Shown: positions 1 to 45,959 of the stretch, piece after piece | Numbering within the stretch: the stretch's first letter is position 1 | Layout: each line of letters begins with the position of its first letter | Origin: Mesohalobacter salilacus | GTDB lineage: Bacteria; Bacteroidota; Bacteroidia; Flavobacteriales; Flavobacteriaceae | Direction: 5' to 3' | DNA: 45,959 bases | Assembly (NCBI GenBank): GCA_003931895.1 | Contig: RRZV01000029.1 | Coordinates: 1 to 45,959 of the forward strand | Program-made: the position numbers and the translations under genes | The notes under the pieces: model-generated | Databases searched by the model: none | Seen by the model: only the letters and a program-made list of their open reading frames with translations | Told to the model about the DNA's origin: nothing

Positions 1-1
1 A

Positions 2-36
2 AAAAGCGGGAAATCCTTAAAGGAAATCCCGCTTTT
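2..36. terminator. Hairpin terminator downstream of nadE
   Basis: The 10-bp arms AAAAGCGGGA and TCCCGCTTTT enclose a partly paired centre (ATCC / GGAA). Read on the minus strand the stem ends in a T run, as expected for an intrinsic terminator of nadE. T and A runs on both sides mean it could also end a transcript coming from the left edge. Confidence 0.7.
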
Positions 37-98
37 AAAAATGTTTATCGGACACTAATGATTATTTATATGAAAATAGTAGATTATAATCTCCAGAT

Positions 99-884
99 TT
101 ATGACTTCAAATCAGTCGGAATCTCACAAACTGGTATAGGCTGCATTTTATGTTGATTGGCTTGGTTGAGCTTTTGATAAATTTTTAAAACTTCCTGTTG
201 TCTTGGATTTAAATCTTTGTGGTTTCTATCCTCAAGCCTCATTGCCCATTCCAACTCGTCATAACTTGCACCGAGTTGGTCTTCGTCGCTTCGGCTATCA
301 CCAAAAAGACCATCTGTTGGGGCAGCGTTTAAAATCTCTTCAATGATATTGAGTTCGCGACCTAAGGCGTAAACTTCAGATTTCATCAAATCAGCAATAG
401 GACTGAGGTCTACGCCACCATCACCATATTTGGTGTAAAATCCGACGCCAAAATCTTCAACTTTATTTCCTGTACCAGCAACAAGATAACCATGAAGTGC
501 TGCAAAATAATACAAAGTGCTCATGCGAAAACGCGCTCTGGTATTGGCAAGACTGAGTGACTTTTGATCTGTGTCAGGGGTTTGTGGCACAGCAGATTTA
601 AAAGTTTCAAAAGTCTCTGTCAAATCGACGCTTAAGCTGCTAACATTGGCAAATTGCTGATGTAAGTTATCAATATGTTTTTTAGCACGGCTCACTTGGT
701 TAGGGTCTTGATGAATTGGCATCTCAAGACATAAAACCCGAAGTCCCGTTTTGGCACATAAGGTTGAGGTGACTGCAGAATCTATACCACCAGAAACACC
801 AACGACAAATCCATTCTGTTTGTTTTCTTTGACATAATCTTTTAACCAATTTACGATATGATTAATAATAGCTTGTGTTTTCAT
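99..884 (-). CDS. nadE: NAD+ synthase, ammonia-dependent (NadE)
   Basis: Converts deamido-NAD+ to NAD+ with ATP and ammonia, the last step of NAD synthesis, in the cytoplasm. The ATP-pyrophosphatase loop SGGIDSA lies at about residues 31-37, followed by the family motifs GTGNKVEDFGVGFYTKYGDGG and DLSPIADLMKSEV around residues 137-170. At 261 aa it has no N-terminal glutaminase domain, so it should use free ammonia. It starts at an ATG and is divergent from gldB, with only 83 bp between them. The nadE-gldB-gldC order is a familiar flavobacterial neighbourhood. Confidence 0.95.
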   Translation of the reverse strand: MKTQAIINHIVNWLKDYVKENKQNGFVVGVSGGIDSAVTSTLCAKTGLRVLCLEMPIHQDPNQVSRAKKHIDNLHQQFANVSSLSVDLTETFETFKSAVPQTPDTDQKSLSLANTRARFRMSTLYYFAALHGYLVAGTGNKVEDFGVGFYTKYGDGGVDLSPIADLMKSEVYALGRELNIIEEILNAAPTDGLFGDSRSDEDQLGASYDELEWAMRLEDRNHKDLNPRQQEVLKIYQKLNQANQHKMQPIPVCEIPTDLKS

Positions 885-899
885 GCGTTTGTATTTTGG

Positions 900-907
900 T
901 ATATTTG
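900..907 (+). promoter_or_regulatory. Putative -7 element for gldB
   Basis: TATATTTG matches the Bacteroidetes TAnnTTTG box about 60 bp before gldB. No good TTG/TTTG at the usual 18-20 bp spacing is visible; the nearest TTG ends 24 bp upstream. Support is therefore moderate. Confidence 0.4.
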
Positions 908-967
908 CTGAAATTTTCTTTAAAAGTAAAGAAAACTAAGTTTTAGTCCTAAGCCTTAAAAGTTTTT

Positions 968-1930
968 ATGAAAAAAATATCAATTGTCTTCTTGATTTTA
1001 GGCCTTAGCTTGTTGTTATCTTGTCAGGATGAACCTCAAGTTAAGCCCGAGATTTCACAAATGGAGTTAGATATTGATGTCATTCGTTTTGATAGTATTT
1101 TTGCTAAAACGCAACCGCAGGATTTGAATCGTTTAAAGGCAGAGTATCCCTTTATGTTTCAAAAATCAATACCTGATAGTTTATGGGTTTTGAAAATGCA
1201 AGACTCCTTACAAAATCAAATAGATAATGAGGTGTTGACTACATTTTCAAATTTTTCTGAATTTGAAAATGAAATCACTCTATTTTTTAAACATTTAAAA
1301 TATTATTTTCCCAAGCAACCTATTCCAAAAGTGGTGACTTTGGCTGAATATGTGGATTACAAATCGAAAGTTGTATTGAATGATGAGTTGCTTTATATTT
1401 CTTTAGACAATTATTTAGGTCAAGACCATAAGTTTTATAAGGGATTTCAAGCTTATATTTCTGAATTACAAAGTGATGAACAAATTTTACCTGACATTGC
1501 AAAGCAATATGCTGATCGGCTTACTGAATTTCCTGAATCTCGAACTTTTTTAAGTCAAATAGTATATGAGGGAAAAAAGCTATATCTTAAATCTCAACTT
1601 TTGCCTTGGGTTCAGCCGTATCAATTGATTGGCTACACAAAAGATGATTTTCAATGGGCTCAAAATCAAGAACACATGGTATGGCAATATTTTGTTGAAA
1701 GAGATCTGTTATATTCAAGTCAATCGGATTTGCGCCGTAGATTTATCAGTCCTGGACCATTTACAAAGTTTTATTTAGAAATAGATAATGATACACCACC
1801 GCGCTTAGGTCAATATATTGGCTGGGAAATTGTAAATGCCTATGCCGAGAAACACCCTGATAAAAGCCTTAAATCTATTTTAGAACTATCAGAACAAGAT
1901 TTATTTAATCAATCAAATTACAAACCTTAA
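968..1930 (+). CDS. gldB: Gliding motility lipoprotein GldB
   Basis: GldB is an essential lipoprotein for gliding motility in flavobacteria and acts in the cell envelope; its biochemical role is unknown. The N-terminus is a clear lipoprotein signal peptide with lipobox LLSC (Cys19), and the 320-aa length fits the family. The conserved segment DVIRFDSIFAKTQP follows shortly after the lipobox (about residues 38-51), and the C-terminal half carries GQYIGWEIVNAYAEKHP. gldC begins 2 bp after its stop, so the two are cotranscribed. Confidence 0.9.
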   Translation: MKKISIVFLILGLSLLLSCQDEPQVKPEISQMELDIDVIRFDSIFAKTQPQDLNRLKAEYPFMFQKSIPDSLWVLKMQDSLQNQIDNEVLTTFSNFSEFENEITLFFKHLKYYFPKQPIPKVVTLAEYVDYKSKVVLNDELLYISLDNYLGQDHKFYKGFQAYISELQSDEQILPDIAKQYADRLTEFPESRTFLSQIVYEGKKLYLKSQLLPWVQPYQLIGYTKDDFQWAQNQEHMVWQYFVERDLLYSSQSDLRRRFISPGPFTKFYLEIDNDTPPRLGQYIGWEIVNAYAEKHPDKSLKSILELSEQDLFNQSNYKP

Positions 1931-1932
1931 TT

Positions 1933-2274
1933 ATGAGCAAAAAAATTTCAGATATTAATTTAAGAGTGACTACCGACGCTAATAAAATTCCAGAAAGTAT
2001 CACCTGGTCGGCAGAGGATGGCGGTATTGATAATGCCGAAGCCAAGGCAGCTTTTTTATCCATTTGGGATCATAAAGCGAAAGAAAGTCTGCGCATTGAT
2101 TTATGGACCAAAGATATGCCTTTGGATGAAATGAAACATTTCTTTCATCAAACCCTTGTTACCATGAGTGATACCTACTATCGAGCGACACAAGATGAAA
2201 AAATGAGTGAAACCATGAAAGATTTTTGTGATTATTTCGCCGAAAAGCTAGAACTAAAAGATAATGGAAGATAA
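1933..2274 (+). CDS. gldC: Gliding motility protein GldC
   Basis: Small (113 aa) soluble protein of the GldC family, required for efficient gliding and encoded directly after gldB as in other flavobacteria. It has no signal peptide. The family core TWSAEDGGIDNAEAKAAFLS lies at about residues 24-43 and the segment LDEMKHFFHQTL near residue 64. Its 3' end overlaps the next gene by 11 bp, so translation is probably coupled. Confidence 0.9.
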   Translation: MSKKISDINLRVTTDANKIPESITWSAEDGGIDNAEAKAAFLSIWDHKAKESLRIDLWTKDMPLDEMKHFFHQTLVTMSDTYYRATQDEKMSETMKDFCDYFAEKLELKDNGR

Positions 2275-2644
2275 CAAACCCAAACTTATATTTGTTTACA
2301 ACGCCGATTCTGGACTTAAAAATGCTTTAATGGATTCGGCACATAAAATTCTGAGTCCAAAAACTTATAAATGCAAATTGTGTGAGCTTACTTATGGCGC
2401 ATTTAAAGAAAAAAAAGCTTGGAAAAAATTCAGGCAAGAATCGGACGTTGAAATGAAATTCTTGCACGCTGATGAATTCCTTCATTTATACAAGTCAAAG
2501 TTTAGACCCAACTTTGAACTGCCTGTAGTTTTATTAGAAAATCAGTACGACTTAGAGGTGCTTATAAGTTCTAATAAGTTTAAAGCAATCAATTCTTTAG
2601 AGACATTAATAAAGCAACTTAATAGTTTGCTTAAAACTATATAA
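2264..2644 (+). CDS. Conserved hypothetical protein downstream of gldC
   Basis: A 126-aa cytoplasmic protein with no signal peptide. It begins with a hydrophobic beta strand followed by YNADSG, has a CKLCELTYG segment with two cysteines near residues 38-41, and a basic helix after it. I do not recognise a catalytic motif, and a thioredoxin-like or GTPase-like role would be a guess. The 11-bp overlap with gldC places it in the gldBC operon. Relatives near gldC occur in other flavobacteria as far as I recall, but a link to motility is unproven. Confidence 0.7.
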   Translation: MEDNKPKLIFVYNADSGLKNALMDSAHKILSPKTYKCKLCELTYGAFKEKKAWKKFRQESDVEMKFLHADEFLHLYKSKFRPNFELPVVLLENQYDLEVLISSNKFKAINSLETLIKQLNSLLKTI

Positions 2645-2647
2645 AAA

Positions 2648-2668
2648 AAGCCCCTTAATTGGGGGCTT
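2648..2668. terminator. Terminator between convergent genes
   Basis: Stem AAGCCCC / GGGGCTT with a 7-nt loop. On the minus strand it is followed by seven T residues, which fits the gene ending at 2698. It probably also ends the gldBC transcript, although the plus-strand T run is missing. Confidence 0.7.
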
Positions 2669-2697
2669 AAAAAATTAAATTAACTCAAACAAACAAA

Positions 2698-2970
2698 TTA
2701 AAGCTGTTGATTTTGTTTTTTGATACTTTCTTTATTTTCAATTTTAGCAAGCCATTCTTCTGCTTCTACGATTTCATTGGCTTTACTTTCTGCTTCTAAG
2801 GCTGCAGACTCAGCTTTCCAAAAATCTGCGGTTTCATTAAAGGTTTTGCTAAATGCATTCCAGTACACCCATTCTTGGAGTTCTTCGGTTTCTGTTTTGA
2901 CATTATCTGACAAAATTTCATTTTGTGTTATCACTACACTAAAGGCAAAAATTAATACGAGCTTATACAT
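2698..2970 (-). CDS. Small exported protein, unknown function
   Basis: Starting at the ATG at 2970 gives 90 aa that open with a probable signal peptide (MYKLVLIFAFSVVITQ). The rest is highly charged, mostly Glu and Lys, and predicted helical, with a repetitive FWKAESAALEAESKANE stretch. An upstream in-frame start at 3045 would add 25 Asn/Ile-rich residues and bury the signal peptide, so I reject it. No family is recognised. It is a single-gene unit with its own terminator. Confidence 0.6.
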   Translation of the reverse strand: MYKLVLIFAFSVVITQNEILSDNVKTETEELQEWVYWNAFSKTFNETADFWKAESAALEAESKANEIVEAEEWLAKIENKESIKKQNQQL

Positions 2971-3164
2971 GATTTGTGTTTTTAAAAGATTATAAATATT
3001 TTGATTAATTATGATGATTACATTAAAATTTTTATTAAAATACAATGATTAAATTATATTATTAATAATTATCTTCAACACGTGTTCTATTAATAAGACG
3101 ACCATATTTAAAGTTTGTTACAGGTTTTTTTAAAAACTTATTGTGGTAATATAATATGATAAAA

Positions 3165-3198
3165 AAATCCGCTAAAACACTAAGGTTTCAACGGATTT
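3165..3198 (-). terminator. Aconitase terminator
   Basis: On the minus strand AAATCCG pairs with CGGATTT around a partly paired interior, followed by a run of T. It lies just past the acn stop codon. Confidence 0.65.
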
Positions 3199-3226
3199 AT
3201 AGAATTAAAAGAGTAGGGTTATTAGA

Positions 3227-5494
3227 TTACGATTTATTTTGCTTTTTAATCATATTTAAAGCTGAACCTTCTCTAACCCAATTGATTTGAGCTTCATTAT
3301 ACGTGTGATTGAGTTTAATCTTATCTTTGCTTCCATCGCTGTGTACAACTTCTAAAGTTAGTGGCTTATCTTCAGCAAAGTCTTTAAGATCAATGAAGTT
3401 GAAAGTATCATCTTCTTGAATTAGGTCATAATCGTTTTCGTTATCAAACGTTAAGCCTAGCATACCTTGTTTCTTTAAGTTGGTCTCGTGAATTCTCGCA
3501 AAAGATTTTACAATAACAGCTCTAACTCCTAAATGACGAGGTTCCATAGCTGCATGCTCACGCGATGAACCTTCACCATAATTATGGTCACCAACAACAA
3601 CAGTTGGAATGCCTTTAGCTTTGTATTGACGTTGTGTTTTTGGTACAGCATCATATTTGCCTGTAATTTGGCTTTTTACGAAATTAGTTTTCATATTAAA
3701 AGCATTCACAGCACCAATTAGGCAGTTATCAGAAATATTATCGAGGTGTCCACGATATTTTAGCCATGGTCCAGCCATAGAAATATGGTCAGTAGTACAT
3801 TTGCCATGGGCTTTAATCAAGAGTTTAGCACCAGTAAGGTTTTCTCCATCCCATGGGTCAAAGGGTTCTAAAAGTTGAATACGGTTAGATTTTTCATCAA
3901 CTTTAATATCAACATCGCTACCATCTTCTTTTGGAGCTAAGTAGCCATTATCTTCAACTTCAAAACCTTTTTCGGGGAGTTCAATACCTTGTGGGGCATC
4001 TAATTTAACTTCTTCTCCGTCTTCATTGATAAGCGTGTCATTCATAGGGTCAAAATCTAATCGACCTGATATGGCAATGGCAGCAACCATTTCTGGAGAA
4101 CCTACAAAAGCGTGTGTATTGGGATTACCATCAGCACGTTTTGAAAAGTTTCTATTAAAAGAATGTACAATGGTATTTTTCTCACCTTCTTTGACATCAC
4201 TTCTATCCCATTGTCCTATACAAGGTCCACAGGCGTTGGTGAATATAGTAGCACCAAGATCTTCAAAAACCTTTAATAGACCATCGCGTTCAGCAGTAAA
4301 CCGGATTTGTTCAGAACCTGGGTTGATACCAAAATCAGATTTTGGTTTTAATTTCTTCTTGACGGCCTGTTCAGCTATAGAGGCTGCACGTGTCAAGTCT
4401 TCATAAGAAGAGTTAGTACAAGAACCGATTAAACCCCAATCTACTTTTATTGGCCAGCCATTCTTTTTAGCTTTTTCTCCAAGTTCGCCAACAGGTGTTG
4501 CTAAATCTGGAGTAAATGGTCCGTTGAGGTGTGGTCTTAATGTGCTTAAATCTATTTCAATAACTTGGTCAAAGTAAGCGTCAGGGTCAGCATATACTTC
4601 TGGGTCTCCTGTGAGATGTTCTCTAATTTTATTGGCTTCATCTGCGATTTCATTTCTATCGGTCGCTCTTAAAAAGCGTTCCATAGAATCGTCATATCCA
4701 AAGGTTGAAGTAGTCGCGCCAATTTCTGCGCCCATATTACAAATTGTTCCCTTACCAGTACACGATAAGTTTTTAGCGCCTTCACCAAAATATTCAACAA
4801 TACAACCTGTACCGCCTTTAACAGTTAAAATATCTGCTACTTTTAGAATAACATCTTTAGCAGCAGTCCATCCTTGCGGACGACCTGTAAGTTTTACGCC
4901 AATTAGTTTTGGAAATTTTAATTCCCAAGGCATTCCAGCCATGACATCAACGGCATCTGCACCTCCAACACCAATAGCGACCATACCTAAACCACCAGCG
5001 TTTACTGTGTGTGAATCTGTACCGATCATCATACCTCCTGGAAAGGCATAATTTTCTAATACCACTTGGTGAATGATGCCTGCACCTGGTTTCCAAAAAC
5101 CAATGCCATATTTGTTAGATACAGATTCGAGAAAGTCAAAAACTTCATTACTGGTTTCATTGGCACGAGCCAAATCTTTAGCAGCGCCTTGTTTAGCTTG
5201 TATCAGGTGATCACAGTGAACTGTAGTAGGAACGGCAACTTTGTCTTTACCGGCCTGCATGAATTGTAAAAGTGCCATTTGAGCAGTAGCATCTTGACAG
5301 GCTATTCTGTCTGGTTCAAATTCTACATAATCTTTACCACGGGTGAAGGCTTTTTGTGGATTGCCATCAGTGAGGTGTGAATATAAGATTTTTTCTGAAA
5401 GTGTAAGAGGCTTTCCTACAACGTTTTTAGCTTTTTCAACGCGATCAGCCATTTGGTTGTAAACAGCCTTTATCATATCAATATCAAATGCCAT
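3227..5494 (-). CDS. acn: Aconitate hydratase
   Basis: TCA-cycle enzyme interconverting citrate and isocitrate through cis-aconitate with a [4Fe-4S] cluster. The cluster ligands are visible as [11 protein letters not shown] and ACGPCIGQW. The substrate-loop motifs [13 protein letters not shown] and, in the C-terminal swivel domain, [15 protein letters not shown] are intact. The 755-aa length and N-terminus ([19 protein letters not shown]) match the mitochondrial-type aconitase common in Bacteroidetes rather than the longer AcnA. It is monocistronic; a TATATTTG box lies on the minus strand at 5538-5531. Confidence 0.95.
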
Positions 5495-5829
5495 AATTTA
5501 TGTTTTGTTTAAAGTTTAATAAAAGGAAAACAAATATAATAAATTTTGAAGATGTTTTAAATATATTGAATTTAAAGCCTTGTTAATTGAATTATATTTA
5601 ATAACATGTGTGTTTTTAAACATAAAATACAGTATATTGATAATTTTAAGCTAAATTAATTATGAATGTGAAAATATTTTGAAATAGAAAATCATAATTT
5701 ATTTTGAGTCTAAATTTAAGGGGAAGTCTAAACGTATACGTTGATTATAATTACAGGTATAACTTTTCATCTTAAGGCCTAAATCTGTAGCATTTAGGGC
5801 GAATTTTATAAATGAGTTACAGGGTGCAA
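5495..5829. other. Intergenic region upstream of acn and downstream of moxR
   Basis: 335 bp with no credible ORF. It holds the acn promoter box (TATATTTG, minus strand, 5538-5531). A small hairpin CCTAAAT / ATTTAGG lies near 5778-5797, past the moxR stop, but it lacks a T run and may not be a terminator. I see nothing else in it. Confidence 0.5.
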
Positions 5830-6783
5830 TTAAAGTAGTTTTCCGATAATTTCTTCAATGCTATAACCTTCAGCTTCAGCTTTATAGTTTTTAATAACTC
5901 TGTGTTTTAAAACACTATAAGCGACAGCTTTAACATCTTCTATGTCAGGTGAAAACTTTCCTTGAGTGGCGGCGTGCGTTTTTGCAGCGAGAATTAAATT
6001 TTGAGAAGCCCGTGGTCCAGCACCCCAATCCACAAATTCTTTTACAAAATCGTTTGTTCTACTATTGTCTGGTCGTGTTTTAGACACTAAATCTACTGCA
6101 TATTCTATCACATTATCTGCAACAGGCATGCGTCTTATGAGTTGTTGAATATCAATAATTTCCTGAGCTTCAAACAAGGCTTGGATATCGTGAGATATAG
6201 TTTGTGTAGTGCTTTTTACAACTTCAACTTCTTCTTCAAAACTCGGGTATTCTAAATTAATAGCAAACATAAATCGGTCTAGCTGTGCTTCGGGCAATGG
6301 ATATGTGCCTTCTTGCTCTATAGGGTTTTGCGTTGCCAATACAAAATAAGGCTCGCTGAGTTTGTGGTGGTGTCCTGAAATTGTCACCGCCTTTTCCTGC
6401 ATAGCTTCAAGCAGTGCTGATTGGGTTTTTGGTGGTGTTCGGTTAATTTCATCTGCCAATAGAATATTAGTAAAAACTGGTCCTTTGATAAACTTAAAAT
6501 TCTTTTGAGCGTCTAAAATTTCAGAACCTAAAATATCGCTTGGCATTAAATCTGGGGTGAATTGAACACGTTTAAAATTTAAACCAAGAGCTTTTGATAT
6601 GGTATTTATCATTAAAGTTTTAGCAAGTCCAGGAACGCCAATCAATAAGGCGTGCCCACCAGAAAAAATTGCAATTAATATTTGATTGACGACGTTTTCT
6701 TGCCCTACTATAACTTTAGATATTTCTGTTTTTAATTGCTGGTGTTTTTCAACAAACCGCTCAATTCCTTTAACGTCTGACAT
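5830..6783 (-). CDS. MoxR-family AAA+ ATPase
   Basis: MoxR ATPases act as chaperone-like AAA+ proteins that help mature or activate partner proteins. Walker A GVPGLAKT, Walker B LLADEINR and the following PPKTQSALLEAMQE are all present, along with the ATQNPIEQEGTYPLPEAQLDRF sensor region. I start it at the ATG at 6783 (MSDVKGIERF, 317 aa), 5 bp after the preceding stop; an upstream start at 6801 would overlap that gene. It is last in the folding operon. MoxR genes usually sit beside DUF58/VWA genes, which are absent here. Confidence 0.9.
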   Translation of the reverse strand: MSDVKGIERFVEKHQQLKTEISKVIVGQENVVNQILIAIFSGGHALLIGVPGLAKTLMINTISKALGLNFKRVQFTPDLMPSDILGSEILDAQKNFKFIKGPVFTNILLADEINRTPPKTQSALLEAMQEKAVTISGHHHKLSEPYFVLATQNPIEQEGTYPLPEAQLDRFMFAINLEYPSFEEEVEVVKSTTQTISHDIQALFEAQEIIDIQQLIRRMPVADNVIEYAVDLVSKTRPDNSRTNDFVKEFVDWGAGPRASQNLILAAKTHAATQGKFSPDIEDVKAVAYSVLKHRVIKNYKAEAEGYSIEEIIGKLL

Positions 6784-6788
6784 ATATT

Positions 6789-8216
6789 TTATTTTAACCA
6801 ATCTTTTGCAAAATCACAGGTTTTGTAGTCTTCACTTATTTTGATGTAAGTGTCTTTCATTTTGCTTTTTTGCCATTTCTGGATTTCTCGTACTTTTTTT
6901 TGTTTTAATGCTAAATCACTTATACGAGCGTAATCTTTATTGAAGTTTGCTTCATGTTCTTCTAATCTTTTTGTAACGGTTAAGATTTTAAAAAAAGGTT
7001 GTTGCTGCTTATTAGATTCGGTATATACAGGCGAAACCTGACCTTCGTCAAGATTGATGATTTTGTTGTATAAATCAGGGTCCATTTTGCTCAATTCAAA
7101 GCGTTTGTCAAGTGTTGCGTCGTTAATGAGCTGGCCTCCACTTTCTTTGGTTTCTTCTTCATCTGAAAATTCTTTGGCAGCTTCTTCAAAACTAATTTCG
7201 CCATCAACTATTCTCGTGCGTAGGGTCTGAATTTCTTTCTGTGCTTTTTCAATAGCTTCATCAGTGATTTCTGGAAATTTAAGAATGTGTCTAACATCAA
7301 TAAATTGCCCGCGAATTTTTTCTACTAAGAGAATATGCCAACCAAATTCTGTTTTAAAGGGTTTACTGATTTCACCTTCTTCAAGACTAAAAGCAGTGTC
7401 TTTAAATTCTTTAACTAAAGGAGAATCTCTACTTACATCTGATATTCTTCCTCCCTCACGTCTTGAGCGACGATCATCAGAATATAAAACAGCGCGTGAA
7501 GAAAATCGAGCGCCGTCTAATACTTCTTGTCTTATTTTATTTAAAAAATCTAAAGTTTTTTGGGTTTGTTCTTCTGTAACCTCAGGTTCAATAACAATTT
7601 GAGAAACTTCTACCTGGGTCCCAAAAAAGGGTTTTTCATCTTCAGGAATTTTGTCAAAAAATTGTCTTACCTCAGCTGGTGTAACTTCTATTTCCTCTAC
7701 AACACTGCCTTGCATTTCTTGAGCTAAAACGGTTTCAAAGTTGATATCAAACAATTCTTTCTTTAACTCTTCTTCAGTGTCTTTGCCGTAAAAGTCTAAT
7801 ATTTTTTGGAGACTTCCGGCTTGGTTTACCATATATTGGAGCTGTTGCTCTGTACGGCTATTGACCATTTCCTCTTGAATTTCTATACTATCTTGAATAG
7901 CGTGATGGGCAAAAAGCTTGTTTTCCATAATTTGCTTTAGGATAAAACACTTGCTAGTTTCTTCGCCTGAAAAGCCTTGTGCTTTTTGGTCTTCTTGTGC
8001 TTTAGCAATGTCGCTTTCTAAAATGAGATATTCCCCAACAACCGCTGCTATACCATCTACTTTTACGCGCTGATTGTCAAGATTATCTACGACTAATTTT
8101 GATTCTTTTTTGTCGTCTTTTATAAGATTGTCTTTTTCGTCAATGGTTATTTGAGACCAAGACCAATTAACGATAAATAAGGCTGATAGTAGGGTTAAGT
8201 TATTTAAATATTTCAT
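6789..8216 (-). CDS. Periplasmic peptidyl-prolyl isomerase, SurA-like
   Basis: Predicted periplasmic chaperone and parvulin for outer-membrane protein folding. A signal peptide (MKYLNNLTLLSALFIVNWSWSQ) is followed by a SurA N-terminal-like segment (VDGIAAVVGEYLILESDI) and two PpiC/rotamase domains, roughly residues 195-300 and 305-415; each ends in the usual FGWHIL-type or GG(Q)L signature. The ATG at 8216 gives about 475 aa and a proper signal peptide; the start at 8240 would add eight residues. The start overlaps the preceding lipoprotein gene by 17 bp. Confidence 0.88.
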   Translation of the reverse strand: MKYLNNLTLLSALFIVNWSWSQITIDEKDNLIKDDKKESKLVVDNLDNQRVKVDGIAAVVGEYLILESDIAKAQEDQKAQGFSGEETSKCFILKQIMENKLFAHHAIQDSIEIQEEMVNSRTEQQLQYMVNQAGSLQKILDFYGKDTEEELKKELFDINFETVLAQEMQGSVVEEIEVTPAEVRQFFDKIPEDEKPFFGTQVEVSQIVIEPEVTEEQTQKTLDFLNKIRQEVLDGARFSSRAVLYSDDRRSRREGGRISDVSRDSPLVKEFKDTAFSLEEGEISKPFKTEFGWHILLVEKIRGQFIDVRHILKFPEITDEAIEKAQKEIQTLRTRIVDGEISFEEAAKEFSDEEETKESGGQLINDATLDKRFELSKMDPDLYNKIINLDEGQVSPVYTESNKQQQPFFKILTVTKRLEEHEANFNKDYARISDLALKQKKVREIQKWQKSKMKDTYIKISEDYKTCDFAKDWLK

Positions 8217-9054
8217 AATCATTATTTTTGATGGCATCATTTAAAATCTGCTGTTCCAGTTTTTTTTTCAATTCCAACTTTTGTTTGTTTTTTAAAATTT
8301 GTTCAATAGTAGGTTTAATATAGCTTTTTGGTGCTAAAGAATTGGGTTTTAATACATCTTTAACATAGATAAAATAGGTATTTAAGCTATCTACAATTTC
8401 TATATATCGATTCTTATTTAAAAGTTTTTGGTGTTGTTCGGGACTTAAATTGTTTAAATTTTTAAAAACATCAATTGACTTTACCCATATAGAATCGTTT
8501 AATTTGACTTTATCAAATTTAAGCTGTTCTGCGTTGAGATAATCTTTATCCTCTTGATTAAAACGCTTAAAGTTTTCCTTTATTTTTGGGTAGTCTTTTA
8601 AATTATTTTTCACCAAAACATACCTTAATTTCAATAAATGTTCATTGACTTTAAACACTTCTTTATTAGCTTGATAATAATTATCGATGGTGGTACTATC
8701 AATAATACTATCTATTTGCTTTTGTATTAGCGCATCCATATAAGCTTTTTTGTAAAGCTCAGATTTGTACTGCTCAACCATTGCTTGATACCGTTCTTGT
8801 TCTTTGACAGGTAAATTAAACTTGGCTTTGTCTAAAAGAATTTTATCCATTGCCCATTGATCAATAAAAGTTTTCGCAAATATCATGCTGTCTTCTTTTG
8901 AAATATTTTGAGGTAATTCTCGAATAAGATCAGATTTATATAAAATATGAGAATTAACTTGTGCTATAGCATTTTCAGGCTTTTGTTTTTTAAACAGTTC
9001 ACAACTACTAAGTAGAACTAAACTAACTGTTATATAAAGGATTTTGGTTTTCAA
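8200..9054 (-). CDS. SurA-like chaperone lipoprotein without isomerase domain
   Basis: A 284-aa lipoprotein with lipobox LSSC (Cys18). After the signal, the segment AIAQVNSHILYKSDLIRELP resembles the SurA/PrsA N-terminal chaperone domain, followed by long Lys/Glu-rich helices. None of the conserved parvulin blocks (such as GGxLG or FGYHLI) can be seen, so it looks like a holdase without prolyl isomerase activity. The start is TTG at 9054, because no ATG fits the signal peptide. It lies 4 bp after the large isomerase gene and overlaps the next one, so the three are cotranslated. Confidence 0.75.
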   Translation of the reverse strand: MKTKILYITVSLVLLSSCELFKKQKPENAIAQVNSHILYKSDLIRELPQNISKEDSMIFAKTFIDQWAMDKILLDKAKFNLPVKEQERYQAMVEQYKSELYKKAYMDALIQKQIDSIIDSTTIDNYYQANKEVFKVNEHLLKLRYVLVKNNLKDYPKIKENFKRFNQEDKDYLNAEQLKFDKVKLNDSIWVKSIDVFKNLNNLSPEQHQKLLNKNRYIEIVDSLNTYFIYVKDVLKPNSLAPKSYIKPTIEQILKNKQKLELKKKLEQQILNDAIKNNDYEIFK

Positions 9055-9058
9055 AGGC

Positions 9059-11017
9059 TTAGTGTTCTATAGATTGAATTAACTTTTGGTTAATTACAAT
9101 ATCGTATTTTTCTTTCAGTTTAGCAATCCATTCTTCTTCTCTTACTTTTTGAAGATTACTAATAACTTGACCTCTAACTTCTTCAAATTTTAAGGGTTTT
9201 GACGGATGAACTTTTGAAATATCTAAAACAACATATTGGTTGTTATGTTGGTATAACTCTGGTTTGTTAGTTTGTAAATCAATATTTGAAGGTAAACTCG
9301 TATCATTAATTTCTGTTTCATTTAAAGTTTTAAAAATAGCATTAGGAAATTGCTTTCTTAAAACATTTATAGGGTCATCATCTATTTTACGTTTTATTTT
9401 TTTGGCTTCTTTTTTTGTAGAACTTGAAGCTAATAAAGCATTTATTTTTGTTGGGCTTACAAAATTACTTTTATGCGTTTCAAAATATTTTTTCTGGGCT
9501 AAAGAGTCTTCTTTTGTAGGATTCCAAATGTTTTGTTCCATAACTTCAAATAGCAAAAGCCCTTCGTAATAAGTTTTTATTTCGGCAGCAAATTCTGGAG
9601 AAACTTGCTCTAAATTTTGATTGTGAACCTCTATTAATTTAGCGTAGGAAAATTTATCTATGGCGGTGTTAATCTTTTGATTTAATGTGTTTTCTGTTAA
9701 ACTTCGCTGTTGCTTTTCAATGTATTCTAAAAATTGATTTAAGTTATATTCTCTACTATCAATTTTTAAAATCCATTCATTTTTATCGGCTTCTTTTTCC
9801 TTGTATCGCCATTTGAATTTTAGAATACTTTCATCTATTCTGTCTTCTAATGCTGAAAGCAATTCGTAATTAATATTGACTTCGTATTGATTCATCAAGT
9901 CTCTTTTGATGTTTTCAATCAACTTTTTAGACCGGTCTGAAGTTTTAATTTTTTTGACGATGTCTGTTTTTATTTCCTCTAAAGGCTTAACAGGAATTTC
10001 ATCAATATACTTAATAATATGCCAGCCAAATTTGGTTTTAAAAGGTTTTGAAATAGGATTGTTTTTGTCTAAAGAAAATGCAACTTCTTCAAATTTAGCT
10101 GAATTGAGTTGGCCAACGCCAAATGCTGATAATTTGCCGCCATTAGAAGCGGTAGGTTTATGGTCTGAAAATTGCTTAGCTAAATCTGCAAATTTTTCAC
10201 CATTTTGAAGTTTTTGATAAATCTTTTGAATTTCGGCTTTGGCATTATAAGTGCTGTCTTGTGATTGCAAATTCTTCATAATATGTGCCACTTCAAGACT
10301 TCCTCGCGACGGACGTTCATCATTTTTTTTGATAAGATGGTAACCAAATTGCGTTCTTACAGGTTGCGAAACTTCATTGACCTCAATATTATATACTGCA
10401 GTTTCAAAGGGATAAACCATCTTGTAAGCTTTGAACCAACCTAAACTACCTTTATTGATTTTTGCAGATGGGTCTTTAGAATATTTTAAAGCTAAGTCTT
10501 CAAATGACTCGCCATTTTCTATTTTCTTAAGCACGTCAATGGCAGTGTTATAGGCTTTGAGTGTATCTTCAGGCGTTGCATTTGGTTTAAGACTGATCAA
10601 AATATGACTGGCATTGACCTCGTTTGTCATTCTATGATATGTTTCTTGGACTAATTGCTCAGTCACTTTACCATTAGAAATATATTTGTCCGCCAACTGT
10701 TTGCGGTAACGTCCATATTCATTTAAAAATTTGGGCAAAGTATCTAAGCCTTTGTCTTTGGCAGCAACAACTTTTAACTTAAAACGCAAATACATTTCAG
10801 CGTATTCTTCTATACCCAATTTGTCATTCTCAAAATTGTTTTGTGAATTTTTTTGATATTGGTTTAAAAATTCGGTTTTGTAAACCTTAGTGTCATTGAT
10901 ACTAAAAACAAGACTGTCGCTAAGATTGGTTTGAGCTATAGAATAGGTAAAACTTCCCAAAATCAATATTGTGAATAGAAACATCGATTTTAAATTGAAA
11001 GCCACTTTAAGTTTCAT
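9059..11017 (-). CDS. Large peptidyl-prolyl isomerase with two rotamase domains
   Basis: A 652-aa exported protein (signal peptide about residues 1-29) and first gene of the operon. Two PpiC-type domains follow a SurA-like N-terminal chaperone segment. The first spans roughly residues 130-230 (ASHILISL to FGYHLIKK) and the second about 240-345 (VAHIMKNL to FGWHIIKYID). A long C-terminal part (about 350-652) is predicted helical and has no recognised domain. Expected role: outer-membrane or secreted protein folding. A TAAATTTG box on the minus strand at 11047-11040 is a likely promoter. Confidence 0.88.
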   Translation of the reverse strand: MKLKVAFNLKSMFLFTILILGSFTYSIAQTNLSDSLVFSINDTKVYKTEFLNQYQKNSQNNFENDKLGIEEYAEMYLRFKLKVVAAKDKGLDTLPKFLNEYGRYRKQLADKYISNGKVTEQLVQETYHRMTNEVNASHILISLKPNATPEDTLKAYNTAIDVLKKIENGESFEDLALKYSKDPSAKINKGSLGWFKAYKMVYPFETAVYNIEVNEVSQPVRTQFGYHLIKKNDERPSRGSLEVAHIMKNLQSQDSTYNAKAEIQKIYQKLQNGEKFADLAKQFSDHKPTASNGGKLSAFGVGQLNSAKFEEVAFSLDKNNPISKPFKTKFGWHIIKYIDEIPVKPLEEIKTDIVKKIKTSDRSKKLIENIKRDLMNQYEVNINYELLSALEDRIDESILKFKWRYKEKEADKNEWILKIDSREYNLNQFLEYIEKQQRSLTENTLNQKINTAIDKFSYAKLIEVHNQNLEQVSPEFAAEIKTYYEGLLLFEVMEQNIWNPTKEDSLAQKKYFETHKSNFVSPTKINALLASSSTKKEAKKIKRKIDDDPINVLRKQFPNAIFKTLNETEINDTSLPSNIDLQTNKPELYQHNNQYVVLDISKVHPSKPLKFEEVRGQVISNLQKVREEEWIAKLKEKYDIVINQKLIQSIEH

Positions 11018-11194
11018 AGATTGAAATTTTTACGACCGACAAATTTAGTAAATTCAAACTTCTAAAAGCTTAAATTTTTCAAAACAGTTAAAGGATGTCT
11101 TATCAGAATTTTAAAAGCTAGAATACTGTCAATTTATTTATAAATATCAAGGTCATAATACATATCTTTCTTTAGCTTTAATTTAATTTGTATT

Positions 11195-11647
11195 ATGATT
11201 TATGACACAGAAATTATCATAAACAAACCCATTGATGAGGTGATGGAGCTCTTTAAAAATCCAGACCATCTTAAGTCATGGCAACGCGGGTTAAAATCAA
11301 CTAAGTTGCTAAAAGGCAAAAGCGGGCAATTAGGCGCTAAACGTAAACTAAATATCAATCTTGAGGGTCGTGATATTGAAATGATTGAAACCATTACCAA
11401 ATGCGATTTACCAAAACATTGGTACGCGCGATATACATCAAAAGGTTTGGTGAGTTACCAAAAAAAATACTTTGAAAGATTAGAAGACAATAAAACCTAT
11501 TGGAAAACCACAAGCCGATTTGAGTTCCACGGCTATATGAGAATTGTCGGTCAATTGTTGCCCGGTATTTTTAAACGCCGCTCTAAAACTGTGATGCAAG
11601 ATTTTAAAAACTTTGCTGAGAATAGAAAAAATGTAAATCTGTCTTGA
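11195..11647 (+). CDS. SRPBCC-family (START-like) protein
   Basis: A 150-aa single-domain protein of the Bet v1/SRPBCC fold. It shows the typical opening (EIIINKPIDEVMELFKNPDH) and the LKSWQRGLKS loop, then alternating strands. These proteins bind hydrophobic ligands; the ligand here is unknown. It stands alone between two minus-strand units. Confidence in the fold is high and in any function low. Confidence 0.75.
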   Translation: MIYDTEIIINKPIDEVMELFKNPDHLKSWQRGLKSTKLLKGKSGQLGAKRKLNINLEGRDIEMIETITKCDLPKHWYARYTSKGLVSYQKKYFERLEDNKTYWKTTSRFEFHGYMRIVGQLLPGIFKRRSKTVMQDFKNFAENRKNVNLS

Positions 11648-11803
11648 TTAATCATAATGAAATCTACAGGCATAAATATAAGTATTAAAATATATCTATT
11701 TAGGTTTTCTAATTTGTATCGTGTATCATTAGTGGCGTAAAAAAAGTCAACACATTTTCTTTTCATTCATAAGGATAGAAAAAAATCTCAAACCTTAAAC
11801 CTG

Positions 11804-11815
11804 CCTGCCGGCAGG
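11804..11815. repeat. CCTGCCGGCAGG palindrome
   Basis: A perfect 12-bp GC-rich palindrome in an otherwise AT-rich gap. It looks like the core of a dispersed palindromic repeat I recall from flavobacterial intergenic DNA; only one copy is visible here. Confidence 0.5.
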
Positions 11816-11883
11816 TAGTATTCCGCCTAAACTCAGCCAATAATGATACACATTGTTACCATTAGTATTTTTCAGATTTTGAT

Positions 11884-12207
11884 TTAGTCAACAAACGTTT
11901 CTTTGATTATACTTTTACAATTGGATATTTCAGATTTTGTTAATCGGTCAAATATTTTTAAAATTCGAGACTTGTCAATTGTCTGAATTTGGTCAATCGC
12001 AATCATTCCGTTTTTACCGTTATGTTTTACGTCTATTCTTGTTGGATATTTTTTAAGATTAGTCGTCATTGGAGCAACTACAATGGTTTTCAGGAACTTG
12101 TTAATTTCGTTTGGTGATATAATTACACAAGGTCGAGTTTTTTTAATTTCACTTCCAATCGTTGGATCAAGATTTACGAGAACAATTGAATATTGTTTTA
12201 ATTCCAT
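11884..12207 (-). CDS. MazF/PemK-family toxin
   Basis: Probable sequence-specific mRNA endoribonuclease. The 107-aa protein carries the family blocks VLVNLDPTIGSEIKKTRPCV, VVAPMTTN and GMIAIDQIQTIDKSR, including the conserved Arg of the TRP motif and the late Asp-Gln-Ile segment. It begins inside the antitoxin gene (10-bp overlap at 12198-12207), the usual coupled arrangement. The pair sits beside the pyrG fragment in a patch with other signs of insertion. Confidence 0.88.
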   Translation of the reverse strand: MELKQYSIVLVNLDPTIGSEIKKTRPCVIISPNEINKFLKTIVVAPMTTNLKKYPTRIDVKHNGKNGMIAIDQIQTIDKSRILKIFDRLTKSEISNCKSIIKETFVD

Positions 12208-12443
12208 TCTTCGAAGTTTTCATCGTCAAAAACATCATCAAGTAATAAATTATCATCATCATTAGCATTCATTTCTCTAAATGCACTTTCCCAATTTTTC
12301 CTCGGCTTATCAATTGGTTTAAGGATTATTTGCCCTTTTTCCAAAATCATTTCAACTTTGTCTTTTATGTTGTACTTTTCTAAAATCGTCTTACTTAAAC
12401 GCAAACCTTTTGAATTTCCAATTTTTATAATTGCTGTTTCCAT
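12198..12443 (-). CDS. MazE-like AbrB-domain antitoxin
   Basis: The N-terminal half (METAIIKIGNSKGLRLSK) is a SpoVT/AbrB swapped-hairpin DNA-binding domain; the acidic C-terminus (DDDNLLLDDVFDDENFEEW) is the typical flexible toxin-binding tail. I choose the ATG at 12443 (81 aa), which begins the AbrB domain exactly, over an upstream start at 12473. A perfect palindrome 9 bp ahead of this ATG is a plausible autoregulation site. Confidence 0.88.
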   Translation of the reverse strand: METAIIKIGNSKGLRLSKTILEKYNIKDKVEMILEKGQIILKPIDKPRKNWESAFREMNANDDDNLLLDDVFDDENFEEWN

Positions 12444-12452
12444 AACTGATAA

Positions 12453-12466
12453 TTTGTAATTACAAA
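12453..12466. promoter_or_regulatory. Palindromic operator candidate of the MazEF pair
   Basis: TTTGTAATTACAAA is a perfect 14-bp palindrome starting 10 bp ahead of the antitoxin ATG. MazE/MazF complexes commonly repress their own promoter through such sites; the assignment here rests on position and symmetry. Confidence 0.5.
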
Positions 12467-12542
12467 GTAACAACTTTTATTGTTTTTCACAAATTTTTTT
12501 CAGAACTAATGGCAACTATAAATACTTAAATTTTTTCTTAAA

Positions 12543-12659
12543 CTATTTTAAACACAAAGCATGTTCTTTTGCCGCTTCAATAAAAGACACAAACAACGGA
12601 TGCGGATCAGCTAACGTACTTTTGTATTCAGGATGAAACTGAACCTCAATAAACCAAGG
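12543..12659 (-). pseudogene. Fragment of a second pyrG 3' end
   Basis: Thirty-eight codons plus a stop, running from [15 protein letters not shown] to [11 protein letters not shown]. It aligns without gaps to the C-terminus of the CTP synthase encoded 631 bp away (33 of 38 residues identical, DNA about 90 % identical from 12547 to 12657). It has no start codon. Similarity stops abruptly at its upstream end. The differences mix silent and conservative changes, which suggests it came from a diverged functional pyrG rather than decaying in place. Confidence 0.85.
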
Positions 12660-12734
12660 TTGAACAGTTGATTAACATGAGTTAAAACTGAAGATAACTT
12701 AATCAAAAATTGAGGTAATTGTCAAACTTTATAC

Positions 12735-13124
12735 TTAGTAAGTACAAAACGAGTTTAAATCTGGCACCTGCGGAAGAAATTTTGATAAATCGTTTTGGTA
12801 GCCTTCATAGGGATTTTTAAAAAACTTTTTATCTATTTTGTTAAAATTTACATCCAAGCTGTTAGAATGAAAAGACTTTGAATTATCAACCAAAATACTG
12901 TAACTTGTAGAAGAATTTAAAGGTTTTTTGGTATTAAAAATTTCATTTAAAGAATTAGTATTTAGTAAATTAGCATCTTTTTTATTTTGAAAATTGTAAT
13001 GAATTTTTAAGTTTTCATTTTGGTTTAATTTCAGTTCAAAAGCATTAAAATCAAACTCAAACTGACTTTGTGCAAAAGATGCTGAATAAAACATCAAGAC
13101 CAATATGAGTATTATATTTTTCAT
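12735..13124 (-). CDS. Orphan secreted protein, unknown function
   Basis: A 129-aa protein with a clear signal peptide (MKNIILILVLMFYSASFAQS). The mature part is rich in Asn, Phe, Lys and Ser, has one cysteine near the C-terminus and no recognised domain. It lies between the true pyrG 3' end and its duplicated fragment, so it looks like cargo of an insertion or recombination. A TATCTTTG box on the minus strand at 13151-13144 is a possible promoter. Confidence 0.6.
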   Translation of the reverse strand: MKNIILILVLMFYSASFAQSQFEFDFNAFELKLNQNENLKIHYNFQNKKDANLLNTNSLNEIFNTKKPLNSSTSYSILVDNSKSFHSNSLDVNFNKIDKKFFKNPYEGYQNDLSKFLPQVPDLNSFCTY

Positions 13125-13173
13125 TTACTTTTTTCTAAGTACATCAAAGATAAAGATTTTATTTTATCTATAA

Positions 13174-14793
<1,620 letters not shown>

Positions 14794-14864
14794 TTATTGA
14801 TGTCTTTATGGGATGCAAAAATAGAGATTAATCTTAACATAACTCGCCTGCGCGTCTATATATT

Positions 14865-15095
14865 TTAAGTGTTTTTCAAAGGTCTAATTAAATCCTCTAA
14901 ACCATTGGCTTTCAGTTCTAAAATTTCCTGCATTTGTAAGCCCAATTTATTTTTTGGAAATCCTTTGTTTTTATACCACACCAAATAATATTCAGGAATA
15001 TCAATCAAAAAATAGCCTTTGTATTTTCCAAAAGGCATTATGGTGTTCGCAAGGGTTTTGAGGTAAACTTTAGAATTCAATTTTTTATAATTCAA
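14865..15095 (-). CDS. DUF3820 family protein
   Basis: A 76-aa protein with the DUF3820 hallmark MPFGKYKGYFLIDIPEYYL, followed by a tryptophan and a KGFP turn. The same small fold occurs at the C-terminus of the exonuclease gene nearby (FGFGKHKGKKVEDV). The start is uncertain: a TTG at 15095 keeps residues usually found in the family, while an internal ATG at 15038 would begin at MPFGKYKG. Function is unknown. Confidence 0.75.
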   Translation of the reverse strand: MNYKKLNSKVYLKTLANTIMPFGKYKGYFLIDIPEYYLVWYKNKGFPKNKLGLQMQEILELKANGLEDLIRPLKNT

Positions 15096-15189
15096 GATTA
15101 ATCAGCAGGCATAAAATAACTAATTTAAAAAATTCACTTCAAAGATAAACCAAACAAGACATCAGTAAAAAGAATTATTGACCTTAACT

Positions 15190-15229
15190 TTGCGTCCCTT
15201 GCGAAAAACCTTGCGTCCCTTGCGGTTTA
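15190..15229. repeat. TTGCGTCCCTTGCG direct repeat
   Basis: TTGCGTCCCTTGCG occurs at 15190-15203 and again at 15211-15224, then GGTTT follows. A related element lies in opposite orientation at 37423-37465, so this is a dispersed repeat family within the window. Confidence 0.6.
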
Positions 15230-15251
15230 AAACAGAATGTTGAGTAAATCC

Positions 15252-15878
15252 TTACCATTTTTGTGACTTCAAAACCATCAAAAACTTTAACCATAGTTGT
15301 TTAAAACTATACTGCCAATATATTTTTTTTGATGAACTTTTGTTGTGTTTTTTGTCAAATTCAGCTAAAGCTAAACTTAAATCACCCTTGGCATTAATGG
15401 CTTCCCAAAAGCTTTTAAAACCAGTTTTAATTTCATTTAACTCAATTTCTACTTGATGTGGTTTGTCTTTTAAAAAATGCTCAATATTAGAGTTGACCGT
15501 TTCAACATAATCTAAGCAAACTTCGAAGCGTTCATTTGAATTCAATTGTTCCGGTGGCAATTGCTTTATACCATTGGCATAAGCATAAATCATACTTTTT
15601 GGCAATAAAAATCGACGCATAAAACTGTTTGCTGTAGCTTCAGCATCGCGCTTTAAGTGAATGTAAAAGGCTTGTTTGCCATAAATTTCATCCAATTGAC
15701 CGAGTTGCCAACTCAGCCTATTGTCTGCTTCAATATGATTTTCAGGAAATTTAAATCTTGCTTTACCGCATTTATCACTTAAAGATTCGTGAGCAGCCGT
15801 ATAATTAGAGATGTGTTGGCAAGCTTTTATAAAACCTTTAGAGCCACTTCGGCCAGTGCACAACACAAATACATTCAT
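15252..15878 (-). CDS. Sulfotransferase-like P-loop protein
   Basis: Opens with MNVFVLCTGRSGSKGFIKAC, the 5'-phosphosulfate-binding loop pattern of sulfotransferases (TGRSGS) next to a beta strand. A later segment IHLKRDAEATANSF resembles the 3'-phosphate-binding RDP-like block. Length is 208 aa from the ATG at 15878; a GTG one codon upstream also exists. The acceptor substrate is unknown. Its start lies 4 bp beyond the exonuclease stop, so it is probably cotranscribed. Confidence 0.65.
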   Translation of the reverse strand: MNVFVLCTGRSGSKGFIKACQHISNYTAAHESLSDKCGKARFKFPENHIEADNRLSWQLGQLDEIYGKQAFYIHLKRDAEATANSFMRRFLLPKSMIYAYANGIKQLPPEQLNSNERFEVCLDYVETVNSNIEHFLKDKPHQVEIELNEIKTGFKSFWEAINAKGDLSLALAEFDKKHNKSSSKKIYWQYSFKQLWLKFLMVLKSQKW

Positions 15879-15882
15879 CACT

Positions 15883-16656
15883 TTAAGATTTAGTAGCGAG
15901 TTTACGTAATTTTATGGCTGTTAAAACTTTTTTCGTATATAATGGGAAATCAGCATTTTGAATCCAATTGTAATAACCTGGTTCACGGTCTAAAACGTCT
16001 TCAACTTTTTTGCCTTTGTGTTTGCCAAAGCCAAAAACTTCTTCACCATCTTTATTGTATTGCACCATGCCAGCAAAGTCTGCAAACTTTTTATGCGCAC
16101 TAAATTCCGAAAGCCATTTGGTATTGTTTTCTAAATCTTCGTAGCGGTCGAGTTGAGATTTTAAAACTTCATAGGTAGCATTGGTGTCAGCTTCTGCACT
16201 ATGAGCATCGGTTAAATCTTTGTCACAATAAAATTTGTAAGCCGCTTCTAAGGTGCGTTTTTCTTTTTTGTGAAAAATGGTTTGCACATCAATTTTAACG
16301 GCATTTTTCATATCAAAATCAACTTCAGCCCTTAGCATTTCTTCTGCCAGTAAAGGGATATCAAAACGGTTTGAATTATACCCGGCCAAATCAGAATCTT
16401 TGATAAAATTATAGATTTTTGTGGCTAATTCTTTAAACATAGGTTCGTTTTCAACATCTTTATCATAAATACCATGAATCTCACTAACTTCTTTTGGAAT
16501 GGGCATTTCAGGATTAATCCTTAACGTGATACTTTCTTTATTTTGGTTAGGAAACACTTTTAAAATTGAAATTTCCACAATTCGGTCTTTGGCAATATTA
16601 GTGCCGGTGGTTTCCAAATCAAAAAAGCATAAAGGTTTAGATAGGTTTAAATCCAT
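15883..16656 (-). CDS. DEDDh 3'-5' exonuclease with ExoX-like C-terminus
   Basis: Related to the DNA polymerase III epsilon subunit and exonuclease X. Catalytic acidic residues are visible in FFDLETTG (Asp13, Glu15), NRFD (Asp99) and DAHSAEADT (His152, Asp157). A C-terminal 45-residue segment (FGFGKHKGKKVEDVLDREP) matches the small domain found at the end of ExoX-type nucleases and in DUF3820. It probably works in repair or proofreading of DNA. A TAACTTTG box lies on the minus strand at 16678-16671, just ahead of the ATG. Confidence 0.88.
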   Translation of the reverse strand: MDLNLSKPLCFFDLETTGTNIAKDRIVEISILKVFPNQNKESITLRINPEMPIPKEVSEIHGIYDKDVENEPMFKELATKIYNFIKDSDLAGYNSNRFDIPLLAEEMLRAEVDFDMKNAVKIDVQTIFHKKEKRTLEAAYKFYCDKDLTDAHSAEADTNATYEVLKSQLDRYEDLENNTKWLSEFSAHKKFADFAGMVQYNKDGEEVFGFGKHKGKKVEDVLDREPGYYNWIQNADFPLYTKKVLTAIKLRKLATKS

Positions 16657-16812
16657 GTGTATTTTTTTAACAAAGTTAAGCTTTTAGTGAGATTTTAGAA
16701 GCTATCGACATTCTTCTTATGTAATATTTATCTAAAAGATAAAATGAATCGTCTATTGCATTGAAAGATTTTATAAGCGAAGAGGCAATCTTATGAATTA
16801 TATTTCAAATAG

Positions 16813-17442
16813 TTAACCTTTATACTTCTGTGGTAAATACACAATTTTTTTTGTGTCAAAAAATTCTTCTTCAAAATAATTTGAGATAGGAATAACTTCA
16901 GCATTTTTATAAGGTTTGAGCTCCTCAGATAAATCACCACCTTTTAAATAAATGATACCATTTTTAAGCTGATGTTGAGAATGTTTAGCGATTTTACCTT
17001 TAGTCCATTTTACAAATGTGGGCATAGCAGCCACAGCACGGCTAATGATAAAGTCATATTGACCTTTAGTGTTTTCTACTCTGTCGTTAATAGATTTTAC
17101 GTTTTCAAGGCTTAAGCCCTCTACAACTTCGTTCACCACTTTTATCTTTTTACCAATACTATCGACCAAAACAAATTGTGTTTCAGGAAACAAAATTGCC
17201 AGAGGAATACCTGGGAAACCGCCACCAGTGCCAACATCAATAATTTTTGAATCTGGTTTAAACTGAATAAATTTTGCAATCGCTAAACTGTGTAAAACGT
17301 GTCTCAGATAAATTTCATCGATGTCTTTTCTTGAAACGACATTAATTTTTTGATTCCAGTCTTTGTATAACTGAGATACTTTTTCAAATTGTTGAGTTTG
17401 TTCTAAAGTTAAATCAGGAAAGTATTTTGAGATGATTTTCAA
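16813..17442 (-). CDS. rsmG: 16S rRNA (guanine-N7) methyltransferase RsmG
   Basis: Methylates N7 of G527 in 16S rRNA using S-adenosylmethionine. The SAM-binding motif IIDVGTGGGFPGIPLAI and the downstream VDSIGKKIKVV and SRAVAAMP blocks are intact. The 209-aa length is normal. The start is TTG at 17442 since no ATG precedes the conserved N-terminus (KIISKYFPDLT). Loss of this enzyme is known to give low-level streptomycin resistance in other bacteria. Confidence 0.93.
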   Translation of the reverse strand: MKIISKYFPDLTLEQTQQFEKVSQLYKDWNQKINVVSRKDIDEIYLRHVLHSLAIAKFIQFKPDSKIIDVGTGGGFPGIPLAILFPETQFVLVDSIGKKIKVVNEVVEGLSLENVKSINDRVENTKGQYDFIISRAVAAMPTFVKWTKGKIAKHSQHQLKNGIIYLKGGDLSEELKPYKNAEVIPISNYFEEEFFDTKKIVYLPQKYKG

Positions 17443-17730
17443 ATCTTAATTTTTGAGTAAAATTAAGCTAATTAGGATAAAATGAGTTTATCTCTGCTAA
17501 AATTCTAACTTCTTTCTACGGTTTTTATTATAAATATGATATACGCAATAAAAAAGCTAAATTAATAGATAAATATTAATAATATTTATTAAATAAAATA
17601 TTTAATATGTTAAAATTCTATATTTAAAATAAAATACATAATTTATAATGATTATAAATAAATAACCTAGAATTATTAAATTTTAATAAAATATGTTAAA
17701 ATATCCTTGATATATAATTATTAAAAATTT

Positions 17731-17740
17731 AAAATACCCC
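17731..17740. promoter_or_regulatory. AAAATACCCC half-site, PII promoter region
   Basis: AAAATACCCC followed by TAAATTG resembles the left arm of the inverted repeat at glnN (AAAATTACCCC). It lies about 100 bp upstream of the presumed -7 box. It is weaker than the other sites because one T is missing. Confidence 0.4.
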
Positions 17741-17801
17741 TAAATTGAAATATTATTAAAATTATAAAATAGTATAAAATAAAAATAACAATATAAAAAT
17801 A

Positions 17802-17813
17802 GGGGGTAATTTT
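17802..17813. promoter_or_regulatory. GGGGGTAATTTT motif, PII-amt promoter
   Basis: The same GGGGTAATTTT sequence stands upstream of glnN at 20766-20776. Here it ends 19 bp before a TATGTTTG box; at glnN it ends 9 bp before a TATTTTAG box, a difference of one helical turn. It is a candidate binding site for a shared nitrogen regulator. Confidence 0.55.
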
Positions 17814-17832
17814 TTTAAAACAATAAAATATA

Positions 17833-17840
17833 TATGTTTG
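17833..17840 (+). promoter_or_regulatory. Putative -7 box of the PII-amt operon
   Basis: TATGTTTG matches TAnnTTTG and lies 36 bp upstream of the PII ATG. No TTG is present near -33, which would fit a promoter that needs an activator. Confidence 0.5.
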
Positions 17841-17876
17841 CCCCCTAAATTAATTAAAACCCAAAAATTAATTAAC

Positions 17877-18215
17877 ATGAAAAAAATTGAAGCCATTATT
17901 AGGAAATCAAAATTTGATGAAGTGAAAGAAGCTTTGCATCAAGTTGAAGTCAACTTTTTCAGTTACTGGGATGTGACTGGAGTTGGAAATGAAAAAGAAG
18001 GCCATGTATATCGTGGTATTTCTTACAGTACAACAGATATTCAAAGGCGGTATTTGACCATCGTCGTTTCAGATGATTTTGCTCAGCGCACTGTTGATGC
18101 TATTCTTGAGAAAGCCTATTCAGGAAGAGTAGGTGACGGTAAAATATTTATTTCTGAAGTTTTAGATGCTTATAGAATAAGAACAAAAGAACACGGTAAG
18201 TCGGGAATTAACTAA
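17877..18215 (+). CDS. PII nitrogen regulatory protein (GlnB/GlnK type)
   Basis: A 112-aa PII signal protein encoded just before the ammonium channel, so probably a GlnK-like regulator of that channel. The core is typical (MKKIEAIIRKSKFDEVKEAL, GDGKIF, YRIRT). The T-loop differs: GVGNEKEGHVYRGISYS has Glu39 where Escherichia coli GlnB has Gln39, and an Arg (Arg57) near the usual Lys58. Tyr50 corresponds to the uridylylated Tyr51. I use the ATG at 17877, which begins the conserved sequence; the non-ATG start at 17838 adds 13 unconserved residues. Confidence 0.92.
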   Translation: MKKIEAIIRKSKFDEVKEALHQVEVNFFSYWDVTGVGNEKEGHVYRGISYSTTDIQRRYLTIVVSDDFAQRTVDAILEKAYSGRVGDGKIFISEVLDAYRIRTKEHGKSGIN

Positions 18216-18235
18216 AAACAAAAAAAACAAACATT

Positions 18236-19474
18236 ATGGATACAGGATTATTTACAGCAAACAACGTATGGATGATGATTGCAACTGCTTTAGTGTTTTT
18301 TATGCACACGGGCTTTGCTTTTTTAGAAATAGGTTTAACGAGGCAAAAAAATACAATAAATATTTTATTTAAAAACATTTTCATTATTACTGGAGGTCTG
18401 TTATTGTATTATGCATTTGGATTTAACCTGATGTACCCTGGTTTTGCAGATGGTGATATGGGAATATTAAAATTTGCAGGATTTGGAATAGGTGCTCCTG
18501 AAGGAGGAATGACAGCTGCATATGCAGACGGTGGCTATACTTGGTGGACAGATTTTCTTTTTCAAGGTATGTTTGCTGCAACAGCAGCCACCATAGTTTC
18601 TGGAGCAGTAGCAGAACGAATTAAAATTAGCTCTTTTATGATTTTTACCATAGTATATGTAGGTTTAGTCTATCCTATCGTAGGATCATGGAAATGGGGT
18701 GGTGGCTTTCTTGATTCTTGGGGATTTTATGATTTTGCAGGTTCTACTTTAGTCCACTCAGTAGGAGGTTGGGCTGCTTTAGTCGCGATTGCCCTTCTAG
18801 GAGGTAGAATCGGTAAGTTTAGTAAAGATGGAAAAGCTAAAGCTATTCCTGGACATAGTATTCCACTTGCAACAGCAGGAGTTCTAGTATTATGGTTAGG
18901 TTGGTTTGGTTTTAACGGAGGTTCAGTACTATCTGCAGACCCAGAGTTGACATCTTTAGTTTTGGTGACAACAAGTTTAGCTGCTGCAGCTGGGGGATTT
19001 GGGGCAATTATTTTATCTACAATATTTTACAAAAATCTAGATTTAACTATGTTTTTAAATGGTATTTTAGGTGGACTTGTAGGTATAACCGCTGGAGCAG
19101 ACCTGATGTCTCCAAATGAGGCAGTTGCTATAGGCTTTATAGCTGGTTTAATAATTGTTTTAGGAGTAGCTTTAATTGATAAACTTAAGCTAGACGATCC
19201 TGTTGGTGCAGTTGCAGTTCATTTAATATGTGGAATTTGGGGAACTTTAGCTGTTGGTATATTTGGGGCTAAAGCAGGAATAGACCAACTACTTACTCAA
19301 TTATATGGTGTTCTTATTATTGGTGGCTTCTGTGTTATAAGTGCGGCAATTGTCTTACTTATTTTAAAAGCAACAGTAGGTTTAAGAGTATCAAGAGACG
19401 AAGAATTAGAAGGTCTGGATATCCATGAACATAAAATGGACGCTTATTCAGATTTTTCCATCAATGAGAATTAA
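18236..19474 (+). CDS. amt: Ammonium transporter (Amt family)
   Basis: Inner-membrane ammonium channel of 412 aa with about 11 membrane segments. The family features FFMHTGFAFLEIGL, WWTDFLFQGMFAATAATI and two pore-histidine regions (STLVHSVGGW and AVAVHLICGIWG) are present. It follows the PII gene by 20 bp, the standard glnK-amtB arrangement, in which PII plugs the channel when nitrogen is ample. A strong hairpin follows it before the porin gene. Confidence 0.95.
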   Translation: MDTGLFTANNVWMMIATALVFFMHTGFAFLEIGLTRQKNTINILFKNIFIITGGLLLYYAFGFNLMYPGFADGDMGILKFAGFGIGAPEGGMTAAYADGGYTWWTDFLFQGMFAATAATIVSGAVAERIKISSFMIFTIVYVGLVYPIVGSWKWGGGFLDSWGFYDFAGSTLVHSVGGWAALVAIALLGGRIGKFSKDGKAKAIPGHSIPLATAGVLVLWLGWFGFNGGSVLSADPELTSLVLVTTSLAAAAGGFGAIILSTIFYKNLDLTMFLNGILGGLVGITAGADLMSPNEAVAIGFIAGLIIVLGVALIDKLKLDDPVGAVAVHLICGIWGTLAVGIFGAKAGIDQLLTQLYGVLIIGGFCVISAAIVLLILKATVGLRVSRDEELEGLDIHEHKMDAYSDFSINEN

Positions 19475-19494
19475 TAATATATTTTCAAAAAAAA

Positions 19495-19520
19495 GCGGAG
19501 CGTTCTGCAAAACGCTCCGC
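19495..19520. terminator. Strong hairpin between amt and the porin gene
   Basis: A perfect 10-bp stem GCGGAGCGTT / AACGCTCCGC with a 6-nt loop. The poly-A run precedes it and no T run follows on the plus strand. On this strand it may therefore act as an RNA-stabilising or attenuating hairpin rather than a full terminator. Confidence 0.6.
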
Positions 19521-19585
19521 AACTAAAACTTTCAAAAAAAATAAATCTTCAACAACAATCCATTAGGATTATTAAATCTAAATTC

Positions 19586-20641
19586 ATGAAAGCAATTACA
19601 AAACTCGTAAAAATTACGTTATTATTAAAATTTATTCTATTATCACAAGTATCATTTGGACAAGACGAAGATAGCACGAAATTTAGTGTTAGTGGTTCAA
19701 TAGATGTGTATTACAGATCGAATATCAATGCAGATAATTCTGCACCAGATGGTGAGCCTAACGCTGCACCAGGTACTTCATTTGCAAATCTTCCTGGTTT
19801 TGCATTAGGTATGGCAAATATTATAGGTCAATATCAAGGAGAAAAAGTTGGTTTTGTCGCAGATTTAGTGTTTGGGCCAAGAGGTACTGATGCTATATTT
19901 GCTTCACCGTTAAATTCAGAAACTGGAGATATCATAAATCAACTTTATGCCTATTGGAATATAAATGATAAAATCACTTTGACTTTCGGTAATTTTAATA
20001 CTTTTCTAGGCTATGAAGTTATTTCACCTTCTAGTAATTTCAACTACAGTACATCATATTTATTCTCTTATGGTCCATTTTCTCATACAGGATTAAAAGC
20101 TGATATTAACTTGAGCGAAAACTTTGATTTAATGTTGGCTGTGATGAATCCAACAGATATAACCGAATTAAATTTAAATGGTAAATACGCTTATGGAGCT
20201 CAGCTAGCATATAAGAATCAATTTTTAAATTTCTTGTTAGACGATGGTGCATTTGAAATTGATTTTACAGGTGGGTTTGATGTTTCAGAGAGTTTTTTCT
20301 TAGGGATTAATGCAGCTTACTTTGAAGGTGATGACGATAATCCAGGGTTTTATGGTGCTGCTTTTTATCCACAATACCAAACTTCTGAGAATTTCACACT
20401 AGGCTTTAGAGCAGAATACTTTGCAGAAGATGGAAATTTTGGTGCTATTGGAACTGGAGTTGAAGATTCTGATGTCTTTGCCGCTACATTGACAGGAAGT
20501 TACGACGTTGGTAAATTGACAATAAAGCCTGAGTTAAGGATAGATACGGCTTCTGAAGATTCTAGTTTTTTCTTAGATACTGATTTACAACCTCAAAAAA
20601 GCTTATCATCATTTGTTTTGGCAGCTATATATTCTTTTTAG
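19586..20641 (+). CDS. Outer-membrane beta-barrel porin (OmpL/BBP2-like)
   Basis: A 351-aa protein with a signal peptide ending near SQVSFGQ. It then shows alternating amphipathic strands with frequent aromatic-Gly ends and a C-terminal aromatic residue (LAAIYSF), as in outer-membrane barrels. The pattern FSVSGSIDVYYR at the mature N-terminus fits the putative porin family seen beside amt in Bacteroidetes. Its position between amt and glnN suggests entry of a nitrogen source across the outer membrane; this is inference from context. Confidence 0.8.
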   Translation: MKAITKLVKITLLLKFILLSQVSFGQDEDSTKFSVSGSIDVYYRSNINADNSAPDGEPNAAPGTSFANLPGFALGMANIIGQYQGEKVGFVADLVFGPRGTDAIFASPLNSETGDIINQLYAYWNINDKITLTFGNFNTFLGYEVISPSSNFNYSTSYLFSYGPFSHTGLKADINLSENFDLMLAVMNPTDITELNLNGKYAYGAQLAYKNQFLNFLLDDGAFEIDFTGGFDVSESFFLGINAAYFEGDDDNPGFYGAAFYPQYQTSENFTLGFRAEYFAEDGNFGAIGTGVEDSDVFAATLTGSYDVGKLTIKPELRIDTASEDSSFFLDTDLQPQKSLSSFVLAAIYSF

Positions 20642-20742
20642 AACCTTTAAATTTTATTTAAAGAAGAATTTTGTAATTAAATGCGGGTCAATTTTAATAT
20701 TATCAAAAAACATACATTTTTTTAATGATATAATAAATATTT

Positions 20743-20776
20743 AAAATTACCCCTTTATGAAAAGGGGGGTAATTTT
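20743..20776. promoter_or_regulatory. Inverted-repeat operator candidate upstream of glnN
   Basis: Perfect 11-bp arms AAAATTACCCC (20743-20753) and GGGGTAATTTT (20766-20776) separated by 12 bp, ending 42 bp before the glnN ATG. The right arm recurs in the PII promoter region at 17803-17813. A possible -7 box TATTTTAG follows at 20786-20793. The symmetry suggests a dimeric regulator. No T run follows, so it is not an intrinsic terminator. Confidence 0.6.
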
Positions 20777-20818
20777 AAATTATTGTATTTTAGCAAATCA
20801 AAATATAAATATTAAACT

Positions 20819-23008
20819 ATGTCTACATTAAGATTTGAAGCTTTAAAAGAAACATTCAATAGGACACCAGTTCATATTGAAGAACCACAGCGTCGTTCAG
20901 AAATTTTTGGTAAAAATGTGTTTAATCACAACGCAATGCGTCAACACTTAACCAAAAAAGCGTTCGAGCAAGTTCAAAGTGCAATTAAAAAAGGGACAAA
21001 AATCAACAGAGATTTAGCTGATAATATTTCAACGGCTTTAAAAGAGTGGGCTATTTCTAAAGGGGCAACACATTACACACATTGGTTTCAGCCCTTAACT
21101 GGATCTACCGCAGAAAAGCACGATGCATTTTTTGAAACTCTAGGCGACGAAGGTTATGCCATAGAAAAATTTAATGGAAGCCAACTGGTTCAGCAAGAAC
21201 CTGATGCGTCAAGTTTGCCAAATGGGGGCATTAGAAATACTTTTGAAGCCAGAGGATACACAGCTTGGGATCCAACTTCACCAGCATTTGTGTTAGGAAC
21301 GACACTTTGTATTCCTACCATTTTTGTGGCTTACACTGGCGAAGCTTTAGATTATAAAACACCTTTATTAAGATCATTGCAAGTTTTAGATAAAGCTGCA
21401 ACTGGCGTAGCCCAATATTTTGATAAAAAAGTGACTAAAGTTAATGCCACTCTGGGTTGGGAGCAAGAGTATTTCTTAGTAGATAAAGCTCTAGCGGCAT
21501 CAAGACCTGATATTACACTTTCAGGCAGAACACTTTTAGGGCACGCTCCAGCTAAAGGTCAACAAATGGACGATCATTACTTTGGATCTATCCCAGATCG
21601 TGTATTAAATTACATGAAGGATCTTGAAAAAGAATGTATGCTTCTTGGTATTCCTGTAAAAACAAGACATAACGAAGTCGCGCCTAATCAATTTGAATTA
21701 GCGCCAATTTTTGAAGAAGCTAATTTAGCTGTAGATCACAACTCGTTATTAATGGATGTGATGGATAAAGTGGCTGACAGACACAATTTTAAAGTGCTTT
21801 TTCATGAAAAACCTTTTAAAGATGTTAACGGTAGTGGTAAACACAACAACTGGTCAATGAGTACGGATACGGGTTCTAACTTACTCAGTCCGAGTAAAAA
21901 ACCGATGAAGAATCTCCAGTTCTTAACTTTCTTTATCAATACTATTAAAGCCGTTTATGAATACGAAGAGTTGATAAGAGCTACAATTGCTTCAGCTTCA
22001 AATGACCACAGGTTAGGAGCTAATGAAGCGCCACCAGCAATTATCTCTGTGTTTATTGGCTCTCAATTGACAAAAGTTTTAGATGAACTTGAAAAAGTGA
22101 CCAACGGAAAATTATCACCAGAAGAGAAAACTGACCTTAAACTTAATGTGGTTGGTAAAATTCCTGAAATTCTTCTTGATAATACAGACCGTAATAGAAC
22201 TTCACCTTTTGCTTTTACAGGTAATAAGTTTGAATTAAGAGCAGTGGGTTCATTAGCCAATTGTGCTGACCCAATGACCACGCTTAATGCTATTGTAGCT
22301 AAACAACTTCAAGAATTTAAAAAAGAAGTTGATGTTTTAATTAAAGACAAAAAGATGAAAAAAGATGACGCCATCTTTAATGTCTTAAGAGAATACATCA
22401 AACAGTCTAAAAAAATACGTTTCGAAGGTGACGGTTACGGCGAAGCTTGGGAAAAAGAAGCCAAAAAAAGAGGCTTGAGTAATAATAAAACTACCCCCGT
22501 TGCTTTAAAAGCTAAAATTTCCAAAAAAGCCATCGATTTGTTTAAAGGACTTAACGTGATGAATGAAATTGAAATCAAAGCACGTTACGAAATTGAAATT
22601 GAAGACTACTCAAAACACATTCAAATCGAAGGCCGAGTTTTAGGCGATATAGCTCGTAATCACGTTATTCCTACAGCGATTCGATACCAAAATGTTCTCA
22701 TAGAAAATGTAAAAGGTCTTAAAGAAATTTATGGAAGTGGCTTTAAAGATCAGGCCAAGGAACAATTGAAAATCATTGAAACCATATCTAATCACATTGA
22801 GCATATTAATAAAGGTATTGACGAAATGATAGATGCCCGTAAAAAAGCTAATGTTATAGAAGATGAAACTAAAAAAGCGCATGCCTACTGCGATAAAGTT
22901 AAACCTTATTTTGAAGAAATCAGGTATCACTGTGACAAGCTTGAGCTTTTGATAGACGATGAAATGTGGACATTGACTAAATACAGAGAATTATTATTTA
23001 CTAAATAG
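20819..23008 (+). CDS. glnN: Glutamine synthetase type III
   Basis: Condenses ammonia and glutamate to glutamine with ATP. The 729-aa length and the sequences TGSTAEKHDAFF, KTRHNEVAPNQFELAPIFEE and GSGKHNNWSMSTDTG identify the GS-III class typical of Bacteroidetes, not GS-I. The metal- and glutamate-binding residues in those blocks are intact. It follows the porin gene by 177 bp and appears to have its own promoter with the inverted repeat noted at 20743-20776. It ends in a long terminator hairpin. Confidence 0.95.
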   Translation: MSTLRFEALKETFNRTPVHIEEPQRRSEIFGKNVFNHNAMRQHLTKKAFEQVQSAIKKGTKINRDLADNISTALKEWAISKGATHYTHWFQPLTGSTAEKHDAFFETLGDEGYAIEKFNGSQLVQQEPDASSLPNGGIRNTFEARGYTAWDPTSPAFVLGTTLCIPTIFVAYTGEALDYKTPLLRSLQVLDKAATGVAQYFDKKVTKVNATLGWEQEYFLVDKALAASRPDITLSGRTLLGHAPAKGQQMDDHYFGSIPDRVLNYMKDLEKECMLLGIPVKTRHNEVAPNQFELAPIFEEANLAVDHNSLLMDVMDKVADRHNFKVLFHEKPFKDVNGSGKHNNWSMSTDTGSNLLSPSKKPMKNLQFLTFFINTIKAVYEYEELIRATIASASNDHRLGANEAPPAIISVFIGSQLTKVLDELEKVTNGKLSPEEKTDLKLNVVGKIPEILLDNTDRNRTSPFAFTGNKFELRAVGSLANCADPMTTLNAIVAKQLQEFKKEVDVLIKDKKMKKDDAIFNVLREYIKQSKKIRFEGDGYGEAWEKEAKKRGLSNNKTTPVALKAKISKKAIDLFKGLNVMNEIEIKARYEIEIEDYSKHIQIEGRVLGDIARNHVIPTAIRYQNVLIENVKGLKEIYGSGFKDQAKEQLKIIETISNHIEHINKGIDEMIDARKKANVIEDETKKAHAYCDKVKPYFEEIRYHCDKLELLIDDEMWTLTKYRELLFTK

Positions 23009-23032
23009 TTAGTGTAGTTTAGCATATTATTG

Positions 23033-23107
23033 AAAAGCTATCTAAAGGTTGTATGTCAATCTGAACTTGCTTCAGATTCTTATCCTAACAGCCTTAAGAT
23101 AGCTTTT
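23033..23107 (+). terminator. glnN terminator with embedded repeat hairpin
   Basis: Outer 16-bp arms (23033-23048 and 23092-23107, one mismatch) end in seven or more T residues. Inside the loop a second hairpin AATCTGAA / TTCAGATT (23058-23078) forms. That inner part, beginning TGTCAATCTGAACTTG, looks like a dispersed flavobacterial repeat that has landed in the terminator loop. Confidence 0.75.
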
Positions 23108-23189
23108 TTTGTGAATTTAAGTATCATTCAAGCTTATTTCTTGTGATATTCACCCTAATGTTGTAAAATTACGGTGAAAAAAATGATTT

Positions 23190-24659
23190 ATGCCAGCACC
23201 TATTCAAGAAGATACTTCAGATAACTCATCAAATCTAAACATTTGGCAAGCACTGATTCCGATTGTAGTATTAGTTATATTACTAGCTTTTAATGTTTTA
23301 GAAATTTATCAAGATGATGCTTTAGGAGGTTCAAATCAGTTTATACTTCTAATGGCTGCTGCTGTAGCTGTGATTTTAGGTGTTTTTAAAGGTGTTTCCT
23401 ATAAAAAAATGATGGAAGATGTGGCTAAAAACATCAAATCTACGGCTGGCGCTATTCTTATACTCTTGATGGTAGGAGCCTTGGCAGGTACGTGGTTGCT
23501 TAGTGGGGTTATTCCTGTTATGGTATATTATGGTTTGCAACTCTTGCATCCTTCTATATTTTTGGCTGCTTGTGTGGTTATTTGTTCTTTAATTTCAATT
23601 TCTACAGGTAGTAGTTGGACTACTTCAGCTACTGTTGGTATTGCTTTAATTGGTATTGCCCAAGTACTTGATATTTCTCTTGGAATGACAGCAGGAGCTA
23701 TACTTTCAGGAGCTTATTTTGGTGATAAATTATCACCTATGAGTGATACTACTAATTTGGCACCAGCAATGGCAGGTACAGATTTATTTACGCATATCCG
23801 ATATATGACCTATACGACTGTGCCTACAATTTCTGTAACCTTAATTGTGTTTTTAATTATTGGATTTAATTTGGATACGCCACCAGTCACTGAAAATCCA
23901 AGCATTTTAAAAGACCTTGAGGCTTCTTTTTATATCACGCCTTGGTTGTTTGTTGTTCCAATATTGGTTATAGTGATGATTATTAAAAAAACACCACCTT
24001 TAGTAGCTCTGTTTGTTGGGACTTTGTTGGGCGCAGTAGCTGCATTGATTTTTCAGCCTGATTTGGTGCTTTTGGTTTCTAATTCTACGCAAAGCGGTTT
24101 TAATGCTTTTTATAAAGGCCTGGTAGATACCATAACGACTGATATTCTAATCCCAACAGAAAATGAATTACTTAAGGATTTGTTTCAAAGCTCTGGAATG
24201 AAAGGAATGCTCGGAACAATTTGGTTGATTATTTGTGCAATGGTTTTTGGCGGCGTGATGGAAGCTATTGGTGCCTTACAGACTTTAAGTAAGGCTTTAT
24301 TAAACCTATTTCATACAACATTTGGTTTGTTTGCATCTACTGTAGCTAGTTGTTTAGCTTTAAATGCTACAGCTTCTGACCAATATTTAGCTATTGTCAT
24401 CCCTGGTAAAATGTTTGCCAAGGCTTACAAAGACAAAGGACTTGCACCTGAAAATTTAAGTCGAGCCCTAGAAGATTCTGGTACAGTGACTTCAGTTTTA
24501 ATCCCATATAACACTTGTGGGGCTTATCACAGTAATGTGCTTGGTGTTTCTGTAGCTGATTATTTTGTTTATGCAATTTTTAACTATCTCAGTCCATTTA
24601 TGACGCTTATCTTTGCGGCTTTTAATATTAAAATTAGACAACTAAAAAATAGTTTATAA
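23190..24659 (+). CDS. nhaC: Na+/H+ antiporter, NhaC family
   Basis: A 489-aa inner-membrane protein with about 11-12 hydrophobic helices. Signature regions include STGSSWTTSATVGIALIGIA and the charged SGAYFGDKLSPMSDTTNLAP, plus a mirrored C-terminal LNATASDQYLAIVIPGKMF with LEDSGTVTSVLIPYNTCGAY. It exports Na+ in exchange for protons, which fits a saline habitat. Its stop overlaps the bshB1 start by one base, so the two genes are probably coupled, though no functional link is obvious. Confidence 0.93.
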   Translation: MPAPIQEDTSDNSSNLNIWQALIPIVVLVILLAFNVLEIYQDDALGGSNQFILLMAAAVAVILGVFKGVSYKKMMEDVAKNIKSTAGAILILLMVGALAGTWLLSGVIPVMVYYGLQLLHPSIFLAACVVICSLISISTGSSWTTSATVGIALIGIAQVLDISLGMTAGAILSGAYFGDKLSPMSDTTNLAPAMAGTDLFTHIRYMTYTTVPTISVTLIVFLIIGFNLDTPPVTENPSILKDLEASFYITPWLFVVPILVIVMIIKKTPPLVALFVGTLLGAVAALIFQPDLVLLVSNSTQSGFNAFYKGLVDTITTDILIPTENELLKDLFQSSGMKGMLGTIWLIICAMVFGGVMEAIGALQTLSKALLNLFHTTFGLFASTVASCLALNATASDQYLAIVIPGKMFAKAYKDKGLAPENLSRALEDSGTVTSVLIPYNTCGAYHSNVLGVSVADYFVYAIFNYLSPFMTLIFAAFNIKIRQLKNSL

Positions 24660-25375
24660 TGAAGTTAGATATACTTGCGTTTGGAGCACACCCCGATGAT
24701 GTAGAACTGAGTTGTGCAGGAACCTTGTCTTTAGAAATAAAAAACGGGAAACGTGTTGGTATTATTGATTTAACCCAAGGTGAAATGGGAACTCGAGGTT
24801 CTAAGAAAATTAGAGCCAAAGAGGCTCAAAACGCGGCAGAGATATTAGGCGTTGAAGTTAGAAAAAACTTAAAGTTTAAAGATGCTTTATTTGTGAATGA
24901 CGAAGCGCACAAACAGGAAGTTGTTAGAGCTTTAAGGCAATACCAACCAGAAGTTGTGTTTTGCAATGCTATAAGGGATAGACATATTGATCACGGACGT
25001 GCAAGCCAATTGGTAAGTGAAGCTTGCTTTTTGAGTGGACTAAAAAAATATGAAACTAAGCATCGTGGTGAATCTCAAGACCCTTGGCGGCCAAGCAAAG
25101 TTTACCATTACATCCAGTGGCACGATATAGAACCTGATTTTGTTGTAGATATTTCAGAGACCATTCAAGACAAAATTGAATCCGTGAAAGCATATCAATC
25201 TCAATTTTATAACCCTGACAGTAAAGAACCTGAGACGCCAATTTCGAGTTCTAACTTTATGGAGAGCATAAGCTATAGAGCAAAAAATTTTGGTCGTATT
25301 ATTAATGTTGACTATGCAGAAGGGTTTACTGTAGAACGCTATATTGGCGTAAAATCTGTTTTTGATTTGATATAA
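24659..25375 (+). CDS. bshB1: Bacillithiol biosynthesis deacetylase BshB1
   Basis: A 238-aa zinc deacetylase of the LmbE/PIG-L family that removes acetate from GlcNAc-malate in bacillithiol synthesis. Zinc-binding motifs are AHPDDVEL near residue 10 and HIDHGRAS near residue 105. The motif TQGEMGTRGS is typical of BshB1. Flavobacteria are known to make bacillithiol. The ATG overlaps the nhaC stop (TAATG). Confidence 0.93.
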   Translation: MKLDILAFGAHPDDVELSCAGTLSLEIKNGKRVGIIDLTQGEMGTRGSKKIRAKEAQNAAEILGVEVRKNLKFKDALFVNDEAHKQEVVRALRQYQPEVVFCNAIRDRHIDHGRASQLVSEACFLSGLKKYETKHRGESQDPWRPSKVYHYIQWHDIEPDFVVDISETIQDKIESVKAYQSQFYNPDSKEPETPISSSNFMESISYRAKNFGRIINVDYAEGFTVERYIGVKSVFDLI

Positions 25376-25414
25376 AATTGCATATATTTCAACTTTATAT
25401 TTGTTCTAAAAAGT

Positions 25415-25444
25415 TTTGCTAAACGCTAAAATTGCGTAAATTTG
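25415..25444 (+). promoter_or_regulatory. Promoter of tRNA-His
   Basis: TTTG (25415-25418), 18 bp, then TAAATTTG (25437-25444): a full match to the Bacteroidetes sigma-A consensus, about 37 bp upstream of the tRNA. Confidence 0.75.
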
Positions 25445-25481
25445 CACTCGCATTTTAATAAATGCATAATACAATGTTTAC

Positions 25482-25556
25482 GGTGGCTGTAGCTCAGTTG
25501 GTTAGAGTATCGGTTTGTGGATCCGAGGGTCGCCGGTTCGAACCCGGTCAGCCACC
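25482..25556 (+). tRNA. tRNA-His (GTG)
   Basis: Full cloverleaf: acceptor GTGGCTG / CAGCCAC, D stem GCTC / GAGT, anticodon loop TTGTGGA with GTG at 25517-25519, T arm GCCGG-TTCGAAC-CCGGT. The extra G at 25482 (G-1) opposite C73 is the identity element of tRNA-His. CCA is not encoded. Confidence 0.97.
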
Positions 25557-25557
25557 C

Positions 25558-25591
25558 AAAAGCTTTCAAGTTTGACTTGGAAGCTTTTTTT
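25558..25591 (+). terminator. tRNA-His terminator
   Basis: AAAGCTTTCAAG pairs with CTTGGAAGCTTT (one mismatch), followed by a T run, directly after the tRNA. Confidence 0.8.
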
Positions 25592-25611
25592 GATGAATTT
25601 AATAATATAGA

Positions 25612-25657
25612 CCTCACAGGTTTTCCTCCAAAGGCGGTCATGTTAAAACCTGTGAGG
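25612..25657. repeat. Palindromic repeat, CCTCACAGGTTTT arms
   Basis: Perfect 13-bp arms CCTCACAGGTTTT (25612-25624) and AAAACCTGTGAGG (25645-25657) around a 20-nt loop that contains its own partial inverted repeat (CCTCC / GGCGG). It is followed by CTTTTT. It looks like a dispersed REP-type element rather than a terminator, because the tRNA already has one upstream. Confidence 0.6.
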
Positions 25658-25698
25658 CCTTTTTAAATTATAATTAATTTTTGTTGACTTGATATTAA

Positions 25699-25727
25699 AA
25701 AGCCCTTTCCGATATGAAAAGGGCTTT
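25699..25727 (-). terminator. rplT terminator
   Basis: AAAGCCCTTT / AAAGGGCTTT with a 9-nt loop; on the minus strand it ends in a T run 22 bp past the rplT stop. Confidence 0.85.
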
Positions 25728-25749
25728 AAGCGATAGTAAGGTTGATAAT

Positions 25750-26094
25750 TTATTTGACTTTATCGACTACAGCTTTAAAAGCTTCAGGGTTGTGAACAGC
25801 AAGATCTGCTAAAACTTTTCGATTTAGCTCGATATTACTTTTCTTGAGTTTACCCATAAATTGAGAATACGACATACCGTGAAGTCTTGCGGCAGCATTG
25901 ATTCTGACAATCCATAGTTTTCTAAAGTTTCTCTTTTTTGCTCTTCTGTCTCTGTAGGCATAAACTAAGCCTTTTTCTACAGCATTTTTAGCTACTGTCC
26001 AAACGTTTTTACGTCTTCCGTAATAGCCTTTGGCAAGCTTCATGATTTTTTTACGTCTCGCTCTTGAAGCGACTGAATTTGTTGATCTTGGCAT
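25750..26094 (-). CDS. rplT: Ribosomal protein L20
   Basis: A 114-aa 50S protein, strongly basic. It shows the conserved N-terminus [29 protein letters not shown] and the C-terminal rRNA-binding half ([20 protein letters not shown]). It is last in thrS-infC-rpmI-rplT, the widely conserved order, and is followed by a clear terminator. In other bacteria L20 represses this operon; no leader structure for that was identified here. Confidence 0.97.
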
Positions 26095-26188
26095 AATTTT
26101 TTGTTTTTTGTAGTAGGCAGTTTAAATTTTAAACATTTTTATGAGCCATACTCCAGGGTTAATAATTTTTGTTATTACCGGCGAAATT

Positions 26189-26395
26189 TTATTTCAAGCC
26201 TAATTGTTGCTTGATGTTTTTTTCGTCTGATTTGTCCACGATAGTATCGTGAGTTAACCTAAGTTTTCTTTTCTTAGATTTTTTAGTCAAAATGTGACTT
26301 TTAAAAGCGTGTTTACGTTTAAGTTTACCTGTTCCGGTTATTTTAAAACGCTTTTTAGCACTTGACTTTGTCTTAAACTTTACTTTTTTTGACAT
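26189..26395 (-). CDS. rpmI: Ribosomal protein L35
   Basis: A 68-aa, very Lys/Arg-rich protein with the L35 core [20 protein letters not shown] and the [14 protein letters not shown] block. It lies 25 bp after infC and 94 bp before rplT, in the standard operon order. Confidence 0.95.
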
Positions 26396-26420
26396 CTTTA
26401 TATATTAATTTATTATCGCT

Positions 26421-26975
26421 TTATTTTTTCTGTGAGGTAGGCGAGACCATCATAATCATTCGCTTACCTTCAAGTTTTGGTAATTGTTCTACTTTACCAT
26501 AGTCTTCAAGGTCTTGGGCTAGCCTTAATAATAAGATTTCACCTTTTTCTTTAAAGACAATAGATCGGCCTTTAAAAAATACAAAGGCTTTAAGTTTTGC
26601 TCCATCTTTTAAAAACTTAACAGCATTGTTTTTCTTAAACTCGTAGTCATGATCATCGGTATTTGGGCCGAAACGTATTTCTTTGACTACAACTTTAGAG
26701 GCTTTAGCTTTAAGCTTTTTCTCTCTCTTTTTTTGTTCGTATAGAAACTTTTTATAGTCCATTACTTTAGTAACAGGAGGTTCAGCATTTGGTGATATTT
26801 CAACCAAATCCAAGCCTTGTTCATCTGCCATTTCTAAAGCTTCTTTAAGAGGATAAACTCCCATTTTGACATTGTCGCCAACAACACGAACTTCTTTAGC
26901 TCTTATTTTGCTGTTGATACGGTGTTTGTCTTCTGGTTTTTCTCTACGACGGTAATTTGTTTTTCTTCTTCTAAT
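26421..26975 (-). CDS. infC: Translation initiation factor IF-3, non-AUG start
   Basis: IF-3 binds the 30S subunit and checks the start codon and initiator tRNA. The core [22 protein letters not shown] and the C-terminal [11 protein letters not shown] are classic. The first ATG (26864) is internal: upstream codons still encode the conserved N-domain ([20 protein letters not shown]). No ATG, GTG or TTG exists between that ATG and the in-frame stop just upstream. The likeliest start is ATT at 26975 (184 aa); ATA at 27005, overlapping the thrS stop, is the alternative. Escherichia coli infC also starts at AUU, used for autoregulation. Confidence 0.88.
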
Positions 26976-27001
26976 TGTTTTATGTGATTTTAAGTTAAAC
27001 T

Positions 27002-28942
27002 TTATCCGTTAAAAGTGCGTTTTTGCGCATTAACTTCTTTATTAATTAAATCTGAAAAATCGTTGATACTCATTTCTCCTAAATCTTCTCCACCATGTTT
27101 TCTAATCGAAACTGTTTGATTATCAACTTCATTCTCTCCAACAATGATCATAAAAGGAATTTTTTGGGTTTCCGCATCACGGATTTTTTTACCCATTGTT
27201 TCACTTCTGTTATCAATGCGGGCGCGAATTTCGTGTTTTTTAAGCAAATTTAAAACTTTTTTAGAATAATTTTCATATTTCTCACTGATTGATAATATGA
27301 TAGCTTGCTCATTGGTTAACCACAGTGGAAAGTTACCTGCAGTGTGCTCCAATAAAATAGCTATAAAGCGTTCCATACTGCCAAATGGAGCACGATGAAT
27401 CATCACAGGTCTATGTGTCTCGTTATCAGAGCCTTTATAAGTTAAATTAAAGCGTTCTGGTAGGTTGTAATCGACTTGTATCGTACCGAGTTGCCATTCA
27501 CGCTGCAATGCATCTTTGACCATAAAGTCTAATTTTGGACCATAAAATGCAGCTTCTCCGGTTTCTACGTGATAATTGAGATTTTTGTCTTTTGCGGCTT
27601 TAAGGATGGCGTCTTCAGCTTTTTGCCAATTATCTTCAGAACCAATGTATTTTTCTTTATTATCAGGATCTCTTAGAGAGACTTGTGCTGTAAAATTTTC
27701 AAATCCAAGAGAACCAAAGACGTAGAGTACAAGATCAATTACTTTTTTAAATTCTTCATCAAGTTGATCAGGTGTACAGAAAATATGGGCATCGTCTTGA
27801 GTAAATCCTCTAACCCTTGTTAAGCCGTGAAGCTCGCCACTTTGTTCATAGCGGTAAACCGTGCCAAATTCGGCATAGCGTTTAGGTAAATCTTTATAAC
27901 TCCACGCTGCTGAATTGTATATTTCGCAGTGGTGGGGGCAATTCATAGGTTTTAGAAGAAACTCTTCATCGTCTTTTGGGGTTTTTATAGGCTGAAAACT
28001 ATCTTCACCATATTTTTCATAGTGTCCAGAAGTGACATATAAATCTTTATGACCAATATGTGGGGAGATGACTTGCTCGTAACCTGCTATTTGTTGGGCA
28101 TCTTTTAGAAAATTTTCAAGGCGTTCACGAAGTGCTGCTCCTTTTGGTAGCCAAAGTGGCAAACCTTGACCAACTTTTTGTGAAAATGTAAATAACTCAA
28201 GAGCTTTACCAAGTTTTCTGTGGTCTCTTTTTTTGGCTTCTTCCAACATATCAAGATACTCTTTAAGCATCTTTTGCTTAGGAAAAGCGATACCGTAAAC
28301 CCGTGTGAGTTGAGGATTGGTTTCATCGCCTCGCCAATACGCACCAGCAGCACTCAGAAGTTTAACCGCTTTAATGAATCCCGTATGTGGAATATGACCG
28401 CCACGACATAAGTCGGTGAAATCGTCGTGGTCACAAAAGGTAATTTCGCCGTCTTCCAGATTTTCAATGAGTTCAGTTTTAAACGGATTAGATTTATAAT
28501 AGTCTAAAGCGGCTTGTTTTGAAACTTCTCTGAGTTTAAACTCGTGTTTTTGCCGAGCAATTTCAAGTATGGTTTTTTCAATTTTGGGAAAATCTTTTTC
28601 AGAAATACTCTCTTCGCCAAAATCTATATCGTAATAAAAGCCTTGATCAATGGCTGGACCAATAGTCAGTTTGGCATTTGGGTAAAATTTTAATATCGCT
28701 TGTGCCATCAAGTGTGCAGCAGAATGCCAAAGGGCTTTTTTACCTTCTTTATCATTAAAAGTATAAAGCACTAATTTTCCGTCTTCATTTAAAGGTGTTG
28801 AGGCTTCAACGGTTTTACCATTATACGACGCTGAAACTACATTTCTTGCCAGTCCGTGGCTTATACTTTGAGCGACATCAAAAGGCGTTGAACTGCGCTC
28901 CACTTGTTTTACGCTACCATCTGGTAATGTGATATTGATCAT
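27002..28942 (-). CDS. thrS: Threonyl-tRNA synthetase
   Basis: Class II synthetase charging tRNA-Thr. Domain order is TGS ([13 protein letters not shown]), the editing domain with [12 protein letters not shown] and GGHIPHTG, the catalytic core ([38 protein letters not shown]) and the anticodon-binding domain. I choose the ATG at 28942 (646 aa), where the TGS domain begins, over 28963. A TATCTTTG box on the minus strand at 28968-28961 implies a very short leader and supports this start. Confidence 0.95.
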
Positions 28943-29098
28943 GAATCCAAAAATTTTAGGCAAAGATAATCAAGTGATGAGTTTTGGTTGGATTTGGGGT
29001 AGGAAATTTTGAATTATAAATTTTAAATGATTCTAAGTTTTTTTAAAACTTTAAAAATAATTATGCTATTATGACAATGATTTATTGCTACATTTTCA

Positions 29099-29168
29099 CA
29101 TTACCAAATCATCACATTACCCCATTACCAAATCATCACATTACCCCATTACCAAATTACCACATTAA
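29099..29168. repeat. 24-bp tandem repeat, CATTACCAAATCATCACATTACCC
   Basis: Two identical units of 24 bp (29099-29122, 29123-29146) and a diverged third that runs into the stop codon of the regulator gene at 29165. A related stretch, AAATTGCCACATTAC, occurs at 35516-35530 ahead of the HlyD-type gene, at the other end of the peptide locus. Confidence 0.75.
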
Positions 29169-29506
29169 TCTTCTTCAAGTTTCTTAATCCTTGCTTCCAG
29201 CATTTCAATATATTTTTGCTGTGAATCGAGTAATGCTTTAGGAACGGTGTAAACTTTTTGAGTGCCGTGGTTTATACCAATAGATTGATCTTTACAATCT
29301 ATATGGTAACGGGCGTCATGCTCATAAATTTCATCTAAATGCACTTCTAGAATATCCGCCAATTTCATCCATTCATCAGGTTTGATGTGAGAGATGCCTT
29401 TTTCTCGGCGATTATAACTCGATACATTCATACAGAGGTAATCTGCTAACTGTTGCTGAGAAAAGCCTTTTTGTTTTCGGGTGGTAATGAGTTTTGTTTT
29501 TTACAT
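29165..29506 (-). pseudogene. Xre-type HTH regulator with stop at codon 2
   Basis: Reading from the ATG at 29506, the second codon is TAA; the frame then runs on as KTKLITTRKQKGFSQQQLAD, DYLCMNVSSYNRREKG and a C-terminal coiled coil to 29165. The HTH is complete only if translation begins before residue 25, since the internal ATG at 29431 lies inside the recognition region. A single base change from AAA would give the TAA. It could be a recent pseudogene, a non-AUG start, or a sequence error. It is divergent from the VKOR gene and so is its likely regulator. Confidence 0.65.
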
Positions 29507-29520
29507 GGCAAGTAATTATT

Positions 29521-29550
29521 GCGTAAATATGCAAATATAATTGCAAAATA
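29521..29550. promoter_or_regulatory. Phased GCAAATAT-type repeats in the divergent promoter
   Basis: GCGTAAATAT, GCAAATATAA and TTGCAAAATA follow each other at about 10-bp spacing, one per helical turn. They overlap a TATATTTG box on the minus strand (29539-29532) serving the HTH gene. They are candidate operators for that regulator. Confidence 0.4.
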
Positions 29551-29590
29551 AAAAATTAGATATTTTAAAGACAACTCATAATTTAGTAGC

Positions 29591-31171
29591 ATGTCTTTTT
29601 CGTCTCATATATTACATGAATTTGTAGAGCTCAACAAATACGATGTTAGTTTTGCTGAAATAAATCGTTTACTGAAAAGCGATATTAGCGATGGTATGCA
29701 GCCTATAACGAATACTTTAGACTTATTAGATATTCCTAATTTAGCTATTGAGTTGCCTAAAAGTTCTTTCAACCAATTGCCAAATTGCTTTATTGCCCAA
29801 GTCAAACAAGATGAGAAATACAATTTCGTTCTAGTATGCAAAGCAAAGGATGATAATAATGTTGAAATTAATTATGGTGACAATGAAAAAAATTCAAAAG
29901 CAATAGATGAATTCTTAGAACATTGGACAGGAAAGGCTATAGTTGCCGAAGAAAATAAAAATCTTAAAAAACCCTCTTTAGAAGGAAAAGACTTTTATAA
30001 AGTGACATTAATTGTTGGAATTGTTTTATTACTATCATATTTGTTCAGGGTTTATAATGACCTTACAATTTTAATTTATGCCATTTTTTCATTCATTGGT
30101 TTTGGTTTGAGTTTGCTTATTTTAAAAGAAAAATATGGCAACATTGGCCAACCCTCACAATACTGCTCTATAAATAATAATACCAGTTGTAACGCTGTGT
30201 TAAACTCTAAATACGCTAAACTTTTTAACACTGTTGATTTGAGTGATGTAACAGTAGTTTACTTTGCTTTTATAACACTGGGGCTTTTTTCAGGAGCTTT
30301 AAATGTATTACACTTATCCTTTTCTGTTCTTTCAATACCAATTATAATTTACTCTGTTTACTTTCAATATTTTAAAATACAAAAATGGTGTCCCTTGTGT
30401 TTAGGAATTGCATTTGTATTAGTAGCTCAATCTGTTTTATTGGGTATTGATTACACTAAATCTTTGAGCATGAACACCTCTCAGTTTTTATACCATTTCA
30501 GTCTCCTTGCAGTGATTTTGGTAGCTTGGTTTCATATCAAAACATTATTAAAAACGTATTCAAAGTACGAAGGCTTGATGATTGAAAATTTGAAATTTAG
30601 AAGAAATCATAAGTTATTTGTGCCATTTTACGATAGTCTAAAACCAATTGAGAGTGAAATTGACCAAAAATTTACTATTTGCCTAGGCAATAAAAATACT
30701 GCAAATACCATTACAATAATTACGAATCCCTTTTGTCAATTTTGTAAGAAAGCACATAAAACTTATATGGAATTATTAAACGAACATCAAAATGACATAC
30801 AATTTAAAGTTGTGTTTTTATTGACCGAAAGAAATCCTAATAAAATTAAAGTTTTTGTTTTAAAAAATCTCGTAGGTATTTATAAAGAACAAGGTGAATT
30901 AGGTTTTGCTAAAGCATTGAACGATTGGTTTGAAAGTAGAAACCCAAAACAATGGCTTGAGAGGTGGGAAGTGAATACAAAAAATACTGAACTAATATTG
31001 AAAGAACATATCAAATGGTGTAATATCAATAACATACTTAAAACACCAAGTATTTTGCTCAATGGAAAATTATTTCCTGAGTCTTACCATATCACCGATA
31101 TTAAACATTTTATAGAACCAATTTTTTATAAACATACAGAATATAACAATACACTTGCAAGTAAGACGTAG
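29591..31171 (+). CDS. C39-like / VKOR / thioredoxin-fold fusion, disulfide-forming membrane protein
   Basis: 526 aa. Residues 1-125 resemble the C39 peptidase fold (ending EFLEHWTGKAIVAEE) but lack the catalytic Cys and His, so this is a dead, probably leader-binding domain. Residues 135-320 form a VKOR-type membrane domain with Cys192/Cys200 and the active-site WCPLC (Cys267, Cys270). Residues 360-526 are a thioredoxin/DsbA-like domain with FCQFC (Cys382, Cys385) and a cis-Pro (TP at 485-486). It should oxidise cysteines in exported proteins. The precursor with four cysteines is encoded 51 bp downstream. Confidence 0.85.
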   Translation: MSFSSHILHEFVELNKYDVSFAEINRLLKSDISDGMQPITNTLDLLDIPNLAIELPKSSFNQLPNCFIAQVKQDEKYNFVLVCKAKDDNNVEINYGDNEKNSKAIDEFLEHWTGKAIVAEENKNLKKPSLEGKDFYKVTLIVGIVLLLSYLFRVYNDLTILIYAIFSFIGFGLSLLILKEKYGNIGQPSQYCSINNNTSCNAVLNSKYAKLFNTVDLSDVTVVYFAFITLGLFSGALNVLHLSFSVLSIPIIIYSVYFQYFKIQKWCPLCLGIAFVLVAQSVLLGIDYTKSLSMNTSQFLYHFSLLAVILVAWFHIKTLLKTYSKYEGLMIENLKFRRNHKLFVPFYDSLKPIESEIDQKFTICLGNKNTANTITIITNPFCQFCKKAHKTYMELLNEHQNDIQFKVVFLLTERNPNKIKVFVLKNLVGIYKEQGELGFAKALNDWFESRNPKQWLERWEVNTKNTELILKEHIKWCNINNILKTPSILLNGKLFPESYHITDIKHFIEPIFYKHTEYNNTLASKT

Positions 31172-31222
31172 TCCTAAGCGTCTCTAATGGTTTAGGAATA
31201 AATTAATTAAATACTTTAAATT

Positions 31223-31498
31223 ATGTTAAACAACATTTTAAATCAGGAAGGTGTTGTTGTTTTAGACAAAAAGCAACAAGCAAAAGTAAACGGTGGTGAA
31301 AAATGCGCCTATGTTTCTGGTTGGAGTCCAAGTGATGCCATGGATAACGGTCAATTTTTTGAAAACGATGGCCCAGGTTCAAACACCTATAATGGCGGTA
31401 ATACTGCACTAACTTGTAAAATTAGATGCAGACCGTCATTTTTAGGTATTGGATTAGGTAGTTGGGGTGATGTTCAGGATGTTCCCTGTAGACCTTAA
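31223..31498 (+). CDS. Double-glycine-leader peptide precursor, four cysteines
   Basis: 91 aa. Residues 1-25 form a leader ending KKQQAKVNGG, the double-Gly type that C39 peptidases cut. The 66-aa core is rich in Gly, Asn and Ser, with Cys28, Cys65, Cys69 and Cys89, so two disulfides are possible. It contains Trp34 and Trp81 and ends in VPCRP. I know no characterised bacteriocin with this core. Context (disulfide enzyme upstream, C39 exporter and adaptor downstream) makes a secreted peptide, antimicrobial or signal, the best reading; activity is unknown. Confidence 0.8.
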   Translation: MLNNILNQEGVVVLDKKQQAKVNGGEKCAYVSGWSPSDAMDNGQFFENDGPGSNTYNGGNTALTCKIRCRPSFLGIGLGSWGDVQDVPCRP

Positions 31499-31510
31499 GT
31501 ATGAAAAATA

Positions 31511-31542
31511 AAGAAGCTATCTTTATATAAAGGTAGCTTCTT
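31511..31542 (+). terminator. Hairpin directly after the precursor gene
   Basis: A 14-bp stem (AAGAAGCTA, one G-T pair, CTTT / AAAG, TAGCTTCTT) with a 4-nt loop, 12 bp past the precursor stop. Only a short T stretch lies in its right arm (CTTCTT), so it may be a partial terminator that lets some transcription reach the exporter, or a 3' stabiliser of the precursor message. Confidence 0.6.
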
Positions 31543-31555
31543 AAACAAATTGATT

Positions 31556-32461
31556 ATGAAAATAATATATCTAATTATTTTTTTATTTTCTGTGAGCATT
31601 TCTGCTCAAAGTAGCATAAAAATAAGCCTATTTTCTAAAAAAGATTCAACTTTTATTGAAAATGCTTTTATTTATAAAGATAATAACTTAGTGTCATATT
31701 CAGATAAAAAAGGTGTGTTTAAAATAAAAAATACTGACTTTAAAAGCATCACTATTAATCACCTTAGTTTTAAAAGCATTTCTTTAAATAGAAAAGATGT
31801 ATATAATAACAAAAAAATTTATCTCATTGAAAAAAATGAAGCCTTAGATGAAGTAACTATCAATAGTAAAGAAGTTAAAACGGATTTGATTTTACCTAAA
31901 CAATCACTTTGGTCTAAAATAAGTTATAATATAGGACATAAAGCGAATACAAATTCAATTTGTGCAACTTATATTCCCTTTGACAACAAATACAAACACT
32001 CAATTATTAAAAATATTTTGATCGAAACTAGTAAAGGCTACTGGGGTGACCCTAATAAGCAATACATGCCATTTTTAATCAATCTTTACTCAGTAGATTC
32101 CGTTAGTAAACTCCCTAATAAGCAATTGATAACAGATTCAATTTTAGTTTCTAAAAATAAAAATGACAAGAGTAAATATGTAACATATAATGTTGAAAAA
32201 TATTATATAGATTTTCCAGAAGATGGAATTTTTGTTGCGGTTAAAACCCTAAACAAATATCAATACAGAGAATATAGTGATATAAGTAATGAAGCTCCAG
32301 CTTTTAAAGTCATAGATAAATCCAAAAGATCTAAAAGTGTTACTTATTGTAAACATTACCATATAGATGGCACAATTGAAAAAGATTGGATTGATAAAGA
32401 TATACCATTGTTAGGTTTTATTTACAATTTTGGTATAGAAGTAGAATATTATGAAAACTAA
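31556..32461 (+). CDS. Exported protein with carboxypeptidase-regulatory-like domain
   Basis: About 301 aa from the ATG at 31556; a TTG two codons earlier is less likely. A signal peptide (MKIIYLIIFLFSVSISAQS) is followed by a beta-sandwich domain of the CarboxypepD_reg-like type to about residue 100 (the FIENAFIYKDNNLVSYSDKKG pattern), ending in LDEVTI. The rest (about 110-301) is beta-rich and unrecognised, with the segment YIDFPEDGIFVAVKTLN. It stands between precursor and exporter, so a role in immunity, anchoring or maturation is possible but unsupported. Confidence 0.65.
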   Translation: MKIIYLIIFLFSVSISAQSSIKISLFSKKDSTFIENAFIYKDNNLVSYSDKKGVFKIKNTDFKSITINHLSFKSISLNRKDVYNNKKIYLIEKNEALDEVTINSKEVKTDLILPKQSLWSKISYNIGHKANTNSICATYIPFDNKYKHSIIKNILIETSKGYWGDPNKQYMPFLINLYSVDSVSKLPNKQLITDSILVSKNKNDKSKYVTYNVEKYYIDFPEDGIFVAVKTLNKYQYREYSDISNEAPAFKVIDKSKRSKSVTYCKHYHIDGTIEKDWIDKDIPLLGFIYNFGIEVEYYEN

Positions 32462-32510
32462 AATTTAATTGAATTTTCTTTAATATTAGTTTAATCTTTA
32501 CATTAAATAT

Positions 32511-34787
32511 TTGGTTAATTTTCCTCATTACAATCAACCCGACGCCAAAGACTGCGGCCCAACCTGTTTAAAAATAATTTCAAAGCACTTTGGTAAAAAC
32601 ATTCCATTACAACAGCTCCGCAACCTCACCCAAACCACAAGAAGTGGGAGTAGTCTCTTAAACCTCAGTGAAGCTTTTGAGGACATTGGTTTTAGAACCT
32701 TAGGAGTCAAATTAAGTCTTTCTAGATTACTTGACGCACCTTTGCCTTGTATTGTGCATTGGAACAAAAATCATTATGTAGTTTTATATAAATGCCCATC
32801 TTCCGTCTCCCCTGCTTCGACTTCGCTCAGCACAAGAAAGGGAAGAAACTTATTAAAATCCCCCTTTGGGGGAATTAAAGGGGGCTTTTATGTAAGTGAT
32901 CCAGCCCATGGCTTGTTAAAATACACTCAAGAAGAATTCTTAAAACATTGGATAGGCAACAACGCCACAGCAGAAACCGAAGAAGGAGTTGCCTTACTTA
33001 TAGAACCCACAGCGAAGTTCTATGACACCGAATTTAAAACGGAAGCTGAGCGGAGCCAAAGCTTTGGTTTTAAGTTTCTTTCAAAATACATTTTTAGATA
33101 TAAGCAGTTTCTTTGGCAATTGGTCATCGGGTTAATCGCCTCGAGTTTACTTCAACTTATTTTTCCATTCTTAACCCAAAGTGTTGTCGATGTTGGGATT
33201 AAAAACCAGGATATTCATTTTATTTATTTGATTCTATTTGCGCAGTTAGCCTTGTTTATAGGCAGAACATCTATTGAAGTCATCCGCAGTTGGATTTTGT
33301 TGCATTTGAGCACACGTATCAATATTTCGTTAGTCTCAGATTTTTTTATCAAACTCATGAAGTTGCCCATCGCCTTTTTTGATACGCGTATGACGGGAGA
33401 TATTTTACAACGTATCAATGACCATAGACGTATAGAACGTATTTTAACGACTTCGTCTTTAAACGTGTTGTTTTCTATGGTCAATTTAGTGGTGTTTAGC
33501 ATTGTTTTGGCGTATTATAGTTTGTTGCTGTTTGGTATTTTTATGTTAGGCAGTGTGTTGTATTTTTTATGGATTGTCATTTTTCTAAAAAAACGTCGTG
33601 ATTTAGATTATAAACGTTTTTCAGAAGTCAGCCAAGAGCAAAGCAAAGTGATTGAGCTCATCAACGGCATGCAGGAAATCAAACTCCACAACGCCGAGAA
33701 ACAAAAACGCTGGTCTTGGGAGTTTGTGCAAGCCCGACTGTTTAAAGTGTCTATTGAGGGTTTAGCGCTTGAGCAATACCAAAGTGTAGGTTCAGGGTTT
33801 ATCAATGAAGTTAAAAATATTTTAATCACCGTATTGTCTGCTAAGCTGGTGATAGACGGCGAAATCACCTTAGGGATGATGCTCGCTGTGAGTTATATCG
33901 TCGGTCAACTCAACTCGCCAATAGCACAACTTATTAATTTTATACGAGAAGTTCAGGATGCTAAAATTTCATTAGATCGTCTTTCTGAAATTCATAATAA
34001 AGAAGACGAAGAGACACCTGGGCAACAAAAAATCAGTGATATTCCGCCGTCCAGTGCAATGAGTTTAAATCAAGTGTCTTTTAGATACATTGGCTCTGAT
34101 GAAATGGTCTTAAAAGAATTAGATTTGGTCATACCTGCCAATAAAGTGACGGCAATTGTCGGGGTAAGTGGTAGTGGTAAAACCACCTTGATGAAACTTT
34201 TACTTAAATTTTACGACCCGATTGAAGGCACAATTGAACTTGGAAAACTCAATATGAAAAATGTCTCTCAAACCACTTGGCGTGACGAATGTGGTGTGGT
34301 GATGCAGGAAGGCTATATTTTTAATGATAGTATAGCGAGCAATATTGCCGTTGGCGAAGATTATATTGATAAGCAGAAGTTAGCCCATGCTGTAGATGTT
34401 GCCAACATCAAAGATTTTATTGAGAGCTTACCGCTGTCTTACAATACCAAAATTGGTATGGAAGGCGTGGGCATTAGCACCGGACAAAAGCAACGTTTGC
34501 TTATTGCCAGAGCCGTTTACAAAAATCCTAATTTTTTGTTTTTCGATGAAGCTACATCTGCGTTAGATGCCAATAACGAAAAAATCATCATGGAAAAGTT
34601 AGACGAATTTTTTGAAAACAAAACCGTAGTCGTTATAGCCCATCGTTTAAGCACTGTAAAAAATGCCCATCAAATCGTGGTTTTAGATCAAGGTAAAATT
34701 GTTGAAGTTGGTAGCCATATAGCATTGATAAAGCAAAAAGGGAATTATTATAATTTGGTGAAAAATCAATTGGAGTTGGGGAGTTAA
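32511..34787 (+). CDS. Peptidase-containing ABC exporter (C39 type)
   Basis: 758 aa. The N-terminal C39 peptidase has Gln9, catalytic Cys15 (KDCGPTC), His88 (NHYVVL) and Asp130 (VSDPAHG). A membrane domain follows (about 190-480), then an ATPase with Walker A GVSGSGKTT (551-559), signature GISTGQKQR and Walker B FLFFDEATSALD, then AHRLSTV. It should cut the double-Gly leader and export the core. The start is TTG: the family N-terminus (NFPHYNQPDAKDCGPTC) begins right there and the frame is closed upstream. Residues 95-125 are an in-frame repeat insertion between the active-site His and Asp. Confidence 0.93.
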   Translation: MVNFPHYNQPDAKDCGPTCLKIISKHFGKNIPLQQLRNLTQTTRSGSSLLNLSEAFEDIGFRTLGVKLSLSRLLDAPLPCIVHWNKNHYVVLYKCPSSVSPASTSLSTRKGRNLLKSPFGGIKGGFYVSDPAHGLLKYTQEEFLKHWIGNNATAETEEGVALLIEPTAKFYDTEFKTEAERSQSFGFKFLSKYIFRYKQFLWQLVIGLIASSLLQLIFPFLTQSVVDVGIKNQDIHFIYLILFAQLALFIGRTSIEVIRSWILLHLSTRINISLVSDFFIKLMKLPIAFFDTRMTGDILQRINDHRRIERILTTSSLNVLFSMVNLVVFSIVLAYYSLLLFGIFMLGSVLYFLWIVIFLKKRRDLDYKRFSEVSQEQSKVIELINGMQEIKLHNAEKQKRWSWEFVQARLFKVSIEGLALEQYQSVGSGFINEVKNILITVLSAKLVIDGEITLGMMLAVSYIVGQLNSPIAQLINFIREVQDAKISLDRLSEIHNKEDEETPGQQKISDIPPSSAMSLNQVSFRYIGSDEMVLKELDLVIPANKVTAIVGVSGSGKTTLMKLLLKFYDPIEGTIELGKLNMKNVSQTTWRDECGVVMQEGYIFNDSIASNIAVGEDYIDKQKLAHAVDVANIKDFIESLPLSYNTKIGMEGVGISTGQKQRLLIARAVYKNPNFLFFDEATSALDANNEKIIMEKLDEFFENKTVVVIAHRLSTVKNAHQIVVLDQGKIVEVGSHIALIKQKGNYYNLVKNQLELGS
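32793..32885. repeat. In-frame palindromic repeat inside the exporter gene
   Basis: 93 bp (31 codons) unlike its surroundings. The first part contains CTTCGACTTCGCTCAGC, and the second has AAAATCCCCCTTT / AAAGGGGGCTTTT hairpin arms with one mismatch. Both look like flavobacterial intergenic repeats. The reading frame is kept. They separate strands that normally join directly (VVLYK to FYVSDPAHG). Confidence 0.75.
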
Positions 34788-34888
34788 TGAGGAAATTTAA
34801 TTATTTAGTTTGGAAGAATGCTCAATAGAACGATGAATGAAAATTACAGCTTTTATATAACCGAAAGAATTACTTAAATTTACAGAAA

Positions 34889-34904
34889 TATTTAATATTA
34901 AATA
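34889..34904. promoter_or_regulatory. Palindromic operator candidate of the second TA pair
   Basis: TATTTAATATTAAATA is a perfect 16-bp palindrome ending 2 bp before the antitoxin ATG. Symmetric AT-rich runs can arise by chance, so this is tentative. Confidence 0.4.
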
Positions 34905-34906
34905 AA

Positions 34907-35125
34907 ATGGAAGCTTTAGAATTTAAATCAAAAATTGAAAATAATAAAATACAAATCCCTAAACATGTAAAGTCTAAACTTCTTTTTAATCAATACAAAA
35001 ACGTAAGGATAATTGTTCTTTTAGAAGATGGTGATGATGTTGAAGAAAAAGGGTTTAAACATATGGCTAGCGAGGCATTTTTTGAAGGCTACGCTCTTTC
35101 AGATTCTGTTTATGATGATGATTAA
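34907..35125 (+). CDS. Antitoxin-like partner of the PemK-type toxin
   Basis: 72 aa. The N-terminal part (FKSKIENNKIQIPKHVK) is reminiscent of an AbrB-like or related DNA-binding strand pattern, and the C-terminal tail is acidic (SDSVYDDD). It lies 18 bp ahead of the toxin gene. The pairing is from context and size; the family is not firmly recognised. Confidence 0.6.
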   Translation: MEALEFKSKIENNKIQIPKHVKSKLLFNQYKNVRIIVLLEDGDDVEEKGFKHMASEAFFEGYALSDSVYDDD

Positions 35126-35143
35126 TCGAAAATCAATACGCTC

Positions 35144-35464
35144 ATGAAAAATTTTGATTTAGGCGACATTGTTTTAATTAAATTTCCTTTTACAGGTCAA
35201 CAAAATTTTAAAAAAAGACCTGCATTAGTTTTGAAAGATTTTGGTGATGATATTATAGTTTGTAGAATTACATCTAAAATATACCATTCAGATTATGACA
35301 TACTCATAGAGGACTGGGAAGCCTCTCAACTTAAACTAAAATCTGTAGTTCGTGTCCATAAAATTGCAACTTTAGAAAAAACTATGGTAGATAAAGTATT
35401 GAAACCCGTAAATGCCGGCATAAAAGCCAAGATCAGAGAAAATTTTATAAAACTAATTGAGTAA
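35144..35464 (+). CDS. PemK/MazF-family toxin
   Basis: 106 aa. The opening FDLGDIVLIKFPFTGQQNFKKRPALVL is the family start, with the Arg-Pro of the RPALVL block. The segment SVVRVHKIATLEKTMV corresponds to the later conserved region. It is more diverged from the MazF at 11884-12207 than expected for a recent duplicate. It sits between the exporter and its adaptor, so the pair was probably inserted into a working operon, or it stabilises the locus. Confidence 0.78.
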   Translation: MKNFDLGDIVLIKFPFTGQQNFKKRPALVLKDFGDDIIVCRITSKIYHSDYDILIEDWEASQLKLKSVVRVHKIATLEKTMVDKVLKPVNAGIKAKIRENFIKLIE

Positions 35465-35531
35465 AGTTAAACATTGGTCAGTTATATATCTTATTCACAG
35501 CTTATCCTATTAGCAAATTGCCACATTACTA

Positions 35532-36833
35532 ATGCCCGATAACACCAGCATAAAACATATCGACTTAAGAAGCGAGGAAGTTCAAGACATTCTGACAAAA
35601 GTCCCACATTGGATGATACGATGGGGCAATGTTTTGTTTTTGTCGCTAATCCTCCTGATTTTATTGCTATCATGGTTTGTGAAATATCCAGACATTATTG
35701 CTTCTGAAGCCATAGTGACGACTAAACTGCCACCACAAAAACTCATAGCGAGAACAACAGCTAAACTTGATACTATTGTAGTCAGTGATAATCAAAAAGT
35801 AAATGATAATCAACTTTTAGCAGTTTTGGAAAATCCTGCAAATTATAAGGATGTTTTAGATTTGAAAAAGATTTTAGGTGAGATACATTTAGATAAAGAC
35901 AGTATTTATTTTCCCATAGATAGAATCCCGGCTATCTTCAATCTTGGTGAAGTGGAAAATGCTTATGTGCAATTTGAAAATGCCTATATTGAATATGAAG
36001 TCAATCAGCAATTAAAACCTTATTCTTATCAAGTTCAAGCTGGCAATTTCACCATTCGGGAACTTGAAACTAGACTTAGAAACCTTTATGCACAATTTGA
36101 TTTAAAACGAAAAGAATTAAAACTTGCTAGAAATGACTTGAAGAGAAATGAAACACTATTTAACAAAGGTGTCATTTCTGCGCAAGAATTTGAAAACAAG
36201 CAATTGATGTTTGCTCAAGCCGAAAGAGATTTTAAAAATTTTCAAACCACACTATCACAAACCAAACAGGCCATCAGTGATGCTAAAAACAATTTAAAAG
36301 GCACCGAAATAGGTCGGATTAAAGACAACAAAATCTTGTTTAGACAAGTAGTTCAAGCTTATAATCAATTGAACTCCAGTATTAAGAATTGGGAGTTTAG
36401 ATTTGTCTTTCGTTCAAATCTTGACGGGAAAGTTAGTTTTTTAAACATTTGGCACAAATCTCAAAATATCAATCAAGGCGATATGGTTTTTACTGTTATT
36501 CCTGATAACTATCAAAACTATGTCGCTCGATTAAAAACGCCAATTCAAAATTCAGGTAAAATAAAAAAGGGACAACCTGTAAATTTAAAACTCAACAACT
36601 ATCCCGACCAAGAATACGGCGTTTTAAAAGGTAAAGTCAATAATATTTCACTTATTCCTGACCAAGAAGGTTTTTACAATATAGAAGTAGATTTACCAGA
36701 AAAGCTGAAAACGACATACGATAAAACTTTAGAGTTTAAACAAGAAATGACAGGCATAGCAGAAATCATCACCGAAGATTTACGATTGATAGAACGGTTT
36801 TTCTATCAGTTTAGAGAACTAGTGAATAGGTGA
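35532..36833 (+). CDS. HlyD-family membrane-fusion protein
   Basis: 433 aa with one membrane helix (about residues 32-50), a biotinyl-lipoyl-like half (KLDTIVVSDNQKVNDNQLLAVLENP), a central coiled-coil region (about 150-270) and a C-terminal half beginning LDGKVSFLNIWHKSQNINQGD. It would link the C39 exporter to an outer-membrane channel for one-step export. No TolC-like gene lies in the locus, so a shared one is expected elsewhere. Confidence 0.88.
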   Translation: MPDNTSIKHIDLRSEEVQDILTKVPHWMIRWGNVLFLSLILLILLLSWFVKYPDIIASEAIVTTKLPPQKLIARTTAKLDTIVVSDNQKVNDNQLLAVLENPANYKDVLDLKKILGEIHLDKDSIYFPIDRIPAIFNLGEVENAYVQFENAYIEYEVNQQLKPYSYQVQAGNFTIRELETRLRNLYAQFDLKRKELKLARNDLKRNETLFNKGVISAQEFENKQLMFAQAERDFKNFQTTLSQTKQAISDAKNNLKGTEIGRIKDNKILFRQVVQAYNQLNSSIKNWEFRFVFRSNLDGKVSFLNIWHKSQNINQGDMVFTVIPDNYQNYVARLKTPIQNSGKIKKGQPVNLKLNNYPDQEYGVLKGKVNNISLIPDQEGFYNIEVDLPEKLKTTYDKTLEFKQEMTGIAEIITEDLRLIERFFYQFRELVNR

Positions 36834-36863
36834 TTTCAGCATCTAATTTTATTCTAACTCATA

Positions 36864-37379
36864 TTAGTTCTTAAACCAACTAGAATATTTCACATAATTT
36901 TCAGCAATTCTTTCAATTTCGCCTTGGGTTAATTCTGGGCTGATGTCTTTTATTTTTTTGGCAGGCACGCCAGCGTAAATACTCCCCGATTCTACTACTG
37001 TATTTTGAGTAAGCACAGCTCCAGCAGCGATGATACTATTTGAATGAATCACACAATTGTCCATCACAATACTGCCCATTCCAATCAATACATTATCATG
37101 AATCGTGCAACCGTGGACAATGGCATTGTGACCAATAGAAACCTTGTTGCCAATATTTGTTGGGTATTTTTGATAAGTGCAATGAATCACAGCACCATCT
37201 TGAACATTGACTTTGTCGCCCATTTTGATATAATGCACATCTCCTCGAATGACAGCATTAAACCAAATACTACATTGTTGTCCCATTGAAACTTCACCTA
37301 CAATAGTTGCATTTTCAGCGATATAACAATCTGATGGTATTTCAGGAGATTTGTTGTTTACGGGAAGAATTATGGGCAT
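36864..37379 (-). CDS. Gamma-carbonic-anhydrase-like hexapeptide protein
   Basis: 171 aa of left-handed beta-helix repeats. Three His zinc-ligand candidates occur in AVIHC, SIGHNAIVHGC and their neighbours. The C-terminal YAGVPAKKIKDIS is typical of the gamma-CA/YrdA group. It could be an anhydrase or a structural relative without activity; the sequence cannot decide. Confidence 0.85.
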   Translation of the reverse strand: MPIILPVNNKSPEIPSDCYIAENATIVGEVSMGQQCSIWFNAVIRGDVHYIKMGDKVNVQDGAVIHCTYQKYPTNIGNKVSIGHNAIVHGCTIHDNVLIGMGSIVMDNCVIHSNSIIAAGAVLTQNTVVESGSIYAGVPAKKIKDISPELTQGEIERIAENYVKYSSWFKN

Positions 37380-37422
37380 GTTTTATAGTTTATGAGTTTA
37401 TAAGTGAGTATATAAGTTTATT

Positions 37423-37465
37423 AACCGCAAATGACGCAAAGGATAGCGAAAGGTTCGCAAAGTTT
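37423..37465. repeat. GCAAA-type repeat, inverted relative of 15190-15229
   Basis: The complement reads AACTTTGCG, then CTTTCGC, CCTTTGCG and TTTGCGGTT, matching the pattern and both ends of the element at 15187-15229 in opposite orientation. It lies in a gap of 181 bp between two minus-strand genes. Confidence 0.55.
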
Positions 37466-37560
37466 TATCAGATAATTTCTTATATTATTTCGTCTTAACT
37501 AAACATACAACTTGTTCTCTACTAATCTCTACCGACTAAAAGCTACCAACTCATAGCTAA

Positions 37561-38874
37561 CTACTCATATCGATGAATCTTAGCACCAATAGCTTTAAGT
37601 CTTTCATCAATATTTTCATATCCACGGTCTATTTGTTCTATGTTGTGTATGGTTGAAGTGCCTTTGGCTGATAAAGCGGCAATCAGCAATGAAATTCCTG
37701 CGCGGATGTCAGGACTCGTCATTGTCGTGGCTTTGAGTTGCGATTTAAAATCGTGACCAATAACCGTAGCTCGATGCGGGTCACATAAGATTATTTTAGC
37801 ACCCATGTCAATCAACTTATCGACGAAAAACAATCGACTTTCAAACATTTTTTGGTGAATCAAAACACTACCGCGAGCCTGTGTAGCAACGACCAACATC
37901 ACACTGAGTAAATCTGGTGTAAAACCAGGCCAAGGCGCATCTGAGATATTCATAATAGATCCATCAATAAAACTGGCTACTTCATAGCCATTTTTATGCT
38001 TAGGAATTAAAATGTCATCTCCTTTTTTCTGAATATCGATACCTAATTTTTTGAAAGTAGCTGGTATGATACCCAAATTTTCCCAGCTCACATTTTTGAT
38101 GGTAATTTCACTTTTGGTCATGGCGGCCAGTCCAATCCACGAACCAATTTCAATCATATCAGGTAAAACTTTGTGTGTACAGCCTTTAAGGTTTTCTACA
38201 CCAGTAATATGAAGAAGGTTTGAACCAATACCCGAAATTTCAGCCCCCATTTTATTCAACATTTTACAGAGTTGTTGAATGTAAGGCTCACAAGCGGCAT
38301 TGTATATTTGAGTTTTGCCTTTAGCAAATACAGCTGCCATAATGATGTTGGCCGTTCCTGTAACAGAAGCTTCCTCAAGCAGCATATCAGTACCTTTAAG
38401 TCCTTTATCTGTTTCTACACCGTAAAATCGTTCTTCTTTGTTGTATCTGAACTTGGCGCCGAGTTTTATAAAACCAGCAAAGTGCGTGTCTAGTCTTCTT
38501 CTACCAATTTTATCGCCACCAGGTCTTGGAATGTAGCCTTTGCCGAACCTTCCGAGAAGTGGACCAACAATCATAATCGAACCTCTTAAGCCGCTACCTT
38601 CTTTTTTAAATTGTTCGCTTTGAAGATAGTCTAGGTTAAGTTCATCACTTTTAAAGCTAAAATGACCTTTGCCGAGTTTTTGAATTTTGACGCCAAGATT
38701 TTCTAAAATATCTATAAGTTTATTGACATCTCTTATGTCAGGAATGTTTTTAATCTCGACCTTTTCAGGTGTCATTAAAACCGCACAGAGAATTTGAAGG
38801 GCTTCGTTTTTAGCACCTTGTGGTGTGATGCTTCCTTTGAGTTGATGACCACCTTCTATAACAAATGAGCTCAT
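37561..38874 (-). CDS. murA: UDP-GlcNAc 1-carboxyvinyltransferase MurA
   Basis: First committed step of peptidoglycan synthesis (enolpyruvyl transfer from PEP). The 437-aa protein has Lys22 in QGAKNEAL and the loop PGGDKIGRRRLDTH. In that loop Asp121 occupies the place of Escherichia coli Cys115, the residue alkylated by fosfomycin, so target-based resistance is expected as in other Asp-type MurA enzymes. The start overlaps the DUF4290 stop by 4 bp (ATGA). Confidence 0.95.
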   Translation of the reverse strand: MSSFVIEGGHQLKGSITPQGAKNEALQILCAVLMTPEKVEIKNIPDIRDVNKLIDILENLGVKIQKLGKGHFSFKSDELNLDYLQSEQFKKEGSGLRGSIMIVGPLLGRFGKGYIPRPGGDKIGRRRLDTHFAGFIKLGAKFRYNKEERFYGVETDKGLKGTDMLLEEASVTGTANIIMAAVFAKGKTQIYNAACEPYIQQLCKMLNKMGAEISGIGSNLLHITGVENLKGCTHKVLPDMIEIGSWIGLAAMTKSEITIKNVSWENLGIIPATFKKLGIDIQKKGDDILIPKHKNGYEVASFIDGSIMNISDAPWPGFTPDLLSVMLVVATQARGSVLIHQKMFESRLFFVDKLIDMGAKIILCDPHRATVIGHDFKSQLKATTMTSPDIRAGISLLIAALSAKGTSTIHNIEQIDRGYENIDERLKAIGAKIHRYE

Positions 38875-39503
38875 TTTTTGTAACGTTTACGACCTTTGTT
38901 TTTATAGTTTTTCTTTGGCTTGCGCTTGACGTGATTTTTAATTAAATCTGAGGCCTCACTTAAGGTTTCATCATCAGATTTTAAAGTTAATTTACCGTCA
39001 CTTAATTCTTCTAAATGTTTAAAAATCACACTGTCTTTAACCGAATCTCTATTCCAATTTAAGAAGCATTTTTTCATGTGATTGGCAATGGTATAGACTA
39101 ATGCTTCTTTTAATTTACCATCTTCGACTTTTATAGCCTCATTAATCATTCGACTGATGTTGTTGCCGTAAAAACGATATTTGGGATGATTTTGAGGATA
39201 GGGCAGAGGTTCAGGTTTTTTAAACAATTCTTCTTTATCCGGAATGTCATAAGGCGCATCAACGTCAAGTTTAAAATCACTTATAATAAAAAGTTGATCC
39301 CACAATTTTTGCTGAAAATCAGTAGCATCTCTGTGATTAGGGTTGATGTTAGCCATGACTTCAACAATGGCATGTGCCATTTGGGTTCGTTTTGATTTGT
39401 CTTCCTCTTTGAGACAATGTTCAACCATTTTTTGAACATGTCTGCCATATTCTGGAATAACAAGTTGGTTGCGTTCTGAGTTGTATTCTAAATGATCTGT
39501 CAA
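38871..39503 (-). CDS. DUF4290 family protein
   Basis: 210 aa with the conserved opening LEYNSERNQLVIPEYGRHVQKM and the NHPKYRFYGNNISRMI block. The C-terminus is a very basic tail (KRKPKKNYKNKGRKRYKK). It is cytoplasmic, Bacteroidetes-restricted as far as I know, and commonly next to murA. Start is TTG at 39503, because no ATG precedes the conserved N-terminus. Function unknown. Confidence 0.85.
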   Translation of the reverse strand: MTDHLEYNSERNQLVIPEYGRHVQKMVEHCLKEEDKSKRTQMAHAIVEVMANINPNHRDATDFQQKLWDQLFIISDFKLDVDAPYDIPDKEELFKKPEPLPYPQNHPKYRFYGNNISRMINEAIKVEDGKLKEALVYTIANHMKKCFLNWNRDSVKDSVIFKHLEELSDGKLTLKSDDETLSEASDLIKNHVKRKPKKNYKNKGRKRYKK

Positions 39504-39545
39504 AATGTAATATTTAGGTTTGCAATGTATAAAATATAGTTTTTA

Positions 39546-39833
39546 TTAAAGTGAAATCACACCTTCTATTTGATAGCCAACAGTTTTATATTTTTCAATT
39601 ACTGCGTTTGGAGTTTCCATATTCAAACGAATAGAAACACTTGTGTACTTGCCTTTAGAAGATTTTTTGGTTTTTATCACAGCTCCGGTATGATTAAAAA
39701 TATCAGAAATTTTTTTGATTTTAGATTGGTCAGTTGGTAAAATAAATTTGAAAATATATTCACTAGGCCAATTTGAAGTTTCTTGTAATCGTTGTTCTAG
39801 TTTATTATAAAATTCTTCGGTATTAGGATTCAA
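39546..39833 (-). CDS. DUF493 (YbeD-like) protein
   Basis: 95 aa with the small alpha-beta fold of the DUF493 family (FKFILPTDQSKIKKISDIF, then KYTSVSIRLNMETPNAVIEKYK). The start is TTG at 39833, the only start before the fold. A TATATTTG box on the minus strand at 39855-39848 lies 15 bp upstream. It is 42 bp ahead of DUF4290 and probably heads that operon. Confidence 0.82.
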   Translation of the reverse strand: MNPNTEEFYNKLEQRLQETSNWPSEYIFKFILPTDQSKIKKISDIFNHTGAVIKTKKSSKGKYTSVSIRLNMETPNAVIEKYKTVGYQIEGVISL

Positions 39834-39929
39834 ATCTCACTTTTTTACAAATATAAGCTTATCTTTTTAGATTAAAATAAGTCGTCTTCATAAATATATT
39901 TATTTTGCAGTTTATAATATTTTGAATTT

Positions 39930-40484
39930 ATGAAATTTGACTCTCAAACGTCCATAGTGCTTTTTATCGGTGCGCCATCAACCGGCAAAACTTCTGTCAT
40001 TAATGCCTTAAAAGAAAAAGCTTATATATGTTACGAAGAAATTTCTCGTCAAGTGACCCAAGAAGCTCGTGATGAGGGTATTGAACATTTGTTTAGAGAG
40101 CAACCCTTGCTATTTAGTGAGAAACTTTTAGAAGGACGAATCCGTCAATTTTTAAGTGCAAAAGCTTTAAATCAGTCGCTAGTATTTATTGACAGAGGTT
40201 TACCAGATATTACGGCATACCTTGATATGATAAAAATGCCTTATCCAGATAAATTTAGTCAAGCTAATCGGGAATACCGATATGATAAAGTGTTTTGGTT
40301 TCCCTTTTGGGAAGACATCTACACATCTGATGAAGAGCGCTACGAAGGTAGACAACTTGCAAAAACCATTGAGAAATATTTGCTAAAAAGTTATAGAGCG
40401 TTGAATTATGATTTAATTGAAATGCCTAAATCTGGTATTGATGAACGCTTAGATTTTTTATTATCTCATTTAAACTTAAAATGA
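39930..40484 (+). CDS. P-loop ATPase/kinase-like protein (AAA_28/NadR-like)
   Basis: 184 aa with Walker A GAPSTGKTS (14-22), a following EEISRQVTQEARDEG, and FIDRGLPDITAYL as the likely Walker B region. The pattern resembles small NTP-binding proteins related to NadR kinase domains. The substrate is not known. Its stop overlaps the recQ start (ATGA). Confidence 0.78.
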   Translation: MKFDSQTSIVLFIGAPSTGKTSVINALKEKAYICYEEISRQVTQEARDEGIEHLFREQPLLFSEKLLEGRIRQFLSAKALNQSLVFIDRGLPDITAYLDMIKMPYPDKFSQANREYRYDKVFWFPFWEDIYTSDEERYEGRQLAKTIEKYLLKSYRALNYDLIEMPKSGIDERLDFLLSHLNLK

Positions 40485-42370
40485 AAAGTCCTTCAGACAT
40501 ATTATACCAATACTGGAAATTTAGCAGCTTTAGAGGACTTCAAAAAGAAGCTATCCAAGCCTGTTTAAATCAACAAGATTGCTGTGTGTTTTTTCCTACC
40601 GGTGGTGGTAAATCTTTGTGCTTCCAAATCCCTGCATTGGCTAAAGACGGAATTTGTATTGTCATTTCGCCTTTGATAAGTTTGATGCAAGACCAAGTGC
40701 AAAACTTAAAGTTAAAGGGAATTAAAGCAATGCATCTTAAAGGTGGTTTGTCTTATGACGTTACGAATAGAATATTTGATAATATTCATAATGCAAAATA
40801 CAAATTTCTATATCTCTCACCTGAAAAACTTCAAAATCCAGTTTTATTAGAACGCCTCAGGTATTTAAACATCAATTTGATTGCTATTGATGAAGCGCAT
40901 TGTATTTCTCAATGGGGTCACGATTTTAGACCTGCTTTTTTAGACATTCATCAATTACGAGACCTGCATCCTCAGGTGCCTATTATGGCGTTGACAGCCA
41001 CTGCAACCCAAAAAGTTCAAGACGATATTAAGACCCAACTCAAGCTTAACAACCCCAAAGTTTTTAAAAGCAGTTTTAAAAGGCCTAATATTTCTATTAA
41101 TGTTTTAAAAACGGACAACAAATGGCAAACCCTGATTCAGCAAATTAAAGCGGCAGAATCTTCAGTGATAGTTTATGTGAGAAGAAGAAAAGTCACTTTA
41201 GAGTTAAAAGAACTTTTAGAGCAAAACGATATTACAGCTGCAGCTTTTCACGGTGGTTTACTCAGTCAAGAACGCCAAGATATTCTTGAGCAATGGTTGA
41301 GTAACCGCACAAAAGTTGTTGTGGCTACTAATGCTTTTGGGATGGGCATTGATAAACCTGATGTAGATTTGGTGTTTCATATGCATTTGCCCGAAAGTCT
41401 TGAAAGTTATTATCAAGAAATCGGCAGAGCAGGCAGAAATGGAAAAAAGGCGAAGGCAACTTTAGTTTTTAACGCTACTGATACTGAAAAGCTAAGGTTT
41501 GTTCATTTAAGATATTTGCCTGATTTAAAATCAATTAAAAAGCTATACAAACATTTGATGAGTTATTTGCAAATAGCTTATGGAGAAGGCGAAGGCGAGG
41601 ATTTTGATATAAATTTGAATCGTTTTTGTCAAAAATACAATCTCAATCTCAGCCAAAGTTTTGAAATTTTTAAACTGTTAGACAGATTGAGTGTAATAAG
41701 TCTTGACCAAAATTATCAGATTAATGCCAAAATGCAAATCCTAATTTCACATCAAAATTTGTTTGAATTTTTAAGGCAAAACAAATCACTTTCAGATTTG
41801 ATGACTTTAATTTTAAGAACTTATGGCGGTATTTTTGATTTAATGACTAAAATTAATTTAGATTTTTTAACTAAGAAGCTTAAAACTAATCAAAAGAACA
41901 TCATTGAAAACTTAAAAACACTGGAGTCAAGAGAAATCATCACTTTAAAACTTCAAGAACAAGATTTAAGTTTGAGAATGCTTCAGCCCAGAGAAGACGA
42001 ACGAAGCATCAATATGCACATCAAGCACATTAAATTATATCGAGAACAAAAAATTAGACAAATCGAAGCAGTTGCTGATTTTGTTCAAAATAACCAAGAT
42101 TGTAGGCAAATGCAGTTGCTTAGGTATTTTGATGAAGAAAATGCTGAACCTTGCGGTGTTTGTTCAACCTGTAGAAACCAACTGAACTCAGGTCTATCAG
42201 ATTTAAAAACCAAAGTTTTAAATGAGATATCTGAATCACCTAAAGCATCGTCAGAACTTTTGCAAAAGCTAAATTGTAATCAAAATGAATTGAAAAGTGT
42301 AATTAAGGAATTATTAGAAAAACAAAATATTAAAATACAGCCAAACAATCATTATAGTATAAAAAAATGA
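40481..42370 (+). CDS. recQ: ATP-dependent DNA helicase RecQ
   Basis: 629 aa superfamily 2 helicase that unwinds 3'-5' in repair and recombination. Motifs: Walker A PTGGGKSLCF, DEAHCISQWGHDFRP, motif III ALTATAT, motif VI QEIGRAGRNGK. Zinc-binding residues of the RQC region are in YFDEENAEPCGVCSTC. There is no obvious HRDC domain. Translation is coupled to both neighbours by ATGA overlaps. Confidence 0.95.
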   Translation: MKSPSDILYQYWKFSSFRGLQKEAIQACLNQQDCCVFFPTGGGKSLCFQIPALAKDGICIVISPLISLMQDQVQNLKLKGIKAMHLKGGLSYDVTNRIFDNIHNAKYKFLYLSPEKLQNPVLLERLRYLNINLIAIDEAHCISQWGHDFRPAFLDIHQLRDLHPQVPIMALTATATQKVQDDIKTQLKLNNPKVFKSSFKRPNISINVLKTDNKWQTLIQQIKAAESSVIVYVRRRKVTLELKELLEQNDITAAAFHGGLLSQERQDILEQWLSNRTKVVVATNAFGMGIDKPDVDLVFHMHLPESLESYYQEIGRAGRNGKKAKATLVFNATDTEKLRFVHLRYLPDLKSIKKLYKHLMSYLQIAYGEGEGEDFDINLNRFCQKYNLNLSQSFEIFKLLDRLSVISLDQNYQINAKMQILISHQNLFEFLRQNKSLSDLMTLILRTYGGIFDLMTKINLDFLTKKLKTNQKNIIENLKTLESREIITLKLQEQDLSLRMLQPREDERSINMHIKHIKLYREQKIRQIEAVADFVQNNQDCRQMQLLRYFDEENAEPCGVCSTCRNQLNSGLSDLKTKVLNEISESPKASSELLQKLNCNQNELKSVIKELLEKQNIKIQPNNHYSIKK

Positions 42371-43314
42371 GAGCACTGAGAATATTATTTATGGGTACGC
42401 CAGAGTTCTCTGTACCTATGTTAGAATCTATCCATCAAAGCGAACATAAATTATTAGCTACTGTTACTGCGCCTGATAAACCTGCTGGTAGGGGCAGAAA
42501 GCTCAATAAATCAGCCGTAAAATTATTTGCTGAACAGCATAATATTAATGTTTTACAACCTACTAATTTAAAGTCTGAAGATTTTTTCAGTCAGCTTAAA
42601 GCCCTAAACCCCAATCTTATTGTTGTTGTAGCATTTAGAATGTTACCCAAACAAGTCTGGCAATTTCCTGAGTTCGGTACTTTTAATTTGCACGCATCCT
42701 TATTGCCTCATTACAGAGGCGCAGCACCTATCAATTGGGCTATAATTAACGGCGAAACTCAAACAGGCTTAACCACTTTTTTTATAGATGATAAAATTGA
42801 CACTGGTCACGTTATTGATAAAATCTCACTACCAATTTTAGAAACAGATAATGTAGAAGATGTTTATAACAAAATGTTACCAAAAGGTGTAGAACTGATT
42901 TTAGAAACTTTAGAAAAAATATCAAAAAACAAGATAGATTTAAAACCTCAATCTGATAGTGAAAATTTAAAAATAGCTCCAAAATTAAATAAAGACAACA
43001 CCAAGATAGATTGGAGTCAATCTGGACAGGATATCTATAATTTGGTTAGAGGGCTTTCTCCCTTTCCTTTAGCCTGGTCAACTCTTGATAATATAAATGA
43101 AAAGATAAATTGTAAAATTTCAAAAGTGAGTTTTCAAAAAGAAAGCCATGAATTAGATAATGGACAAATTATTCTGAAAGACAAAAACTGGCTTGTAGCT
43201 GTAAAAGATGGTTATATTAAAATTGAAAAAATTAAACTTTCAGGAAAACGCCTTCTGAAAACATCAGATTTATTAAATGGATTTACCATAAATGACGGCG
43301 CAATGATGAAATAG
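42367..43314 (+). CDS. fmt: Methionyl-tRNA formyltransferase
   Basis: 315 aa. Formylates the initiator Met-tRNA using formyl-tetrahydrofolate. The core FNLHASLLPHYRGAAPINW (catalytic Asn and His) and TGLTTFFIDDKIDTG are intact, followed by the C-terminal OB-like tRNA-binding domain. Its start overlaps the recQ stop by 4 bp. Confidence 0.95.
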   Translation: MRALRILFMGTPEFSVPMLESIHQSEHKLLATVTAPDKPAGRGRKLNKSAVKLFAEQHNINVLQPTNLKSEDFFSQLKALNPNLIVVVAFRMLPKQVWQFPEFGTFNLHASLLPHYRGAAPINWAIINGETQTGLTTFFIDDKIDTGHVIDKISLPILETDNVEDVYNKMLPKGVELILETLEKISKNKIDLKPQSDSENLKIAPKLNKDNTKIDWSQSGQDIYNLVRGLSPFPLAWSTLDNINEKINCKISKVSFQKESHELDNGQIILKDKNWLVAVKDGYIKIEKIKLSGKRLLKTSDLLNGFTINDGAMMK

Positions 43315-43389
43315 AACAAGATTTGGAGTTGTTTTTGTTAATATTATGTTAAATTTATTAACAATTAATTACATTTATCTGCTAAAGGC

Positions 43390-43419
43390 TTGCATAGATT
43401 GATATTCCATATAAATTTG
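43390..43419 (+). promoter_or_regulatory. Promoter of the HU gene
   Basis: TTG (43390-43392), 19 bp, TAAATTTG (43412-43419): an excellent match to the Bacteroidetes consensus, 41 bp upstream of the ATG. Confidence 0.78.
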
Positions 43420-43460
43420 TAGAGTGTTTATTGTTTAATTAAATCTTAAAAACTATTATT

Positions 43461-43733
43461 ATGAACAAAACAAACTTAATCGATGCGATGGCTGAAGATG
43501 CTGGAGTCTCAAAAGCTGCTGCAAAAAAAGCATTAGAATCATTTTTAGACCACGTAGAAGGCGCTTTGAAAAAAGGAGACAGAGTATCTTTAGTAGGCTT
43601 CGGCTCTTGGTCAGTCTCTCGTAGAGCTGCACGTGAAGGTAGAAACCCACAAACTGGTAAAACTATCAAAATTGCTGCTAAAAATGTAGTTAAATTTAAA
43701 GCAGGTTCTGACTTACAGAAAGCTGTAAACTAA
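43461..43733 (+). CDS. hup: HU-family DNA-binding protein
   Basis: 90-aa nucleoid protein binding DNA as a dimer. The sequence MNKTNLIDAMAEDAGVSKAAAK and the beta-arm region VGFGSWSVSRRAAREGRNPQTG, with the Pro that intercalates DNA, are typical. It has its own strong promoter and terminator. Confidence 0.95.
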   Translation: MNKTNLIDAMAEDAGVSKAAAKKALESFLDHVEGALKKGDRVSLVGFGSWSVSRRAAREGRNPQTGKTIKIAAKNVVKFKAGSDLQKAVN

Positions 43734-43754
43734 ATTTTAACACATAACATTCTT

Positions 43755-43787
43755 AAGGCCTTATTATTTACAATAAGGTCTTTTTTT
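43755..43787 (+). terminator. HU gene terminator
   Basis: AAGGCCTTATT pairs with AATAAGGTCTT (one G-T), 6-nt loop, then a run of T. Confidence 0.88.
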
Positions 43788-43812
43788 ATACAAAAATCTA
43801 TAACTTGCGGTT

Positions 43813-44376
43813 ATGATTTCAAACACAAAAATTCATAAGGGAGATATTTTAATAGGAAAGCCAAGTATTTTAGGTGATATTACTTTTAATAAAGCTGTTA
43901 TACTTATAGCAGACTTTAATGAAGAAGGTGTTGTAGGTTTTATGATTAATAAACCGCTAAATGAAGATTTAAAACAATTGGTTCCTAATGTGCAAAAAGA
44001 TTTTAAAGTTTTTGATGGTGGTCCAGTGGAGCGAGATAAGCTGTATTTTATACATTCAGTTCCTGAGCTTATTTCAGGCGGAATTAAAATCACACACGAC
44101 ATTTATTGGGGAGGTGAGCACAAAGAAGTAATAGATTTATTAAACCAAGACCGTATAAATCAAAACCAGGTTAAGTTTTTTCTTGGCTATTCTGGTTGGT
44201 CATCAGAACAACTTCAAGACGAAATTAACGATGAAGTTTGGATTTTAAAAGACGACATCACAAACCATGAACTTATAAGCTGTTCAGATTCAAGTTTTTG
44301 GAACAAAACCATAAAGTCTCTTGGTGGTGAATATTTAATATGGTCTAATGCGCCAGACAATCCAAACTATAATTAA
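43813..44376 (+). CDS. YqgE/AlgH family protein
   Basis: 187 aa with the family signatures GDILIGKPSILGDITFNKAV, GFMINKPL and VFDGGPVERDKLYFIHS. Function is not established; the Pseudomonas member AlgH was tied to alginate regulation. It converges on the aminotransferase gene, overlapping its 3' end by 4 bp. Confidence 0.88.
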   Translation: MISNTKIHKGDILIGKPSILGDITFNKAVILIADFNEEGVVGFMINKPLNEDLKQLVPNVQKDFKVFDGGPVERDKLYFIHSVPELISGGIKITHDIYWGGEHKEVIDLLNQDRINQNQVKFFLGYSGWSSEQLQDEINDEVWILKDDITNHELISCSDSSFWNKTIKSLGGEYLIWSNAPDNPNYN

Positions 44377-45218
44377 GCCAATCGAGCTTGAGCGTTAAGT
44401 TTTCCTAATAATTCTTTAGCAACGGTATTCTTATATTCTTTTTTACGATATTTTGATATTGGCTTTATGCCTAGAATTGCATTAGTCAAAAACATTTCAT
44501 CTGCTTTTTGAAGCTCAAAAGGTGAAATACTTTCTTCTTGGATTTCAAATTTGTCGGTTTTTTCAATACTATCAATAAGCTTTTCTCTTACTACGCCTTT
44601 TAAACAACCATCTGAAGTAGGTGGCGTTTTTATAATATTTCCTTTGACCAAAAAGATATTGGCATTAGTAAACTCAACCACTGATTTTTTCTCATTAAGT
44701 AGTAAGCAATTATCATAGCCATTTTCTTTGGCGTAAATACTACCCAAAATATTAACTAATTTATTATTGGTCTTCAAAGTTGATAATAATCCTGAGTTTA
44801 TAAAGTGGTCTTTAAATAATTCGATTTCATAAAAATCTTCATTGATAGTGAAAAATGGATTGTCTAAAGGTTGACAAGAAATAAAATAGTCAATATTTCG
44901 ATTTTCAGGATAATACAGACCGCCAGCTTTTCTGCTTACGTTAATTTTTACTTTAGTGGGTTGATTGTCTAAATGGTTTGCTTTGATAAGATTTAATATT
45001 TCACCTTCTAAAAATTCAGGAGAAAACTGCATTGGGATTTGCATTCTCAATAAGCGCATAGAAGACATCAGTCTAAAATAGTGAGTTTCCCAAAATATTA
45101 TTTTTGAATTGATTACTCTTATGGTTTCGAATAAAGCATCACCATATTGAAACCCTCTGTTATTGAAAGGGATTTGAGCGTTTTCAGACTCGAAAAGCTC
45201 ACCGTTTAAGTTAATCAT
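44373..45218 (-). CDS. Class IV PLP aminotransferase
   Basis: 281 aa of the branched-chain/D-amino-acid aminotransferase and aminodeoxychorismate lyase fold. Visible are NRGFQYGDALFETIRV, the PLP lysine in STLKTNNKL (about Lys149), VVEFTNANIFLV and TPPTSDGCLKGVVR. The sequence does not settle the substrate. A neighbouring START-like gene lies 11 bp upstream on the same strand. Confidence 0.88.
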   Translation of the reverse strand: MINLNGELFESENAQIPFNNRGFQYGDALFETIRVINSKIIFWETHYFRLMSSMRLLRMQIPMQFSPEFLEGEILNLIKANHLDNQPTKVKINVSRKAGGLYYPENRNIDYFISCQPLDNPFFTINEDFYEIELFKDHFINSGLLSTLKTNNKLVNILGSIYAKENGYDNCLLLNEKKSVVEFTNANIFLVKGNIIKTPPTSDGCLKGVVREKLIDSIEKTDKFEIQEESISPFELQKADEMFLTNAILGIKPISKYRKKEYKNTVAKELLGKLNAQARLA

Positions 45219-45229
45219 AAAATTACAAC

Positions 45230-45616
45230 TTATTTAGACCCTAATATTTGCTTTAAATCAGCAACCATATTTTCCCATAGCATTTTGTTTTCGTCAACCT
45301 CGTCTTCTTCAGCATAATCTGTAACCATTAAGGAAACATCTTTTGTAATTTCGTCAACTTGGATGCGCATTTCAAAAAAGTAAGAAGTGTCTTCGTCATC
45401 AAGCCAACGCAGCTTAATGCGTTCGCCACTTTTTTTGGTTAGCAGTTTGGCTTGTTCTTCGCTTTCACCCCATATAAAAGTAAACACTTCGCCACGTGAA
45501 TTAATATTATCAGCAAACCATTCGCTTAAACCTGAAGGTGTTGAAATATATTGGTAGAGTAAGCTTGGAGAAGCTTGTATAGGGAATTCTAATTCAAATT
45601 TTACTTTATCTTCCAT
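45230..45616 (-). CDS. START-like (AHSA1-type) domain protein
   Basis: 128 aa, mostly one helix-grip fold domain (FELEFPIQASPSLLYQYIST at the start, then WGESEEQAKLL). It belongs to a group conserved in flavobacteria beside the class IV aminotransferase. Ligand unknown. Confidence 0.85.
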   Translation of the reverse strand: MEDKVKFELEFPIQASPSLLYQYISTPSGLSEWFADNINSRGEVFTFIWGESEEQAKLLTKKSGERIKLRWLDDEDTSYFFEMRIQVDEITKDVSLMVTDYAEEDEVDENKMLWENMVADLKQILGSK

Positions 45617-45756
45617 AGTAATCGGCTTTTTTAAAGAAAAGCAATATATGGATTTATTTCTAAGGGTAAAAGTAAAAGTATTAAAATTGAAATGAAATTA
45701 CTAAAAATTATGTTTCAAAAATTGAATGAATAAGCTTTTAGAAAAAATAATAATTT

Positions 45757-45764
45757 TATATTTG
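45757..45764 (+). promoter_or_regulatory. Putative -7 box of tRNA-Met
   Basis: TATATTTG, 72 bp before the mature tRNA; the -33 is only a T-rich AAGCTTTTAG. The precursor would therefore include the palindromic insert described next. Confidence 0.5.
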
Positions 45765-45774
45765 CAAACTTTAA

Positions 45775-45834
45775 TGGCGAGGTAGCTTCCCGACGTAGAA
45801 GAGTCTGGTCGGGACAGGCAACTTCGCTAACCTC
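45775..45834. repeat. Palindromic insert bounded by a copy of the tRNA-Met 5' end
   Basis: TGGCGAGGTAGCT at 45775-45787 repeats exactly at 45835-45847 (tRNA 5' end). Between them is a 47-bp structured segment with TCCCGAC / GTCGGGA arms (45788-45794, 45808-45814) and an outer pair GAGGTAGC / GCTAACCTC. It looks like a small palindromic element inserted with duplication of 13 bp of target. Confidence 0.6.
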
Positions 45835-45835
45835 T

Positions 45836-45909
45836 GGCGAGGTAGCTCAGTTGGTTAGAGCGTCGGATTCATAACCCGGAGGTCGGCAGTTCGATTCTGC
45901 TCCTCGCTA
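45836..45909 (+). tRNA. tRNA-Met (CAT)
   Basis: Acceptor GGCGAGG / CCTCGCT, D stem GCTC / GAGC, anticodon loop TTCATAA (CAT at 45870-45872), T arm GGCAG-TTCGATT-CTGCT. G-T at the acceptor end and A-C at the end of the anticodon stem are the only irregular pairs. The full cloverleaf argues for an elongator Met rather than the initiator type, whose first acceptor pair is usually mismatched and whose anticodon stem has three G-C pairs. No CCA encoded. Confidence 0.92.
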
Positions 45910-45917
45910 CAAGATTT

Positions 45918-45943
45918 AAGCCCTGTATTTTTGGGGCTTTTTT
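45918..45943 (+). terminator. tRNA-Met terminator
   Basis: AAGCCC / GGGCTT stem with a run of T after it, 8 bp past the tRNA. Confidence 0.8.
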
Positions 45944-45959
45944 TGTTTTTTAGAGCGTC

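What the first reader, a model, noticed from the sequence alone, without database searches (positions are those of the whole stretch)
29165..36833. Secreted cysteine-peptide locus with a dedicated disulfide machine
One contiguous block holds a divergent HTH regulator, a C39-like/VKOR/thioredoxin fusion, a double-Gly precursor with four cysteines, an exported beta-sandwich protein, a C39 exporter and an HlyD adaptor. Double-Gly peptides with C39 exporters are established, and VKOR/DsbA enzymes are known to make disulfides; the pairing with a leader-docking domain suggests disulfide formation before export. The product and its activity are unknown.
Basis: partly seen in the sequence, partly recalled or inferred. 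Interest (0 to 1): 0.8.

Follow-up and report, generated by a model that had tools for sequence, protein, structure and literature searches.

The report
Cytosol-facing disulfide machine for exported peptides
A small gene island makes a cysteine-rich secreted peptide next to a membrane enzyme that probably forms its disulfide bonds inside the cell before export, the reverse of the usual direction; similar gene pairs recur in related bacteria.

Summary
Window 29014-36872 is an island between thrS and a gamma-carbonic-anhydrase-type gene; a same-genus genome has the empty site. The HTH gene lacks its 5' part.

The fusion occurs in 40 of 299 genomes of a family sample. In 53 aligned copies the six redox cysteines are invariant and none has the C39 catalytic Cys. 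34 of 53 have a double-Gly ORF with 2 or more Cys within 1 kb downstream. Cores are hypervariable, but Cys counts are even in 60 of 71.

New here: six TM helices put the C39-like, VKOR and DsbA-like sites on one side, which carries the positive charges in 53 of 53; 10 of 10 canonical VKORs show the reverse. This predicts a cytosol-facing VKOR oxidising the leader-docked precursor before export. A same-genus relative carries a grasp-with-spasm cassette on the same exporter. Against it: similar peptides occur in genomes without a detected fusion, and nothing was measured. Bacteroidetocins are the nearest tested relatives.

The parts
29014..36872 (.). Genomic island between thrS (27002-28963, -) and a gamma-carbonic-anhydrase-type gene (36864-37379, -; name by eye)
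   Evidence: In same-genus genome G683 (L139) window sequence up to 29013 and from 36873 aligns with only about 36 bp between; fusion found in 1 of 27 genomes of the genus, the window's own
29165..29431 (-). HTH (XRE-type) regulator, 5'-truncated: in-frame sequence continues upstream to an ATG followed by TAA
   Evidence: PF01381 positions 23-55 of 55; translation; intact 115-aa relative in L143
29591..31171 (+). Fusion: C39-like domain without catalytic Cys (about 1-125), six TM helices with VKOR (Cys192/200, Cys267/270), DsbA-like Trx domain (Cys382/385)
   Evidence: Pfam; 53-sequence alignment and 48-sequence alignment; AF2 pLDDT 90.2; Foldseek to BdbD and to PCAT1/ComA peptidase domains; topology
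31223..31498 (+). Precursor peptide, 91 aa: 25-aa double-Gly leader and 66-aa core with 4 Cys
   Evidence: Sequence; leader resembles those next to other fusions
31550..32461 (+). Exported beta-sandwich protein (SusC-NTE-like first domain plus a second beta-rich domain)
   Evidence: Weak CarbopepD_reg_2, below cut-off; AF2 and Foldseek; of the six best relatives outside this genome, four (L063, L133, L134, L135) lie next to a double-Gly peptide or exporter genes, two (L136, L137) do not
32511..34787 (+). C39 peptidase-containing ABC exporter, DCG motif present
   Evidence: Pfam; DCG in the first 60 aa of 33 of 33 exporters aligned over more than 700 aa, window included
34907..35125 (+). Antitoxin-like 72-aa ORF next to PemK
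   Evidence: Only a weak RelN antitoxin-domain match, E 0.041; 83% identical relative in L143
35144..35464 (+). PemK/MazF-like toxin ORF
   Evidence: PF02452 2e-12; 96% identical relative in L143
35532..36833 (+). HlyD-type periplasmic adaptor
   Evidence: PF13437 1e-12; TIGR01843 2.8e-27, below its cut-off

Best explanation
The island makes a secreted, disulfide-bearing ribosomal peptide, most likely an antibacterial of the class II/bacteroidetocin sort. The precursor's double-Gly leader docks on the catalytically dead C39-like domain of the membrane fusion. The fused DsbA-like domain oxidises the core cysteines and passes the electrons through the VKOR cysteines to membrane quinone. In this fusion the whole active side is predicted to face the cytosol, opposite to canonical bacterial VKOR, so the disulfides form while the leader is still attached. 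The C39 domain of the ABC exporter then removes the leader and the peptide leaves with the help of HlyD. Shown by sequence: domain content, invariant Cys, loss of the C39 catalytic Cys, recurrence with Cys-rich precursors, even Cys parity, the charge pattern and the island. Inferred: leader docking, direction of electron flow, cytosolic disulfide formation, and antibacterial activity.
For: Six redox Cys invariant in 53 of 53 fusions of the family sample, in 10 of 10 taken from the wider phylum sample and in 4 of 4 read from named plasmid records. No Cys at the column of the exporter's catalytic Cys in 53 of 53. Double-Gly ORFs with 2 or more Cys within 1 kb downstream of 34 of 53 fusions; Cys even in 60 of 71 distinct cores from 36 loci and in 28 of 33 taking one per locus. 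Hydropathy supports TM1, 2, 4, 5 and 6 in 53 of 53 and TM3 in 52 of 53; 52 of 53 have no strongly hydrophobic 19-mer in the first 40 residues. K+R in the Cys-side loops exceeds that of the other side in 53 of 53, the reverse in 10 of 10 C39-less VKORs. Only one VKOR and no DsbB found in the genome. Foldseek: DsbA-like C-domain, PCAT/ComA-like N-domain. Published analogue: deleting the thiol oxidoreductase gene attenuates bacteroidetocin activity, and the peptides migrate differently when reduced (PMC6671954, passages).
Against: No disulfide, product or activity was measured. Similar double-Gly peptides exist where no fusion was found: L135 (G028) has a peptide aligning with the window precursor (30%, 89 columns) beside a relative of the exported protein, and L133 (G038) a 4-Cys peptide beside an exporter; neither genome is among the 40 with a fusion. 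Leader/C39-like co-variation, tested as a sign of docking, was not specific (r 0.21 against 0.23 for the VKOR-Trx part; partial r 0.05). 19 of 53 fusions have no strict-pattern precursor with 2 or more Cys within 1 kb, and 17 of 52 loci no close exporter relative in the fetched stretch. 11 of 71 cores have odd Cys counts. TlpA/ResA-like oxidoreductases, presumably periplasmic, lie in 10 of 52 loci, which would fit handling of disulfides after export. Topology rests on hydropathy and the positive-inside rule; the controls are only partly independent (four of ten are from one genus).
Confidence: 0.64

Rival explanations
1. Same disulfide machine, but with canonical VKOR topology: the C39-like, VKOR and DsbA-like sites face the periplasm and oxidise the peptide during or after export.
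For: Characterised bacterial VKOR-DsbA systems that I recall act outside the cytosol. TlpA-like oxidoreductases occur in 10 of 52 loci. The bacteroidetocin authors propose oxidation by a locus thiol oxidoreductase without placing it in the cytosol in the passages seen.
Against: Would place an N-domain of about 125 aa without a signal-like stretch in the periplasm, away from a leader that exporters of this type remove on the cytosolic side (recalled); the charge pattern is opposite to that of 10 of 10 C39-less VKORs in 53 of 53 fusions.
Confidence: 0.2
2. The fusion is a redox partner for another modification (a leader-guided reductant, isomerase or thiol-protecting enzyme, or a step towards thioether or other Cys chemistry) rather than the source of disulfides in the final product.
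For: Some fusion loci also carry other maturase-type genes: grasp-with-spasm in L043, an annotated LanC-family gene in Parabacteroides L164, DUF6734 in L084 and Emticicia L166.
Against: No second maturase was recognised in the window island; even Cys parity and VKOR plus DsbA-like architecture fit oxidation best.
Confidence: 0.1
3. The maturation is as in the best explanation, but the product is a signalling or surface peptide, not an antibacterial (a rival on the product only, so its odds overlap with the others).
For: No recognised immunity gene; the exported beta-sandwich protein could be a surface or receptor-like partner.
Against: Hypervariable Cys-rich cores with a conserved leader on an accessory island resemble bacteriocin loci; bacteroidetocin regions also have no obvious immunity gene (PMC6671954, passages).
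Confidence: 0.3

Closest known systems
Bacteroidetocin loci (proposed class IIf bacteriocins; PMC6671954, passages seen)
   Same: Bacteroidetes; double-Gly peptide with 4 Cys, C39-type ABC exporter, a thiol oxidoreductase and a multi-TM protein; disulfides proposed; [quoted passage not shown]
   Different: Published four-gene regions have separate 5-TM and thiol oxidoreductase genes, a 15-aa leader and a 42-aa core; here one fusion with a C39-like domain, 25-aa leader, 66-aa core, HlyD, an exported protein and a TA-like pair. No sequence comparison: I found no peptide letters in the passages seen
Canonical bacterial VKOR-Trx/DsbA fusions
   Same: VKOR Cys pairs, CXXC and a Trx/DsbA domain; ten C39-less relatives examined here
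   Different: One extra N-terminal TM helix, an N-terminal C39-like domain, and reversed charge distribution
C39-like domains (CLD) of HlyB-type exporters (PMC6363468, passages seen)
   Same: C39 fold without protease activity, used for substrate recruitment
   Different: Here attached to a redox enzyme, not to an ABC exporter
VKOR of Aeropyrum pernix (Hibender et al. 2017; only the title seen in a reference list; paper not held)
   Same: Title reports disulfide formation in two subcellular compartments through VKOR membrane topology
   Different: Archaeal; here in Bacteroidota and tied to exported peptides
Sublancin/glycocin BdbA-BdbB systems (recalled)
   Same: Thiol-disulfide oxidoreductases in a double-Gly peptide cluster
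   Different: Gram-positive, separate, extracytoplasmic enzymes without a C39-like domain (recalled)

Membership tests
Double-Gly peptide with C39 exporter (class II / PCAT system) | Precursor with double-Gly leader beside a C39-containing ABC exporter | tested here: met
   leader V-4 and L-12 fit the hydrophobic positions reported for LahT; position -7 is Gln, not Leu
Double-Gly peptide with C39 exporter (class II / PCAT system) | Cleavage after GG and export | not testable with these tools
   Needs MS of supernatant
VKOR family | VKOR domain over cut-off, loop Cys pair and CXXC | tested here: met
   PF07884 66.1 bits against 27.5; Cys192/200 and 267/270 invariant in 53 of 53
Canonical (periplasm-facing) VKOR-DsbA | Positive charges on the side opposite the Cys; no extra N-terminal TM helix | tested here: not met
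   Extra TM helix and reversed charges in 53 of 53; 10 of 10 C39-less VKORs canonical. Prediction only, no topology mapping
Active C39 peptidase (fusion N-domain) | Catalytic Cys | tested here: not met
   No Cys at the catalytic column in 53 of 53; among 63 fusions one [DN]CG in the first 60 aa, at residue 48
C39-like domain (CLD) | C39 fold without catalytic Cys that binds substrate | tested here: inconclusive
   Fold and loss of Cys met; binding not testable, co-variation not specific
Bacteroidetocin | 42-aa core, 15-aa leader, separate 5-TM protein and thiol oxidoreductase (as for bacteroidetocins A and B) | tested here: not met
   66-aa core, 25-aa leader, single fusion gene
Bacteroidetocin | Sequence similarity to the published peptides; anti-Bacteroidales activity | not testable with these tools
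   No peptide letters in the passages seen; no assay
Grasp-with-spasm (graspetide-type) cassette at the same site in G695 | TIGR04192 and TIGR04193 maturases | tested here: inconclusive
   TIGR04192 263.7 bits, over its cut-off of 230; TIGR04193 85.8 bits, below its cut-off of 175

The most novel reading that the evidence does not exclude
A bacterial VKOR-DsbA with inverted, cytosol-facing topology and a C39-derived leader-docking domain is a RiPP-type oxidative maturase: it makes disulfides in the cytosol on leader-tethered, hypervariable Cys-rich cores before export. It is one interchangeable cassette on a common C39-ABC/HlyD export chassis, alternating with grasp-with-spasm maturases at the same chromosomal site.
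Probability: 0.58. Interest if true: 0.85.

Novelty: new variant of a known kind. Interest (0 to 1): 0.72.

Why it matters
Disulfides in exported bacteriocins are normally taken to form outside the cytosol (recalled). If this fusion faces the cytosol, a bacterium oxidises one peptide inside a reducing compartment by tethering it to a quinone-linked enzyme. That would offer a route to disulfide-rich peptides in bacteria without a general Dsb system, as stated for Bacteroides in PMC6671954. It would also suggest a portable cytosolic disulfide catalyst with a leader tag, and a marker (C39-like/VKOR/DsbA fusion) for finding hypervariable Cys-rich peptides: 71 distinct cores with 2 or more Cys came from 36 of the 52 loci scanned here.

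Tried and rejected
Genome-contig scan with the fusion gave one weak locus (L002, query residues 49-81); no fusion-type ORF was found in it and it was not used further. Leader/C39-like co-variation: no specific signal. C39-domain swap in the exporter: first suspected because the C39 part of the window and G695 exporters is less alike (82%) than the rest (95-96%), but the C39 part diverges faster than the rest in most relatives and G695 is still the closest C39, so a swap of that domain is not shown. Regulator as a conserved part: no HTH relative in L041-L091 at E 1e-4. Viral fold library: no match at E 0.001 or better. PDB sequence search with the fusion: only a thioredoxin at E 0.34.

Literature. 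VKOR with peptidase C39: no paper; 'grasp-with-spasm': no paper; vitamin K epoxide reductase with bacteriocin, peptidase C39 and Bacteroidetes, at least 3 of 4: 3 papers listed; with 'biosynthetic gene cluster': 4 listed. Broader searches showed only the top of long lists: 20 of 63, 20 of 170, 12 of 776, 8 of 450, 25 of 1,063. From the titles and abstract starts shown I recognised none that describes this fusion with double-Gly peptides; papers not shown, and most subscription journals, were not checked. In PMC4555120 the words fusion, C39, Bacteroidetes, inverted and peptidase do not occur (find). PMC10352776 and PMC8546649 were only searched for terms; neither mentions VKOR or thioredoxin.

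Full report
What is there. It is an island: in a same-genus genome (G683, locus L139) the sequence up to window 29013 (thrS side) and from 36873 (gamma-carbonic-anhydrase side) aligns with about 36 bp between. The fusion is present in 1 of 27 genomes of the genus, the window's own. GC is 0.281-0.305 over 29-32 kb, against 0.365-0.385 in the two neighbouring thrS kilobases. The HTH gene lacks its 5' part: the frame continues upstream to an ATG followed by TAA, while a relative has an intact 115-aa protein.

The fusion. It matches Peptidase_C39, VKOR and Thioredoxin_4. A search of 299 genomes of the window's family found it in 40; 54 places were listed, of which 53 (window included) were read with flanks and aligned, and one short fragment (G277:C33) was left out. 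Three of the 53, from one genome (G059), are 98-100% identical to each other; no other pair exceeds 85%. Cys192, 200, 267, 270, 382 and 385 are invariant in 53 of 53. At the column of the exporter's catalytic Cys, 0 of 53 have Cys; among 63 fusions one has [DN]CG in the first 60 residues, at residue 48, while 33 of 33 exporters have DCG there. The AF2 model from 48 sequences has mean pLDDT 90.2 and pTM 0.79. Foldseek matches the C-terminal part to BdbD and other DsbA-like proteins and the N-terminal part to PCAT1 and ComA peptidase domains.

The precursors. With one fixed pattern (double-Gly or Gly-Ala leader end, core 11-129 aa), 34 of 53 fusions have such an ORF with at least 2 Cys between -60 and +1000 bp downstream on the same strand. 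Controls in the 51 loci without the window: the opposite strand over -3500 to +5000 bp gave 7 hits, at least five of which (L084, L088, two in L090, L091) look like genuine divergent precursors; the same strand at -9000 to -3500 bp gave 2, both in L046 and both precursor-like. Leaders are alike (window MLNNILNQEGVVVLDKKQQAKVNGG; L063 MLKNILELQGVQKMNKNEQKTINGG), cores are not. Of 73 distinct same-strand cores within -3500 to +5000 bp, 71 (from 36 loci) have at least 2 Cys and 60 of these have an even number (binomial p 1.3e-9, not corrected for relatedness); taking one per locus, 28 of 33 are even (p 3.3e-5). Relatives of the window precursor found by similarity are L041 and L042 (25-31 residues, the leader region), L063 (67 residues, 34%) and L135 (89 columns, 30%). 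L135 has a relative of the exported protein but no fusion, and its genome (G028) is not among the 40; L133 (G038) likewise has a 4-Cys double-Gly peptide and an exporter piece without a fusion. So such peptides can occur without the fusion.

Exporter and other genes. 35 of 52 loci (window plus L041-L091) have a close relative of the window exporter and 34 of 52 of HlyD within the fetched stretch; some stretches end early. L063 keeps fusion, precursor, exported protein, ABC, HlyD, with a TlpA-like gene and a second precursor inserted. Fourteen ORFs from 10 loci, between fusion and exporter or in the 3 kb after the fusion, form one cluster, each with a CxxC; the three scanned are Trx/TlpA-like. 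Of the six best relatives of the exported protein outside this genome, L063, L133, L134 and L135 lie beside a double-Gly peptide or exporter genes, L136 and L137 do not.

Spread. In a phylum sample 54 of 395 genomes match the profile at 1e-10, some by fragments or C39-less VKORs. Ten full-length copies picked from these, nine of them from other families, all have the six Cys; with a looser pattern 6 of these 10 loci have a Cys-rich double-Gly ORF within 3 kb downstream. Among plasmid records 8 of 72,556 match; I examined four. Aureibacter has fusion, two 6-Cys double-Gly peptides, ABC and HlyD; Emticicia has fusion, a 6-Cys peptide with an Ala-Gly-type leader and a TlpA-family gene, and a second fusion with another 6-Cys ORF; Parabacteroides has fusion, a 6-Cys peptide with an Ala-Gly-type leader, LanC-family, glycosyltransferase-type and ABC genes; a second Parabacteroides copy is split into two overlapping ORFs and was not checked for a precursor.

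Topology. The model has six TM-length helices. Hydropathy supports TM1, TM2, TM4, TM5 and TM6 in 53 of 53 and TM3 in 52 of 53; 1 of 53 has a hydrophobic stretch in its first 40 residues, possibly a start-site artefact. An automatic count with another threshold gave 6 in 40, 5 in 10 (the window among them) and 7 in 3. With six helices the C39-like domain, both VKOR Cys pairs and the DsbA-like domain lie on one side. K+R density in loops of that side is 0.11-0.23 per residue and on the other 0.03-0.04; raw K+R counts are higher in the Cys-side loops in 53 of 53 (these loops are longer, about 48 against 27 residues). In C39-less VKORs from the phylum search (10 of 11 such hits fetched; nine VKOR-Trx and one lone VKOR; four of the ten from one genus) the pattern is the opposite in 10 of 10, with densities 0.00-0.04 on the Cys side and 0.19-0.24 on the other. 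The inverted pattern also holds in 10 of 10 further fusions and 4 of 4 plasmid copies. With no signal-like N-terminus and the need to meet a leader in the cytosol, I infer that the active side is cytosolic. Pfam models found one VKOR and no DsbB in the genome.

Cassette exchange. Same-genus genome G695 has an island at the same site, but in place of fusion, precursor and exported protein it has three Cys-free double-Gly peptides, a 373-aa protein, an ATP-grasp maturase (TIGR04192, over cut-off) and a SPASM-type protein (TIGR04193, below cut-off) ahead of an exporter 96% identical over residues 350-758 and 82% over the first 95, then the antitoxin-like/PemK pair (83% and 96%) and HlyD (93.5%). 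Its exporter gene is interrupted by an insertion. L043 carries fusion and grasp-with-spasm maturases in one cluster. So maturation cassettes appear to be exchanged on, or combined with, one export chassis.

Mechanism and prior art. PMC6671954 (passages) reports double-Gly four-Cys peptides with an oxidoreductase, a TM protein and a C39-type exporter; deletion of the oxidoreductase attenuates activity and the authors propose that it makes disulfides. PMC6363468 (passages) describes inactive C39-like domains as substrate recruiters. A VKOR working in two compartments is known to me from a title and recall. What seems new, within the searches listed in Tried and rejected, is the C39-like/VKOR/DsbA fusion as a family, its inverted topology signature, its link with mostly even-Cys hypervariable precursors, and the cassette exchange. 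Against it: no bench data, no leader co-variation signal, precursor-like peptides without a fusion, and a topology based on prediction.

Noticed in passing
34907-35464: Antitoxin-like and PemK/MazF-like ORFs sit between the exporter and adaptor genes and are kept in the relative with the other cassette (L143), as if they stabilise the island.
   Followed up: partly
29432-29512 (minus strand): The HTH regulator frame has an ATG followed directly by TAA and no further ATG/GTG/TTG before the truncated start; a same-genus relative is intact, so regulation of the island may be altered.
   Followed up: partly
L143 (G695:C1:1738000-1757000): Grasp-with-spasm-type cassette at the same site; its exporter gene is interrupted by a transposon-like insertion (IS66-type by recall), so that copy is probably inactive.
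   Followed up: partly
L043:10006-12646: Fusion locus that also carries ATP-grasp and SPASM-type maturases and a double-Gly peptide with 2 Cys: two maturation chemistries in one cluster.
   Followed up: partly
L084, L088, L090, L091: Divergently oriented short double-Gly peptides next to a fusion and DUF6734-type proteins; in L084, L088 and L091 the cores read CYPxYYCGAYYCANVNPxACCCP: a separate subfamily.
   Followed up: no
L135:7673-8852 and L133:8026-9368: Relatives of the exported protein with a Cys-containing double-Gly peptide but no fusion found in the stretch or genome.
   Followed up: partly
L164:5896-11440 (Parabacteroides distasonis record): Fusion with a 6-Cys peptide, a LanC-family gene and two glycosyltransferase-type genes before the exporter; may make a further modified peptide.
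   Followed up: no
L140:5028-7018: In G700 the same thrS to carbonic-anhydrase gap holds unrelated ORFs that look by eye like a broken sensor histidine kinase, so the site takes different inserts.
   Followed up: partly
fusion residue Cys477 (window 31019-31021): A seventh Cys in a Trp-Cys motif before the cis-Pro of the DsbA-like domain, present in 43 of 53; role unknown.
   Followed up: no
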